The translations under genes were made by a program, and so were the position numbers. From assembly GCA_007449985.2 (NCBI GenBank), contig VIIQ02000136.1, positions 1 through 64,000 of the forward strand: 64,000 bases of DNA. The letters are read 5' to 3'. The notes under the pieces are model-generated. The model was not told where the DNA came from and ran no database searches. It saw only the letters and a list, made by a program, of their open reading frames with translations. Below, piece after piece: positions 1 to 64,000 of the stretch; position 1 is the first letter of the stretch, and each line of letters begins with the position of its first letter. The DNA is from Desmodesmus armatus. Lineage: Eukaryota; Chlorophyta; Chlorophyceae; Sphaeropleales; Scenedesmaceae.

Positions 1-288
1 GGGGGGGGGGGTATTCGGTCTGTGAATTGAGCATGGGCGTTCTGTGTTTGAGGTGGTAACTGTGACAGCTCTACTTTTCTGATTGCTGTTGGGCGAGAGT
101 GCAAGGTGTGCACAGAGGTTGGGGTTGGTGGTGCAACGGTGCATTTTGAACCAGACATAGTGTTGTGCTCCACCAGGCAGCGCAGTCATACAATGGTGAC
201 ATTTGTGGCTTGTACAAGCGAGTGAGACTTTGGCCCGTTTCGATGCTGCTGCTGCTGCTGCTGCTGCTTGCTGCCTGTCGCCCTGCAG
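1..288 (+). other. Upstream intron or linker of the ABC transporter, window edge
   Basis: The window opens inside the ABC gene with a run of 11 G. A CTG run at about 244-268 sits just before an acceptor (ccctgcag, ending at 288). I see no transporter motif here. The first membrane domain must lie upstream of the window. Confidence 0.5.
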
Positions 289-828
289 GGTCATGTTTGA
301 GTGTTTGCATGAGCTGCGGTTGTCCATCCCTTCTGGCTGCCTGACTGCAGTGGTGGGGGAGGTGGGATCAGGTGAGTGGGGAGGGTCTCCTGTAGCAGCA
401 ATGCAGGGGGAGGGGGGTGTGGAGAATTTATGGGCTGGGGAATGGGTGGTGGAGCAGATACAATCTGCTGGAGGGTCCAAATCGGCAAGATGGTAAATGC
501 GAGAGTGTCAGGCACCTCATGCCAGTGAGGGCTCGACCGGGATATGACGGCCAAGGCTACTGGAGCAGCAGTCACTGACATGGCCAAGTGGCCGCCGCCC
601 CCATCCTCAAACGCACATTCTACACACCCAGACCCCCCCCCCCCTTTCTGCAACCCAACTAGCACAGACCACGCCGCCCTGCCCCCTCCCCCCCCCCCCC
701 CCCCACATTCCCTCTTGCTGTGCAGTGTTGATGCTCCCAGGCAAGTCTTCCCTTCTGTCCGCCATACTGGGGAGTTGGATCTGGTTGTGGACATGCACTG
801 CTGCCTGCACACGGCTGGTGCATCAGCA

Positions 829-859
<31 letters not shown>

Positions 860-993
860 CAGCAGCAACAGCAGTATCACACTGTGCACGTTGCCGCATC
901 GGCTATGTGTCTCAGTCCCCCTGTTTGATGCGGGGCTCAGTGCGGGACAATGTGCTGCTGGGGCAACAATATGAGCCTGAACTGATGGGGGAG
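289..993 (+). other. ABC NBD1 exons: Walker A and Q-loop
   Basis: Exon 289-371 encodes the first NBD1 strands and ends GEVGSG at a GTGAGT donor. The next exon starts at 741 with GKSSLLSAILG, so Walker A is split by the intron. One base is missing after the CTGGGG at about 770-775: reading shifts from ILGSW to GELDLVVD, the expected LGE continuation. The exon then carries a CAG/GCA tract (825-875) and GYVSQSPCLMRGSVRDNV before a GTGAGC donor at 993. The intron between them contains two pure C-runs (about 635-650 and 680-705). Confidence 0.75.
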
Positions 994-2297
994 GTGAGCT
1001 AGCATACTGGCGGGGCGTTGGGGGGGGGGGGGGTGAGCGGGTGGGAGGGTGAATGGGTGGGTTGTGGGTGGGTGGGTGGGTGGTGGGTGCGTGGGTGCGT
1101 GTTGGGAGGTGGGGTGCGTGTTGGGAGGGTGAATGAGTGGGAGGGTTTTGAGGGTGGGGGGCAGGGGCATCAAGGACAGCTGGCGCAAGAGTAGAGAAGG
1201 CGAGCACGATGGTTGCTTGTCAGTGCGGGACAACGTGCTGCTGGGGCAACCCTACGAGCCTGAACTGATGGGCGAGGTGAGCCGACAAATTGACGAAGGG
1301 TTTGGGGGATGGAGGTAGGGTGGGTCATGGGGGGTGGGGAGAGGGAGGGGGTGGCAACATCATTATCATTACTCTTACCACTCACATGCGTGTGCAATGA
1401 TAACATCAACGTTGAACTGGCATGTCTTGCCGGCACGATAGAGCTGCTGGTGTTGCAAGCATCTGAAGGGCGGTTAGGGGCAGAACGTGAATTCATGTGC
1501 CTTAGTGCAAGGGTGCGCTCTTCTGTCATGTGTGGCATGTTGACAAGCAGCCTGAAAGTCTGTCATGGCCATGTGCGTGTGTTTGTTGTGTTTGCTGCTG
1601 CAGATCTACCATGCTGTGGGGCTGGACACTGACCTGGCAGCTATGCCTGCGGTGAGAGGGGTGGGGGGGGGGGCGCCTGGGGACGGGCAGGGCCGATGGG
1701 GGTTCAGGAGGGAGCCTGGGGCTGGCTGACGGGGTTGGTGGGGCAGGAGAGGCAGAGGCAAGTCAGGATTGTCACCGACACACAGCCCATATCTTACTGT
1801 ATTTACCCCCCCCCCCCCTTACTTCACTAGGTGACCTCACCCCTGTGGGGGGGGGGGGTCTCTGGCCTGTGAGGTGGTCAGCGTTTTGAGTATCACTGGT
1901 GGCACGAGTCCCAGAACAGAAGCACAGCTCGGGGCCCCCAACAGCACACCGACAAAACCCTGCATCGTCCCATCTTACGCTTCCCCAGATGTCCGACCTC
2001 CCCCATGGTGGTAGAACCCCACCCAGGACCTTATTCGCTGTCTTTCCTCCTGCTCTACCGCGCTTGCTCTCCAAATGTCAGCACTCATGTGGTTGAGGGA
2101 GGGTCTGCTTTGCCAGGTGTTCAGCACCCTGAGGGTCTCTCTGGCTGGGTCCCAATCAACTTGCAGCTGCCCATCTTTTAAGCTCCCTTCCCCCCTGCCC
2201 TGTCTCTTGCACCTGGGGGCAGGGGGGGGACGTGGCGACTGCGGCGCAGGCACACACGTTCTCCCCCTGAAACAACGCGGTGTGCCTGGCACTCCGC

Positions 2298-2396
<99 letters not shown>

Positions 2397-5300
2397 GCTC
2401 CCTCCTTCTGTTTCCCTGTCTCTCATTGCTCCCTGCTTGTCACTCCCACTCTCACACAACACTTCTGCTTGTTTGTATCCCGCCCTTTTCCCTTACTTAT
2501 CAGGTGACCTCACTCCTGTGGGTGAGGGTGGGTCTGGCCTGTCAGGTGGTCAGCGGTTGAGGGTGTCACTGGCATGAGTCCCATCAACTTGCAGCTGCCT
2601 CCTGTCCCAAGCTCACTGCCCGGCTCCTTCATCAATGTCTCTCACTCCGCCCTGCTTGCCGCTCTCACTCTTACACAACCCCTTTTCACGCATGCATGCC
2701 CCCCCTACTTCACCAGGTGACCTCACTCCTGTGGGTGAGGGGGGGTCTGGCTTGTCTGGTGGTCAGCGGTTGAGGGTGTCACTGGCACGGGCACTGTACC
2801 AGCCTGACACACGGCTGTACTTGTTTGATGACATACTGGCCAGCCTCGACAGCCACGTGTCTCAGGTGCGGTTACAGAAGGGTGGAGGGAGAGAGGGGAG
2901 CACTCTTACAGTGGCATGTGTGGTTCAATTCACAGTCCATGGTAGGGTTGAGAAGATTGATGCGCACATCTGCGGCATGTGGGATGTCTTACTGGGCCGG
3001 GCCCTGTACCACCAGGCTGTGTGTACCACTTTCAAGATTTTCTAGGCCAGCCTGGACAGCCACTTGTCACCCGGGGGGGGGGGTTGTGTTTGCAGTGTAA
3101 GCACATGCAGTCCCCATGTGAACATGCATGTGTTTCTGTAACCTGTCCATTGCTGGGCCTGGAACTGTACTTGGGCTGCTGTACGGCCCACATAGTGATG
3201 GTCCCGCCGCTCTTAACCCCCCTCACCCCCTCCCCCACCCGCACACTGTCTGGGCCTGCACTCACCCGCCTTTTCTTGCTTCTCATTTCCGTCCGTGTGC
3301 AGTGGATCATCCGCCACACACTGTTTGGTGGGCTGCTGTCCGGCGCCACGGTGGTGGTTGTCACTAAGCACCCCGCAGTCATTCAGGCAGCACAGCTGGT
3401 GATGACCTAACACACAACCCTCAGACTCCCCCCCCCCTCGCACCCCCCCCCCCCTGTGCTTCACATCTTCCGTTGTCCTGAATCACACTTCCCCTCTTCC
3501 CATTTGTACGTCCCTCTGTGTGTGACATCCCTGCAGTGGATCATCCGCCACACTCTGTTTGGTGGGCTCTTGTCCGGTGCCACGGTGGTGGTGGTCACTA
3601 AGCACCCAGCAGTCATTCAGGCAGCTCAGCTGGTGGTGGCACTGCAGCATGGGCGGACAGTGTTCACAGGGTCACCAGGTGCATATGCAGATTGGAAGGC
3701 ACAGCAGAGTCAGAAGCAGGGCAGCAGTCATTGCAACATCCGGTCGTTGCTGCCAATGGCTGGAGACCCATTGTGAGGTAGGTGTGGGGGTGGGAAGGGG
3801 GTGGGGGGGGGGTAGTTGAGGGTGGGCTAGCCAGCAACCCGGTGTGGATGGGTGTGTGTGTGTGGGGGGGGGGGGGAGGCAGAGTACAGTTGGTGGTGGC
3901 ACTGCAGTATGGGGGAGCTGTGTTGCATGAGGTCACCAGGTGCCTATGCTGACTGGAAGGCACAGCAGAGTCAGAAACATGGGCAGCAATCCTTGACGGG
4001 TCCTGCTGTTGCTGCCAATGGCTGGAGGCCAATTGTAAGGTACGTGTGGGGGTGGGGGATTGCGCAGGTTGGGTGGGCGGGGAGGCAGGTGCATGATTGT
4101 GTGGCTGGCTACTTGCATATGTTGCATGTGCTGGTTCGTCAAGCATAACTCTCTGCTCGTGCTCCCAAGTTCTCTGCTTGTGCTCAAACTGTGTTTTTTT
4201 GTTTGCTTCCACTTCATCGCATTTCTTTGTGCTTGCTGCATCAGGCACACCATCCCACCAAACCAGCCGGGCAACAGCAGACACCTGCAGACACAACCCC
4301 AGCAGCAGCAGCAGCAGCAGCAGGCGCCAGCCGCCGCTGCTGGCAGCAATGGCGGCAGCAATGGTGCGGCAAGCTCCCCACTGCAAATCCACACACCCCA
4401 CCCAGCCCTAGCAGACTTCCTCGCCACCCCCTCCCCCCAGAGCCCCTCTGAGGGCCCTACCCTCTCCTCAACAGCAGCAGCAGCAGCAGCCGACACTGCT
4501 GCCGCCATTGCTGCCAGCACTGCTGCCGAGATCTCACTTGAGAGTGAGGATGTGCCAGTGAGTGAGCTGCTGCTGGCGGGAGGTCACGGGGTGTGGGCCC
4601 CCCATGCAAGCCTTGCACCTCAGTTAAATGCAATAAGTGAGGAGGCCGGCAGCAGCAGCGGCGGCGAGCAGCAGGAGTCACTCGGCAGTAGTGCCGTGCT
4701 GCTTGACGGCTATGGCAGCAGTGGCGGCAGCAATGGCAGCAATGGCGGCAGCAGTGATGGCAGCAGTGGCAGCTGGGAGGTGGTGGAGGGACCGGGAGGT
4801 ACTGCTGCTGCTAGCGCACAGCAGCAGCAGCAGCAGCAGCGGGAGCTTGAGCTTGAGCTTGAGGGGACAGCAGCAGTGTGGCAGCAGCAGCGGCCGCTGC
4901 TGCTGCTGCTGCTGAGGGTCCCCTGGTGGGCAGCAGGCCAAGGAGCCAAACTAGGAGGGTATCCTTTTCAAGTGAAGTCATCTCAAGTGACGACGACAAG
5001 CAGCAGCAGCAGCAGCAGCAGCAGCAGGGTTTGGCGCATCAACCACAGCAGCAGGAGGAGCCTCAGCAGCAGCAGCAGCAGCAGGATGGTGTGTCAGTGA
5101 GTGTTGCTGCTGATGGTGTGTGTGGTGACAGTGAGGAGGCTCGTGGAGTGGGTGCAGTGGGGTGGGGGGTGTACGCATCCTACTTCAAGGCTGTGGGTGT
5201 GGCCATGTGCTGCTTTGTGCTGGGCAGCCTCATCGCCATGCAGGTGAGAACAACATCAATAGAGCTGGGCCTGGGGTGGGGAAGGGGGCGGGGGGAAAGG

Positions 5301-5638
5301 GGAGGGGTGCTGCCTGATTCCTCAGGGTGGTGGGTATGGCCATGTGCCGTGCTGGCCATGCAGGTGAAGATTCGGCAAGAACGGCAGTGTTGTGGGCTGG
5401 TAGGGTGTATTGGGGTGGGGGGTGTACGCATCGTACTTCAGGGCGGTGGGTGTTGCCATGTGCTGCTTTGTGCTGGGCAGCCTCGTCGCTATGCAGGTGA
5501 GCCAGCAAGAGGGGGGGGGGGTCGGGCGGGGAGGGGGGGGCAGTGGAGGGGAATATGTGGTGGGGTTGTCCGTCTGCTGCTTTGTGCTGGGCAGCCTGAC
5601 TGCCATGCAGGTGAGGTGGAAGAAAGAGAAGGGACAGA

Positions 5639-5674
<36 letters not shown>

Positions 5675-6256
5675 GGCGTCGGGGTGGATCCAGGACGGGG
5701 GGTGGGGTACAGTGGGTGCGGCGCGTTGTGGGGTGTATGCCTCCTATTTCAAGGCTGTGGGTGTGGCCATGTGCTGTGCTGTGCTGGGCAGCCTCATCGC
5801 CATGCAGGTGAGCCAGCAAGAAGGGGGGGGGGGGTCGGGCAGGAGGGGGGGGGGCAGTTCAAGGGGGTATGGGGTGGGGGTGTTCATCTGCTGTGCTGTG
5901 CTGGGCAGCCTGATTGCAATGCAGGTGAGGTGAAAGGAAAGAGAAGGAACAGAGGGGGGGGGGGGGGGAGTGGCGTTGGGGTGGATACAGGACGGGGGGT
6001 GGGGTACAGTGGGGCGGTGGGTGGTGGGGTGTGTGCCTCATATTTCAAGGCTGTGGGTGTGGCCATGTGCTGCGCTGTGCTGGGCGAAGGGGGGTTTCAA
6101 AAAGCAGGGGGGGGGGAGTGATGTGGGGTGCAGTGGTGGGATGCTTGTGAGGGAAAATTGAAGCAGCAAGACACCTCCTGCTGCTGCTGGTGCCATTGTT
6201 GAGCACTCATCATCAGCATTGATGCAGCTACCGCCCTCTCTACCACCACCACCACT

Positions 6257-6292
<36 letters not shown>

Positions 6293-9200
6293 ACTGCAAA
6301 TGCTGCAGGCGACCAAGAACGGTGTAGATCTGTGGGTCACTTCCTCCCTAGCACACAACACATCAACAACAGCAGCGGCAGGCAACAGCAGCACCTTCAC
6401 AGGCATAGTGATCTTCCCTTCTCCTAGCTTTATCAACAGCAGCAGTAGCAGCAGTAGCAGCAGCAGCAGCAGTAGGACTGTGCTGGCTTCAGTTCATGAT
6501 TTGTCATGTCCTTTTCACAGCATTATGTCATCCAGCTCCATGTTTATGTCATCATCAGTCACTGCCAGCCTGGCAGCAGCAGGAGGCCAGCCGCCACCGC
6601 ACAGTCAGCAGCAGCAGCAGCAGCAGCAGGCTTCCAGTCTTTCGCATATGCTGCTGCTGCTATTATCAGCAGCCAGTCCAGCTTGCTAGCAGAGCAAAGG
6701 AAGAGTAGCAGCAGCAGCAGCAGCAGCACTGAAGCCATCAACAGCAGCACCAGCAGAACCACCACCAGCAGCAGCAACAGCAGGAGCAGCAGCACCATCA
6801 GGGCCCCTAAACCCACACGGAAGCTGCTGCTGCTGCAGCCACACCAGCAGCAGCAGCAGCAGCCGACCCAGCCTCGGCTGCGCTGGCAGCCCGCCCCCTT
6901 GGACCCCCAAATGATCACTTTCCTGAAGGGTTTAGCGATCATCTCAGGCCTCAATACCCTAGCCACCCTGGCTCGTGCCTCAGCTTTGCTGCTGCTGGTA
7001 TGGCTGCTGCTAGGGCTGTGCACAGGAGGCTGCTGGGTGCCGTGCTGGATGCACCGCTGGCAGCTTTTGACATGTTGCCTGCTGGCCGACTGCTGAACAG
7101 GTAAGCTCGCTCTATCTCCCCTACCCTCTCTCCCCCGTCTCTCTTGCTCTTCGTCCTCCTCGCCCCAACTTTCTGTACATGTCTGTCCCTTCCTTGTACA
7201 TGTGTGGGGGTTGGAGAGGGGGGGGTGCAGGGCTGTGCACAGGAGGCTGCTGGGTGCTGTGCTGGATGCACCACTGGCAGCATTTGACAGCCTGCCTGCC
7301 GGTCGACTGCTGAACAGGTGTGTGTGTGTGTGGGGGGGGGGGTGTCGAAGTGAGGATGTGAGGGGTGTTGCCAGAGTTTCTATCATGTGTTTGTGTGTGT
7401 GTGTGGGGGGGGGGGGGGGGGGCATGTGTGTGTGTGGGGGGGGGGGGGGGGGGAGTGGGCAAGGGTTGTGCACAGGAGGCTGCTGGGTGCCGTGCTGGCA
7501 GCATCACTGGCAGCTTTTGACACCTTGCCTGCTGGGCGACTGCTCAACAGGTGGGAGAGGTTTTGTCAGGGCAGTTGTTGATGACTCGCTGCCGTTCATC
7601 CTCAACATAATGCTGGCAAGCACCCACTCCCAACTATGCCCTCCGCCCGCCCACACCCCCATCCATTCTCACTTCAAAGAGTGTCAACACTACCCTAATT
7701 CCGTCACACTTGGTCCAACCCTTCTCTGTCCTGCCCCCCCCCACCCCCACCCGCCCCTGTACCTTGTGGCATCAGGTTTTCGTCGGACACGTCAGTTGTT
7801 GATGATTCGCTGCCGTTCATCCTCAACATACTGCTGGCCAATGCAGTCAGCCTGGCGGGGCTGCTGGCAGTGCTGCTCTACAGCCAACCACTGCTGGGAC
7901 TGGTGCTGCTGCCACTGGGGGTGGTCTACAGGTGAGTGAGTGTGTGTGTGGGGGGGGGGGGGTCAGAACTTGCTGACATCTGCAAGGCCGGGGAGCGCGG
8001 GGGGGGGGGGGGGGGGGGGGGGGCTGTACAGCCAATCGCTGCTGGGAGCTGGGGCTGGGGCTGTTGGCACTTGAAGTGATCTACAGAAAAGCCGGGGGGG
8101 GGGGGGGGAGGACATAGCTTAGGGTTTAGGGTTTAGGGAGGGTGTGTGAATGTCAGGGCTGACATTGGCCCCCCACCTGCGCGCAAGCGGCACCCTGAAA
8201 CCCTTATTCCCACAATACCCACCCTCACCCACCCCTTCTTCTTCCGCTCGCACCCCACTTTCAACCCCTTGCAAACGCAGGCGCCTGCAGCTTTTTTATC
8301 GCTCGAGTGCTCGTGAGTTACGTCGGCTGGAGGCTGCTGGTTTGTCTCCCCCCCCCCCCCCCCCGAAAAAGGGGGCCCGGTACCCCCTTTCACCCATGTT
8401 TTCCACCCCTTCTTCCCCTCCCACCCTGCTTCCAACCCCATTGCAACTGCAGGCGCCTGCAGCTGTTCTACGGCTCGAGTGCGCGTAAGTTGCGTCGGCT
8501 GGAGGCTACAGCCATGCCCCCCCCCCCCCCCCCCCGCGCAAGCCGCACCCTGAAACCCCTATACCCACCCTTATCCACCGCTCACACCCCACTTTCAACT
8601 CCATTGCAAATGCAGGCGCCTTCAGCTGTTCTACCGTTCCAGTGCGCGTGAGTTGCGTCGGCTGGAGGCTGCTGGTCTGTCCCCCCTGTACACACTGTAT
8701 GGGGACACTGCAGCAGGGGCCGACACACTCAGGGCAGCAGCAGCACAGGGGGTGTTCATGCAGGTGAGACATTGTGTGTGTGTTGGGGGGGGGGGGGAGG
8801 GCAGCAGTACAACAGTTTCAAAGGTCTCCGCAGCTCTGAGGGGTGGCTTTTGTGCATAGTGACTTGCATTTGCAGTGCTGTGCAGGAGAAGTGTGGAAAA
8901 GTGTGAGTCAGGATTGGTCACTTACTGAACGGTGTGCTGTGCTGTGCTGTGCTGTTGTGCTGCAGCGTTCCTGGTTGACATGGCCCCCTACCAGGCGGCG
9001 TGTGTGAGCAATGCAGCAGCATCCAACTGGCTCAGCTTGCGGCTGCAGCTGCTGGCAGCAGTGCTGCTGTCAGCCGTCGCTGCCCTGGCAGCAATGGTGG
9101 CAGCAGCAACAGCCGCCGACACTCCTGCTGCTGCTGCTGCTGCTGGTGGTCTTGGTGGACGTGTGGGCGGCAGTATGCCTGCACAGCTTGCACCTATAAC

Positions 9201-9435
9201 ACTTTCAGAATGGGACACGAAAAGCAGCAGCAGCAGCAGCGGCAGCAGTGGCGGCTGGGGTGGCAGCAGTTGGGTGGGGGGGACGTTCCGTGTGGATCTG
9301 TTGGGTCTAGCGTTGGCTTACTGCTTGCCGATTGTGAATCTGCTGAACGGTCTGCTGACCTCTTCAGCTGAGACAGAGCAGGATATGGTGGCGGTTGAAA
9401 GGATTGCTGCACTGTTGGATACCTTGAGACAGGAG

Positions 9436-9468
<33 letters not shown>

Positions 9469-12400
9469 GGGAGCCGCCGGCGGCTGCCGTCTGGCAGCAA
9501 TGGCAGCAATGCGCTCCTGGAGCCGCTGCTGCAGCAGCAGCAGCAGCAGGATGCAGGGGCAACAGGCAGAGACAGAGGTTCAAGGCCCTGTCAGCAGCAG
9601 CAGCAGCAGCATTAGCAGTAGGACAGCAGCAGCAGCAGCAGCAGCAGTATGCGTTGGAGCTTGTTGATGTTGTGATGCGGTACGGCCGGGTCTGCCTCCT
9701 GCGCTGCGTGGAGTGAGCTTGAGGGTGCCGGTGGGGCACAAGCTGGGTGTGTGTGGACGCACAGGTGTGTTGGTGGTGGGGGGGGGGGAAGGGGGGGGGG
9801 GGGGTGGAAGGGGGGGGGGGGGGGGGAGGGGGGGGCTTGTGGTGGTGGTGGTGGTGGTGGGGTGGAGGGGGGGGGCTTGTGGTGGTGCGGGGGGGGGGGG
9901 GGCTTTGGGGTAGTGCAACAGGGAATGGGCAGGGGAGCAGGAGGGGTGGAGGCAGAGCTGGGGGGGAGGGGAGTGCAAGCAGTGCGTTGCCTGTGGGGCA
10001 CAAGCTGGGTGTGTGTGGACGCACAGATGTGTTGGTGCGTGTTTGGGGGGGGGGGGTGAAAGGCGTGGGCTTTGTTGGCATCATGGCTTTGACGGCATGT
10101 GTACTGGGCAGCATGGGGCGGGTGTCACAATTACACACTGCACACACTTTTCACAGTTACATGTTGTCTTGTTTGCCTCTCACCTATGTTGCCCCTAGAG
10201 TGGGAAAGAGTTCCCTGCTACAGATTTGCTGCGGCTTTGGCTGATGGAGTGAGGGTCCATCAGCGTGCTTGGCAGTGCTGCAGGCAGCATGGGGTGCTGT
10301 GCAAGCAGTCCATCCACATTGCTACATGACACACACAGCCTCCACCCCTCCCACACACACCCACCATACACACACACACACCATCACCTCAACCCGCTGC
10401 CCTTTTGCAGGTGCTGGCAAGAGCTCCCTGCTTCAAGTCCTGCTGCGGTTGCGGCGATCGAGTCAGGTTCCATCATGGTGCTCGGCAGTTCTGCAGGCAG
10501 CATGGGGCTGCACACTCACAACACACTCCGTACACATCACCCCCCCCCCCCCCAACCCCCCCCCCCCACCCCCCCACCCAACACACACACACACCACACA
10601 CAACGCACACCCACACATGCACCCACGATGCCCCCCCCCCAATGCAGGTGCTGGCAAGAGCTCCTTGCTTCAAGTCTTACTACGGCTACGCCCAATCGAG
10701 TCAGGTTCCATCATGGTGTTGGGCAGTGCTGCAGGCAGCATGGGGCTGCGGGAGCTGTGGAGTCACATACTGAAATACCCCCCCCCCCCCCCCCCGCGCC
10801 TCCCACACACACAATCCACCCCCCCCCCCCCCCCACCCCCCCACCCACCCACCCACCCACCCAACACATACACACCACCAACACAAAACTCTACCCTCCT
10901 ATTTGCAGGTGCTGGCAAGAGCTCCCTGCTTCAAGTCCTGCTGCGGTTGCGGCCGATGAGTCAGGTTCCATCATGGTGCTCGGCAGTTCTGCAGGCAGCA
11001 TGGGGCTGCGGGAGCTTCGCAGCCACTTTGCTGTGGTGCCCCAGCAGCCGCTGCTGTTCTACGGGACACTGAGGGAAAACCTGGACCCTTGGGGCAGGGC
11101 CAGTGACGAACAGCTGGCAGCAACACTGCAGGTGTGTGTGTTTGTGTTTTGTGTGTGTGGGGGGGGGGGGGAGGGGAGGGGGCAGGTGCTGAGCTATGTT
11201 GAGTTGACAGGCCAGAGGGGCAGGAGTTGTGACAAGCAGCTGTAAACAACCCTGCAGGTGAAAGGGGGGCAGAGAGGGCGGTGGGGGGAGGGGGTATTCG
11301 TGTTCAGTGGCGGCTGCTGTTCTACGGGACACTGAGGGAGAATCTGGACCCCTGGGGCAGGGCAAGTGATGAACAGCTGGCAGCAACACTGCAGGTGTGT
11401 TCCCATACAGATACATGCAGAAGACATGCATGCAATGTTAGCATGTGTACTGCTGTTTGTGTATGTTGGGTGGGGCAGTAGGGTGGGGGTGGAGGGTTTA
11501 GTGTGTGCTGCAGCTGCTGCCGGTCTTTGGGACCCTGAGGGATAACTTGTATCGCAGTGCAAATGATGGACACTAAATGTTTGCCCTCCTCCAACGCCGT
11601 ATTTGTTCCTTGCGCTGCTCACCTCACTCTGTATCCATCCTCCCACTGGGGTGGCACCCGCACACCATCACCATCACCGTTGTGCCCCCCCCCCCCTCCC
11701 TCCGCGCTGTGCAACCTACTCAGGCTGTTCACATGTGGGGCCCCCCTGTGTCGCATGGCCCTCCACAAGAAGCTGTTGCGGCATTTCAAGACCGCGTCTG
11801 ACTAAGGCTCCAATGGAGCTGGTATAGTGTCACCATGCATCCCCTTGTCTCACTTCCAGCCTCTGTCCTTCACTCTGTTCCCCTTGCACCCCCTGCACTG
11901 CTCAACTACCCTCCACCCGCCAGGCCGTTCACATGTGGGCCCCCCTGTGTCGCATGGCCCTCCACAAGAAGCTGTTGGGTCACAGCACATACCTCATGGC
12001 AAGGCGCGCAGGCAGCATCGTGGAACCGGGCTTCAAACCTGACAACTCCAACACCACCAGGCCTGCTGCCGCTGCTGCTGCTGGTGTTGGTGCTGGTGCT
12101 GGTGCTGGTGGCACTGCGGCAAGGCCTGCTGCTACTGCTGCTGCTGGTGGTGGTGCTGCTGCGGGAACGGCAGCAATGCCTGCAGCCGGCAACACAGCAG
12201 CTACCTCTGCCGCTGCTGCTGCTGCTGCTGCTACGGTGGTGGTAGTGGCGACAGAAGGGGTGGCATCGCCAGGAGCCTGCAGCGCAGCAGCTCTCAACAA
12301 CAGCAGCAGCAGCCGCAGCAGCCGCCATCAGCAGCAGCAGCAGAGACAGCAGCACTTGGGGTCGATCCACATGAGGAAGAGGTGGCAGCAATTGCTGCTG

Positions 12401-12486
12401 CGTGGTCGACTCGGCGACGGGCGACACCACTGCTGCATGACTCATTTACCCGCACACACAACTCAGAAGGCAGCAGGAGTGGCTCG

Positions 12487-12535
<49 letters not shown>

Positions 12536-15500
12536 ATGGGCCACTGCGGCGCACGTCGCTTGAAGCCGTGGACATTGCACTTGATGCCAGGTGGGTGCAC
12601 CACAAACGGCCTGATGGCTGTAGCACACTGTGCAGATGGCTGTAGCACACCGTGTGGATCGTCAGCCCCTTGGCTTCTGTGGCTGTGCCTATCTGTCGTG
12701 TGCACATTGTCCCAGGTCTCTGGCCAAGGGTGGTGCCCTCGCCCTTGGCGCAGCAGCAGGTGCCACAAAAGCAGCAGTACTGGAAGGTCGTGGGTTCGTC
12801 TCCCACCCCCTCCGCCTGGCCGTAGTGGGTCACCAGCCCTGTGTGGCGGGGTGGCAGCCCCCACATAGAGCCACTACCAAGTGTGTCAGGCAAGCGCGAA
12901 GCTGGTACCGGGGACCCATATGCTCGGGTAGGAACGCGTGCGCCCACTCCAAACACACTAGTGCCTTCGGCGCCGAGATGTGTGGGGTTGGTGTTCCTAT
13001 AGGTGATGGCTTCAGAGGAAGCCGACTGCACCTGGGACTATTCCTATATCCTAGTACCCCCCCCCCCCAGAAATGGCTTGTCACAACTCAAAGCACAATG
13101 TGCCTGTCAAAGCTGTTTTGCTATCGCTTGTGGAGCTTGAGATGTGGCTATGCTGCTGTGCTTTGTTTGTGTGTGCAAAACCACAAACTCCAGGTCTCTG
13201 GCAGAGGGTGGTGCCCTGGCATTGGGTGCAGCAGCAGGTGCCACAAGCGCAGCAGCTGTAACGGGAATCCCAAACCCTCTTGTGCAGCCGCTGCAGGCTG
13301 GCAGCTGTCACAACAAAAGCAATGCTTGTGCCATGGCACAGCTGGCTGGCCAGCCAGCCATTGACTGTCGTTCCTGCCTTTTGTGTGTGCTGATGATTTC
13401 CAGGTCTCTGGCAGAGGGTGGTGCCCTCGCTCTTGGTGCAGCAGCAGGTGCCACAAGCGCATCAGCTGTAGCTGTTAGCCCCCACCCCTTCTTGTGAAGC
13501 TCTGACAGCTGTCACCACAGCAGCAATACATGCGCGCCCGAGCCAGCCAGCCACTGACTTCCGTTTCTGTTGTTGTCTTATGTGTGCTGATGGTTTCCAG
13601 GTCTCTGGCGGAGGGTGGTGCCCTTGCTCTTGGCGCAGCAGCAGGTGCCACAAGTGCAGCAGCTCGTCGCCTCCGCAGCAGCAGCATCACTTCCAGCAGC
13701 AGTCAGATCACCCCACAGGGCCCCAGAGAGGCCACGAAGAGCAGCAAGTCCCTGAAACAGCGAGTACTGGGTGTTGCGAATGCATTGGTGGCTGTGGGGC
13801 CACCGCGGCTGGCTGCTGCTGCTGCTGCTGCTGTTGTTCCGTTGAGGCGTGTGAGTGATAGTGAGCGGCGGCGGAGTGCTGCAGGGGAGGTGTGGGTGTT
13901 GCCACCGGTGCCTATGCACCCTGCAGAGAAGGTGCTGTCCATGCAGGTGAGGGGGTGTGGTGGCTGGGTGTGTGGTGGGTGGGGGGGGTGGGGGGGGGGG
14001 GAGAATGAAAGGGGGGGGGGTGCTGGGTGTGGCGATGGAGCGCTGGTGGCTTTGGGGTTGCTCTGCTGGGTACTGGCTGCTGCTGATAGGGTCTGTTGGG
14101 TGGCAAGGGTTGTTCGTTCAACATGAGTGATAGTGAGCGGCGGCGGAGTGCTACAGGGGAGGCTTGGGTGTTGCCACCGGTGCCTATGCACCCTGCAGAG
14201 AAGGTCCTGTCTATGCAGGTAAGGGGTGTGGTGGTTGGGTGGGGGGGATGGAGGGAGGGGGAGGGGGTGCTGTGTGTGGCGTTTCGTGCACTGGGGGCAG
14301 TGGAGTTGACGCAGCTGGCAGCTGCTGCTGGTGGTGGTGGACCGTTCAGGGGCAGGGGGGAGAGTCGTTCAGCATGGGAGTGATAGTGAGCGGCGGCGGA
14401 GTGCTACAGGGGAGGCTTGGGTGTTGCCGCCGGTGCCGATGCACCCTGCAGAGAAGGTCCTGTCTATGCAGGTGAGGGGGCGTGGTGGTTGGGTGGGGGT
14501 GGGGGTGGAGGCAGGGGGGTTGCTGGGTGTGGCAAATGCACTGGTGGCTGTGGGGTCACCGCGACTTGCTGCTGCTGCTGCTGCTGGTGGTGGTGGTGGT
14601 GGTCCGTTGAGGCGTGCGAGTGATAGTGAGCGGCGGCGGAGTGCTACAGGGGAGGCTTGGGTGTTGCCGCCGGTGCCTATGCACCCCGCAGAGAAGGTGC
14701 TGTCTATGCAGGTGAGGGGGCGTGGTGGTCCCGGGGGGGGGGGGGGGGTCAGGGGGAGGGGGTGCTGTGTGTGGCGATTAGTGCACTGGGGACAGTGAAG
14801 TTTACGCAGCTTGCAGCTGCTGCTGGTGGTGGTGGACCGTTCAGGGGCAGGGGGGAGAGTCGTTCAGCATGTGAGTGATAGTGAGCGGCGGCGGAGTGCT
14901 ACAGGGGAGGTGTGGGTGTTGCCGCCGGTGCCGATGCACCCTGCAGAGAAGGTGCTGTCTATGCAGGTAAGGGGGCTTGATAGCGTATGCCCTGGCCCTG
15001 GCCCAGGCCCTGGCCTGGTGAGGGGGGGGGGGGGGCGGAAGAGCGTGTGTGGAGAGGTTGTGAGGTTGGTGCGTGCATGATGAGCCAGCTTGCCAAATTT
15101 AAAGTGGCTGTCCAAACTGTTGTCAAGTGACATCGCCGCTCTTGCCTTTGTTCACGCCCCACATGACATTGCGCACAGCTGGGCTATCTGGCATGTCCCT
15201 GTTATCAGGCCATGCCCAGATGGTGTCGACAACGGTTGATAGGCAGAGACCGGAAGAGGCGCCAAGTTGTGTGTTGCAGACAGTACGTGTTGATGTATGT
15301 CAGGTCGCAACTCAGTGAGGTCGATCCTTATCCTGTACCCTGTTGTGTGCAGGATGGTGGTCCCTCTGGTCTGACGTTGTCGTCAAGTCAGGCTCAGCTG
15401 GTGTGTGTAGTAGGCCGAGGTGCTTGCTTCCAACACGCATCAACCTGTCTCTCTGACTGTAAATCACCCCCCCCCCCCCGCCCCCAAAATCCCACCCTAC

Positions 15501-16246
15501 ACTGTCTTGTGTGCAGGTTGGTGGTCCCTCTGGCCTGACGTTGTCGTCAGGTCAGGCGCAGCTGGTGTGTGTGGCGCGCTGCCTGCTGTCAGGAGCACCC
15601 CTGGTGCTGCTGGACGAGGCAACTGCAGCAGTCGACACGAAGACAGCAGCACTGCTGCACCAGGTGCGTGTATGTGTGTTGGGAGGAGGGGAACATGGAA
15701 ACTGTGTGCACGCACTGTGGGATGGTCCTAGGAGTTCTTGTTGGGTGGGAGGGCCACACCAATCACCTTGCCACTTGTGTGTGCATGTGTGTTTTGGGGT
15801 TTTGGGGGGGGGGGTGTTTGAGTGTGTGTTAGGTGGGGGGATGCGCCGTGCACAGCACCTGCTGATTGATTCCCTTTGCTGCTGCTGCTGCTGCGCAGGT
15901 GTTGCACGAGCAGTTTGACACCCTCACCTCCCGCACACTGGGCAGCCCCTTCAGCAACAACAGCAGCAGCACACACCAGCAGCAGCAGCACTACCACCAG
16001 GCGGCTCCCCACCATCACCATCACCACCTACAGCAGCAGCAGCAGCAGCAGCAGCAGTGGTGGTGGCAGGGAGTGCCCATCAGGCCGACTGTAATTCAGA
16101 TAGCCCATGCGCTGTCTGCAATTATGTCATATGACAGTGTTGCTGTGATGTCAGGGGGTCAGGTGGTGGAGCAGGGTAACCCTAGGGAGTTGGCAGCAGC
16201 TGAGGGGTCACGGTTTAGCAGGCTCAGGGCACAGGAGGGACGCTGA
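289..16246 (+). CDS. ABCC/MRP-type ABC transporter, 5'-partial, exon-multiplied
   Basis: Order of parts seen: NBD1 Walker A (GEVGSG, then GKSSLL), Q-loop region GYVSQ, signature LSGGQ, Walker B LYLFDD, then a Gln/Ala-rich linker, TMD2, NBD2 Walker A (GAGKSSLLQ), VVPQQ, signature LSSGQ, Walker B LVLLDEAT, and the switch region QIAHALS. A Walker B ending in Asp in NBD1 and Glu in NBD2 is the usual ABCC asymmetry. TMD2 carries the family motifs GRLLNR, RFSSD and ARELRRLEA. The stop is at 16244-16246. Most exons occur in two to five tandem copies, described in separate entries. Several best copies contain one-base frame breaks (near 770, 4880, 6990, 9680, 10700-10960), so this may be a decaying gene, a gene with alternative cassette exons, or a poorly polished assembly. 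Export of conjugates or lipids across a membrane is the family role; the substrate is unknown. Family assignment is firm, function is not. Confidence 0.85.
937..1276 (+). repeat. Duplicated half-exon of ABC NBD1 (2 copies)
   Basis: Positions 937-993 and 1220-1276 are 57-bp copies encoding SVRDNVLLGQxYEPELMGE, each followed by a GTGAGC donor. The second copy lacks the upstream Q-loop part of the exon. The spacer is G-rich (GGGTG-type) sequence. Confidence 0.8.
1604..1651 (+). other. ABC NBD1 short exon
   Basis: A 48-bp exon after ctgctgcag encodes IYHAVGLDTDLAAMPA and ends at GTGAGA. It matches the ABCC segment before the signature motif (usually ...aCaLxxDLxxLP). It is the only NBD1 exon for which I see a single copy. 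Confidence 0.65.
1821..2865 (+). repeat. ABC signature (LSGGQ) exon array, 3-4 copies
   Basis: The good copy is 2717-2865: GDLTPVGEGGSG, LSGGQRLRVSLARALY, then LYLFDDILASLD, ending TCTCAG before GTGCGG. Decayed copies lie at 1821-1907 (G-run expanded, LSGGQ broken), 2095-2175 (partial) and 2499-2600. A further echo of the 3' half (GRALYHQ, then ASLDSHL) is at 2990-3070. All keep the acceptor-side sequence CACCAGGTGACCTCAC or a close variant. Confidence 0.8.
2301..2393 (+). repeat. (CT)n microsatellite
   Basis: About 92 bp of uninterrupted CT dinucleotide within an ABC intron, between two decayed copies of the signature exon. The Leu-Ser and Glu-Arg reading frames across it are not genes. Confidence 0.95.
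3303..4042 (+). repeat. ABC NBD1 switch-region exons, two copies of each part
   Basis: Positions 3303-3401 and 3537-3640 are near-identical copies encoding WIIRHTLFGG, LLSGATVVVVTKHP, then QAAQLV, each after a cag acceptor. The second copy reads on into LQHGRTVFTGSPGAYADW to about 3777. That tail is itself repeated at 3900-4042 (tandem echo with indels). The conserved H-loop VTHQ of ABCC NBD1 reads VTKHP here. Confidence 0.75.
4244..5243 (+). other. ABC linker exon: Gln/Ala/Ser-rich, into TMD2
   Basis: After acceptor catcag the exon encodes a long low-complexity cytosolic linker with polyQ, polyA and Gly-Ser-Asn runs, and the phosphosite-like RRVSFSSEV. It ends with the first TMD2 helix (GVYASYFKAVGVAMCC, then LGSLIAMQ) at a GTGAGA donor. 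The reading frame changes once inside the CAG/GCT tract near 4880, where slippage of one base is easy. Confidence 0.6.
5157..6087 (+). repeat. First TMD2 helix exon: about 300-bp array of long and short copies
   Basis: Long copies at 5157-5243, 5410-5496, 5728-5807 and 6030-6087 encode GVYASYFKAVGVAMCC plus LGSLIAMQ (the last is cut after VLGE). Each is followed by a short copy (5324-5363, 5571-5610, 5888-5924) that keeps only the 3' half, CCxVLGSLxAMQ, and its donor. Spacing is about 250-320 bp and G-runs separate the units. Confidence 0.85.
5640..5673 (+). repeat. G34 homopolymer
   Basis: A run of 34 G in an ABC intron, the longest in the window. It lies between the second short and third long copy of the TMD2 helix exon. 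It could form a G-quadruplex and is a likely sequencing weak point. Confidence 0.95.
6300..7100 (+). other. ABC TMD2 exon with Ser/Gln inserts
   Basis: QATKNGVDLWVTSSLAHN matches the ABCC stretch near QxTRxGSDxWLSxW. It is followed by a long Ser/Gln-rich insert (6430-6880) and then MITFLKGLAIISGLNTLATLARA, a membrane helix. Near 6990 the frame must shift by one base to continue as FAAAGMAAARAVHRRLLGAV and reach GRLLNR at 7100 before GTAAGC. The insert is in an extracellular loop position by family topology. Confidence 0.55.
7013..7550 (+). repeat. ABC TMD2 coupling-helix exon, 3 copies
   Basis: Copies at 7013-7100, 7231-7317 and 7465-7550 encode VHRRLLGAVLDAPLAAFDxL then PAGRLLNR (family motif FFDxxPxGRILNR). 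All three end at a potential donor (GTAAGC, GTGTGT, GTGGGA). Long G-runs (7333-7342, 7403-7422, 7437-7453) separate them. Confidence 0.85.
7564..8083 (+). repeat. ABC TMD2 RFSSD exon and decayed copies
   Basis: The good exon is 7776-7931: FSSDTSVVDDSLPFIL, then helices NILLANAVSLAGLLAVLL and GLVLLPLGVVY, ending at GTGAGT. A decayed copy of its first third is at 7564-7620, and an echo of its last third at 8026-8083. Confidence 0.75.
8281..8763 (+). repeat. ABC TMD2 exon (ARELRRLEA), 3 copies
   Basis: Starts at 8281, 8453 and 8616, each after a gcag acceptor, encode RRLQLFYxSSARxLRRLEA (family YRxTSRELKRL). Only the third reads through SPLYTLYGDT and TLRAAAAQGVFMQ to a GTGAGA donor at 8763. 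The first two run into C-runs after LSPPP. Confidence 0.85.
8966..9764 (+). other. ABC exon: last TMD2 helices to NBD2 start
   Basis: After acceptor tgctgcag: FLVDMAPYQAACVSNAAA, NWLSLRLQLLAAVLLSAV, an Ala/Gly/Ser insert, GLALAYCLPIVNLLNGLL, then ETEQDMVAVERIAALL (family ExxMVSVERI). A Gln-rich stretch follows, then YALELVDVVMRYG and GVSLRVPVGHKLGVCGRT. One base is out of frame at about 9690. An echo of the last 45 bp lies at 9982-10026. Confidence 0.7.
9765..10197 (+). repeat. G-rich intron with GGT/GGGT repeats and an exon echo
   Basis: Positions 9770-9905 are almost wholly G with T interruptions, on the + strand only. The rest holds the 9982-10026 echo of the preceding exon end (GHKLGVCGRT) and no other recognisable coding sequence. 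Confidence 0.8.
10198..11131 (+). repeat. ABC NBD2 Walker A exon, 4 copies
   Basis: Copies begin at 10198 (decayed), 10411, 10648 and 10909. The last three carry GAGKSSLLQVLLRLR. Only the 10648 copy keeps the frame through PIESGSIMVLG; 10411 and 10909 each lack one base at the same place (the CCGATCGAG stretch). Only the 10909 copy runs on through SHFAVVPQQPLLFYGTL and ENLDPWGRASDEQL to a donor at 11131. No single copy is intact from end to end. Confidence 0.85.
11052..11572 (+). repeat. ABC NBD2 LFYGTLRENLDPW segment, 3-4 copies
   Basis: The segment at 11052-11131 is repeated at 11313-11394 with the same donor context (CTGCAGGTGTG). It is decayed at 11511-11572 (VFGTLRDNL), with an echo of its 3' end at 11200-11258. 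Confidence 0.75.
11720..11985 (+). repeat. Duplicated exon segment, NBD2 middle
   Basis: Positions 11720-11790 and 11921-11985 share about 65 bp encoding CAPLCRMALHKKLL or, in another frame, VHMWGPPVSHGPPQEAV. ALHKKLL could be the ABCC segment before the signature (aLxxxxL). Which frame is used is unclear. Confidence 0.5.
11986..12714 (+). other. NBD2 low-complexity insert region
   Basis: A GCT/CTG/CAG-rich stretch translates to Ala/Gly, Ser/Arg or Gln/Leu runs depending on frame. No transporter motif is visible. It may be a disordered insertion between the Q-loop and signature of NBD2, or intron. Confidence 0.4.
12715..13670 (+). repeat. RSLAEGGALALGAAAGATS exon, 4 copies
   Basis: Copies start at 12715, 13194, 13404 and 13601, each after a ccag acceptor, and encode RSLAEGGALALGAAAGATxAA. 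The first has K in place of E and is followed by diverged sequence. I cannot match this segment to a standard ABC motif; by position it lies in an NBD2 insertion. Confidence 0.75.
13852..14966 (+). repeat. SDSERRRSATGE exon, 5 tandem copies (about 255-bp period)
   Basis: Copies end at 13946, 14218, 14471, 14711 and 14966, each with ATGCAG followed by GTGAGG or GTAAGG. Each encodes SDSERRRSAxGExWVLPPV then PMHPAEKVLSMQ. Copies 3 and 5 have a clear acceptor, gagagtcgttcag. Spacers hold a Leu/Val-rich GCTGCTGGTGG run and G-runs. All five keep the reading frame, unlike many other exon copies here. Confidence 0.85.
14967..15352 (+). other. NBD2 intronic or unassigned stretch
   Basis: It contains a CCTGGCC mini-repeat, a G-run, and short open stretches (AALAFVHAPHDIAHSWAIWH at 15135-15195) that might be an exon. 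No ABC motif is identifiable with confidence. Confidence 0.35.
15353..15663 (+). repeat. ABC NBD2 signature and Walker B exon, 2 copies
   Basis: The intact copy is 15516-15663: VGGPSGLTLSSGQAQLVCVA, RCLLSGAPLVLLDEATAAVD, ending CACCAG before GTGCGT. LSSGQ is the NBD2 signature and LVLLDE the Walker B with catalytic Glu. The first copy (15353-15420) decays after QLVCV. A C-run separates them. Confidence 0.85.
15899..16246 (+). other. ABC last exon with His/Gln insert before the H-loop
   Basis: After acceptor gctgcgcag: VLHEQFDTLTSRTLGS, then a roughly 45-residue Ser, His6 and Gln/Trp insert, then TVIQIAHALSAIMSYDSVAV and QVVEQGNPRELAA to the stop. The switch His is in QIAHALS. The insert lies between the D-loop and H-loop, a segment that is normally compact. 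Confidence 0.75.
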
Positions 16247-16407
16247 GGCTGCGGGGGTGGGTGTGTGGGGTGGACGATGGCATGGAGCAGACATTTCTTG
16301 TGCCACGTTGCTTTGTGTGCGTGAACATGAGGAGTGCTGGTGCGGCTTGGGGTTGTGCAGTTCATAGATCGCTGCAACGGGTTTTCTGTGCTTGACTCAG
16401 GGCACAG

Positions 16408-16767
16408 GGGAGTTGGCAGCAGCTGAGGGGTCACGGTTTAGCAGGCTCAGGGCGCAGGAGGGGCGCTGAGGCCGCTGGGGGTAGTGCAGGATTTGGGTGT
16501 ATGCACGGCATCATTTTTTGTGGTGTGTTGTTTTTGTGGTGCACAGGAGGGGCGCTGAGGCTGCCCTCAGCTGCAGTGGGTTGTTCAGGGTGTGCACCAT
16601 GTGGTTTGTTGCGTGGCATGATTTTTTTATGTGCTGTGTTGTTGTCCTGGTGGGCGCACAGGAGGAGTGCTGAGGCTGCTGGGGTTGTGCATGTCATAGA
16701 TCGTTGCGATATCGATCATCGCGCGGACCTTGCCCTGCTTTGCATCAAGGCACATGAGGGGCGCTAG
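16408..16767 (+). repeat. Decaying tandem copies of the ABC terminal exon
   Basis: Positions 16408-16470 repeat the last 63 bp of the coding sequence almost exactly, including the stop (RLRAQEGR then TGA). Shorter echoes of the final GCACAGGAGGGGCGCTGA follow at 16543-16560, 16659-16676 and 16750-16767. They lie in the 3' flank, each with similar following sequence (GGTTGTGCA, CATAGATCG). Confidence 0.8.
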
Positions 16768-17945
16768 CCGGCTAGCTCAGGGCTGAGGGATGCATGTGGT
16801 TGTTTTGTTGCAGTTTTTGCAACTGCACAGCTGTTTTTTGAAAGCGAAAGTATGGCGCTGCTTGGCTGAGGTGACAGGAGGGGCGTTCAAGAACAGTTCG
16901 CGCAGCACTGCCGGCAGCTGTGGACAGCTGCACAGTTGTTTTTTGGGGCTTTGGGGCTGAGGGTACATGGAGGAAATGGTCCCTCGGTGTATTGCAACAG
17001 GTCGCCATACTGGCATTGCTGCCTGTGCAGTTGATGTCTAGAGGTGTGCAAGCCCCTAGGACCTGCTATCATGGTCATGCATTCTGAGAATGGTGGCATG
17101 GTTCCCAGGGGTGGCGGTGATTTTTTTGGGATGTGCCTGCGCAAATCATCCTTGATTCCTGATTGAGGGCACAATCGCTGTGCAGGCTGCACAGAGTCAG
17201 CAGGGGTGCTGATGCTGATGACAGCTGTTGACAAGCACTGCTGCTTCTGTGAAGAGTTGGAGCCAGCACTGATGCGCACACAGCTGCTCGTGTTGTCTGC
17301 CCAACAAGTAGTCTGCATGACAACTGCTGTGCATGCTTGTAGTGCAGTGGCTCAAGCATCCTGCTAGTGCTGCGGTCCAAGTTGTGGCTAGGCTGATGGT
17401 ATGTATCTGAACAGTGGGCTGGCTGTTGCTTTAAGGATGATGCACACAGTCACAGTGAGGAGGCACGGCTGCGGGTAGTTGCAGCTACCTTCCAACTTCA
17501 CGTGCAGGCTTCGCCGCGCCGAAAGATGGCGAGCTGCAACGACGATGAGGGCAGGTCTGCCTTCGTTTACTACAAGAACTGCTCTCGATCAGTCAACAGT
17601 GATGTTCGGGCGCAGTTTCAGCGCCGCAAGCAAGCCACCACCTTCACCCGACCTCGCACTGCCGTAATCCACCTGGACGTGCATACAAACGCACTGAAGC
17701 AAAGAAAATCATCAGTACCATCAAGCATCACTTGTCAACACGTCGGCAAATCCAGTTCCGCCTTCTTTACATGCGATACATATTCGGCGCTGCATCGCCC
17801 TTTTCACCTTAAGTAAGCACTGCATGCATCGCAGAAACCCAGCACACTATCCCGCACCTGTTGGGATGGGCCCCAATCCGCTGGGCTGCCTGCCTGCCTG
17901 CCTGTCTCACCTGCAGGCCTGTGGACTCGCCAAACATTGCTGAAG
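16768..17945. other. Intergenic, no gene recognised
   Basis: This is the probable 3' flank of the ABC gene and promoter of the LysM gene. A 96-codon + strand open frame at 17526-17816 (basic, Ser-rich) resembles nothing I know and I do not call it. A CTGC tetranucleotide run lies just before the LysM start. Confidence 0.5.
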
Positions 17946-18290
17946 ATGGGCTGTCGCTTCCCCCTGGCCGCTGTCGCCGTCTTCCTGCTCGTCCTCGGTG
18001 CATGCATCGAGTCTCAAGCCCGCACCCTGAGCAACGCGGACGAGGATATTGAACTGGAGGCAACTGCTGACACAGACATTCAGATCAGGATACGTGCAGC
18101 AGCTGCAGCTAGGGCGCAGCGCACTGGTGACCAGTCCACTGGGTGCAGCTACGTCATCCAGCAGGGAGACACGCTGTGGCAGCTGGCAAGGCGCTGGGGC
18201 ACCACCGTTGACGCCCTGTTGAGGATTAACCCCCAGATCACCGACAGGGACCTGATCTACGCAGCGGACACGATGAACCGCCCTTGCTGA
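17946..18290 (+). CDS. Small secreted LysM-domain protein
   Basis: A 114-aa protein. The start is the ATG at 17946, giving MGCRFPLAAVAVFLLVLGAC, a clear signal peptide with a likely cleavage after SQA. An acidic, Ala-rich spacer follows (residues 25-60). Residues 65-110 form one LysM: SYVIQQGDTLWQLARRWG, LLRINPQI, then DLIYAADTM. LysM binds N-acetylglucosamine polymers; whether this one acts in the cell wall, in the periplasmic space or against bacteria cannot be told. The single-exon frame is uninterrupted. Nothing links it to its neighbours. Confidence 0.85.
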   Translation: MGCRFPLAAVAVFLLVLGACIESQARTLSNADEDIELEATADTDIQIRIRAAAAARAQRTGDQSTGCSYVIQQGDTLWQLARRWGTTVDALLRINPQITDRDLIYAADTMNRPC

Positions 18291-18325
18291 TGTACAAGTC
18301 CTACAAGGCCTGCCTGCGCTATACT

Positions 18326-18400
18326 ACAGCACAGTGTGTGCCGCACCCTGTTGTCAATCTACAGCACAGTGTGTGATATGCCGCACCCTGTTGTCAATCT
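18326..18400 (+). repeat. Short tandem duplication in the LysM 3' flank
   Basis: Two units, 18326-18360 (35 bp) and 18361-18400 (40 bp), begin ACAGCACAGTGTGTG and end CCCTGTTGTCAATCT. The second has a 5-bp insertion. Confidence 0.85.
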
Positions 18401-18625
18401 GCAGCAGATGCACTAGCCTAGAGCCTGAGTGGTACACTGTCATGTCAGTTGATGATCATGAGCTGTTGAGTATGCTGCAGTAGCTGTGTAGCAGTGTAGC
18501 TTCCATGTGCTTCATGCAGGGCCCCTTGCAGTGCAAGACAGCAGTGCAACAGGTGGCTTTTGCCGGTAACCTTTGAGCATGAGCTGTTTGCTGTTTGGCT
18601 TTTTTTGACACGGTGAAGTTGTGCA

Positions 18626-18630
18626 TGTAA
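18626..18630 (+). promoter_or_regulatory. Candidate TGTAA polyadenylation signal (LysM)
   Basis: TGTAA, the green-algal polyadenylation motif, lies 336 bp after the LysM stop. It is the first one I find on this strand. Position is plausible, unproven. Confidence 0.35.
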
Positions 18631-18778
18631 TCACTAGGATTGTGCGGGGCCCCCGCAGAGCGGCTCTGCCGAAGGCTGCAAGCTTCATCTTGTGCGGTTG
18701 TCTGAACATGTCGGACAGATGTTGACAACCCGTACATGAACGTTCTCATAAAGGGCTGCACATCAGCGGCTTATGCAG

Positions 18779-20420
18779 TGCGCTCAGCCTGTTGCCTAAG
18801 CAAAGTGCCCAACAGTGCATGGTCAGGTCTCCTGTCAGGCACGCACAACCAAGCCTTTGCACCAACAAGCTATCAACATCAGCAGCGGCAGCGGAAGCAA
18901 CGGTGGCAACCCTGTATGCCAACCGGGCATATGCAGCCAGTGGCATCATGGCCTGGCATGACGTAGCAATGCACGCAGCAAACCATTCAGCCATGTTTGA
19001 TCGGAACAAGTTTAACCTTGTAGCCATGACACTCAAAGAGCTCATGCCTGCCATTCAGACACACAACAGCCACGCAACAGTCAGCGGCACCACCTGCAAA
19101 GGCGCCCCAGAGCAGCCTATGTGAGCCACCACCTGCCTAGGTTCAGCTGGAAGCACACACCACTGGCCCCCCTACTGACAGCTCGGCAGTCAACCTGAAG
19201 GCAAGGCTTCACGTCAGCCCAACCGGTCTTGACAATCATGATCGATATCCTTGTGACAAGACTTCAATCCCCCCGCACTGGCATAGCTGCGGCCGGATCG
19301 GTGCTACCGTCGAACGATGTGCAGCACTACTCGCACTGGCGCCCTCTGCAACAACAGAAAGCGCGGGCAAACAGACAGGCAGGCAGGTAGGCAGCCTGAG
19401 CAAGTTGCTGTTATGCTGACCAGATGTAGTGTGACCATGCACACACCATCGTCAGCTGCCCTTGACGAGTCAACGTCCACAGCAGCATGTGACAACATCG
19501 ACACAATGCTCGATGCTGCCAGCACACAAACACAGCAGCTGCTGTCACAGCTCACGGTGAGCCCTCCATGCAGGAGCACACCTTGTCAAGGATATCTGCC
19601 AGCTGGGACAACCGCCAAGCACCCCTGTACTGATGTTGCAGCCACGTCGTCAAACCACCCTCACAGTGTCAAGCAGTCTCATCCCATAGTGCACCTGTCT
19701 GCCAGTCCTTACCCCTCCTCCACCACCTCACCTGATAGGGCAGCAGCATGTACATGCAGCCAAGCAGCCAGTCAGGCAAGGTGGCTCAGTCCAACAGACT
19801 GCAAAGCAGCCAACTCCTGACATACTACGCTGCAGAACCCTCCAGGCTGACACCGGCTTGTGCCCTGCTGCTCCTGCACTGCCGTAGCAGCACTGCCAGC
19901 ACAGCCTGTGCTTTGCTGCAGGTGTGCTGTGCTGTCCTGTGTCCTGCTGTCAGCCCAGCGGACTGGCCCCAGCCATGCTGCATGACAAGTTGCGCGCTGT
20001 GGGGAGATGCTCGGCCAACATGCCCCACATGCCGGCCTTATCCTGCGGGTAAGGGCAACAAAGAGCAGCAGTCTGTGACCCCTGCTGCCAAAGGTGTCGC
20101 TGTTTTTCTGGACCGAAACTGGCAACCAACAGCCAAGCGGCCGCCACAAGCAGCAAACCCTCACAGCTAAGATAAGCTGCCAGGCTGCAGTGGACTCAAC
20201 CAACAATGGCAGGCCCAAACAAACACAGCATGTATCCAGCTGTGAGCACACCCATGCTGCCCGCCCTCCCCGGCTGCCAATATGCGCAGCTTCAGACGCC
20301 CAACCCAACTAGGGGACTCACAACCAATAGTGGGGTGAAGGCACGCCCTCAGCACTTGCTGCAGCACCACAACTACCTCGACTCACCTCACTGCCTCACC
20401 AGGAAGGTAGCTCCAGGATG
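18779..20420. repeat. Segmental duplication unit 1, flank of RAP gene 1
   Basis: This 1.6 kb is homologous to 23453-25200: shared blocks include CAGCCTGTTG near the start, a (CAGG)n tract followed by GCAGCCTGAGCAAGT (19376-19402), the stretch around 19858-19950, and TCACCAGGAAGGTAGCTCC at 20396. It lies downstream of RAP gene 1 on its strand. Open frames here are short and not conserved between the two copies, so I read it as non-coding. Confidence 0.75.
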
Positions 20421-20601
20421 GCCCACAGGGCAACCAAGACCGCCTGGAAGACCTCCGCACACCCCACACCTCACGCATAACCTGGATCGGAGGCAGCAGC
20501 AGCCCAGTACGCTGAAGCGCCTCATCCTGACAGCCCTGCAGAGGAGTCTGAAAGCTGCAGGCGCTGGCTGGTGCGGCCGCTGCTGCATCCCCTGTGGTGT
20601 G

Positions 20602-22479
20602 CTACTGCTGCTGCTTCGGGGGCTGTTTGCCAGGCACAGGCTTCAGTGCACGCTGAAGCTTGTCCAGCAGGTACTGCTGCTTCTGCTCCACAGCCCGCAG
20701 CTCATCCCACTCCCAGTAAGGTATGCTGACAACCACATAGCCCCGTGCTGCCAGCGCCCTGTTCCTGGACTGTGTGCGGCCTGTGAGTGTGTTGCCCGGC
20801 TGGATGAAGTGTGTGGGCCCATCCACCTCTATGGCCAGCTGCACCCCTGCAGCTGTAGTGGCTGTGATGTCCATATTGAATGCACCGTCTGCAGTGCGCT
20901 GCTCTAGCTGCGGCTGCTGCTGCCACGTCCCCGCAGGCAGCAGCTGCACAGCAGCAAACACAGACCGCTGCAGGTCTGTCACTCGCTGCTGTGAGGCTGC
21001 TGCAAGTTGCTGTTCCCACGCCTCCTTACACTGTTGCAGCTGCTGCTGTGACAGCACACCTGACAGCCCCTGACCAGGTGCAGGTAGCTGGCTGTCCAGC
21101 AGCCACAGGTGCACCTGGTACAGCTGCTTAAGATCGTCAGGCACAGTATTGGCCCACAACCGGCCAGTGGCACCTGCCAGCTGCAGCACCTGTGACACAC
21201 ACTGCTGCAGGTCCAGCACTGCAGCGGCCCAGCACAGGTTGCAGAGATCCTGCAATTTCAAGCTGCCTCTCTTCCCTGCCTGCAGCTTGACTGCCTGCTG
21301 CAGCAGCACCCCAGGCAGGAACCTGCCCTTGTGCCCCAGCTGACCACACGCCCAGGCTGTGTTGGCCAGATTTTGAGGTCTGGCTGCTCTCAATACTGCC
21401 TGCAGATGCTCCGGGTTTCGCTCCAGTGCTGACAGCAGCTGCAATGGGGCGTACTGCAGCTTTCCACATGCCAGGAGGGTATTTGAGACATCCTGTGAGT
21501 TGGCTTGGTCCCATACCTGCACGAAGCGCTTCTCAAGTTGCTGCAGCTGCTGTTGTGGGATCTGCAGCTGCATGCTGGCCACAGCCCACAGGATATTGGA
21601 CACAGCCTGAGGCTTGGCCTGCAGCGGTACCTCCAGGAAGCGCTGCAGCAACAGCTGCAGCTGCTCAGCTGTTGGCGGCACCTGCAGTGCTTCAGCAGCC
21701 AACAGCACGTTGGAAATGGCCTGTGGGTCAGCCTGCTGCAGCTTGCTGGGGTGCAGGAACACAGGCAGCAGCTCTGTGTAGGTGTCAACGTCACGCAGGC
21801 GCCCACACGCCCACATGATGTTAGCCAGAGCGCGTGCCCCGCACTGCTGCTTCAGCTGTGTCGCAAGCTGGTGCAGCTGTGACAGCAGCTGCTGTACTGC
21901 TGCTGGCTGGCTCTTCAGCTGCACCCCGTTGCGGCACAGCTTGACCGCCGTGGTGTATGCTGCGCTGAGGTGTATGTCGTTCAGAGAGACTGCGTAGCGC
22001 TGCACCAGCTGCAGCAGCTGCTGGGGGTGTTCAGCGTCCTGCAGGCGCCGGGTCAGCATATGGGGCGGCAGGCCTGAGCTGCCCTTGCCTGCTGCAGGCG
22101 GTGACTTGCTGGCATATTGGCGTTGTGCACCCAACAGCACAGGCAAAACTGCCCCGCTGAGAAACTGACATGCCCTGTGCTGGGCTTGTGCTGAAACTGC
22201 CACGCTGCTTCCTGTCCTGACCACTAGGGCTGCTGCACTTGATGCCAAGGATGCTGCGCTGTGACATGTTCGTCGTTTTGCTGGGCTTGGGACTGGCTCC
22301 AAGCTTGCATGTGCAGGGCTGTTTGGGGTCAGCTGTGTTGCTACTGTCTGTACTGCTGCAAGTCTGCAGCTGCTATGGCTGTCTCTGAGAGAATAAAGAC
22401 ACAGCAACGATCGTGTTGAGCACTCCCAAAACGCATGGCGGCCCTGCAGCAGGATGCCCAGAAGGGAGCACGAGATCAT
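20602..22479 (-). CDS. OPR-like helical-repeat protein with RAP domain, paralogue 1
   Basis: A 625-aa protein. The start is the ATG at 22479 (MISCSLLGILLQ), chosen because both paralogues also begin MIS. The N-terminus is basic, Ser/Ala-rich and lacks acidic residues, fitting an organelle transit peptide. The middle has six degenerate repeats with the core (A/S)NxxWAxxxL (ANIMWACGRL, SNVLLAAEAL, SNILWAVASM, SNTLLACGKL, ANTAWACGQL, CNLCWAAAVL), as in OPR/FASTK-type helical repeats. The C-terminal RAP domain (about residues 534-608) holds DITATTAAGVQLAIEVDGP, FIQPGNTL and VVSIPYWEWDEL. Such proteins bind organellar RNA and act in its maturation, stability or translation; the target is unknown. 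No introns are needed. Confidence 0.85.
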   Translation of the reverse strand: MISCSLLGILLQGRHAFWECSTRSLLCLYSLRDSHSSCRLAAVQTVATQLTPNSPAHASLEPVPSPAKRRTCHSAASLASSAAALVVRTGSSVAVSAQAQHRACQFLSGAVLPVLLGAQRQYASKSPPAAGKGSSGLPPHMLTRRLQDAEHPQQLLQLVQRYAVSLNDIHLSAAYTTAVKLCRNGVQLKSQPAAVQQLLSQLHQLATQLKQQCGARALANIMWACGRLRDVDTYTELLPVFLHPSKLQQADPQAISNVLLAAEALQVPPTAEQLQLLLQRFLEVPLQAKPQAVSNILWAVASMQLQIPQQQLQQLEKRFVQVWDQANSQDVSNTLLACGKLQYAPLQLLSALERNPEHLQAVLRAARPQNLANTAWACGQLGHKGRFLPGVLLQQAVKLQAGKRGSLKLQDLCNLCWAAAVLDLQQCVSQVLQLAGATGRLWANTVPDDLKQLYQVHLWLLDSQLPAPGQGLSGVLSQQQLQQCKEAWEQQLAAASQQRVTDLQRSVFAAVQLLPAGTWQQQPQLEQRTADGAFNMDITATTAAGVQLAIEVDGPTHFIQPGNTLTGRTQSRNRALAARGYVVVSIPYWEWDELRAVEQKQQYLLDKLQRALKPVPGKQPPKQQQ

Positions 22480-23452
22480 GCTGCTTACAAGCACAAGTGC
22501 CGTAGATAAACACGCCTTATTGCACGCCGACGTTGATGACTCGATATGATGTTTCAAAGCTGAATGATCAATCGATCTTGCCGTTATGCCATGGATCTGT
22601 TGCCATGAACATGAAAATAAAGGTTTGACTGGAAGCTTGGCCAGCCTGTCACGAATGGTTGTCTCCAGGACACGTCACACCAGTGGCTCCATCCATTACA
22701 TTACACCAGAGTCAAGACGCAGGAAGGTTCGGTAGTGATGCGTTGCAGTGTTGGTACATACTGATATATCAGGTGCTGCCGCCGACACTGGGTGACGATC
22801 CTCCTGATACGGTACAGTCAGTGCACTCAGCCGCCCACCGCCAGCATGAAGCCCTGCGAGTCAAACGTATTGTTGCTTCCATGGCTGAATGGTGCCACGG
22901 TGCCGCACCGGTGGCACATCTTTGCAGCAGTGATGCCATCAACCGTCTGTTGGCGGCGAATGCAACACTGCCCTGAAACTAGGAAGATGCTGACTCGAAC
23001 CACCCCAGTACTGGAACACGATTCGACCCCAGTACTGGAACACCCTAGAAGAACACACAGGCGTCATCTCGGCGCAATTTACTGTCTGCGATTCAGTGCG
23101 CACATAGCTGATGCAAAGGCTTTGGTGCTGGCTAGCCGCACGCCATGTGCAGTGCAGCAAATAGTCCTGCGCTCCCCCCATGAGCATGGAGTCAGCAAGC
23201 ATTGTGTCAAATGTCCTCCATGAAACCAAGCAGGTTGAACCATGAGCCTTTTGTTGGCTCCCCAAACGGGCGATGTTCTGTGTAACATCCAATTACTGAA
23301 CCTGCACCCACTTGGTACAACCACAGTGGAGGCAGCGCCTCAAAACATTGCTCAAATGAACATAACATGCCACTGCATTTGCGCTGCAAGCCACCACCAC
23401 ACTCACTACAAGCAGTAACTCAAACAGGGGTGCCCATCAGCAGCTTTTGCTG
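22480..23452. other. Intergenic between RAP gene 1 and duplication unit 2
   Basis: 5' flank of RAP gene 1. It holds a small direct repeat (ACCCCAGTACTGGAACAC type, 23000-23045). I see no coding potential or RNA gene. Confidence 0.5.
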
Positions 23453-24042
23453 TGCCGTCAGCCTGTTGGCTCAGCAAAAGGCCCCACAGTGCCTGGTCAG
23501 CGATCTACTAACGATCCCAGCTTTGCGCACAACAAATTGACAACATCAGCAGGCGCAGCGCAACCAACACTGGCAGCCAAGTATGCCACCAACCACGCAT
23601 ATGCAGCCACTAACGCCATGCCCAGGCAGAACATGCACTACTACTGTAGCATAAAACCTGTGCTAATCATCCAACGAATGTTGTTGAACCTGTAACTATG
23701 ACGTTTCAAGAGCTCATGCCTGCCATCCACACACACAACAGTCACACTACGGTCAGCGGCACTACCAGCAAAGTCATCAACAGCAACCTACGTGGCTCAC
23801 CACTTGCTTAGCTTCAAGCAGCAACCAGCTGAGCTGGTGAGCACACTTGCTGTCAGCTAGGCAGCCAAGCTGAAGACACGGCATCACGTCAGCCCGACGG
23901 ATTCGACACTGTCAGGGCAAAGCACTGTGACAAGGCTTTACCCCCAGGACTGGAGTAAGTGCAGGCCGGATGCGTGCCACCATCAAAAGCTTTGCTGAAT
24001 CAGTCGCATAGGCGTCCTGTGCAACAACAGAAAACACAGGGT

Positions 24043-24116
<74 letters not shown>

Positions 24117-25200
24117 CCTGAGCAAGTAATGATGCCCAAAGACAGTCACTGAGTGTGACCCTGCACATGCCCACAGCAGCTGCTCTTGACAAGTCACGTC
24201 CACAGCAGCAAAAGACCATGCTAGCTAGCATTGCGTCTACAATGGCACCAGCACACAACACATGGCAGCTTCTGTTGGGAGCCATCCATGCATGTGTGCG
24301 GCAACACACCTTGTCAAGGATGACTGTCAGCCAGCTGGGACAACTGCCAAGCACCCCTACACTGCCAGATGCTGCCGCATTGGTCGACACCACCCTACAG
24401 AGTATCAAGGAGTCTCGTCCCATACTGCCCCTGCCAGGGGAGACGGGAGACGGTCTCCCAGTCCTGCCCCCTTCACGACCGTCTCACCTGTGCACCACCA
24501 TGTACATGGACAGCCCAGCAGCCAGCCATGCAGCGTAGTTTCAATCCAAGCGTCCAGCAAAGCTGCAAACTACTGACACACCACGCTGCAGAACCCTCCG
24601 ACCTGACCCGGGGTTCTGCCCTCCCGCTGCTGCACCGCCGTAGGAGCACTGCCAGCACAGCTTGTGCTTTGCTGCAGGTGTGCTGTGATGTGCTGAGTCC
24701 TGCTGCCGGCCCGCTGGCTGCCTCCACCTCTGCTGCATTGCAAGTTGTACGCTTTGGCTCAGCCAATATGTCCCACATGTTGGTCCTATCCTGCAGGCAA
24801 GGGCAAAACAAAGTAGGCATGTCTGTGTGGCCCCTGCTGCCGATGGTGTCACTGTGCTTCTTCACATGAAGTGGATAATCATTGGATAACACCATCAGCT
24901 GAGCAGCTGCCGCATTCATGCAACCCCTGAGGGTCAACATGAATTGCCTGCTGACACACAACCCAAACAAAGCATGACTGCCCAGTGGGCACAACCATGC
25001 TGCCGCCCTCATATCTGTGACCGCACCATTCAAGAGCAAAGCTGGCTGCCTGTTTTGCACCAGTGTAATCGCCTGCCCCAACTACGGGACTCACAACCAC
25101 TACCAGGGTGACGGCACCACCGCCCCAGCACCTGCTGCAGCACCACTACCGCCTCACCCCACCCCACCTCACCTCACCTCACTGCCTCACCAGGAAGGTA
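23453..25200. repeat. Segmental duplication unit 2, flank of RAP gene 2
   Basis: Diverged copy of 18779-20420, displaced by about 4.7 kb (4.8 kb at the RAP genes). It contains the expanded (CAGG)n tract and ends with the shared TCACCAGGAAGGTAGCTCC at 25186-25204. Indels and substitutions are frequent, so the duplication is not recent. Confidence 0.75.
24042..24117 (+). repeat. (CAGG)n tetranucleotide repeat
   Basis: About 18 units of AGGC/CAGG. The homologous site in unit 1 (19376-19392) has only a few, so the expansion came after duplication. Confidence 0.95.
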
Positions 25201-25401
25201 GCTCCATAGTCATCAGCAGGGCCGACACCAGACCGCCTTGAAGACGTCCGCACACCCCACATCCCATGCATAACCTGGGACAGAGGCAGCAGCAGCCCAG
25301 TGCGCTGAACCGCCTCTGCTTTGCAGCCCTGCTGTCTGAAAGCTGCAGGTGCTGACTGCTGCGCCTGGCTTGTGCGGCTGCTGCAGCATCTTTGTGGTCT
25401 A

Positions 25402-27390
25402 CTACTGCTGCTGCTTCTGAGGCTGTTTGCCGGGCACATGCTGCAGCGCGGGCTGTAGCTTGGCCAGCAGGTACCGCTGCTTCTGCTCTGCACCCCGCAG
25501 CACATCCCACTCCCAGTAAGGTATGCTGACCACCACATAGCCCCGTGCTGCCAGCACCCTGTTCTTGAACTGCGTGCCCCCTGTTAGTGTGTTGCCTGGC
25601 TGGATGAAGTGCCAGGGCCCATCCACCTCTATGGCAAGCTGCACCCCTGCAGCTGTAGTGGCTGTGATGTCGATGCTGAATGCGCCATCTGCAGTGCGCT
25701 GTTCTGGCTGCGGCTGCTGCTGCCACGTTGCAGCAGGCAGCTGCTGCACAGCAGCAAACACAGACCGCTGCAGGTCTGTCACTTGCTGCTGTGAGGTTGC
25801 TGCAATTTGCTGTCCCCTCGCCTCCTTACACTGCTGCAGCTGCTGCTGTGACAGCACACCTGACAGCCCCTGACCAGGTGCAGGCAGCTGACTGTCCAGG
25901 AGCCACAGGTGCACCTGGTACAGCTGTCGTAGGTCCTCAGTTGCAATTTTATCCCAAATGCAGCCAGTGGCAGCAGCAAGCTGCAGCACCTGTGGCACAC
26001 ACTGCTGCAGGTCCAGCACTGCAGCGGCCCAGCACAGGTTGCTGAGCTCTTGCGCATTCAGGCTGCCCCCTTTCCTTGCCTGCAGCTTGGCTGCCTGCTG
26101 CAGCAGCACCCCAGGCAGCAGCCTGCCCTTGTGCCCCAGCTGACCACACGCCCAGGAGGTGTTGGCCAGATCCTGCCAGTTGTATGTTGCCAGGACTGCC
26201 TGCAGCTGCTGAGGGTCTTGCTCCAGTGCTGATAGCAGCTGCAGGGGCTTGTACTGCATCTTGCCACCTGCCAGGAGGGTGTTGGACACTTCTTGTGGCT
26301 TTGCATGCTGCAGTTCCTCCACAAAGCGCTGCTCCATCTGCTGCAGCTGCTGTGTGGGAATCTGCTGCTGCAAGGTTGCCACAGCCCAAACTGTGTTGGA
26401 CACAGCCTGTGGTTTGGCCTGTTTCAATACCTTCATAAAGTGCTGCAGCATCTGTTGCAGCTGCTGTCTGGGGATCTGCTGCTGCATGCTGGCCATCGCC
26501 CACAGGGTGTTGGACACATCCTGTGGGTTGGTCTTGAGCAGCACCTCCTTGAAGCGCTGCAGCAAGAGCTGCAGCTGATTCAATGTTGGCGGCAGCTGCA
26601 GTGCTTGAGCAGCCAACAGCACGTTGGACACATTCTGCGGGTCAGCCTGCTGCAGCTTGCTGGGCTGTAGGAACACAGGCAGCAGCACTGTGTAGGTGTC
26701 AACGTCACGGAGGCGCCCACACGCCCACATGATGTTGGCAAGTTGGCGTGCCTCACACTGTTGCTGCAGCTGGGCCGCAAGCTGGCGCAGCTGTGACAGC
26801 AGCTGCTGCACTGCTGCTGGCTGCCGTTCCAGCTGCACCCCGTTGTGGCACAGCTTAACAGCTGTGGTGTATGCTGCGCTGACGTGGATGTGGTTCAGGG
26901 AGCCTGCATGGCGCTGCACCAGCTGCAGCAGCTGCTCGGGGCTTTCAGCCTCCTGCAGGCGCCTGGTCAGCAGCCGAGGTGGCAGGTCTGAGGTGCCCCT
27001 GCCCGCTGAAGGTGGTGCCTTGCTGGCATACTGACGTTGTGCACCCAGCAGCACAGGCAGAACTGCTTGGCTGAAAAACTGACATGCCCTGCGTTGGGCT
27101 TGTGCTGCGATGCCGAAGCAGCTGTCCACCCTGACCCCTAGGGCTGCCGTCATGGGTGCTGACTTGAAGAGTGCATTCAGCAGGTGTGCTGGGCTTTGCA
27201 CTGGCACCAGGTTTGTGCCTGCGCTGTTGGGACTCAGCTGTCCTGCAACTGCTTCTACTGCTGCAGGGCTGCAGCTGCCGCCAAAGGTGCAAGTAGACTG
27301 CAGACCGCGCGATACGGGAGTTTGAGTGTAGTAGACCAAAGCATGGCTGCGCTGCAACAGGAAGCTCGACACACGATGGACTGAGATCAT
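25402..27390 (-). CDS. OPR-like helical-repeat protein with RAP domain, paralogue 2
   Basis: A 662-aa protein, single exon, starting MISVHRVSSFLLQ at 27390. It has seven repeat cores, one more than paralogue 1: an extra SNTVWAVATLQQQIP unit follows SNTLWAMASM. The RAP domain (about residues 571-645) reads DITATTAAGVQLAIEVDGP, WHFIQPGNTL, VVSIPYWEWDVL. The C-terminus ends in a basic Gln tail (GKQPQKQQQ) as in paralogue 1. N-terminus is transit-peptide-like. The frame is intact throughout, which argues for function. Confidence 0.85.
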   Translation of the reverse strand: MISVHRVSSFLLQRSHALVYYTQTPVSRGLQSTCTFGGSCSPAAVEAVAGQLSPNSAGTNLVPVQSPAHLLNALFKSAPMTAALGVRVDSCFGIAAQAQRRACQFFSQAVLPVLLGAQRQYASKAPPSAGRGTSDLPPRLLTRRLQEAESPEQLLQLVQRHAGSLNHIHVSAAYTTAVKLCHNGVQLERQPAAVQQLLSQLRQLAAQLQQQCEARQLANIMWACGRLRDVDTYTVLLPVFLQPSKLQQADPQNVSNVLLAAQALQLPPTLNQLQLLLQRFKEVLLKTNPQDVSNTLWAMASMQQQIPRQQLQQMLQHFMKVLKQAKPQAVSNTVWAVATLQQQIPTQQLQQMEQRFVEELQHAKPQEVSNTLLAGGKMQYKPLQLLSALEQDPQQLQAVLATYNWQDLANTSWACGQLGHKGRLLPGVLLQQAAKLQARKGGSLNAQELSNLCWAAAVLDLQQCVPQVLQLAAATGCIWDKIATEDLRQLYQVHLWLLDSQLPAPGQGLSGVLSQQQLQQCKEARGQQIAATSQQQVTDLQRSVFAAVQQLPAATWQQQPQPEQRTADGAFSIDITATTAAGVQLAIEVDGPWHFIQPGNTLTGGTQFKNRVLAARGYVVVSIPYWEWDVLRGAEQKQRYLLAKLQPALQHVPGKQPQKQQQ

Positions 27391-29126
27391 GCTGCTGCTG
27401 TGTATGTGGTTGGCCTTCGATGAACGGCCTTTGCTGTTGCAGACAGAAAATCGACGTTCAGAACGGTTGAAAGGCTCAAATGCTGATATGCTGACATGAC
27501 CTTTGTTGCATGGGCATGAACATGGACCTTCAATATCTCGCGTGGTGATACCAAGCTTCGGCTTCGGCAGTTAACTAGGTCTGGAGAGTACCACTATGTG
27601 GTGAAAGTATCCAGTAATGAGGGAATGACAGCACAGTGGCAGCATATGCAGCGGCAGTTCCATCTCCCCTTCCCTCCTTTAAAAAAAAAATATCAGTACT
27701 TTGAATTCTACACTGATCTGCATGCAGGAACAGACAGGTGACGTGGTCCACGTGTGGTATTAATAGCTTGACCTCAAGCCCAGTACAAGCTGCCGCCATC
27801 ACTTCATGTCACCTGCAGCCTAGGCTGCTGGGTTCATTGCAAGGTGTTAGCTTGTGCTTTGCACTGCAAGGAGTCATGGTCAACGTCACCAGGCTGACAG
27901 AGCAATACCACCCTGTCACACTGTGGTGATTGTCAACACAATGTACTCAACGTCGACTTACAACAAAAAGTTTGCTTCATCACAGTGCAACATGCACACC
28001 ACTGGCAGCTGCACTGCACTCTACAGAGCCACCAGGCATGGCTGCTGCTGCAGTACATACTGGGTGCTGAATCTCGCGGTGAACCCAGGCTCTGGCCCTA
28101 AATGGATCTGGACCCAGCATGGAGCCCGCACAGTGCCATTTTTCAGTTTCAGGTAGTGCCTCAAGGGCTTGTTTGAAACATGTGCACACGTAATGCCAGC
28201 AGTAGACACTGCATGCAACAAACAAACCAAGCATAGGCAGCTGCCATGCTGCGAATGCAACATGCTGGGACAACAGCAGATGTCTCCAACCATTCAGGAC
28301 CAGTAATAACGCAATCAGCATCTTGCATCAGCACACACAGTGTAACTTGAGGCACCACAACTCTTGCCGCCCACATGACACATGACTGAAACCCCAGCCT
28401 AATTGCGCCCAAAGCCCAAGCGACAGTGTCACACTGCACTTCAGTGATGAAGCTTTGCCAAACACCACCCCCATTCGACGCCCGTCCCACTCACATCATC
28501 CGGCAGGCTGTTGCAGTCCACAAGGACACGTGCACTGCCCAAGGGTGCCGCCGCCTTGCGCACCAGCACTGCTGCACAGCTGCCACATTGCCACCGCTGC
28601 CCTGTCGTCGCCCTGCCCCGCCTTGCATGTACCTGAGGTGCAGCAACCCTGCAAGCTGTGCGCCCTGCTGAGAAGCACCTGATGGCACTCAAGAGAGCTC
28701 CCGCATGTCCAACCCACACAACCTGCATCGTGTGTTGCGGCAACAACCAGCAAGGGGCACACATGCTCACTCCTTTCAACATCCTGCAGGAGGACAGCAA
28801 CTAAGCCATGCAGTGCAGCTGCATGCACTTGCAGATTGGCAAGGAGCCTGGTTGACTTATGGAGGACGCACTGCACTTGAGGGCGACTGCATTTGCATCC
28901 CATCTGCCGCCATTCGGTCTATGACCGCACAGAGTTGCATGGCCCAGGTGCCACAACAGGCGCACCTAAAACCCATTTGCAGAAGCGACCAGCCACTGTC
29001 AAACCTGCTTGAGCACTACCACCTCACCTGACAAAACAAAGGGCTCGCAGGGGGGTGTCCTTGAGGCCAACCCGCCTCACAGGCACCGCCGAGCATCACT
29101 GAATCCCTGGGATTGAAGCCCCGCTG
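27391..29126. other. Intergenic between RAP genes 2 and 3
   Basis: It contains the RAP2 5' flank and RAP3 3' flank. There is an A9 run at 27682-27690. Open frames at 28.4-28.9 kb overlap one another on both strands and match no family I recognise. Homology to the other RAP 3' flanks is limited to a CACTACCACCTCACCTGAC-like stretch at 29014. Confidence 0.45.
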
Positions 29127-31289
29127 CTAGGGGCTGAGTGGCTTCCTCCCAACCCTGCGCTTGCGTGCTGCAGGTGCTGGTGGGGAGGTTGCTGCAGCTG
29201 TATCCCCTGTGGGCTGATGCTGCTGACTGGCCTGCGGCGGCGGCGGCTGCTGCTGCTGCCGCGGCTGTACCTTGCTGGGCACTGGCTGCAGTGCGGGCTG
29301 CAGCTTGTCCAGCAGGTACTGCTGCTTCTGCCCGGCATGCCGCTGTGTCTCCCACTCCCAGTGGGGAATGCTGACCACCACGTAGCCCCGTGCTGCCAGA
29401 GCCCTGTTCCTGAACTGCGTGGCACCCTCAAGTGTGTTGCCTGGCTGGATGAAATGTGACGGCCCATCCACCTCTATGGCCAGCTTCACCCCTGCAGCTG
29501 TGGTGGCTGTGATATCCATGCAGAATGTTCCGTCTGGCGTGACCTGCTCTAGCTGCGGCGGCTGCTGCTGCTGTTGCCACGTCCCCGCAGGCAGCTGCAG
29601 CACAGCAGCAAACACCGACCGCTGCAGGTCTGTTACTCGCTGTTGTGAATTTACTGCAATTTGCTGTTCCCGCGCCTCCTTACACTGTTGCAGCTGCTGC
29701 TGTGACAGCACACCTGACAGCCCCTGACCAGGTGCAGGCAGCTGGCTGTCCAGCAGCCACAGGTGAACCTGGTATAGCTGCTGCAGGTCCTCAGGCACCG
29801 CATTGGCCCATAAGCGACTAGTGGCAGCAGCAAGCTGCAGCACCTGCGGCACACACTGCTGCATGTCCAGTACTGCAGCGGCCCAGCACAGGTTGCTCAA
29901 GCCATGCAAGGTCAGGCTGCCCGATTTCGCTGCCTGCAGGTTAACTGCCTGCTGCAGCAGCACCGCAGGCAGCAGCCTGCCCTTGTACCCCAGCTGACCA
30001 CATGCCCAGGCCATATTGGCCAGATGCTGTGGGATAGAGTCTACCAGGAGTGCCTGCAGCTGCTCAGGCTTCTGCTCCAGTGCTGACAGCAGCTGCAGAG
30101 GTGTGTACTGCAGCTTGCCACATGCCAGAAGGGTGTTGGATACATTCTGTGGGCTGGCTTGCGGCAGCTCCTCCACAAAGTGCTGCAGCATTTGCTGCAG
30201 CACCTGAGGAGACATCTGCTGCTGCATGCTAGCCACAGCCCACAGGGTGTTGGACACTTCCTGTGGCTTGGCTTGTGGCAATACCCTCAAGAAGTGCTGC
30301 AGCAACAGCGGCAGCATCTCGGGAGGGATCTGCTGCTGCAAGGTGGCTGCAGCCCAAACTGTGTTGGACACAGCCTGTGGCTTGGCCTGTGGCAGAACTT
30401 GCACAAAGTGCTGAAGCAACAGGTGCAGCTGCTCATCCACCAGCTGCAGCTGCAGTGTGGCAGCAGCCAACAGCACGTTGGACACTTCCTGTGGCTTGGC
30501 CTGCTGAAGCCTGCTGGGCTTAAGGAACACAGGCAGCAGCCCTGTGAACGTGTCAACGTCACAGAGGCGCCCACACGCCCACATGATGTTGGCAAGCTGG
30601 CGTGCCTCGCACTGCTGCTGCAGCTGTGTCGCAAGCTGGCGCAGCTGCGACAGCAGCTGCTGCACTGCTGCTGGCTGGCGCTGTGGTGGCACCCCATTGC
30701 GGCACAGCTTGACAGCTGTGGTGTATGCTGCGCTGAGGTGTATGTGGTTGAGGGAAGCTGTGTGACGCTGCACCAGTTGCAGCAGCTGCTCAGGGCTGTC
30801 AGCATCCTGCAGGCGCTTTGTCAACATCTGAGGCGACAGCCCTGAGCCGCCCCTGCCTGCTGCTGCAATGCTGCCTTGCTGGTGTGTTGGCTTCGTGCGT
30901 CCAGTAGCATTGACTGGGGAGCGCCCCGGACGCGGCTGCACGTCCTGCTTGCTGGTGCTGGTGCTGGTGCTGTTGCTGTTGCTGTTGGTGCGAGGCAGCT
31001 TGCTTTGCCTGCTGCCGGGTTGGCAGGGTTGAGTCTGCTGACGGTTTCCATCAGCCTCATCAGAACTCCTGAGCTGTGTGATATCACCGAGCTGGCGTCT
31101 GGGGGCCTTTTTGGGCTGATCTGTGCTGCCACCTGCTGTCCTACTGCTGCACAGCACTACTGGTGCCCCAAGTCTGACACGTCTGCTGCTGATGTTGAAG
31201 GCTGGTGAGAGGCAGCAAGTGGGCCTTGCTGAGTAGCACAACACCGAAAGTTTGCGCTGCAAGATGCTCGACAGACCGGACGAGATCAT
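29127..31289 (-). CDS. OPR-like helical-repeat protein with RAP domain, paralogue 3
   Basis: A 720-aa protein, single exon, starting MISSGLSSILQRKLS at 31289. It differs from paralogues 1 and 2 by an N-terminal Ser/Asn/Thr low-complexity insert (about residues 90-115) and a roughly 55-residue Gln/Pro tail ending in the basic KRRVGRKPLSP. Seven repeat cores are present, with SNTVWAAATL before SNTLWAVASM, the reverse of the order in paralogue 2. RAP domain (about residues 588-663): DITATTAAGVKLAIEVDGP, VVSIPHWEWE. Frame intact. Role as for its paralogues: organellar RNA binding, target unknown. Confidence 0.85.
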   Translation of the reverse strand: MISSGLSSILQRKLSVLCYSARPTCCLSPAFNISSRRVRLGAPVVLCSSRTAGGSTDQPKKAPRRQLGDITQLRSSDEADGNRQQTQPCQPGSRQSKLPRTNSNSNSTSTSTSKQDVQPRPGRSPVNATGRTKPTHQQGSIAAAGRGGSGLSPQMLTKRLQDADSPEQLLQLVQRHTASLNHIHLSAAYTTAVKLCRNGVPPQRQPAAVQQLLSQLRQLATQLQQQCEARQLANIMWACGRLCDVDTFTGLLPVFLKPSRLQQAKPQEVSNVLLAAATLQLQLVDEQLHLLLQHFVQVLPQAKPQAVSNTVWAAATLQQQIPPEMLPLLLQHFLRVLPQAKPQEVSNTLWAVASMQQQMSPQVLQQMLQHFVEELPQASPQNVSNTLLACGKLQYTPLQLLSALEQKPEQLQALLVDSIPQHLANMAWACGQLGYKGRLLPAVLLQQAVNLQAAKSGSLTLHGLSNLCWAAAVLDMQQCVPQVLQLAAATSRLWANAVPEDLQQLYQVHLWLLDSQLPAPGQGLSGVLSQQQLQQCKEAREQQIAVNSQQRVTDLQRSVFAAVLQLPAGTWQQQQQPPQLEQVTPDGTFCMDITATTAAGVKLAIEVDGPSHFIQPGNTLEGATQFRNRALAARGYVVVSIPHWEWETQRHAGQKQQYLLDKLQPALQPVPSKVQPRQQQQPPPPQASQQHQPTGDTAAATSPPAPAARKRRVGRKPLSP

Positions 31290-32272
31290 TATGCTGTTTC
31301 CGAACCGAATCGTTTGAGAGTGGGCGATCGATGAACGAGGCAGCTGGTGTTGAGGTGAACCACCGGCCTTGATATCTTCCTGCTTAGTTTCGGAGAGCCA
31401 ACCGCTGCCTCCTCCAAAACATGCTATCTAGTCACTTTCCATGGGCATGGAAATGTGACTGCAGGTCCAGTCGTCAACGCTTGCTGCTTGCATCCTGGAA
31501 AGCGAACACGGCAGAGGTCCAGTGAGAACCACGCATCAGTCAGTCCCCAGTTAACAGGCTGATGCTTGCTCAAGGCCCATGAATGTGGCACTGTCATGGA
31601 ATGCAACTGACTTTGACAGGGCACTGTGCCAGCCTGTCACACTGGTTGAAGAGTGTGTGAAAGCTGCTGCAGACGACTTCTTCCTTTTACCAATGACAAG
31701 ATGCACAATGTGCAGTTTTGTTTGGGCTGCTTTGCCCAGCTGATGCTGGGTGCTACCAAAAAAGCTATGGCAACGGTCACATTGGTCGGCGTGTTTCATG
31801 GATACATGGAATGCTACAGACTGAGACGGGCACAACTCGGCCAAGTGCCCACGGTGTTCATCATGCTGGACTCGTCAGGGTGGTGAATAGAATGACATCT
31901 CCACGTTGTGGACTCAGTGGGCCTGCCCTTTCAAAGAGCCTACCCCTTCAAGTTTGGACAACCACAATATTGCTGAGCAAAGTTATCATAAATGCACTGG
32001 TTGCGCACAGCAGCAGCAAGCCGGCCTGTCTCCTTTTTCGATAACAACCTCACACCTCTTCAGCAACAGCCAACCCAATCATGGCTTCCTTCCAGGTACT
32101 CGGGCCAGTAACTGGGACCCCATTGGGATGCTGCCTCAACTGCAGCCACTGTGATCACATCATGATCACTTCACGTTGCATGCAAGCTGAGTGTGCTTGT
32201 CCAGTCAGCGGGTAGGCATGTATCAACTCTGTCATTGGCAACCGCTCATCCGACTCTGTCATCGGCAACCCC
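31290..32272. other. Intergenic between RAP gene 3 and the b561 gene 3' end
   Basis: Head of RAP3 on one side, 3' end of the peroxidase-DOMON-b561 gene on the other. Short open frames only; nothing recognised. A 19-bp imperfect repeat (CTCTGTCATCGGCAACC type) lies at 32226-32273. Confidence 0.5.
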
Positions 32273-35200
32273 TCATCCCCTCCCTGGCCGTCCTTCTGCA
32301 TCGCTAGCCAAGTGGCGGTCATCATGGCTTGACGGCCCTGCATCCGAGTCTTTGCTGCCTTTCAGCACACCCAAAACCGGTTCCCTCAATCCTGCACTTC
32401 CTGTCCCATCGCGTCCTGCACTCTGCATGGCACTTTCCCGCTCTGCGTTCAGCACAGCATACTTCTCCTGCCTGTCCAGCACATGCTGCAGGAGGGTGAT
32501 GGTGCCCAGCCCTGCCCCACACACCCCTGCCCACGTGCTGAAGCTTCCGCCGTATGAAAAGCAGAAGATGACGATGCCCAGGCTCACGTTGGCGAGGCCG
32601 ATCAGCATGGCGGCACGGCCGAGGGTAGTGTGAATGACGTCCCAGATGTGGCGGCGGCGTGCAAGGCTTGCGCGGGTGTTGGCGTGCGGACGCACGAAGC
32701 CGACAAGGAGCTGCATGCAACAGGGAAGCAGGCGGCATTAGATGTTGTACCGTACGTAGCGGCTAGAAGCTGGCAGCTGAATGGATGCAGAGCACTGCAG
32801 TGGCCCACTGGCATACATGCCGTACTCGTGATGCTTGCTGTGTTTGCCACAACAAACATGCATGTTGCAGTGTCACGGGCTGTACAACGTTTACGCTGGC
32901 ACCGCACTGCAGACAAGTTCTTTGCTGGCCTCTGCTTTTGTTGACAGCATACGCTAGCAGCAGTGCCACAGCGCATGATGAACCGTTGGATGGTCCATCA
33001 AACCAGCGCGTCACTGTCAAATCCACCCACAGGCTTGGGCTGTGTTGTGAGCAAAAGGCTACCGGATGTTGCGGGGACATGTATTAGGCTACATATCCGC
33101 ATGATTCCATCAGGGTTGTACTCGTAACCCCTTGGATAGGGCACAACACGTTACCACACGCGACTTCTCCGAGTCCGTGACTGGTGTTGCTCCTACTTCG
33201 CAACACGCCGCCCACCTACAACGGCCGGCGTCTCGACGGCCATACGCGAGACCCACTCGAGATCGCTTTGGTTGTTTCGGACGATCGCCTTTGCTGGGAT
33301 TCGATCCCGATACGCCAGGGTTGCAGGCCAGGCGCTCTAAGAGTGCACTAAGGCCTCACCTGTTCTCCGCTACCACATGTTGTGAGCAAAAGGCTACCGG
33401 ATGTTGCGGGGACATGTATTAGGCTACATATCCGCATGATTCCATCAGGGTTGTACTCGTAACCCCTTGGATAGGGCACAACACGTTACCATCCCATGTA
33501 ACCCTGGGCATGCCGTAAAACTGCCTCGCATCAGCACGGCGCTGCAACATGTGCCAGGGGCTGTCCCAGCCCAGCCTCGCTGGTGTGTTTCGCCCCTATT
33601 ATAGTCAGTAGTTATTCCTCTTGTGTCTGTGCCGCGGATCAGGAGGCAGCCTGTGCAGCACGGGCTGAGCTCAGCCATCGCGATGTGCTGACGTGGGTCT
33701 TTCACGTCGGCCGCGCGCTGGGGTTGTTGTGTCGTCCCTTGTTTTTGTTGGTGTCTGTGTTTGTGTTGTGGCTGTTTCGGACCAGCGTTTGGCCAGCACA
33801 GTGGGCTGTCGGACCGGTGGGGCAGTGGCAGTTGACAGCAGTAGCTGGAGAGCTGGAGCTGGAGCTTGAGCAGCAGCTGGCGTGCAGCATCACGCACAGT
33901 GTTGATTATCTTCACTGTGCCGTGGTTTTTGTCGCGTTTACAGCAGCAGCAGCAGCAGCAGCTTTGGCTGGATCAGCAGCAGTCCGCTGAGTCAGCAGGC
34001 AGGACTGGTGTGCAGCAGCAGTGGCAGCAGAACACAGGCAAGGGCCATGCAGTGGCCTTGGGCCTGGTTGTAGGGGGCAGTGTTGCTGGCCTGTGAACGG
34101 TGCAGGTGCTTGGGCGCGCTGACTTGGGGCAGCCCGGTATACACAGGTGTCGCTCTGACACCCCGGGCACCTGTCTTGGGGGTGTGTATCGCAGCACAGC
34201 TGGAGCCTTTCTTCCACATTGTGTTCGAAGTGGTCGCCCCGGGGCATGGGGGTGTGTGTTCGGCTTGGTACTTGTGGAAGCCCTCTTGTCTGTGTGGCTG
34301 GCTTTGTGGGGTTGAAGCCTTGCCTGTGGTCCCCTCCTTTCAGACAGTCTCCTCTGCAGACATCTATGGTGGCGGGTTCTCTCCTTTCCATGCTGTCTGT
34401 TCCCGTCCTTGTAGGTCCTGCAAGGACGGGCTTTGGTTCCCTTCCGATGCTGGGTGTCGTTGCAGCGTAGCTGCGTGTGTCGCCCTGTAACCCCTTCTTC
34501 TTCTTCTTCTTCTTCATCCCATGTAACACCTTCATTCATTCAAAACACGTTACCATCGGCACATAGGGGATAGTGTGCGGCTGCTGCAGCTGCTGCCCCA
34601 GGTGCTGCGTGCCCGCCACCAAACAGCCATAGCTGCTTTCCTGGACTTCAGGAAGGCTTATGACACTGTGTCGAGGGAGTTTCTGTTTGCAGCTGGGGAG
34701 ACCCTTGGGGTGGGTGCCGGGTTTCTGCAGTGGATGAAGCTGCTGTTGACAGACACTCTGACATGTGCAGTTGTCAACGGCTTTCAGAGCTCTTTCTTTC
34801 AGTGTGGTGCTGGGGTTAGGCAGGGCTGCCCCCTGGCACCCCTGATGTACCTGTTTGCAGGGCAGGCGTTGCTCTGCCATCTGAAGCAGTGTGGCATTGG
34901 TATTGATGTTGCAGCCGGCAGGCTGGTCGCCACACAGTATGCTGATGATGTGGAGCCCCTCCTGCCTGGGGAGGCTGATGTTTCTGGTCTGCTGGAGCAT
35001 TTGTCGGTGTATGGGGATGCTACAGGCCAGCGGGTGCAGCCGCCCAAGTGTCAACTGTTGCCTTTGGGCCAAGCGGTGGTGGACCCTGCCCCTGTGGCAG
35101 GCATGGCGGTGCGTGACACCTGCAAAAGCCTGGGGGTTGTCTTTGGCAGTGTGGGGGTGGTTGGAGTGGATTGGGCGCATCGGCTGGGCATTGTGCGGGA

Positions 35201-38200
35201 ACGGGTGCAGAGGATCAGCCGCATCCCTGACCTGTCCATGTTTGGTCGTGCTTTTGCGTTCAATGGGTATGCCATCTCCACACTGTTGTATCATGCACAC
35301 TTTGCTGGGGCCCTGCCAGCTGAGCATGCCAGGCAACTTATCAAATGGGCCTCTGCCCTTGTTGATGCTGGCCTGGGCCCTGATGATGATCAGCGACGGG
35401 CACCAGGGGTGCCCAGGGCGTGTATGGAGGCCCACCCTAGGGAGGGAGGTTTGGGTCTGCTGCCAGTGCGGGCCCACCTTCACTCTCGCCTGGCTTGTGA
35501 GGCAGTGCAAGTGTTGGTGGGGGATGCTCGCAAGCCTTGGGTTGCAGTCAGCAGGGAACTGTTGCAGCACCATGTGCCGGTGGTGCCTGGTGGGGGTTGT
35601 TGGGGCTTGGCCTTGTGTGACAGGGGTCGGTTGTTCAGGGACGCTGGGGGCCAGCTGTTGCCAGACCCCTTGCGTGCTTTTGCCCTTGGCATCAGGGCTC
35701 TGCCGTATATTCGCCATGTGGGCGCTAACCCGGTCCAGCCCGGCCCGTGGTGTTACTATGTCCCATTGTGGTCCAATCCGGTGGTGGCGCAGAGGGAGCA
35801 GTGGGACTGGTATGGACAGCAGCGACAAGTGATGGTGGGGTTGGAGTTTGTTGTGCCTGACTTGTTTGGCCTCCCCCAGCTACAATGTGCAGGGCAGGCG
35901 CTGCATTGGCTGCAGCTGGTTGAGGCTATCTGTTCCATCCCTGACCTGGGGGCAAGGGAGGAGGCATACAGGATGCATGTGTGGGACCCTGTGTTGCAGC
36001 ATCGCCCTAGGTATGCTAACGTGGTGGTGGCTAGGGAGGAGCTGGCTGTGTTGGTGGCGGCAATCCCTGGTGCGTGGCAGGATGCAGCACGTGTAGTGCT
36101 GCGGGGTAGGCCATCCGGGCGGCTGCCGGCCGTTTCAGAGGCTCAGCTTACCGCAGCTAGGGACAGGGTGTGTGCTGATCTGGGTTGGCATACTCGCAAT
36201 GGGGATGTGGTGGAGCTTAAGTCCCTCACTGTGTCGCTGGCCACCCAGTGTCAATCCTTGGATGCGCTGTCAGCCATTGCTGACAGGCATGCTGCCTTCC
36301 GTCAGAGGGTGTTGTCTGTTGATATGTTGCAGCCAATTGTGGGCGAGTTGCCCGAGGTCACTCGGGTGCTTCGGCGGTGGTGGAAGCTGCGTGTGCCTAA
36401 TGAGCACAAGGAGGCTGCATGGCGGCTCACCCTCGATGCGTTCCCTACGGCTCAGCGCATGCACACAGGCACCTCTTGTGTAGCCTGTGGGGCTGCGGAG
36501 CCCGGTGTACAGCACCATTGTTGGGAGTGTCCTGTTGCAGGGGCGGTGCGGGCGGAGATTGAGGGGCAGTTGCGAGCTCACCGGGTGGGCGACAGCCCCC
36601 CTTGGTTGGCTGCTGATCGCGGCCTGCAGTGTGCAGCTTTGTGGATGGGGGTGAAACCTCATCCCCGGCTGCATCATGTTGTGTGGGACATGGTGTGTCT
36701 GGCTGGCATAGGTGCTGTTGACTTTGGCCGCAGAGTGGCTTGGGCTGTGGCAGCAGAAGGCCCTGCACTGCCTCTGCTGACGGTAGAGCGCATTGCAGGG
36801 CGTGCTGCTGTTGGGGAGTTTTGGCGCGTCTTGGCTGACTTTGCGGTTTCTGCAATCATCCCTAAGCGGGCGCAGGGGCTTGCGCTCACACAGCAGCCTT
36901 TCATTGCATGGCATGTTGTGCTGTCAAGAGGCAACGGTTTGCGAGTAGTTGGGCATTGAGCGTCTGCATGTGTTGACATGTGAGTTGTTGGCTGCTGTGT
37001 GACTTCTGTTCTGCTGGCTTGTGAACAGTGCAGCGACCGGTGGTGTCGGTGAAGTTGCCCCCACGTACGCCCACTGCAACATGTGGGAGTGGTTTGTGGC
37101 TCGCAGCTGTGTGTTCGCTGTTTTCTGTTCCGTCCGCCCTTTCTTATCGCAACCCTGCAGGTGCGAGAAGCAGTGCCGTTGGCGCCATTCAGTCCTTCCA
37201 GTGTATTATATCTCTGTTTTCGCAATCTGGAAGCACACTGCGTGTGCGTGACAAGCTTTTGATGGTGGGGTTTGTCCGAACGGCCCCCTTCCGTACTGGT
37301 TGTGTCCATCCGTGGCTGGGTTCAGTTGCAACGTAGTTGCTTGAGAAACCCGTGTAACACCTTCATTCATTAACACGTTACCACACGCGACTTCTCCGAG
37401 TCCGTGACTGGTGTTGCTCCTACTTCGCAACAGGCTGTCTGCTTCCCTTTCAAAGCCTGTGGCAGTGTGACTGCGCGCTGCTACACATCATGTGTGCCGC
37501 ACACCAACATGCAGAACCTGGTGCCTCATATTGTCACAATAAGGCTCAAAGCCTGGTGGCATGGCATGCCACCGCTCACCTGCAGGTACACTATCACCAG
37601 TATGGCTACGCCCAGCTTGCCGTGGCCATACTGCACCTCATCGTAGGGCACCTGGAACCACTTTGTGGCCAGCACAAACCCAGCAGTGGCCACAGCAACG
37701 CCGGTCACCTGCACAACGAACAAGCCCAGTGACAAACGGTCATTGCAGGCGGGGCCACCCATAAGTGACGTGGCAGCCATGATTATGAGCCATGGCATGG
37801 CACCAATGCTGCCCGGCATGTGACATGGCATGTTTGGACAAATCCAAGTGAGGCATGCTGTGAATTTCCCTTCATGACAACTTGATCAAACATTTGGCTG
37901 GGCGTAGTGAATTTGGAGGCCCTGGCAGTATACCACCCTCAGGTGAGTACTGCAGTCCTGCTGCCAGTTATATCATTATACATCGCGCACGGCACTACTG
38001 CCAGAACTGACTCAAGAGTCACGCCGCACGCCAAGTTGCTGCTGGACCGACAGTACTGCCAGTTGAACTGAACCCCTGGGGTCAATATGAACTTGGGGCT
38101 GCACACCTGCGTGAAGACATGCAGGTAGAACATTGACGCTCGGACCGCAGGAGAGCGCAGCCAGTGGCAGCGCAGCTGCCTCGCCGCAAGCGCTCCCAAG

Positions 38201-41200
38201 GGAAAGATCCCAATGAAGTTCACAGCCATCAAGATGCCATGTGTCTGGCGCAATGTGATGGCCCTCCCACCTACTGCCTTATGTGTTGATGCGGCCCCAA
38301 ACAGACCTTCATTCAGCTCAATGACCTCGCGATTGGACGTCCTGGATGAAGTCACATGCAGGCGTGTGCAATAGATCAAGCATTTGCCAATGGGTGCCAT
38401 TTGAGTAAGGCAATATGGCAGGCCACATGCCAAGCGTCATGCAGGTCATCTGCCAAGCCCTGCATGCAGAATGTTCAAAGTTTGCTGCAGGCCCTGCAGG
38501 CTGGCAGTATTGACAAGCATTATAAGCACGACAGGCTTGAGCTTGTGAGCTCACCGTCCTCGTGGTTGATTAGCTCGGCTGTCATGCTGCCACCTGAGGG
38601 CCTCACATAATAGCGCTAGCGGCCCGGTCCGGGTGACACTCACCCATGGTAGCCCTGCATGCTGCTGATGTCGTTGCTGGGCCCTCGTGCTACAATGAGC
38701 CTGAGAGAACTGGTGGCAGGCATGGCAATGTCGGGACCATCACCATCTGTGGGCCGCTCAAACTCAAGGCGCACTGCTCCCTGCTGCTGCTCATACCTGC
38801 GAGGGCGCACACAGGACAGCGGCGCGTCAATTGACATCGGTTGCAAGTTCCCTCAGCAGAAGCAAGATATCAAAACGCAGATCAGCTGATGGTGTTGGTA
38901 CTGACAGTACGTGGATTTGTTCCTCAGGATTGAATCCAGCACCATCTTAGCATGGGATGCCAGCCGCTGGCGCAGTGCGCCCCAGTGTAGTGGCTGCACA
39001 CCAGCTACAACGCATTCCAAAGAGGCTACTAGCCTCTTAGCCAATCGTAGTACGATTACAGGTCACCTAAAGTTGCAACATGTAGGAGGCCTGGCAAAGC
39101 TTGTTCACAACCATCTGAACTTTGCGCCTGACGACGATTTGGGCCTGGCACATGGCGATTGCCTCGCACAGCACCTACTTGACGTTACGCAGGCGGCCAG
39201 CCTGAGACTCAGCAGGGACTGGAGTGGGTGGCTGGTGACCAGTTGGCTTGTATCGCATCACCTGCACACACGCGCACAAAGACCTGAACTTGGCTGATAC
39301 TAAAAATCAGTGAGGCCGCCTCAGGAGGTTTTTGCGTCACAAAGGCGGCATCAAAGGATACAGCTCAGGTTCATGAGCCTGATGATCATCAGGTCAACAC
39401 AGCATGCAAGGCCCAAGCCACTTGCCTGTGGGGTGCCATCAGCCATGCGGCCAATCACCATGTCTGCACCAATCATGGCCGATGGTGAGCCTGCAGCACG
39501 ACACAGCATCAGCACTTGGACCCCAATCGACACTGCACTGCACGTTGCAAGTCACCACTGTACCGCTGGTACAATACCGTTGACAGTGTCAAGTAGTGCA
39601 CCGGCATGCAAGCATGGACAAGGCATGCAGTCACAGGAAAAAAAGGCCATGCAGCTTGGAGCTACCCGGCAGCACCATCAACAGCCAGCCCATCAACTGT
39701 CTCAAGCACTGCAGTGCGCAGGTAACACCGCTGGCGCTGGTACCAGCAATGGCCATCATCAGCAGTAGCCACCTGTGTAACTAGCACACATCCATAGTCT
39801 GCGCAGTCTCTACAGCAGCGGATGTCATCTTGGGGCCCAAGAAAAGCACTGTTCCTATTTCAAGATGAACCAGCCTACTAAAGTGCACAGACCTGGGTCC
39901 GCCACACCAAAGCCCAGCCATCCCGAGCTGCTGCTGCTGAGAGTGACCTTCACCCAGCCTGGCTCACTGCCAGGCTCAACCTGCAGGGCTGCATTGCCCC
40001 CCAACAATGCCGGCAACACCAGCTTGCTGCGTCTACCACCAGCAGCAGCTGAGCTGCCGCCCTGCAGGTTGTTGGCGCCCGCTGCACAGGTCATGGCGCT
40101 TGTGGCTGTCCAGATGTCTGTAGGCAGGTCCTTGATGGATGTGGTGCGCAGGAGGATGTCGCGGAGGCCTGAGCAATCACAGGTAGGGGCACACAGCAAA
40201 TAGCGTTCGGAACTGAAGCTTTGAAGATTGTATAGAAAGGTGCTTGTCAGCTGCCTCCCAGGTTCTTGAATGTGGCGCACAACCCTCAACTGGAAAATGC
40301 AAGAAGGGAAGGCCGCAGATAAGCTCGTGGTGACCAACAGAACACACTGTAAATGCTTGTTTTATGTTCGTGCAAAGCAAGGCGTGAGCGTACAGCCAGC
40401 TCAATCACCGAGGTGCCGACAGGCTAGGCTAGCACTGGCATCATCTGAGTTATGACGAGGGCGGCTCTCACTTGTACTGCGGATCTCTGCAATCTCCTCT
40501 TCGCTGTACAACTTGTTGTTGGCCCCGTTCTCGTAGTACCACCAGTCAGCGTCCCTCAGGCGCACAAACTGCTCCTTGATGCTGGCCGCAAACAGGGGGC
40601 CCATGTGGGCACCACCCTGGGGCTGCTCAGCTAGGCCACCCACGTAGGGGTCTGCAGGCAGTTCAAGGGACGGCGTGTGAAATGAGAAGGTGCTGGCATG
40701 CCGCATGACTCAGTGAGTCAGCCATTTCCTTTGGCCACAGCCTGCAGAATGTCACCCGCTGTCCTTGCCAGAATGGCCGCGCAACAAAATCAAGTCACGC
40801 AACATCAGTGATGCTGTGCGGCAGCCAGTTGCAATAAGTGAAAGAACTGCTAAGGTTCAGGTGCCGGCAGGTGCCCTCTGTTGCCCTCTCACCTATGTTG
40901 TTGACGTTGCCGTACAGCTCCTGCAAGGTTGCAGCTATCTGCTTGTCTGGCGTGATGTCTGAGAAGCTCTTGACAGCAGGGAGGCCAAAGGCGCGCCTGC
41001 AGGTGTTGTAGTCGGGCACGCCATGGTCCCTCGCCCTCTGGATGTTGATGGCGGCAATGTCCGTGCCTGTAGCAGCGAGGATACACGTTGACGGCACGGC
41101 TCAGGAGCACGAACAGCATGCTCTGATGCAAACTATGCACGAATCATGCGAATCAAACGTACCGTTGACGCCAGACTGCCCGGCAAAGTTTCCCGCCATC

Positions 41201-44200
41201 GCCAGTGAGAAGCGTGGCTCTACCTTCCCTTTGCGCTGCGCAATCATGCCTCTGATGAGCGGCTCCAATCCCGCCTCCAGCGCGACATTGGGATTGAAAA
41301 ACGCGTCCATCATCAGCAAGTGACCCTTCGGATGTTCTGCCCACGACTCGTCGAGGCGCAGCACGACGTCGTTGATCGTAGAGTGACCGTAGCGATAGGC
41401 CACTGTCGTGAAGAATGTGTCGATGGAGGGATTTAATGATGCATTGTAACCTGCAGCAAACAGTAGCAGAGATGCAGCGTGCCTGAGGCTCAACTCAGAT
41501 TGCCTTCCCCTGGCTGCATCGCTGTTACGGTCACTGTGACATGGTTCAGGCATGCCAGAACACCCCGCAAGGAGCCATCACACAGACCCGGGCTGCATGC
41601 GATGGTGCCTGGTTTTGATGCAAGGGACAGACATTGCAGACAAGGTTAGCTGGTATGCACCTTTGTAGGGGGACAGCGCCAGCCCAATTGCAACCATGTA
41701 GTCAACAAGGGCGATGCGCTGGAAGTGGCCAATCACCCACCTGCAGGGCAGCGAGCGGCAAGGCAAGGGACATGTTTAGCCCACTTGCCGAGGCCTACAC
41801 CAAACAGTCGACACAGTAATGTTAGCATTCCTCAACCAGCAACGTTGCTGGCCGCCAGCCCTCAGGCTTAGGCTAAGTGCACTCTTCAAGAGTACATGAT
41901 GATCATGCAGTGCGTGATGGCCCTTTGACAAGGAGCCGGGCTGCTGGAAGTGCCATCCTGCGATAGGCTGGGCAGGCTGCACTCTCCGTGCAGTACCGCA
42001 GGGAAGAGTCATCGCCTGGTGAATCACTTGACATGTCCAACCATCTAGCGAGCAGCCTACATAGTATGTTCAATAGTTTATCCTGGCCGGGCACTGTACG
42101 CCCCTCCAAAAAAGGCCCGCCCATGCCGGGCACACAAGTGCCACTCAGTGAGACAGCCGCTAAGGCATACTCACTTTCTGGCCTCTTTCTGCCACAGCGG
42201 CTGCCTAGCATGTGTGCCATAGCGGCTGCCTGACATGTGTGCCATACTGTGTGACTGACTCACTTTCTAGCCTCCTGGAAGATCTCCTGGTCTCCCCACT
42301 CAGGGTTGGCAGATTCCACCAGCCTCGCACGCCTGTTGTGCTCACGAACCATTATGGTAGTGATGCTCAGCAGCAGGGGGTTCTGGTTGACGTTGGCATT
42401 GCCAGACAGCCTGCAGGCCACAGCAGGACAGTCCGTCGGGCTGTCATGGGATGCCCATGCCCAGTACTGGCCAGTTTTGCTGATCACCAGCTTCAAGCTA
42501 GGCTTGACCGATTGGCCATTTGCTGTTACAGAGAAAGGCTGTGCACTCAGTGCCCGGGCCGAGAGTCGGCAGTGGGCTGGTCCTAAGATACTGTGTCGGA
42601 CAATGGCAGCCTTCCGGGCTGAAGCAGACTTTCTGGGTTGCGCTGCTTACCGTAGCTGCGTCTGCGGCAGCCGTTGTGCAGTGTTCTTCAGTTCGGCCAG
42701 CGGCTGGCCCGAGTCTGGGTCCTGATTCAAAGGTAGCAGCCTGCCTTCATCCATCAGCAAGCGCCCAGCAGTACCTAAAGCACGTGATCACATGCAGGAA
42801 TGAGTCATCCTCATGATGGTCACGATGTTGTCACTGTGCTGGTAGCATGGCTGCGTACATGCGGCATGTACCACATTCATGTCTGTACACGAGCTAGGAA
42901 CTGCCTATGCCGCTTGCTACTTGTCACTGCCCTAGCGAAGTGATTTGCCAATCCAGTAGTACTGAGCTAGTAGCTTTGTGAGAATGTTGCTCTCAGAGCA
43001 GCGGCTGCAGTGCTGCAGGCACTGCGTCAAGTGAACCACTCACCGGCTCTGATGGTGCGTGCGGTTTCAGGGGCCTGCCCATAAATGCTGGAGGCATCCA
43101 GCCAAGCTGTTGCCTCGTTGATCTGCTGACGGGGCGCTGTAGGAGATGACCTGCATCGGCAACAGCGGCAACAACAACTTGTTGCCAGGCTGGCGCAGTG
43201 GGGCATGGGCCATTTGATGGCGCATTGGCAACAATACTATCATCTTATGTGGTATCCCACTGATGACAAGATGGCTTGTCACATGTTGGTCATGTCATAC
43301 GGTTGACAGAAGCATGCACACACCATTTTACCCCGGATCTACTTTTGGCACTGCCTTGAAGGCTGGGCCTGCTCGCCATGTAGCACAGACGCCCTGGTGT
43401 TCCACCTGTTCTGGTGCCTGTGTAAGCAATGTGGAGGGGTTGGGGATGTGCAAGGCTCTATTGCAGGACAGGCGATGCGCGCATGCCAAACCAGTGGTGC
43501 ACAGTGGCACTGAAGCCTGTTACCGTAAAAGCGGCTTTGTACTGCACTCAGCACCGCGACAGTGCTGCTGGCAAGACCGAGGTCCTGCTTGACTTGGGAC
43601 TGCCACCGTGCGGCGGCGGCAACGGCGTTGCCGACTGGGGGACTCCCCACCAACTGGCCGTCAGTTGGTGCCGCACCAACTTGAAGTCGCAGTGACTCAG
43701 CTACAACTCACCGTGTGTAGTTGGCCCTAGTGAACGGCAGGCTGCTCCTGCTGCCCTGCGCAATAGGCAGCTGTGTTGCGTTGTCAAATCTGGACAGGTA
43801 GGGGTCAGCTGGGGGCACCGGGATGTTGGCGGCATCATTGGCGGATCCATTGTCCTTGGCCACACCACCACGGTTGATGTCCGCAGCTGCAGGACACAAT
43901 GCCAATGAGTCATGGGCAGCACCGCCAGCAGCACTCTTTCAAAATGATGTTGCAAGCCAGCGTCCTGCCAGGACGTGAGGCTCACAGTAGCATACTTGTG
44001 CAGCATCTTGACAGGATCGACAGGATGACATGCCAGAGTGCTGTTGATGCCGTTGGGCCAGCCAAAGAAGCAATTAAACACTGCTCTCCCATCAGTAGCA
44101 TGGGTGGACTCACAGATGAGTTGGCCGACTGCTGCTGCCAGGATGCTGCCGTTGGTGTTAGACACTGCCTTGAAGTAGGGCTTGTGCAGCAGCGCCAGGG

Positions 44201-44971
44201 TGATGGCACGTGCAGACGGGCGGTTGGCTCCCTGCAGGGCAAGGACAAGACGAAGACAAGACGACACAGCCGTTGTCGAGCGACATTGAGACCTGCGACT
44301 GTGCGTCTCAGTTTAAGCCCAACAGTGGCGTGGAACGGTGCTTGACACCAAGGTTGGTGACACCGTGCCACAGTGCTGCTGCTGCTGTTGAAAAGCTGCT
44401 GAGCAGCTGCCAGCTGCTCAGCTCTGAGACTTGCTGAGCAGCTGAAGAGCTGCTGATCTGCATATTGACAGTGATGTGGGGCAGCTCCAGGATGCCCCAA
44501 GAGCTCACCGCGAGGGCATCCGAGCCGTTGGTGCTCTGCCTGAACAAAGCCTCTGGCACTTGCACATGCGTGAAGACACTGCCAGCCTTCCTGCAGTCAG
44601 CAGCATGGCCATGCAATGCTGTCACAGCCCCCTGAGAGGGCACCCCTCATGAGGTCCATGCATGGATCAGGTCCATGCATGGAGCCACTATCATAAGAAA
44701 AGCTATTCGGCAGGTCATCTGGTTGCCACGTGTGGTGTACAGGCACACCATGCATGCATAGGAGGACCCAATTATGTTGATGCACGGCTGCTTTGGTCCC
44801 CAGCTGGAGATCGCTGCCAGTGGCTTACCCCCAGCTAGGATTGTTGGCATTGTTTCCAGAACCATCAAACGTTGGGTACACGGGCTTAGAAACAGACTGG
44901 TTTTGTGACTGCCCAGCTGTCAATGTGGCACACCACACCAGGAGCAGCAGCACAGGAACGTTAACCATCAT
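32273..44971 (-). CDS. Heme peroxidase-DOMON-cytochrome b561 fusion, copy A (complete)
   Basis: Reconstructed from splice sites and phase. Exons: 44971-44829, 44590-44509, 44231-44114, 43886-43712, (a short exon not located), 43136-43044, 42774-42651, 42410-42264, 41740-41661, 41450-41163, 41066-40893, 40651-40472, 40168-39893, 39490 to about 39422, (one unlocated), 38796-38644, 38593-38555, about 38263-38107, 37708-37580, 32710-32273. All located joins keep phase except around the two unlocated exons. A signal peptide (MMVNVPVLLLLVWCATLTAG) leads into an animal-type peroxidase, DOMON, and four b561 helices: about 950 aa, peroxidase outside, b561 in the membrane. The fusion is not an annotation join: exon 40168-39893 alone encodes the peroxidase end (SLRDILLRTTSI) and the DOMON start. 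Likely role: a transmembrane electron shuttle feeding or draining an extracellular peroxidase (inference). Confidence 0.8.
33043..33354 (-). mobile_element. SINE-like element with tRNA-like head
   Basis: Read on the - strand, 33354-33287 looks tRNA-derived: a 7-bp acceptor-like pairing with one mismatch (GCCTTAG/CAAAGGC), TTAGAGCGCC, and a box B-like GGGATCGAATCCC. The anticodon stem pairs poorly, so it is not a working tRNA. The body (33286-33206) and a 163-bp tail (33205-33043) follow; the tail is repeated in the neighbouring copy. It has the same orientation as the host gene, inside its intron. Confidence 0.55.
33378..33491 (-). mobile_element. Second SINE tail, interrupted by LINEs
   Basis: A 114-bp perfect copy of 33043-33156 (offset 335). 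Its remaining 49 bp (same as 33157-33205) lie at 37384-37432, on the far side of the two LINE copies. The element lacks the tRNA-like head, so it is 5'-truncated or a tandem tail unit. Confidence 0.7.
33492..34543 (+). mobile_element. Non-LTR retrotransposon (LINE), 5'-truncated copy 1
   Basis: It ends TGTAACACCTTCATTCATT plus a short A-rich tail, matching copy 2, and shares with it GCCTGTGAACxGTGCAG and the GTTGCAxCGTAGxTGC motif near the 3' end. No reverse transcriptase is left: only a 3' untranslated-like 1.05 kb, with a (TTC)n run at 34496-34516 and a hairpin-like GTCCTTGTAGGTCCTGCAAGGAC at about 34409-34431. Flanked by the 12-bp AACACGTTACCA on both sides. Confidence 0.7.
34544..34555. 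repeat. 12-bp LINE target site duplication (middle of three)
   Basis: AACACGTTACCA stands before LINE copy 1 (33480-33491), between the copies (34544-34555) and after copy 2 (37372-37383). An uninterrupted version is in the neighbouring SINE tail at 33145-33156. So both copies entered the same site one after the other. Confidence 0.85.
34556..37371 (+). mobile_element. Non-LTR retrotransposon (LINE), 5'-truncated copy 2
   Basis: A 2.8-kb copy beginning inside the reverse transcriptase and ending TGTAACACCTTCATTCATT. The 5' part (endonuclease, start of RT) is missing. The 3' UTR is about 410 bp. It is antisense to the host gene. The coding frame is intact to its stop, suggesting a fairly recent insertion. 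Flanked by the same 12-bp target as copy 1. Confidence 0.85.
34575..36959 (+). CDS. LINE reverse transcriptase, N-terminally truncated
   Basis: 794 codons open with no ATG at the truncation point. RT blocks: FLDFRKAYDTVSREFL (about residues 22-37), GVRQGCPLAPLMYLF (about 77-91), QYADD (catalytic, about 115-119), GQRVQPPKCQLLPLG. Near the C-terminus a zf-RVT-like element, CVACGAAEPGVQHHCWEC, follows AAWRLTLDAFPTAQRM. No RNase H is recognised. The long opposite-strand frame at 34536-35828 is its shadow. Confidence 0.85.
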   Translation: MRLLQLLPQVLRARHQTAIAAFLDFRKAYDTVSREFLFAAGETLGVGAGFLQWMKLLLTDTLTCAVVNGFQSSFFQCGAGVRQGCPLAPLMYLFAGQALLCHLKQCGIGIDVAAGRLVATQYADDVEPLLPGEADVSGLLEHLSVYGDATGQRVQPPKCQLLPLGQAVVDPAPVAGMAVRDTCKSLGVVFGSVGVVGVDWAHRLGIVRERVQRISRIPDLSMFGRAFAFNGYAISTLLYHAHFAGALPAEHARQLIKWASALVDAGLGPDDDQRRAPGVPRACMEAHPREGGLGLLPVRAHLHSRLACEAVQVLVGDARKPWVAVSRELLQHHVPVVPGGGCWGLALCDRGRLFRDAGGQLLPDPLRAFALGIRALPYIRHVGANPVQPGPWCYYVPLWSNPVVAQREQWDWYGQQRQVMVGLEFVVPDLFGLPQLQCAGQALHWLQLVEAICSIPDLGAREEAYRMHVWDPVLQHRPRYANVVVAREELAVLVAAIPGAWQDAARVVLRGRPSGRLPAVSEAQLTAARDRVCADLGWHTRNGDVVELKSLTVSLATQCQSLDALSAIADRHAAFRQRVLSVDMLQPIVGELPEVTRVLRRWWKLRVPNEHKEAAWRLTLDAFPTAQRMHTGTSCVACGAAEPGVQHHCWECPVAGAVRAEIEGQLRAHRVGDSPPWLAADRGLQCAALWMGVKPHPRLHHVVWDMVCLAGIGAVDFGRRVAWAVAAEGPALPLLTVERIAGRAAVGEFWRVLADFAVSAIIPKRAQGLALTQQPFIAWHVVLSRGNGLRVVGH
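37433..37579. other. Host intron remnant beside the SINE tail
   Basis: Single-copy intron between the truncated SINE and the b561 exon at 37580. Nothing recognised. Confidence 0.4.
38644..40168 (-). other. DOMON domain, copy A
   Basis: Exon 40168-39893 encodes KLVLPALLGG, GWVKVTLSSSSSGWLGFGVA; exon 39490 to about 39422 encodes SPSAMIGADMVIGRMADGTP; exon 38796-38644 encodes GAVRLEFERP and LRLIVARGPSND. These are the three core DOMON blocks (wlgfG, MxGADxvi, vxFxRp...iwA). DOMON domains bind heme or sugar on the non-cytosolic side and commonly precede cytochrome b561. The donor after exon 39490 is uncertain, and one short exon between 38.8 and 39.4 kb is unresolved. Confidence 0.8.
40472..44971 (-). 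other. Animal-type heme peroxidase domain, copy A
   Basis: Family landmarks in order: FDGSGNNANNPSWG, GANRPSARAIT, GQLISADINRGG, PADPYLSRFDNATQLP, RQQINEATAWLDASSIYG, LPLNQDPDSG, VREHNRRARL (catalytic Arg), AYRYGHSTI (proximal heme His), INIQRARDHGVPDYN, VGGLAEQPQGG, and RLRDADWWYYENG. The FDGSGNN/ANRPSARAI start is that of bacterial and algal members rather than mammalian ones. In the distal motif GQxxDHDx of myeloperoxidase the Gln and second Asp are kept, but Asp94-His95 read Ser-Ala across the 44114/43886 splice. Exon 43136-43044 does not join exon 43886-43712 in phase, so a short exon between them is missing from the model. Confidence 0.85.
41111..42432. repeat. 1.3-kb tract identical between duplication units
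   Basis: 41111-42432 matches 51704-53025 base for base as far as I can read (offset 10593), across three peroxidase exons and their introns. The sequence on either side shows substitutions every few tens of bases. Confidence 0.8.
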
Positions 44972-45478
44972 GCTCGGTGTGCAGACGCGAACCCCCCAGG
45001 TTTGAGTTAAGATTGGTCTCCGGAACCCCCAAGTTCAATGAAATTGGGTGTCTAGTGTAATCGCTCGTGTTTGCGTTGCAGCGGGTCGCTCGCAGGTCGC
45101 AGGTTGAACCTTACCTCGGACCTCGGACAGGCGTCGGTTGGTGCACTAGCTCCAATCGGCACCGAGCAACTCAAGCCGAGTTATTGCACTATCGTGCTGA
45201 CATTTTACGTGCACAACTCCAGTGGCGCGGCGACTCCGACCGAGCGTTGGCACCCGCGACCACATGACTGACTTTTCTCAGCACTGATGCATGAGCGCTG
45301 AGAAGGGGCTTTGAGCTGGCCCTGTACTTGCCGAAGCAGCAAACGGTTACTTTGTAACCGTCAGTAAGCAATAGTCAGGCAGACTACTGTCACGTGGCAC
45401 AGCAAACCTATCCTACGCAGGCAGAGGGCTTCAAGCACCGCTGCTCACAGCACACGCAGTGCTGAGGACGACCCAATC
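44972..45478. promoter_or_regulatory. Shared head-to-head promoter region, peroxidase A / U-box A
   Basis: 507 bp separate the two start codons. The block GTCGCTCGCAGGTCGCAGG and the neighbouring CCTCGGACCTCGGACAGG are kept in copy B (55590-56098). I see an inverted repeat GGTTAC/GTAACC at 45345-45360, kept in copy B. No TATA box is obvious. Confidence 0.5.
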
Positions 45479-46425
45479 ATGGTGCCACCCACCCTATTCG
45501 TCTCAGGGGCAGTGTAAGTCTTGCAGTAGGCTGTGTTCATGTGGTGCATGTGCAGGCAGAAGCAGAGCCATCCATGTCCATGTGGCCTGTGGCAGCCCGT
45601 GGATGCTGTCGACACTGGTCCCCGTTCTATGCGTCCATGTCACTTGGTTCTCTGCATTGGCACCATGTGCCATTCCCATCAGCAATTGCTGCTGACACAG
45701 CCTGTGCTCTTGTTGTCACTGCTGTTGCTTCCGCTCTTGCTGCTGCTGTTGCTGCAATCCCCTTGACGTCTCGCAGTGCTGTCATGCATGTTGTGAAGGA
45801 CATCTATGAGCGCGTGCATGCCGTCAAAAGGTATGCTGATGCCACACCCGACTGCAGCTCTTGGCGCATTCAGTGTGCTGGCAGCACAAGGCAACTTGCA
45901 GCAACTGCCTTCATTCGCTTGGATTAGTCACCATGCTGCTGCAGGTTCCAATCGCTAGCAGCAGTTGGCGCATCGAAGCACTAGCAACCTGCAGCAGCTG
46001 CAGTTCCACTCACTCTACCAACGTGCTGCTGCAGGTTCCGTTCTGACTGTGAGAAGCTGGCCAGCTTTGTTCAGCGCATTGAGCGCTTCCTCATGGAGAC
46101 AGAGGATGATGCAGACATGACTGCACCAGGATGGAAGGCAGCTTTCTCGGTGGGTGTTGCAGCAGCAACAGATGCTGGCACTGCGTCTGTTGTCAGCATG
46201 CAGCCATGGGCCGATTCAGCTGCAGCAGGGTGATGTGTGCTGCTGAATTTTTCCATGAGGCCCGGAATGGGGTGCAGTGCACCCCACCCCCTACAACTTG
46301 TGTGCCGCGACCATCTAGATAGCGGCCATCTGGGCCAGCCGCAGTATGAACAGTTGAACCGTGGTGTTGCACCAGGTGTGTATTGGGCCGTCTGAGTTGA
46401 TAAAGCATCAATGCTCTGCTTGCAA

Positions 46426-46456
<31 letters not shown>

Positions 46457-49356
46457 TGCAGGCCCTGCATGAGGCCCTCCTGGAGGTTGTGGCTGTGTTT
46501 GATGACTGCGCAAAGCACGGCATGATCAGGAGCATGATCAACGCAGGTGGGCAGCCACTAGCCAGCGCAGCTGTTGCATCCCTGCTGCCGCCAGATGGTA
46601 TGCATGCACCATGACATTCATATTCATGTTGATGTGCAGTGCACCCTGGGGCCCCCATTAATGACTCTGAGAACGCTACCAATGTTGCGGGCGCCCACAA
46701 CCCTGTAACATGGGGTATGTCAACATGCGCTCAAACTCCATCACTCAATGCCAAACTCCGAGTGGCATGTCGTGTGCATGACAGTCATGGTGACTGCGTG
46801 TCCTGTGTGTGTTTGCAGACGAGCTGAACCTGCGGCTGAACACCATCACTCAGCGCCTCACCCTGGCACTGCAGCTCTTACCCATACAGAAGGCCAAGGC
46901 CACACAAGCACGCCTGGTATGGTTGTATTTGTCACAGCCAGCGCTGTCACATAGCTGCTTGGCAGCCAGCTCAGTAATGAAAGGCAGCCACTGCATGCTG
47001 GCCAGTGTAACCCATGGGTTGCTGGGGCAAGTCTTGTGCGTCAAAGACTGCAGGCGCGCCTATACCCCTGATTTTTGAAAAACAAACAAAAAGGCTCAGG
47101 CACAGGTTGCATTGACGGGCATAACAACAATGCAGACCATACTGCGCGTACTCACTCGGCCACGGTTGCTTTTCTGGTTGCAGGCTGAGATGCAGGAGAT
47201 GCAGGCAGAGATCCGCAAGGCCACATTTTCAGCTGTACGTGCTGCTGAGGAGCAGTCTGCTGCCCTGAAGCGTCTGATGGACCAGAGCAGGGTGGACGCC
47301 AGCAAGACACAGGAGATGCTGGCACAGGTGTGTGCATGTTGGTGCGCACCGTCCAATGGCGGCCTTAGGGTACCCTACACCGGCGTGAGAGTGTGGGAAG
47401 AATGGTGGTACAGTGGTGTCGTGGTCACAAGCCTGTTGCTTACGTCAAAGAATGTGTCCTGGTGATGGCACTGGGGGCCTGCGAGCATGCTGTGCAGCAG
47501 ATAGAAGTTCGTAGCACATCATGCTTGATTGACGTTGTTTTCAACTTGCCTCTGTGGCGCCACTGGTGGTTGCTATTTTGTGGGCAGATGTGCCACAGTG
47601 AGGTATGCCGTAGTGTGCTTCTATGCCCAATGAGGCACAAGGTTTCCAAGGCTGCATTGCAGCAGAGCCTTTCCTCGAAGTGTGGGGCGCGCTTCTCTGT
47701 GTGCTGCAGGTGCTGATGCTGCTGCAAGTGGATGCTGCCAACAATGCAGCAGCGGGTGCTGGAGGAGGAGTGCCGGTCAATGCTGGTGAGATGTGCCAGG
47801 GTCACCAGCCTCCAGAGTTCAGAGGCAGCAGCACTGCCTGATTGGCGTGTACATGTCACACATCACCGGACCTGGGTGGTTGCACATGCTGGCTGCACAT
47901 TTCAGCCTGGTACTTCCAATGCAACTCTTCAAGACCAACAATGCAACTACCGAGTGGTACTTACTGCCAGGCAAGCTCAGTTCTGGAAGCAGTGCATCAC
48001 ATAGAGTAGTGGTGCTTGTTGTACACACCTTGGGGGCCCCAACACAGTCTGTGTGCACACGTGCCATACGATACAATATCAAGTGCACATGTCCAACAAC
48101 ACGATGCTGCTGCTGCTGCTGCTGCTGCCGCTGCCGCCGCCGCCGCCGTGGTGACCAGCTGGCCCCACAGGAGTAGGCCCTGCCCAGCTGGAGGCAGAGG
48201 TAGCGGACTTGCGTGCAGAGATGGAGCGGGCGGTGGCGGACAAGAAGCAGATTGAACAGCAGTACCTTGAGCAAGTCATTGCGGTGATCCTGCCCAGCCT
48301 GGGGTGGAACTGGCACGTTGTTGACTCAACAGCAGAAGTTCTGCTGCCAGCACAGTCGTTGCAAAGTTTTGCAACTTGAAGTGGGCCGGTAGGCCAAGGG
48401 TGTGTCTGTATCTAGTGCGTCTGTCCATTGGATGACCCTCAACTAGCCTCTAGGTAGGAGCCCAATCTCAGGGTCTGAGAAGATTCAGAATCCTGTCACT
48501 TGCACTGTGCTGATGTGAGACTCGCTCCTGTTCTCTGCAACACTAATGCTTTTGCATGATGTTTTTGCAGGCTATCACTGCCATGGAGAACCAGGTGCAG
48601 CTCCAGCCATCTCAGCAGGAGGCCTCCGAGGTCGACTCTGTGCCAGTTGACCTGTTGTGCCCCATCACCCTCAAGCTGCTGGAGGACCCTGTGATCCTGG
48701 TGGACAGCGCACAGACCTACGAGCGGGGGGCCATTCAGGAGTGGCTGGACAGGGGCAACAGGAAGGACCCGGTGTCAGGTGGGCGCTGAACCCTGGGTGG
48801 CTTGATGGCTAGTGCCAGCTAGTGTGCTTCTGCTGCTGTCGACCAGACCCTTGGTGTTGTAACACAGCTCAGCAAGGTATCATACCATGTGATCTGATCA
48901 TGCATACTATTACACAAGCTGTGTTAACTGCCAGTCTGAGACGGCAACTTGCTGTCTTGCGACAGTTTGACCAACCGCAATGTACAGCTGCCAGCAACGG
49001 TGTTGCTGACTGCATTCCGAGGCAGTGTCCCTGAAGTCTCAGCAGAAGCATCCGGGCTTTGGCGCACGGTGGACAGCCATGACAGACACCATGTCCAGCA
49101 GCTGCACTACCTGCGTCATATATAGCCAGTGCTGTCTCAGTCTTTGGCCGGTGGGTTTTGCTGGCGGCTCACAACAACTTGAAGATGCAATGTCCATCAC
49201 CTCAAAGCTAATTCAATGTGCAACTTTGAAGCAGCAGATGTTTTTTACTGCTGATTTCTTGTACAGGCAAGCAGCCTGCTTGTAGTTGGCTCCCTGCACT
49301 GCAGGCATTGCATGGCATGCAACCACCCCAGAAGCTGAGAGCCACTGCGGGTGCCG

Positions 49357-49399
<43 letters not shown>

Positions 49400-50819
49400 G
49401 AAACCTGGCACTGCAGGTGTGCAGTTAGTGTCAACAGTGCTCATACCCAACATTGCCATACGCAAGATGGCACAGGACTGGGCACAAGCCCACCCCGCAT
49501 ACCAACAGCAGCAGCGTGCCGATGACGCCTCGGCAGCAGGTGCAGTCGCCCTGCGACAGCAGCACATGCACTCCAAAAGCTACGATGTCAAGCCCTTTGC
49601 TGCTGACCAAGGCAAACCGCCCAGTGGGCTGCCAAAAGCACCAACAGCACCATTCAGCCTGCAGCCTCAGACATCAGCAGCCTTGGCAGCTGCTGCTAGC
49701 TCACCAGCCACTGCAGGCAGTTCCAAACCTTTGAGCGGCTACACAGGCTACACCTCTAGGGTGTGCAGCTACCCTATCAACCAGGACAGCACCTCTAGCA
49801 GCCTGCTGGACCTGCCAGCTAAGGCTGCACCATCAGCAGCAACCTATGCTGCTGATGTTGCTGCCACCGCTGCTGCTGCTGCGGCACACAGCACTTGCAC
49901 AGTCGCGCAAGCTGCGGCACAGAGCACCTACGCAGCCGCGCAAGGTGCAGCAGGTTGCAGTGACGCTGCCGCGCAAGGTGCCGCAGATTGCACAGAGGCA
50001 GCAGCGTGTGGTGCCGCAGACAGCAGTGCCGCCGCAGCAGCCGCGCAAGGTCAGTTCAGCGCTGGAAGGCCACCACCAAGGCTCACCAGGTCCATGCCAG
50101 CAAAAGCTGCAGAGGACAAAGCGGGCGCCTGCAGCAGTAGCCTGTGGGGTGCCATCAGCCATGCCTGTGGGGTGCCATCAGCCATGCGCCCGATCACCAT
50201 GTCGGCACCAATCATAGCCGAGGGGGAGCCTGCAGCACGTGTTCACACAGCATCAGCAAAACCCCAACTGTTGGCTGCAATTTGCAACTCACCACTATGG
50301 CAAGCAGTACCTTGCCATGCAAGCATCACAAGGGTTGCTTGCAATCACCACTCAGAAACATTATGCGCAGACAGAAACAGCCACACCCAAGAGAAGCCGC
50401 AGAGTCTGCACTACTTGCCGATCAACCAGCCCATGGCCGTGCACACACCTGGGTCCGCCACACCAAAGCCCAGCCATCCCGAGCTGCTGCTGCTGAGAGT
50501 GACCTTCACCCAGCCAGGCTCACTGCCAGGCTCAACCTGCAGGGCTGCAGCTCCCCCCAACAATGCCGGCAGCACCAGCTTGCTGCGTCCACCAGCAGCT
50601 GAGCTGCCGCCCTGCAGGTTGTTGGCACCCGCTGCACATGTCATGGCGCTTGTGGCTGTCCAGATGTCTGTAGGCAGGTCCTTGATGGATGTGGTGCGCA
50701 GCAGGATGTCGCGGAGGCCTGGGCAATCACAGGAAGGGGCACACAGCAAACAGCGTTTGGAACTGAAACTTTGGAGTTTGTGTAGAAAGGTGCTTGTCAG
50801 CTGCCTCCCAGGTTCTTGA
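45479..50819 (+). CDS. U-box protein, copy A, with chimeric antisense-derived tail
   Basis: Ten exons by splice sites and phase: 45479-45513, 45777-45830, 46035-46149, 46462-46546, 46819-46916, 47184-47327, 47729-47785, 48188-48283, 48571-48778, 49417-50819 (764 codons). Exons 1-9 keep length modulo 3 with copy B. The U-box is PVDLLCPITLKLLEDPVILV, TYERGAIQEWLDRG, joined over the intron to LVSTVLIPNIAIRKMAQDW. At 50140 homology to copy B stops. The frame continues for about 226 codons through sequence that is the antisense strand of peroxidase B DOMON exons. Function as E3 ligase is inferred from the U-box. Exon 8 has a GTGATC donor where copy B has GTGAGC. Confidence 0.75.
50141..50186. repeat. 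23-bp direct duplication at the tandem junction
   Basis: 50141-50163 and 50164-50186 are identical 23-mers beginning CCTGTGGGGTGCC. The same 23-mer occurs once at the corresponding DOMON site in unit A (39425-39447). It marks the exact novel joint between U-box A and peroxidase B. Confidence 0.9.
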
Positions 50820-53800
50820 AAAGCAGTGCGCGGCATGATGTGGCGCACACCCCTCAACTGGAACATGCAAGAAGGACAAGCCGCAGATAAGCTCGTAGTA
50901 CCAACAGAACACACCGTAAATGCTTGTTTAATGTTCGTGCACAGCAAGGCGTGAGCGTGCGGCCAGCTCAATCACTGAGTTGCTGACAGGCTAGGCTAGC
51001 ACTGGTATGGCAAATGATGACGGTCCTCACTTGTGCCACGGATCTCTACAATCTCCTCCTCGCTGTACAGTTTGTTCCTGGCCCCGTTCTCATAGTACCA
51101 CCAGTCAGCGTCCCTCAGGCGGCCAAACTGCTCCTTGATGCTGGCAGCAAACAGGGGGCCCATGTGGGCACCTCCCTGGGGCTGCTCAGCTAGGCCACCC
51201 ACGTAAGGGTCTGCAGGCAGTTCAAGGGACGGCACGTGAAATGAGAAGGTGCTGGCATGCCGCATGACTCACTGACGGTCAGCCATTTCCTTTGGCCACA
51301 GTTTGCAGAATTTCCTTTGGCCACAGCCTGTAGAGTGTCACCCGCTGTCCTTGCCAGATTGGCCGCGCAACAAAATCAAGTCACCGTTGCGGCAACATCA
51401 GTGATGCTGTGCGGCAGCCAATTGCAATAAGTGAAAGAACTGCCAAGGTTCAGGTGCTGGCAGGTGCCTTCTGTTGCCCTCTCACCTATGTTGTTGACGT
51501 TGCCGTACAGCTCCTGCAAGGTTGCAGCTATCTGCTTGTCTGGTGTGATGTCTGAGAAGTTCTTGACAGAAGGGAGGCCAAAGGCGCGCCTGCAGGTGTT
51601 GTAGTCGGGCACGCCATGGTCCCTCGCCCTCTGGATGTTGATGGCGGCAATGTCCGTGCCTGTAGCAGCGAGGATACACGTTGACGGCACGGCTCAGGAG
51701 CACAAACAGCATGCTCTGATGCAAACTATGCACGAATCATGCGAATCAAACGTACCGTTGACGCCAGACTGCCCGGCAAAGTTTCCCGCCATCGCCAGTG
51801 AGAAGCGTGGCTCTACCTTCCCTTTGCGCTGCGCAATCATGCCTCTGATGAGCGGCTCCAATCCCGCCTCCAGCGCGACATTGGGATTGAAAAACGCGTC
51901 CATCATCAGCAAGTGACCCTTCGGATGTTCTGCCCACGACTCGTCGAGGCGCAGCACGACGTCGTTGATCGTAGAGTGACCGTAGCGATAGGCCACTGTC
52001 GTGAAGAATGTGTCGATGGAGGGATTTAATGATGCATTGTAACCTGCAGCAAACAGTAGCAGAGATGCAGCGTGCCTGAGGCTCAACTCAGATTGCCTTC
52101 CCCTGGCTGCATCGCTGTTACGGTCACTGTGACATGGTTCAGGCATGCCAGAACACCCCGCAAGGAGCCATCACACAGACCCGGGCTGCATGCGATGGTG
52201 CCTGGTTTTGATGCAAGGGACAGACATTGCAGACAAGGTTAGCTGGTATGCACCTTTGTAGGGGGACAGCGCCAGCCCAATTGCAACCATGTAGTCAACA
52301 AGGGCGATGCGCTGGAAGTGGCCAATCACCCACCTGCAGGGCAGCGAGCGGCAAGGCAAGGGACATGTTTAGCCCACTTGCCGAGGCCTACACCAAACAG
52401 TCGACACAGTAATGTTAGCATTCCTCAACCAGCAACGTTGCTGGCCGCCAGCCCTCAGGCTTAGGCTAAGTGCACTCTTCAAGAGTACATGATGATCATG
52501 CAGTGCGTGATGGCCCTTTGACAAGGAGCCGGGCTGCTGGAAGTGCCATCCTGCGATAGGCTGGGCAGGCTGCACTCTCCGTGCAGTACCGCAGGGAAGA
52601 GTCATCGCCTGGTGAATCACTTGACATGTCCAACCATCTAGCGAGCAGCCTACATAGTATGTTCAATAGTTTATCCTGGCCGGGCACTGTACGCCCCTCC
52701 AAAAAAGGCCCGCCCATGCCGGGCACACAAGTGCCACTCAGTGAGACAGCCGCTAAGGCATACTCACTTTCTGGCCTCTTTCTGCCACAGCGGCTGCCTA
52801 GCATGTGTGCCATAGCGGCTGCCTGACATGTGTGCCATACTGTGTGACTGACTCACTTTCTAGCCTCCTGGAAGATCTCCTGGTCTCCCCACTCAGGGTT
52901 GGCAGATTCCACCAGCCTCGCACGCCTGTTGTGCTCACGAACCATTATGGTAGTGATGCTCAGCAGCAGGGGGTTCTGGTTGACGTTGGCATTGCCAGAC
53001 AGCCTGCAGGCCACAGCAGGACAGTCTACTAGTAGGCTGGCATGGGATGCCCATGCCCAGTACTGGCCAGTTTGGCTGATCACCAGCTTCAAGCTAGGCT
53101 TGACCGATTGGCCATTTGCTGTTACAGAGAAAGGCTGTGCACTGGGGCCGAGAGTCGGCAGTGGGCTGGTCCTAAGATACTGTGTCGGACAATGGCAGCC
53201 TGCCGAGCTGAAGCAGACTTTCTGGGTTGCGCTGCTTACCGCAGCTGCGTCTGCCGCAGCCGTTGTGCAGTGTTCTTCAGTTCAGCCAGCGGCTGGCCCG
53301 AGTCTGGGTCCCGATTCAAAGGTAGCAGCCTGCCTTCATCCATCAGCAAGCGCCCAGCAGTACCTGAAGCAGGTGACACATGGAGGAATGAGTCATCCTC
53401 ATGATTGTCACGATGTTGTCCCGTGCTGGTAGCATGGCTGCGTACATGCGGCATGTACCACATTCATGTCTGCACACGAGCTAGGAACTGCCAAAGCCTA
53501 TGACACTTGCTGCTTGTCACTGCCCTAGCGAAGTGGTTTTCCAAACCAGTAGTACTGATAGCTTTGTGAGGATGTTGCTCTCAGAGCAGTGGCTGCAGTG
53601 CTGCAGGCACCGCGTCAAGTGAACCACTCACCAGCTCTGATGATGCGTGTGGTTTCAGGGGCCTGCCCATAAATGCTGGATGCATCCAGCCAAGCTGTTG
53701 CCTCGTTGATCTGCTGCCGGGGCGCTGTAGGAGATGACCTGCATCGGCAACAGTGGTAACAACAATGACAACACTGGCGCAGTGGGCCATGGGCCATTGA

Positions 53801-55589
53801 GTGGAGCATAGACAACAATACTATCACTGAAGGCTTCAAGGCTTACGTATCCCACTGATGACATGATGGCCTAGGCGCCTGTCACATGGTGGTCATATGA
53901 CATGCATGTCATACTTGACAGAAGCATGCACACACCATTTGGCCCCAGATCTACTTTTGACACTGCCATGAAGGCTGGGCCTGCTCGCCAAGTAGAACGG
54001 ACGCCCCGGTGTTCCACCTGTTCTGGTGCCTTTGTAGCTACAAAGGCTTACGAAAGCCGTACAGTTTGAATGTGGAAAGGTTGGGAATATGCAAGGCTCT
54101 ATTGCAGGACAGGCGATGCGCGCATTCCGTATGCCAGAGCGGTGGTGCATGCACAGTGGCACTGAATCCTGTTACCGCTTTGTACCAGTTAGCACAGCGA
54201 CAGTGCTGCTGGCAAGACCGAAGTCCTGCTTGACTTGGCACTGCCACCGGCGGCCGCGGCAACGGCGTTGCCAACTGGGGGACTCCCCACCAACTGACCG
54301 TCAGTTGGTGCCGCACCAACTTGAAGTCGCAGTGCACTAGTGACTCAGCTACAACTCACCGTGTGTAGTTGGCCCTAGTGAATGGCAGGCTGCTCCTGCT
54401 GCCCTGAGCAATAGGCAGCTGCGTCGCATTGTCGAATCTGGACATGTAGGGGTCAGCTGGGGGCACCGGGATGTTGGCGGCATCATTGGCGGATCCATTG
54501 TCCTTGGCCGCACCACCACGGTTGATGTCCGCAGCTGCAGGACACAATGCCAATGAGTCATGACTCATGATCATGGGCAGCACCGCCAGCAGCACCCTTT
54601 CAAAATGATGTTGCCAGCCAGCGTCCTGACTCACAGTAGCACACTTGCAGCATCTTGACAGGATGACATGCCAGAGTGCTGTTGATGCCGTTGGGGCAGC
54701 CAAAGGAGCATTCAAACACTGCTCTCCCATCAGTAGCATGGGTGGACTTACAGATGAGTTGGCCGACCGCTGCTGCCAGGATGCTGCCGTTGGTGCCAGA
54801 CACTGCCTTGAAGTAGGGCTTGTGCAGCAGCGCCAGGGTGACAGCGCGTGCAGACGGGCGGTTGGCTCCCTGCAGGGCAAGGACAAGTCAACACAGTCGT
54901 TGCAGTGACAGTGACACGTAGAACTGTGCGTCTCAGGTGAAAACCCAGTGGCATGGAACAGTGCTTGACACCAAGGCTGGTGACATCATGCCACAGTGCT
55001 GCTGCTGCTGCTGCTGCTGTTGAAGAGCTGTTGAGCAGCTGCCAGCTGCTCAGCTCTGAGACCTGCTGAGCAGCTGAAGAGCTGCTGATCTGCATATTGA
55101 CAGTGATGTGGGGCGGCCCCAGGATGCCCCAAGAGCTCACTGTGAGGGCATCTGAGCCGTTGCTGCTCTGCTTGAACAACGATTCTGGGACGTGCACATG
55201 CGTGAAGACACTGCCAGCCTTCCTGCAGTCAGCATGGCCATGCGATGCTGTCAGGGGGCACCCCTCAGGTCCATGCATGCATGCATGCGCGTGGAGCCCC
55301 CATGGGCATGGAGCCACTCTTAACAAGGTAAGCTATCCAGCAGGTCATCTGGTTGCCACAGGCACACCATGCTGCACAGGAGGACCCGGTTATCTTGATG
55401 CACGGCTGGTTTGGTCCCCATTTGGAGATTGCTGCCAGCCGCTTACCCCCAGCTAGGATTGTTGGCATTGTTTCCAGAACCATCAAACGTTGGGTACACG
55501 GGCTTAGAAACAGACTGGTTTTGTGACTGCCCAGCTGTCAATGTGGCACACCACACCAGGAGCAGCAGCACAGGAACGTTAACGACCAT
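50164..55589 (-). pseudogene. Peroxidase-DOMON copy B, truncated before b561
   Basis: Starts at the ATG at 55589 (MVVNVPVLLLLVWCA). All located peroxidase exons of copy A are present with the same splice sites, e.g. INIQRARDHGVPDYN (51486-51659) and AYRYGHSTI. The distal motif again reads GQLI then SADI. It continues into the first DOMON exon (about 50718 to 50449) and the GSPSAMIGADMVIGR exon, then runs into the duplication joint. The third DOMON block and all b561 helices are absent. It could still yield a secreted, unanchored peroxidase; I call it a pseudogene because the gene is structurally incomplete. Its 3' end overlaps the U-box A frame antisense. Confidence 0.75.
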
Positions 55590-56098
55590 CGTGCTCGGTG
55601 TGCAGGACGCGAACCCCCCAGGTTTGATGAAGATTGGTCTCCGAAACCCCCCAAGTACATTGAAATTGGGCCTCTAGTGTAATCGCTCGTGTTAGCGTTG
55701 CAGCGGGTCGCTCGCAGGTCGCAGGTTGAACCATACCTCGGACCTCGGACAGGCGTCGGTTGGTGCACTAACTCCAATCCGCATCGAGCAACTCGGCTTG
55801 TAATTACGCTGTCGTACTGACATTTCACGTGCACAAATTCAGTGGCGCGGCGACTCCGACCGAGCGTTGGCACCCGCGACCACATGACTGACTTTTCTCA
55901 GCACTGATGCATGAGCGCTGAGAAGAGGCTTTGAGCTGGACCTGTACTTGCCGAAGCAGCAAACGGTTACAGTGTAACCGTCAGTAAGCAATAGTCAGGC
56001 AGACTACTGTCACGTGGCACAGCAAACCTATCCTACGCAGGCAGAGGGCTTCAAGCACCGCTGCTCACAGCACACGCAGTGCTGAGGACGACCCAATC
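55590..56098. promoter_or_regulatory. Shared head-to-head promoter region, peroxidase B / U-box B
   Basis: 509 bp, close to the copy A region in length and sequence, including the GTCGCTCGCAGGTCGCAGG block and the GGTTAC/GTAACC inverted repeat at about 55965-55980. Confidence 0.5.
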
Positions 56099-56923
56099 AT
56101 GGTGCCACCCACCCTATTCGTCTCAGGGGCAGTGTAAGTCTGGCAGTGTGCTGTGTTCAAGTGGTGCATGTGCAGCCAGAATCAGAGCCATCCAAAGATG
56201 TGGCCTGTGGCAGGGGGATGCTGTTGCCAACAACCAATGGCATTGGTCCCCTTTGTATGCGTCCATGTCGCTGGGTTCTCTACATTGGCACCATGTGCCA
56301 TTTCCACTACTAGTGGCTAGTAGCAATTGCAGTTGACGCAGCATGTGCTGCTGCTGCCACTGCTGTCGCTGCGGTTCCTGCACCCCCTTGACGTCCGCAG
56401 TGCAGTCATGCATGTTGTCAAGGACATCTATGAGCGCGTGCAGGCCGTCAAAAGGTATGCAGATGCCGTTCCCGCCTGCAGCACTTAGCACATTGCAGCG
56501 CAAGGCAACCTGAAGCAGCTGCCTTCCACTCACTTGAATCGCTCGCCATGCTGCTGCAGGTTCCGTTCTGACTATGAGAAGCTGGCCAGCTTTGTTCAGC
56601 GCATTGAGCGCTTCCTCATGGAGACAGAGGATGACGCAGACATGACCGCACCAGGCTGGGAGGCAGCCTTCTCGGTGGGTGTTTGCAGCAGCAGCAGATG
56701 CTGGCGCAGCGTCTGTTGTCAGCATGCAGCCATGGGCCATTTCAGCTGCAGCAGGGTGCTGTGTCCTGCTGAACCTTTGTGTAAGACCTTGCAATCACCC
56801 CCACAAGTTGTGCGGCCATCTAGGCCGACCTCAGCAGGCAAACCTCCTGTGGCGCCAGGTGTGTATTGGCCTGTATGAGGGTTGTGGGTGCCGCTGATAC
56901 CAACATTGATGATCTGCTTGCAA

Positions 56924-56972
<49 letters not shown>

Positions 56973-59900
56973 AGGCCCTTCATGAGGCCCTCCTGGAGGT
57001 TGTGGCTGTGTTTGATGACTGCGCTAAGCATGGCATGATCAGGAGCATGATCAACGCAGGTAGGGCAGCCTCTATAGTTGGCCAGCGCAGCTGTCGGATC
57101 CTGGTGCACCAATGGCATCAAGCCATCGACATGCATGCATGCATGCAGCATGAACATTGCACCGTGCATGGGGCCGACCCATGGCATGGGGCCGGCCCTG
57201 AATGATCTTTGAGAACGCTACCAGGGCCCATGGACGCTCACATCAGTGTGACATGGGCTATAAGAACCTGCAACCAACCTCCATCACTCAGTGCCTTTTC
57301 CTTGAACCTCACATGCCAGTACCATGTGCATGACAGTAACTGTGACTGCGTGTCCTGTGTGTGTGTTTGCGAACGAGCTCAACCTGCGCCTGAACTCCAT
57401 CACTCAGCACACTTTCCCTAACCCTCACATGCCCTGTGCGTGACAGTCATGGCCCATGACTGCGGCAGCCGGACTGCCATGCCATGCCAGTCAGTGACTG
57501 CCAGGCCGTCAGTGTCTGACAGGGCATGATGCCCTGTGTATGACACTTATCTTGATGAAAACCAATACAATCCTACTGTGTATGTGTTTGCAGACGAGCT
57601 GAACCTGCGCCTGAACACCATCACTCAGCGCCTCACCCTGGCCCTGCAACTCATACCCATACAGAAGGCCAAGGCCACACAAGCACGCCTGGTACGGTTG
57701 TATTTGTCACAGCCAGCGCTGTCACATAGCTGCTTGGCAGACAGCTCAGTGATTGCTAGGCAGCCACTGCATGCTGGCCAGTGTAACCCATGGGTTGCTG
57801 GGGCAAGTCTTGTGCGTCAAAGACTGCAGGCGCGCCCATACCCCTGATTTTTTGAATTCAAAAAGGCTGAGGAACAGGTTGCATTGACGGGCATAACAAC
57901 AATGCAGACCATACTATGCGTGCTCACTCGCCAACGATTGCTTTTCTGGTTGCAGGCTGAGATGCAGGAGATGCAGGCAGAGATCCGCAAGGCCACCTTC
58001 ACTGCTGTACGTGCAGCCGAGGAGCAGTCTGCTGCTCTCAAGCGTTTGATGGACCAGAGCAGGGTGGACGCTAGCAAGACACAGGAGATGCTGGCACAGG
58101 TGTGTGCCACACTGTGTCGGTGCGCACCACCAATTGGATGTTGATGTTTGGGGAAATGGTGGCGCGGTGGTGTTGTGGTCACAAGACTGTTGCTCACACA
58201 CTGATTTACATCAGAGTGTATCCTGGTGATGGCACCGTAGGATTTGCGGCAGTGAATGCAGCAGTGCACTTTTCTGCCTAATGCGGCACACAATACCATG
58301 TGGCAGGCTGCAACTTGCAGCCTTTGAATGTAGCAGCGCACAGCCTCACATTGTGGGGGCCCCCCGTCGCACGCTCCTCTGTGTGCTGCAGGTGCTGATG
58401 CTGCTGCAAGCGGATGCTGGCAACGCAGCAGCGGCTGCTGGAGGAGGTGTGCCGGTCAGTGCTGGTGAGCTCTGAGTGCAGATGCAGCCGCTGCAGTACG
58501 GTACTGCCTGATTTGCACGTACATGTGACCTGTGACAGTTGGACTGTTGAACACCCTGGCTGCACCGTGCCAGCCATGCAGTGACAGCCCGTGACTTCCA
58601 ATGCAACACTTCAAGGCAGCTAGCACGTGGTAGTGTGAGACTCAGCAAGCTCACTACTAGAAGCAGTGCATTATACAGAGAAGTGGTTACCAAAAGCCTT
58701 CCAGTCAATCATTATGATAGCGGGGACCCCAGACCATCTGTGAGCGCATGCGCCGTGCAATGTGAACTGCACCTGACCAACAACACAAACGATGCTGCCG
58801 CTGCTGCTGCTGCTTAGCAGCTGGCCCTACAGGTGTCGGGCGCGTAGACGCTGCCCAGTTGGACGCAGAGGTGGCTGACCTGCGCGCAGAGATGGAGCGG
58901 GCGGTGGCAGACAAGAAGCAGATTGAGCAGCAGTACCTTGAGCAAGTCATTGCGGTGAGCTTGTTGGGTGGCCCACCCAAGTGACCTGGCAGGAAATTCT
59001 TGATTCATTCAAGTGCTGGCAGTGATGTTGGTTGCCTGTTGCCTGTGCAGTTACTTTGTGTGCCAGGGTGCTGTAACCCGCTCATGTACACTGCCAGTAA
59101 CAGTGCCACTAAGCCTTAGCGGTAAGTTACCAACCAGGACTGGCAGTGCTCACTCCTGTTCTGTGCAACATCCTTTTGCAGGCTATCACTGCCATGGAGA
59201 ACCAGGTGCAGTTCCAGCCTGGAGCCCAGCCATCTCAGCAGGAGGCCTCCGAGGTCGACTCTGTGCCAGTTGACCTGCTGTGCCCCATCACCCTCAAGCT
59301 GCTGGAGGACCCAGTGATCCTGGTGGACAGCGCACAGACCTACGAGCGGGGGGCCATTCAGGAGTGGCTGGACAGGGGCAACAGGAAGGATCCGGTGTCA
59401 GGTGGGTTGCTGAACCCTGGGCATCGCCAGCCTGGCAGTATGCTTCTGCTGCCGTCAATCCCAGACCCCGTTGTAACATGCATCAAGCCAGCACTCCTCC
59501 AATCTTCGGTGTGTGGGTTCTGTTGGCATCTCAAAACAACAAGCTTTGAAATGCCATTCCAGTGACTGGAGACTGATGTTGGACTCAGTAGCACGTGCTG
59601 CCTCAAAATGGCGCACTCCGGCATCCAGCCAGCTGTGACCTGATGTCGGAGCAGGTTGTTTCCTCCCTGCAACATGCAGCCACTCCAGCAGCTGAGACCC
59701 ACAGCTGTGAGTGCCGTCTGCTGCTGCTGCTGCTGCTGCTGTCTGTATTCTGGCACTGCAGGTGTGCAGCTAGTGTCCACAGTGCTCATACCCAACATCG
59801 CCATACGCAAGATGGCACAGGATTGGGCGCAAGCCCACCCCGCATACCAACAGCAGCAGCGTGCCGATGACGCCTCAGCAGCAGTTGCAGTCGCCCCGCG

Positions 59901-60762
59901 CCAGCACCACATGCACTCCACAAGCTACGATATCAAGCCCTTCGCTGCTGACCAAGGCAAACCGCCCAGTGGGCTGCCAAAAGCACCAGCAGCACCATTC
60001 AGCCTGCAGCCTCAGACATCAGCAGTCTTGGCAGCTGCTGCAAGCTCACCAGCCGCTGCAGGCAGCTCCAAAACTTTGAGCGGCTACACCAGCTGCACCT
60101 CTAGCAGCCTGCTGGACCTGCCAGCTAAGGCTGCACCATCAGCAGCAACCTATGCTGCTAGTGTTGCTGCCACCGCTGCTGCTGCTGCGGCACACAGCAC
60201 TTACACAGTTGCGCAAGCTGCTGCACAGAGCACCTACGCAGCTGCGCAAAGCGCCACAGATTGCAGTGACGCTGCCGCACGAGGTGCCGCAGATTGCACA
60301 GAGGCAGCAGCGTGTGGTGCCGCAGACAGCAGTGCCGCCGCAGCGGCCGCTCAAGGTCAGTTCAGCGCTGGAAGGCCACCAGCAAGGCTCACCAGGTCCA
60401 TGCCGGCAAAAGCTGCAGAGGACAAAGCGGGCGCCAGCAGCAGTAGCAGCAGCTTCAGCCTGGGAGACTTGCAGGCAACACTGCTGCAGTCTGCAGAGAC
60501 ACGAGAGAAGCTGGCATCCCGTGACAGTTCCAGCTCATGGGGGCTGTTCCGCAGCGGGAGCGGCAAGAAGGAAGTGGCAGGACCTGCGCTTCAGCAGGAG
60601 GAGTCCTTAGTTAGGGCGCCGTCCAGTTCAGTGGCTTGTGATGCACCACGGAGCAGCAGCAGCAGCTCCACGCGCAAGGGGAGCTTTGGCAAGGCCCTGT
60701 CGGGAGCGCTGAAGACCATGAAGAGTTCTTTTGTGAGTAGCGTGGCCTCAACTGCCAGTTGA
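56099..60762 (+). CDS. U-box protein, copy B (complete, 633 aa)
   Basis: Ten exons, all phases consistent: 56099-56133, 56401-56454, 56560-56674, 56975-57059, 57594-57691, 57956-58099, 58411-58464, 58859-58954, 59182-59401, 59762-60762. The N-terminal 130 residues are helical (VKDIYERVQAVKR, FVQRIERFLMETED, LLEVVAVFDDCAKHG), recalling the MCAfunc/four-helix N-domains of plant U-box and signalling proteins. A coiled coil follows (QEMQAEIRKATFTAVRAAEE, RAEMERAVADKKQIEQQYLE). The U-box (about 257-322) is split by a phase-1 intron after DPVSG. The tail (323-633) is Ala/Ser/Gln-rich with a basic end (RKGSFGKALSGALKTMKSSF). Role: probable E2-binding ubiquitin ligase, substrate unknown; no ARM repeats or kinase. 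Decayed exon-like pieces lie in intron 4 (57361-57420). Confidence 0.85.
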
Positions 60763-61960
60763 CAAGAGTCTTGTCACATGGTTGAGCTCAGAGGCTTGAA
60801 CACCCCTTGACGTCATGACTTACGATTTGAAATTGGCAGTAACTAGTCCACTTGGCAATGCTTGGTATTGTGTAACCAGCACTTGTGCAAGCCGCTTATA
60901 AGTTATCTTGCTGCTGTCTCCTCAACACCACAAACATGCCGTGGTCACCAGAACATTGATTGTTTGAGAGTCCAACACCTCAACACTTGGGTGTTGTGCT
61001 TGTGTGTGCAGGTGTATGATGATTCCAAGGTCTGAATCAAGGCCGAGGTCCAGAAGCATGTGTGAATCCCATTGGCTCGATTGGGCAGTGGCAACGCAGC
61101 AGGCCGTGCTACGCAGTGAATGCTGGCAGACCTGCTGAGCCCAGCTCTTGCACTGCACAACATTACTATTGTCTCTAGCCTAGCGTTGAGCGTCAGCGGC
61201 TTTGCAATCTGTTTTGCGGTAACATAAACCTATGGGCTTGCCAAGCGGCATGACATGCAGTTAAAGGTTATCTTCAGTGGCTCAGCCTCAGATGTGCCAC
61301 AGAGCATAGGGACTTCTTGCTGCATCGGCTGCATGCGCACCTGCTTTTAGTTGCCGTAGCCGCTAAACTGAGTCTTCAGTGTCAGCACGTATTCTCTCAA
61401 GAGCACTGTGTGTGCTGAGTACTGCTTCCGTTTGCGTGTGGCCAGATTACTGGGAACACAACCAGCAGTGATCATGTTTCCATTGCTGCGGTTAGGTGTT
61501 CACCTGCCAGGTGGCAGTGCCAGCACGTTTGGCAAACGGTGTTGAGACCTACTAGGTAGTACGGGCACCAACATGCGCAGGCAGTCATATTCAGTCTCTG
61601 TACAGTGATATTGTTTCGGCACTACTTGCCCAGAACACAACAGCGTAAAAGTACAGACGTTGGATGCGCGCATGTAGCTGAGGCTTCCACGCAGTTCCTC
61701 TGCTGTGCAAGTGCAGCGCAGTGCAGGCCAGCCGATGGGCGCTCGCACGTCGACTGAGGGCCAGTTGAAATATGCGCGGAAAACCCACGCGCCCTGATAA
61801 ATAGCCGAAACAGCACCTAAATTGTCAAACACAGCAGGAACACAGCACACATTAGACATTTTCTTCTTCCGCTCTCTGGCGAACCATCTCTGCTCGGCCA
61901 AGCAGCCTTCGCGCATTGAAAAGCTTCAGCCGATTCACACACCAACTTGAACTTGACAGG
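60763..61960. other. Intergenic between U-box B and the CAP gene
   Basis: 3' flank of U-box B and promoter of the CAP gene. A 138-codon - strand frame at 61500-61916 ends near the CAP start and resembles nothing known; not called. Confidence 0.5.
60871..60875 (+). promoter_or_regulatory. Candidate TGTAA polyadenylation signal (U-box B)
   Basis: TGTAA 109 bp after the stop, a usual distance for chlorophycean genes. Confidence 0.45.
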
Positions 61961-62979
61961 ATGCGTGCCACCACCATTGCCTTGGGCCTGCTGCTGCTCG
62001 GTTGTGTCGCGCAGCTCGCAACAGGTGAGGGCGGTCAACTGCAGGTGGCGTGCAAGCGCTCATGCATGTGCATCCCATGCTGCACCAACTCACCACCATT
62101 TGTCGGCAGCATGCGATGTGTTCTTTTTAGCACGACGAAGACGCAGGGCGCCGTCACTGACTCGCTCATGCCGCCATTTGTGTGCAGCTGACATGGCGGG
62201 CGACATGCTGGCCCTGGTCAACCAGGCAAGACGCAGTGCAGGCGCAAGGCCCCTGCGCTACTCCAACGAGCTTCAGGACGCAGCCCTGCGCCACAGCAGG
62301 GACATCGCACGCACAGGGAGGATGGGCCATGTCGGTGAGCACAGCAGCATGCACCTGCTGCTGTCAACCAGTTGCCGGCGCTGACAGATTGTCGCTGTGT
62401 GCGGTTACTGCCAGTGACTGTATGTCCGCAGTAACTGTACACCCACACAGTTGACACTGTGCACGGTGCTATCACATTGTGATCAGCTGGTGGTGTTGAC
62501 CTGTGCAGCCTGAATGGGGGCTAACCGTCATGCCATCACGGTGGTCACAGCACTGCTGAGCGGCACACATCAGAGTGCATGCTCGTGGTTGGCATCATGT
62601 AGTGCATAAGGTGCTTGTCCCCCTGCTTGGATGCCATCCAAGCGGCTTGTCACATCACTGCCATGCCTTGACACCCCCGCTATTGGTGCTTGCTGCATGG
62701 CGTACCACCCTGTCTACCCCTGCAGGCAGCGACGGTTCCAGCATTGGTGACCGCATCTGGCCCATGGCAGACAGGATGCAGGACTGCAGGCGCGGCATGA
62801 TTGCTGAGAATGTGGCGCCCGGCTCCCCCGGCTCTCCTGCCAGGCACTACTTTGACATGTGGATGAAGTCTGCGGGACACAGGAGCAACATCCTCAACCC
62901 CGCCTACACACACATGGCGGTGGCGGTTGACAGCGGCAGGGCCACCTTCGCCACACAGGTCTTCCACCAGTGCAAGTGA
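61961..62979 (+). CDS. Small secreted CAP-superfamily (SCP/PR-1-like) protein
   Basis: Three exons, 61961-62024, 62188-62334, 62726-62979, both introns phase 1 with GTGAGG and GTGAGC donors; 154 aa. Signal peptide MRATTIALGLLLLGCVAQLATG. CAP landmarks: MLALVNQARRSAGARPLRYS, RHSRDIARTGRMGHVG (first His), AENVAPG (Glu), FDMWMKSAGHRSNILN (second His), ATQVFHQCK at the C-terminus. The His/Glu/His set that binds metal in CAP cavities is complete. It is short for the family and has no other domain. CAP proteins act outside the cell in lipid or sterol binding, defence or wall-related roles; the role here is unknown. Confidence 0.9.
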
Positions 62980-64000
62980 TGATGGCCTGTGTGTCCCCAG
63001 TGGGGACATCTCAGATGATGGAGTCGGAATCCAACACACTCTGTGTGAGCTTGTGACTGGGAGAGCGAAAGAGGCAGATGACAGCTGAGCAGGTACATTC
63101 TTCTGGGTGATTACTGGTTCTAGACAGGGCTGCACAAGCCCTGTCTGCATCCACAATTGATGACTGCTGAGATACAGTCAAGCATACAACACTGTTGTTG
63201 TAGACCATGAGTCATGGCATCACTGCTGCTGTGACGCAGCCTGCGGCGTTTGGGCGCACACTGTTGTTGTAGGCCATGGGGCCTGAATCTGACAAGCCCT
63301 GTGCTTGAGCAAGGCACCTTTGCCACTGCCACCTCTGAGATGACATGTGAAAGCTATGTCATGGTGAGGTGGGCCACCCCTGACCTACTACTAGTAGTTT
63401 GACTTCAGGCCTGCAGAAGGCCGAGCAGGACAGCTGGTGAGAGCATGTAATGTAGCTTGGTGACCTGTAACAGCAAAGGCACGCTAGAAGAGCTCCACAA
63501 AAGACTGGTGCACTGTAGTCACTATGTTTGAGCATGTTGCAATGCACCCTGCAGGCAGAACGGTAGTCCAGTACACTGCAGTACAGGAGCCAATCAACAG
63601 CAAGGGCTGCCTGCCTGTGAGTATTCGTTTAAGCTATTGTACCTACAGGCTGCATGCTCTTTCAGTCCGTGTTGCATGATGGCTGGGTGCCTTCACGAGA
63701 TGGTTGCAATCTGACGAATCTGATTTGAGCGGTTCAACCGAAAACGGTTTTAGCCACCTTGTTGAGCCCACAGCTGGCCCTGCGTTACATCATAATGCTG
63801 ATGTTTGTCTCCAAAACCTATTCACGATAACATAGCCTGCATCAAGCGCAAACATCCAGCCAACCTTCTTTGGCGCGGTTTCGCTCCACTTGAGCATCCG
63901 GCTTCTGCTGTACATTTGAGCAACAGAAACAATATCTGCCCTGATCATCTTGATGTATGCTGCCGCACAACCCCAGCGCTGGGCCTGTGTCGTGGTCGTT
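62980..64000. other. CAP 3' flank and unassigned sequence
   Basis: It contains a short palindrome-like repeat (GGGCTTGTGCAGCCCTGTC type near 63125-63145) and duplicated CACTGTTGTTGTAG at 63190 and 63258. No gene seen up to the window end. Confidence 0.5.
63446..63450 (+). promoter_or_regulatory. Candidate TGTAA polyadenylation signal (CAP)
   Basis: TGTAA 467 bp after the CAP stop, with another at 63466-63470. The distance is long but no nearer copy is seen on this strand. Confidence 0.3.

Follow-up and report, generated by a model that had tools for sequence, protein, structure and literature searches.

A green algal gene that joins an animal-type peroxidase domain, a DOMON domain, and a cytochrome b561, with the distal heme-side residues of the peroxidase domain replaced

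The window, a 64,000-nucleotide stretch of a Desmodesmus armatus contig, contains on its minus strand a chain of 18 exons running from 44971 to 32273, which together give 2997 nt and a single 998-amino acid frame with no internal stops. All introns of this gene are of the GT-AG type save one GC-AG intron (donor at 39425). Exon 1 (44829..44971, minus strand), supported by spliced alignments and the hand-made model, carries the start codon at 44971, a signal peptide-like hydrophobic stretch at residues 1-20 (44971-44912, minus strand; hydrophobic 19-mer at residues 1-19), and the beginning of the peroxidase domain. The encoded protein matches three Pfam families, all above their curated gathering cut-offs: An_peroxidase (PF03098; residues 32-555, exons 1-12, 40122..44878, minus strand; 416 bits, 2.6e-124), DOMON (PF03351; residues 615-719, exons 12-15, 38682..39944, minus strand; 41.4 bits, 1.9e-10), and cytochrome b561 (PF03188, Cytochrom_B561; residues 766-899, exons 16-18, 32573..38241, minus strand, a span that includes a 4.9-kb intron; 27.9 bits, 3.2e-6). 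No family beyond these three was found for the protein in Pfam at E 0.1, and the best sequence match of the peroxidase head among solved chains was 8s6c. The b561 part has all four heme histidines (H766, H806, H839, and H880) and, from residue 767, four separate hydrophobic stretches, with a fifth 19-mer overlapping the fourth. By alignment, the DOMON domain keeps the heme-ligand pair Met637 and His731 (39476-39474 and 38648-38646, minus strand), such that the protein shows the CYBDOM features of a DOMON followed by a b561 in one chain, four b561 histidines, and a DOMON Met/His pair. A sequence-only reading of the window had proposed a phase-consistent chain from a signal peptide through peroxidase and DOMON to a b561 with four histidines, and the 998-residue frame with its three domains bears this out.

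A first hand-made model with 19 exons and 1002 amino acids contained a doubtful 47-nt mini-exon (38601-38555) and a following exon starting from 38306. Spliced alignment of three related proteins (P0001, P0123, and P0002, described below) superseded both with a single exon 16 (38107..38341, minus strand); the searches for relatives used the first 1002-residue model, or part thereof, as query. With P0001 from Scenedesmus as the spliced-alignment query, both ends were identical in 15 of the 18 final exons, the mismatches being exon 1 (shorter at the 5' end), exon 7 (start at 42440 versus 42410, with an unchanged end), and exon 18 (not within the scanned stretch). The 42440 acceptor of exon 7 was rejected since the P0123 and P0002 queries gave 42410 and the corresponding exon of a paralogue on contig C783 is likewise 147 nt long, while two exons placed by the P0001 query beyond 37580 were dropped as spurious. 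Exons in the DOMON region came out partly different with the P0123 and P0002 queries on the window and with the P0001 query on C783; those retained were from the P0001 query on the window and the window-protein query on C783, and in both models certainty is lowest for the middle of the DOMON domain.

The peroxidase domain ends (residue 555, 40122) and the DOMON domain starts (residue 615, 39944) within exon 12 (39893..40168, minus strand; spliced alignments and Pfam), with the linker between them, as the sequence-only reading had stated. The counterpart of exon 12 in the C783 paralogue is split by an intron in the linker. Exon 18 (32273..32710, minus strand; hand-made and corrected models) encodes the last part of the b561, the tail, and the stop, and lies past the 4.9-kb intron, which holds a reverse-transcriptase open reading frame; a 404-base intron followed by the matching exon occupies this position in the C783 paralogue. 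The reverse-transcriptase frame (34527-36959, plus strand, opposite to the gene) is 810 amino acids long, matches RVT_1 with 56.8 bits, and by its look is a LINE-like insertion within this last intron.

In the D. armatus genome (115.8 Mb, 831 contigs), 15 peroxidase matches fell on three loci with five each, namely the window gene, a tandem copy, and contig C783. The C783 paralogue (gene start at 100306) has all three domains and 69% amino acid identity to the window protein over 913 aligned codons. The tandem copy (50165..55589, minus strand; spliced alignment) contains a signal peptide-like start, a complete peroxidase-like domain with the motif GQLISAD, and the first DOMON exons. The copy was ended at 50165 by analogy with the window gene, no exon for the rest of the DOMON or for b561 was found downstream of 50165 (tblastn, E 1), and exons forced there by the aligner were dropped as spurious. 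Segment 50165-55589 corresponds to 39426-44971 as a tandem segmental duplication approximately 10.6 kb apart with 86-93% identical DNA; the copy differs from the window gene with dN 0.017 and dS 0.097 and shares two identical 60-codon blocks with it, suggesting a recent duplication, probably with conversion.

Between the window gene and the C783 paralogue, dN/dS was 0.24 over the 913 codons, with 0.22 for the head, 0.27 for the linker plus DOMON, and 0.18 for the b561 (dS 1.4, near saturation). These values used a cut C783 end and changed to 0.19 for the b561 and 0.25 overall with read-through of the last intron. By dN/dS, all parts of the window gene are under purifying selection. The comparison of the tandem copy with C783 gave 0.196/0.77, and because the truncated copy also has low ratios, such a ratio alone is no proof of a working copy. 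A further b561 match in the same genome, on contig C117 (325017-326007, minus strand), is separate from the fusion.

Relatives were sought with the first-model protein by scoring the 7994 candidates that shared most words with it, yielding 225 proteins with E no higher than 1e-3 (best 120 listed). P0001 from Scenedesmus sp. NREL 46B-D3 (1237 amino acids, 44% identity over 89% of the query) has all three domains, and P0002 from Chromochloris zofingiensis has the peroxidase and DOMON domains and, by alignment, b561 histidines H1-H3, after which the model ends. Using the DOMON-b561 part as query gave four proteins, namely P0121 and P0122 (both Tetradesmus obliquus), P0123, and P0002. The first three have all three domains; as this search missed P0001, the lists of relatives are incomplete. 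The source of P0123 is labelled 'lgn', which we take to be the Logan assemblies. Its 1005 amino acids lie on a 3696-base contig, so that introns could occupy no more than 681 bases, compared to 17 introns in the window gene and at least as many in the C783 paralogue, from which we infer that the contig is transcript-derived. The fusion is thus present in Scenedesmus, Tetradesmus, and P0123, and its absence from every related genome, named earlier as a possible refutation, was not observed. Public databases already hold annotated entries of the type, such as 'heme peroxidase [Scenedesmus sp. NREL 46B-D3]'. These five proteins and the three D. armatus copies make up a group of eight labelled Chlorophyceae-type, Chromochloris and Tetradesmus being Chlorophyceae.

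Two larger fusions, P0003 (EukProt g480.t1) and P0124 (Bryopsis sp. KO-2023, Ulvophyceae), contain a peroxidase domain, three DOMONs, b561, cytochrome b5, FAD_binding_6, and NAD_binding_1. Their b561 matches (17.0 and 20.2 bits, respectively) are below the cut-off of 23, with all four histidines aligned. P0003 begins with an Spt4 domain that was taken for a model error, and the search yielding P0124 gave two other proteins, P0125 (several DOMONs plus b561) and a liverwort nitrate reductase. Across the Chlorophyceae-type and larger fusions, the DOMON Met was found in 10 of 10 rows and the DOMON His in 9 of 9 covered rows (with the last of the three DOMONs aligned for the larger fusions), b561 H1-H3 in 9 of 9 covered rows, and H4 in 8 of 8, a count that excludes the histidine of P0002 aligned at H4 as that model ends before it.

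A tree of 45 peroxidase domains, built with ten active-site positions omitted and with 35 domains hand-chosen from 118 comparison domains, set the eight Chlorophyceae-type rows apart by one branch (100/99), the two large fusions by another (100/99), and all ten fusion rows together from the 35 bacterial or metagenome rows (100/99). As animal, amoeba, and other eukaryotic peroxidases lie outside this tree, it does not establish a single origin of the fusion in green algae. An AlphaFold model of P0123 (mean pLDDT 74, pTM 0.58) showed a head and DOMON mostly above 80, a b561 at about 40-80, and a disordered linker at residues 483-548 (about 27-44); it was not used for domain arrangement, and Foldseek with this model confirmed the peroxidase fold and nothing more.

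These copies and relatives bear on whether the locus could be a gene-prediction or assembly artefact, two adjoining genes, or a pseudogene. The 4.9-kb intron with its reverse-transcriptase frame, the single GC donor, the adjoining truncated tandem copy, the middle DOMON exons that vary with some alignment queries, and a model derived from genomic sequence would all fit such an origin. However, a single exon contains the peroxidase-DOMON join, the domain order recurs in Scenedesmus, both Tetradesmus models, and P0123, and a full paralogue with dN/dS of 0.18-0.27 in every domain is present on another contig, such that an artefact is highly improbable. The earlier claim that the join is not produced by prediction stands as far as sequence can tell, as it lies within a single exon and recurs in relatives, and the fusion of three modules in one gene is confirmed at this level.

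In the peroxidase-cyclooxygenase superfamily, the signature GQxxDHD is described as holding the distal His, an ester-forming Asp, and a Ca-binding Asp, RxxE as holding the catalytic Arg and an ester-forming Glu, and the proximal His as bonded to an Asn (PMC4420034). The distal His-Arg pair is described as common to every heme peroxidase in the two superfamilies (PMC3533774). The corresponding positions were compared in an alignment of 128 domains, comprising the eight Chlorophyceae-type rows, the two larger fusions, and 118 comparison domains (116 proteins plus the two halves of P0004, from the best 120 of the 225 matches); the C783 protein in this alignment and in the tree had its final residues read through the last intron. 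The distal motif of the window protein is GQLISAD (residues 111-117, split between exons 3 and 4; 43879..44126, minus strand, including the intron), in which Ser115 replaces the ester Asp and Ala116 the distal His, with Gln112 and the Ca-site Asp117 kept. In the second distal motif (42383..42394, minus strand), Asn256 replaces the catalytic Arg and Gln259 the ester Glu. The proximal heme ligand His348 (41383..41385, minus strand) is kept, and Asn442 (41005..41007, minus strand), the residue at the position of its hydrogen-bond partner, is present.

The replacements extend over the group. The residue pair at the Asp and His positions is S-A in both the window gene and the tandem copy, S-Q in C783, T-T in P0001, and A-Q in P0123; the other three rows (P0002, P0121, and P0122) have no coverage there. 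At the Arg position the eight rows have N, N, N, S, V, T, T, and H, and the ester Glu is Q in seven of eight rows with E in P0123 alone. The distal His was therefore found in none of five covered rows and the Arg in none of eight, versus 114 and 117 of the 118 comparison domains, respectively. The one comparison domain without the Arg is the second half of P0004 (P0004b), which has a gap there. Of the four comparison domains in which the His is missing, one (P0090) is gapped at this position, two (P0062 and P0120) seem to be misaligned or cut, and P0004b alone has a true GQLISGD; P0004 is a tandem peroxidase, the second domain of which also lacks the distal His. The proximal His and Asn are kept in all eight group rows, as are R345 and R445, which we take to be the heme propionate arginines. 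Among covered group rows, the Ca site retains the first Asp in four of five (E in P0123), the Thr in five of six (S in P0002), the second Asp in six of six, and the Ser in five of six (N in P0002).

The 128-domain alignment and the counts at the Ca and Arg positions indicate that the distal side was lost and the heme-holding side kept. The loss is seen in three lineages, as three of the five rows covering the His come from one genome and two of these from a recent duplication. That P0123 shows it on a contig with no more than 681 bases beside 1005 codons speaks against a splice-site error as its cause. The head belongs to the superfamily by sequence (PF03098 and PDB matches) and by fold in the search with the P0123 model, and the proximal His and Asn residues expected of a catalytic peroxidase are present, while the distal His, the Arg, and the ester Glu are absent.

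The gene had initially been read as an independent way of coupling an extracellular peroxidase to transmembrane electrons, and the strong An_peroxidase match and the retention of Gln112, the Ca site, and the proximal side would favor a functional peroxidase outside the cell that is re-reduced or primed via b561 and DOMON. Nevertheless, the distal His-Arg pair said to be in all heme peroxidases (PMC3533774) is replaced in the window gene, as are both ester acids, of which the Glu is kept by P0123 alone of eight rows. A working peroxidase head is consequently not borne out for the window gene by its residues, and a classical peroxidase is here unlikely, being less probable than a heme-free scaffold and more probable than an artefact. 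The coupling proposed for the window gene is a better fit for the Bryopsis-type fusions P0003 and P0124, which keep the distal His and Arg.

The favored reading, given a probability of about 0.5, is that the b561 and DOMON form an electron wire, probably fed by ascorbate, with the peroxidase-derived head as its non-peroxidatic heme terminal. The protein would be a CYBDOM-type membrane protein with a large peroxidase-derived domain at its outer end, in which electrons, most likely from cytosolic ascorbate, would cross the membrane via the two b561 hemes and pass through the DOMON heme (Met637/His731) to an outer acceptor. The head would most likely still bind heme via the proximal His348, and, with the distal His/Arg and the ester-forming acids gone, would be expected not to form compound I at a useful rate. 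It may instead act as a reductive electron outlet rather than an H2O2-driven oxidant, with a ferrous heme that would slowly or selectively reduce O2, NO, peroxide, or an acceptor of the metal or quinone type. The low model confidence of the linker and b561 part in P0123 counts against this reading. The sequence itself shows the single gene, the domain order, the ligand residues, the lost distal pair, the conservation, and the low dN/dS, whereas we infer the electron route, the ascorbate donor, the heme in the head, and the terminal acceptor.

The main rival is a heme-free structural head that positions, protects, or docks partners such as the cell wall or another peroxidase, with the DOMON and b561 alone reducing ferric, cupric, or monodehydroascorbate acceptors. 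Precedents are the peroxidase homology domain of human DUOX1, described as having no heme ligand His and no heme density (PMC7794343), the docking role supposed for the peroxidase domain of Caenorhabditis elegans DUOX (PMC6411640), and HYP1, described as a DOMON-b561 ferric reductase without a peroxidase-type head (PMC10784544). A heme-free scaffold would not need the proximal His, the Asn, and the two arginines, yet all are kept in eight of eight group rows, and this alternative is considered rather doubtful, if clearly more plausible than a working peroxidase.

The probable donor of the heme-terminal wire was considered by comparison with Arabidopsis HYP1, a DOMON-b561 protein that is described as passing electrons from ascorbate in the cytosol to acceptors outside, ferric chelates among them, and whose modelled ascorbate site includes an Arg at H4-7 and an Asn at H4-3 (PMC10784544). 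Arg873 of the window protein aligns with the former, and an Arg at H4-7 occurs in all six group rows that reach this position and in neither large fusion. The Asn at H4-3 is found in none of the six group rows (D, D, Q, Q, Q, and E). With this reserve, the residues are consistent with ascorbate as donor in the window type and NAD(P)H in the large fusions, the latter being proposed because they have no H4-7 Arg and possess their own b5/FAD/NAD part.

The window protein resembles several known systems. CYBDOM proteins (Arabidopsis HYP1 and the animal reeler-DOMON-b561 protein SDR2/CG8399) share the Met/His DOMON followed by a four-His b561, and an outer N-terminal module such as reeler can precede these; however, the outer modules named in the consulted descriptions are reeler and one or more DOMONs, compared to a 520-residue animal-type peroxidase domain in the window protein. 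The earlier comparison with DUOX is apt in that both have an N-terminal peroxidase homology domain and a two-heme transmembrane electron carrier, and the peroxidase domain also lacks key residues in the human and C. elegans forms according to the available descriptions (PMC7794343; PMC6411640). In contrast to the NOX core, EF hands, and FAD/NADPH domain of DUOX, the window gene has a b561 core, a DOMON relay, and no flavin domain in Pfam at E 0.1, and human DUOX1 as described lost the heme ligand whereas the window gene lost the distal pair and kept the ligand. Judged by its domains, the window protein is not a DUOX, though similar in plan. Ferric-reductase-domain proteins with DOMON from Naegleria and oomycetes likewise use DOMON to transfer electrons on the outer side of a heme-bearing membrane carrier, but this carrier is a ferric reductase domain instead of b561, and the DOMON forms are described without a peroxidase domain in the part of the source consulted (PMC3591440). 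Relative to the peroxidase-cyclooxygenase superfamily (lactoperoxidase, peroxinectin, and bacterial and cyanobacterial peroxidases), the head shares the sequence match, the proximal His-Asn, the Ca site, and, for P0123, the predicted fold, but differs in its replaced distal His, Arg, and ester acids. No description of the peroxidase-DOMON-b561 order or of its distal-pair loss was found in a literature search of open-license PMC articles.

A broader and more tentative suggestion is that green algae, independently of animals, have evolved a DUOX-like family in which a peroxidase domain is wired to the cytosol via DOMON and b561 hemes. In the Bryopsis type, a single polypeptide would link NAD(P)H to a peroxidase that is active on the outside; the window type would take its electrons from ascorbate, and loss of the distal pair would have made its peroxidase a heme outlet without peroxidatic function, in effect a heme enzyme working in reverse, as a reductase. 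If true, the problem solved by DUOX would have been solved a second time from different membrane and relay parts, and the family would be a candidate molecule for electron flow across the plasma membrane of green algae. The paired distal loss and kept proximal side offer a testable case of a peroxidase turned electron outlet. The larger fusions are like the window gene in their peroxidase-DOMON-b561 order and neighboring clade in the peroxidase tree, and unlike it in the three DOMONs, the b5/FAD/NAD part, the retained distal His and Arg, and the lack of an Arg at H4-7. This larger form has the look of a full electron wire from NAD(P)H to the exterior within one chain, and the single-chain fusions P0003 and P0124 are perhaps more striking than the window gene.
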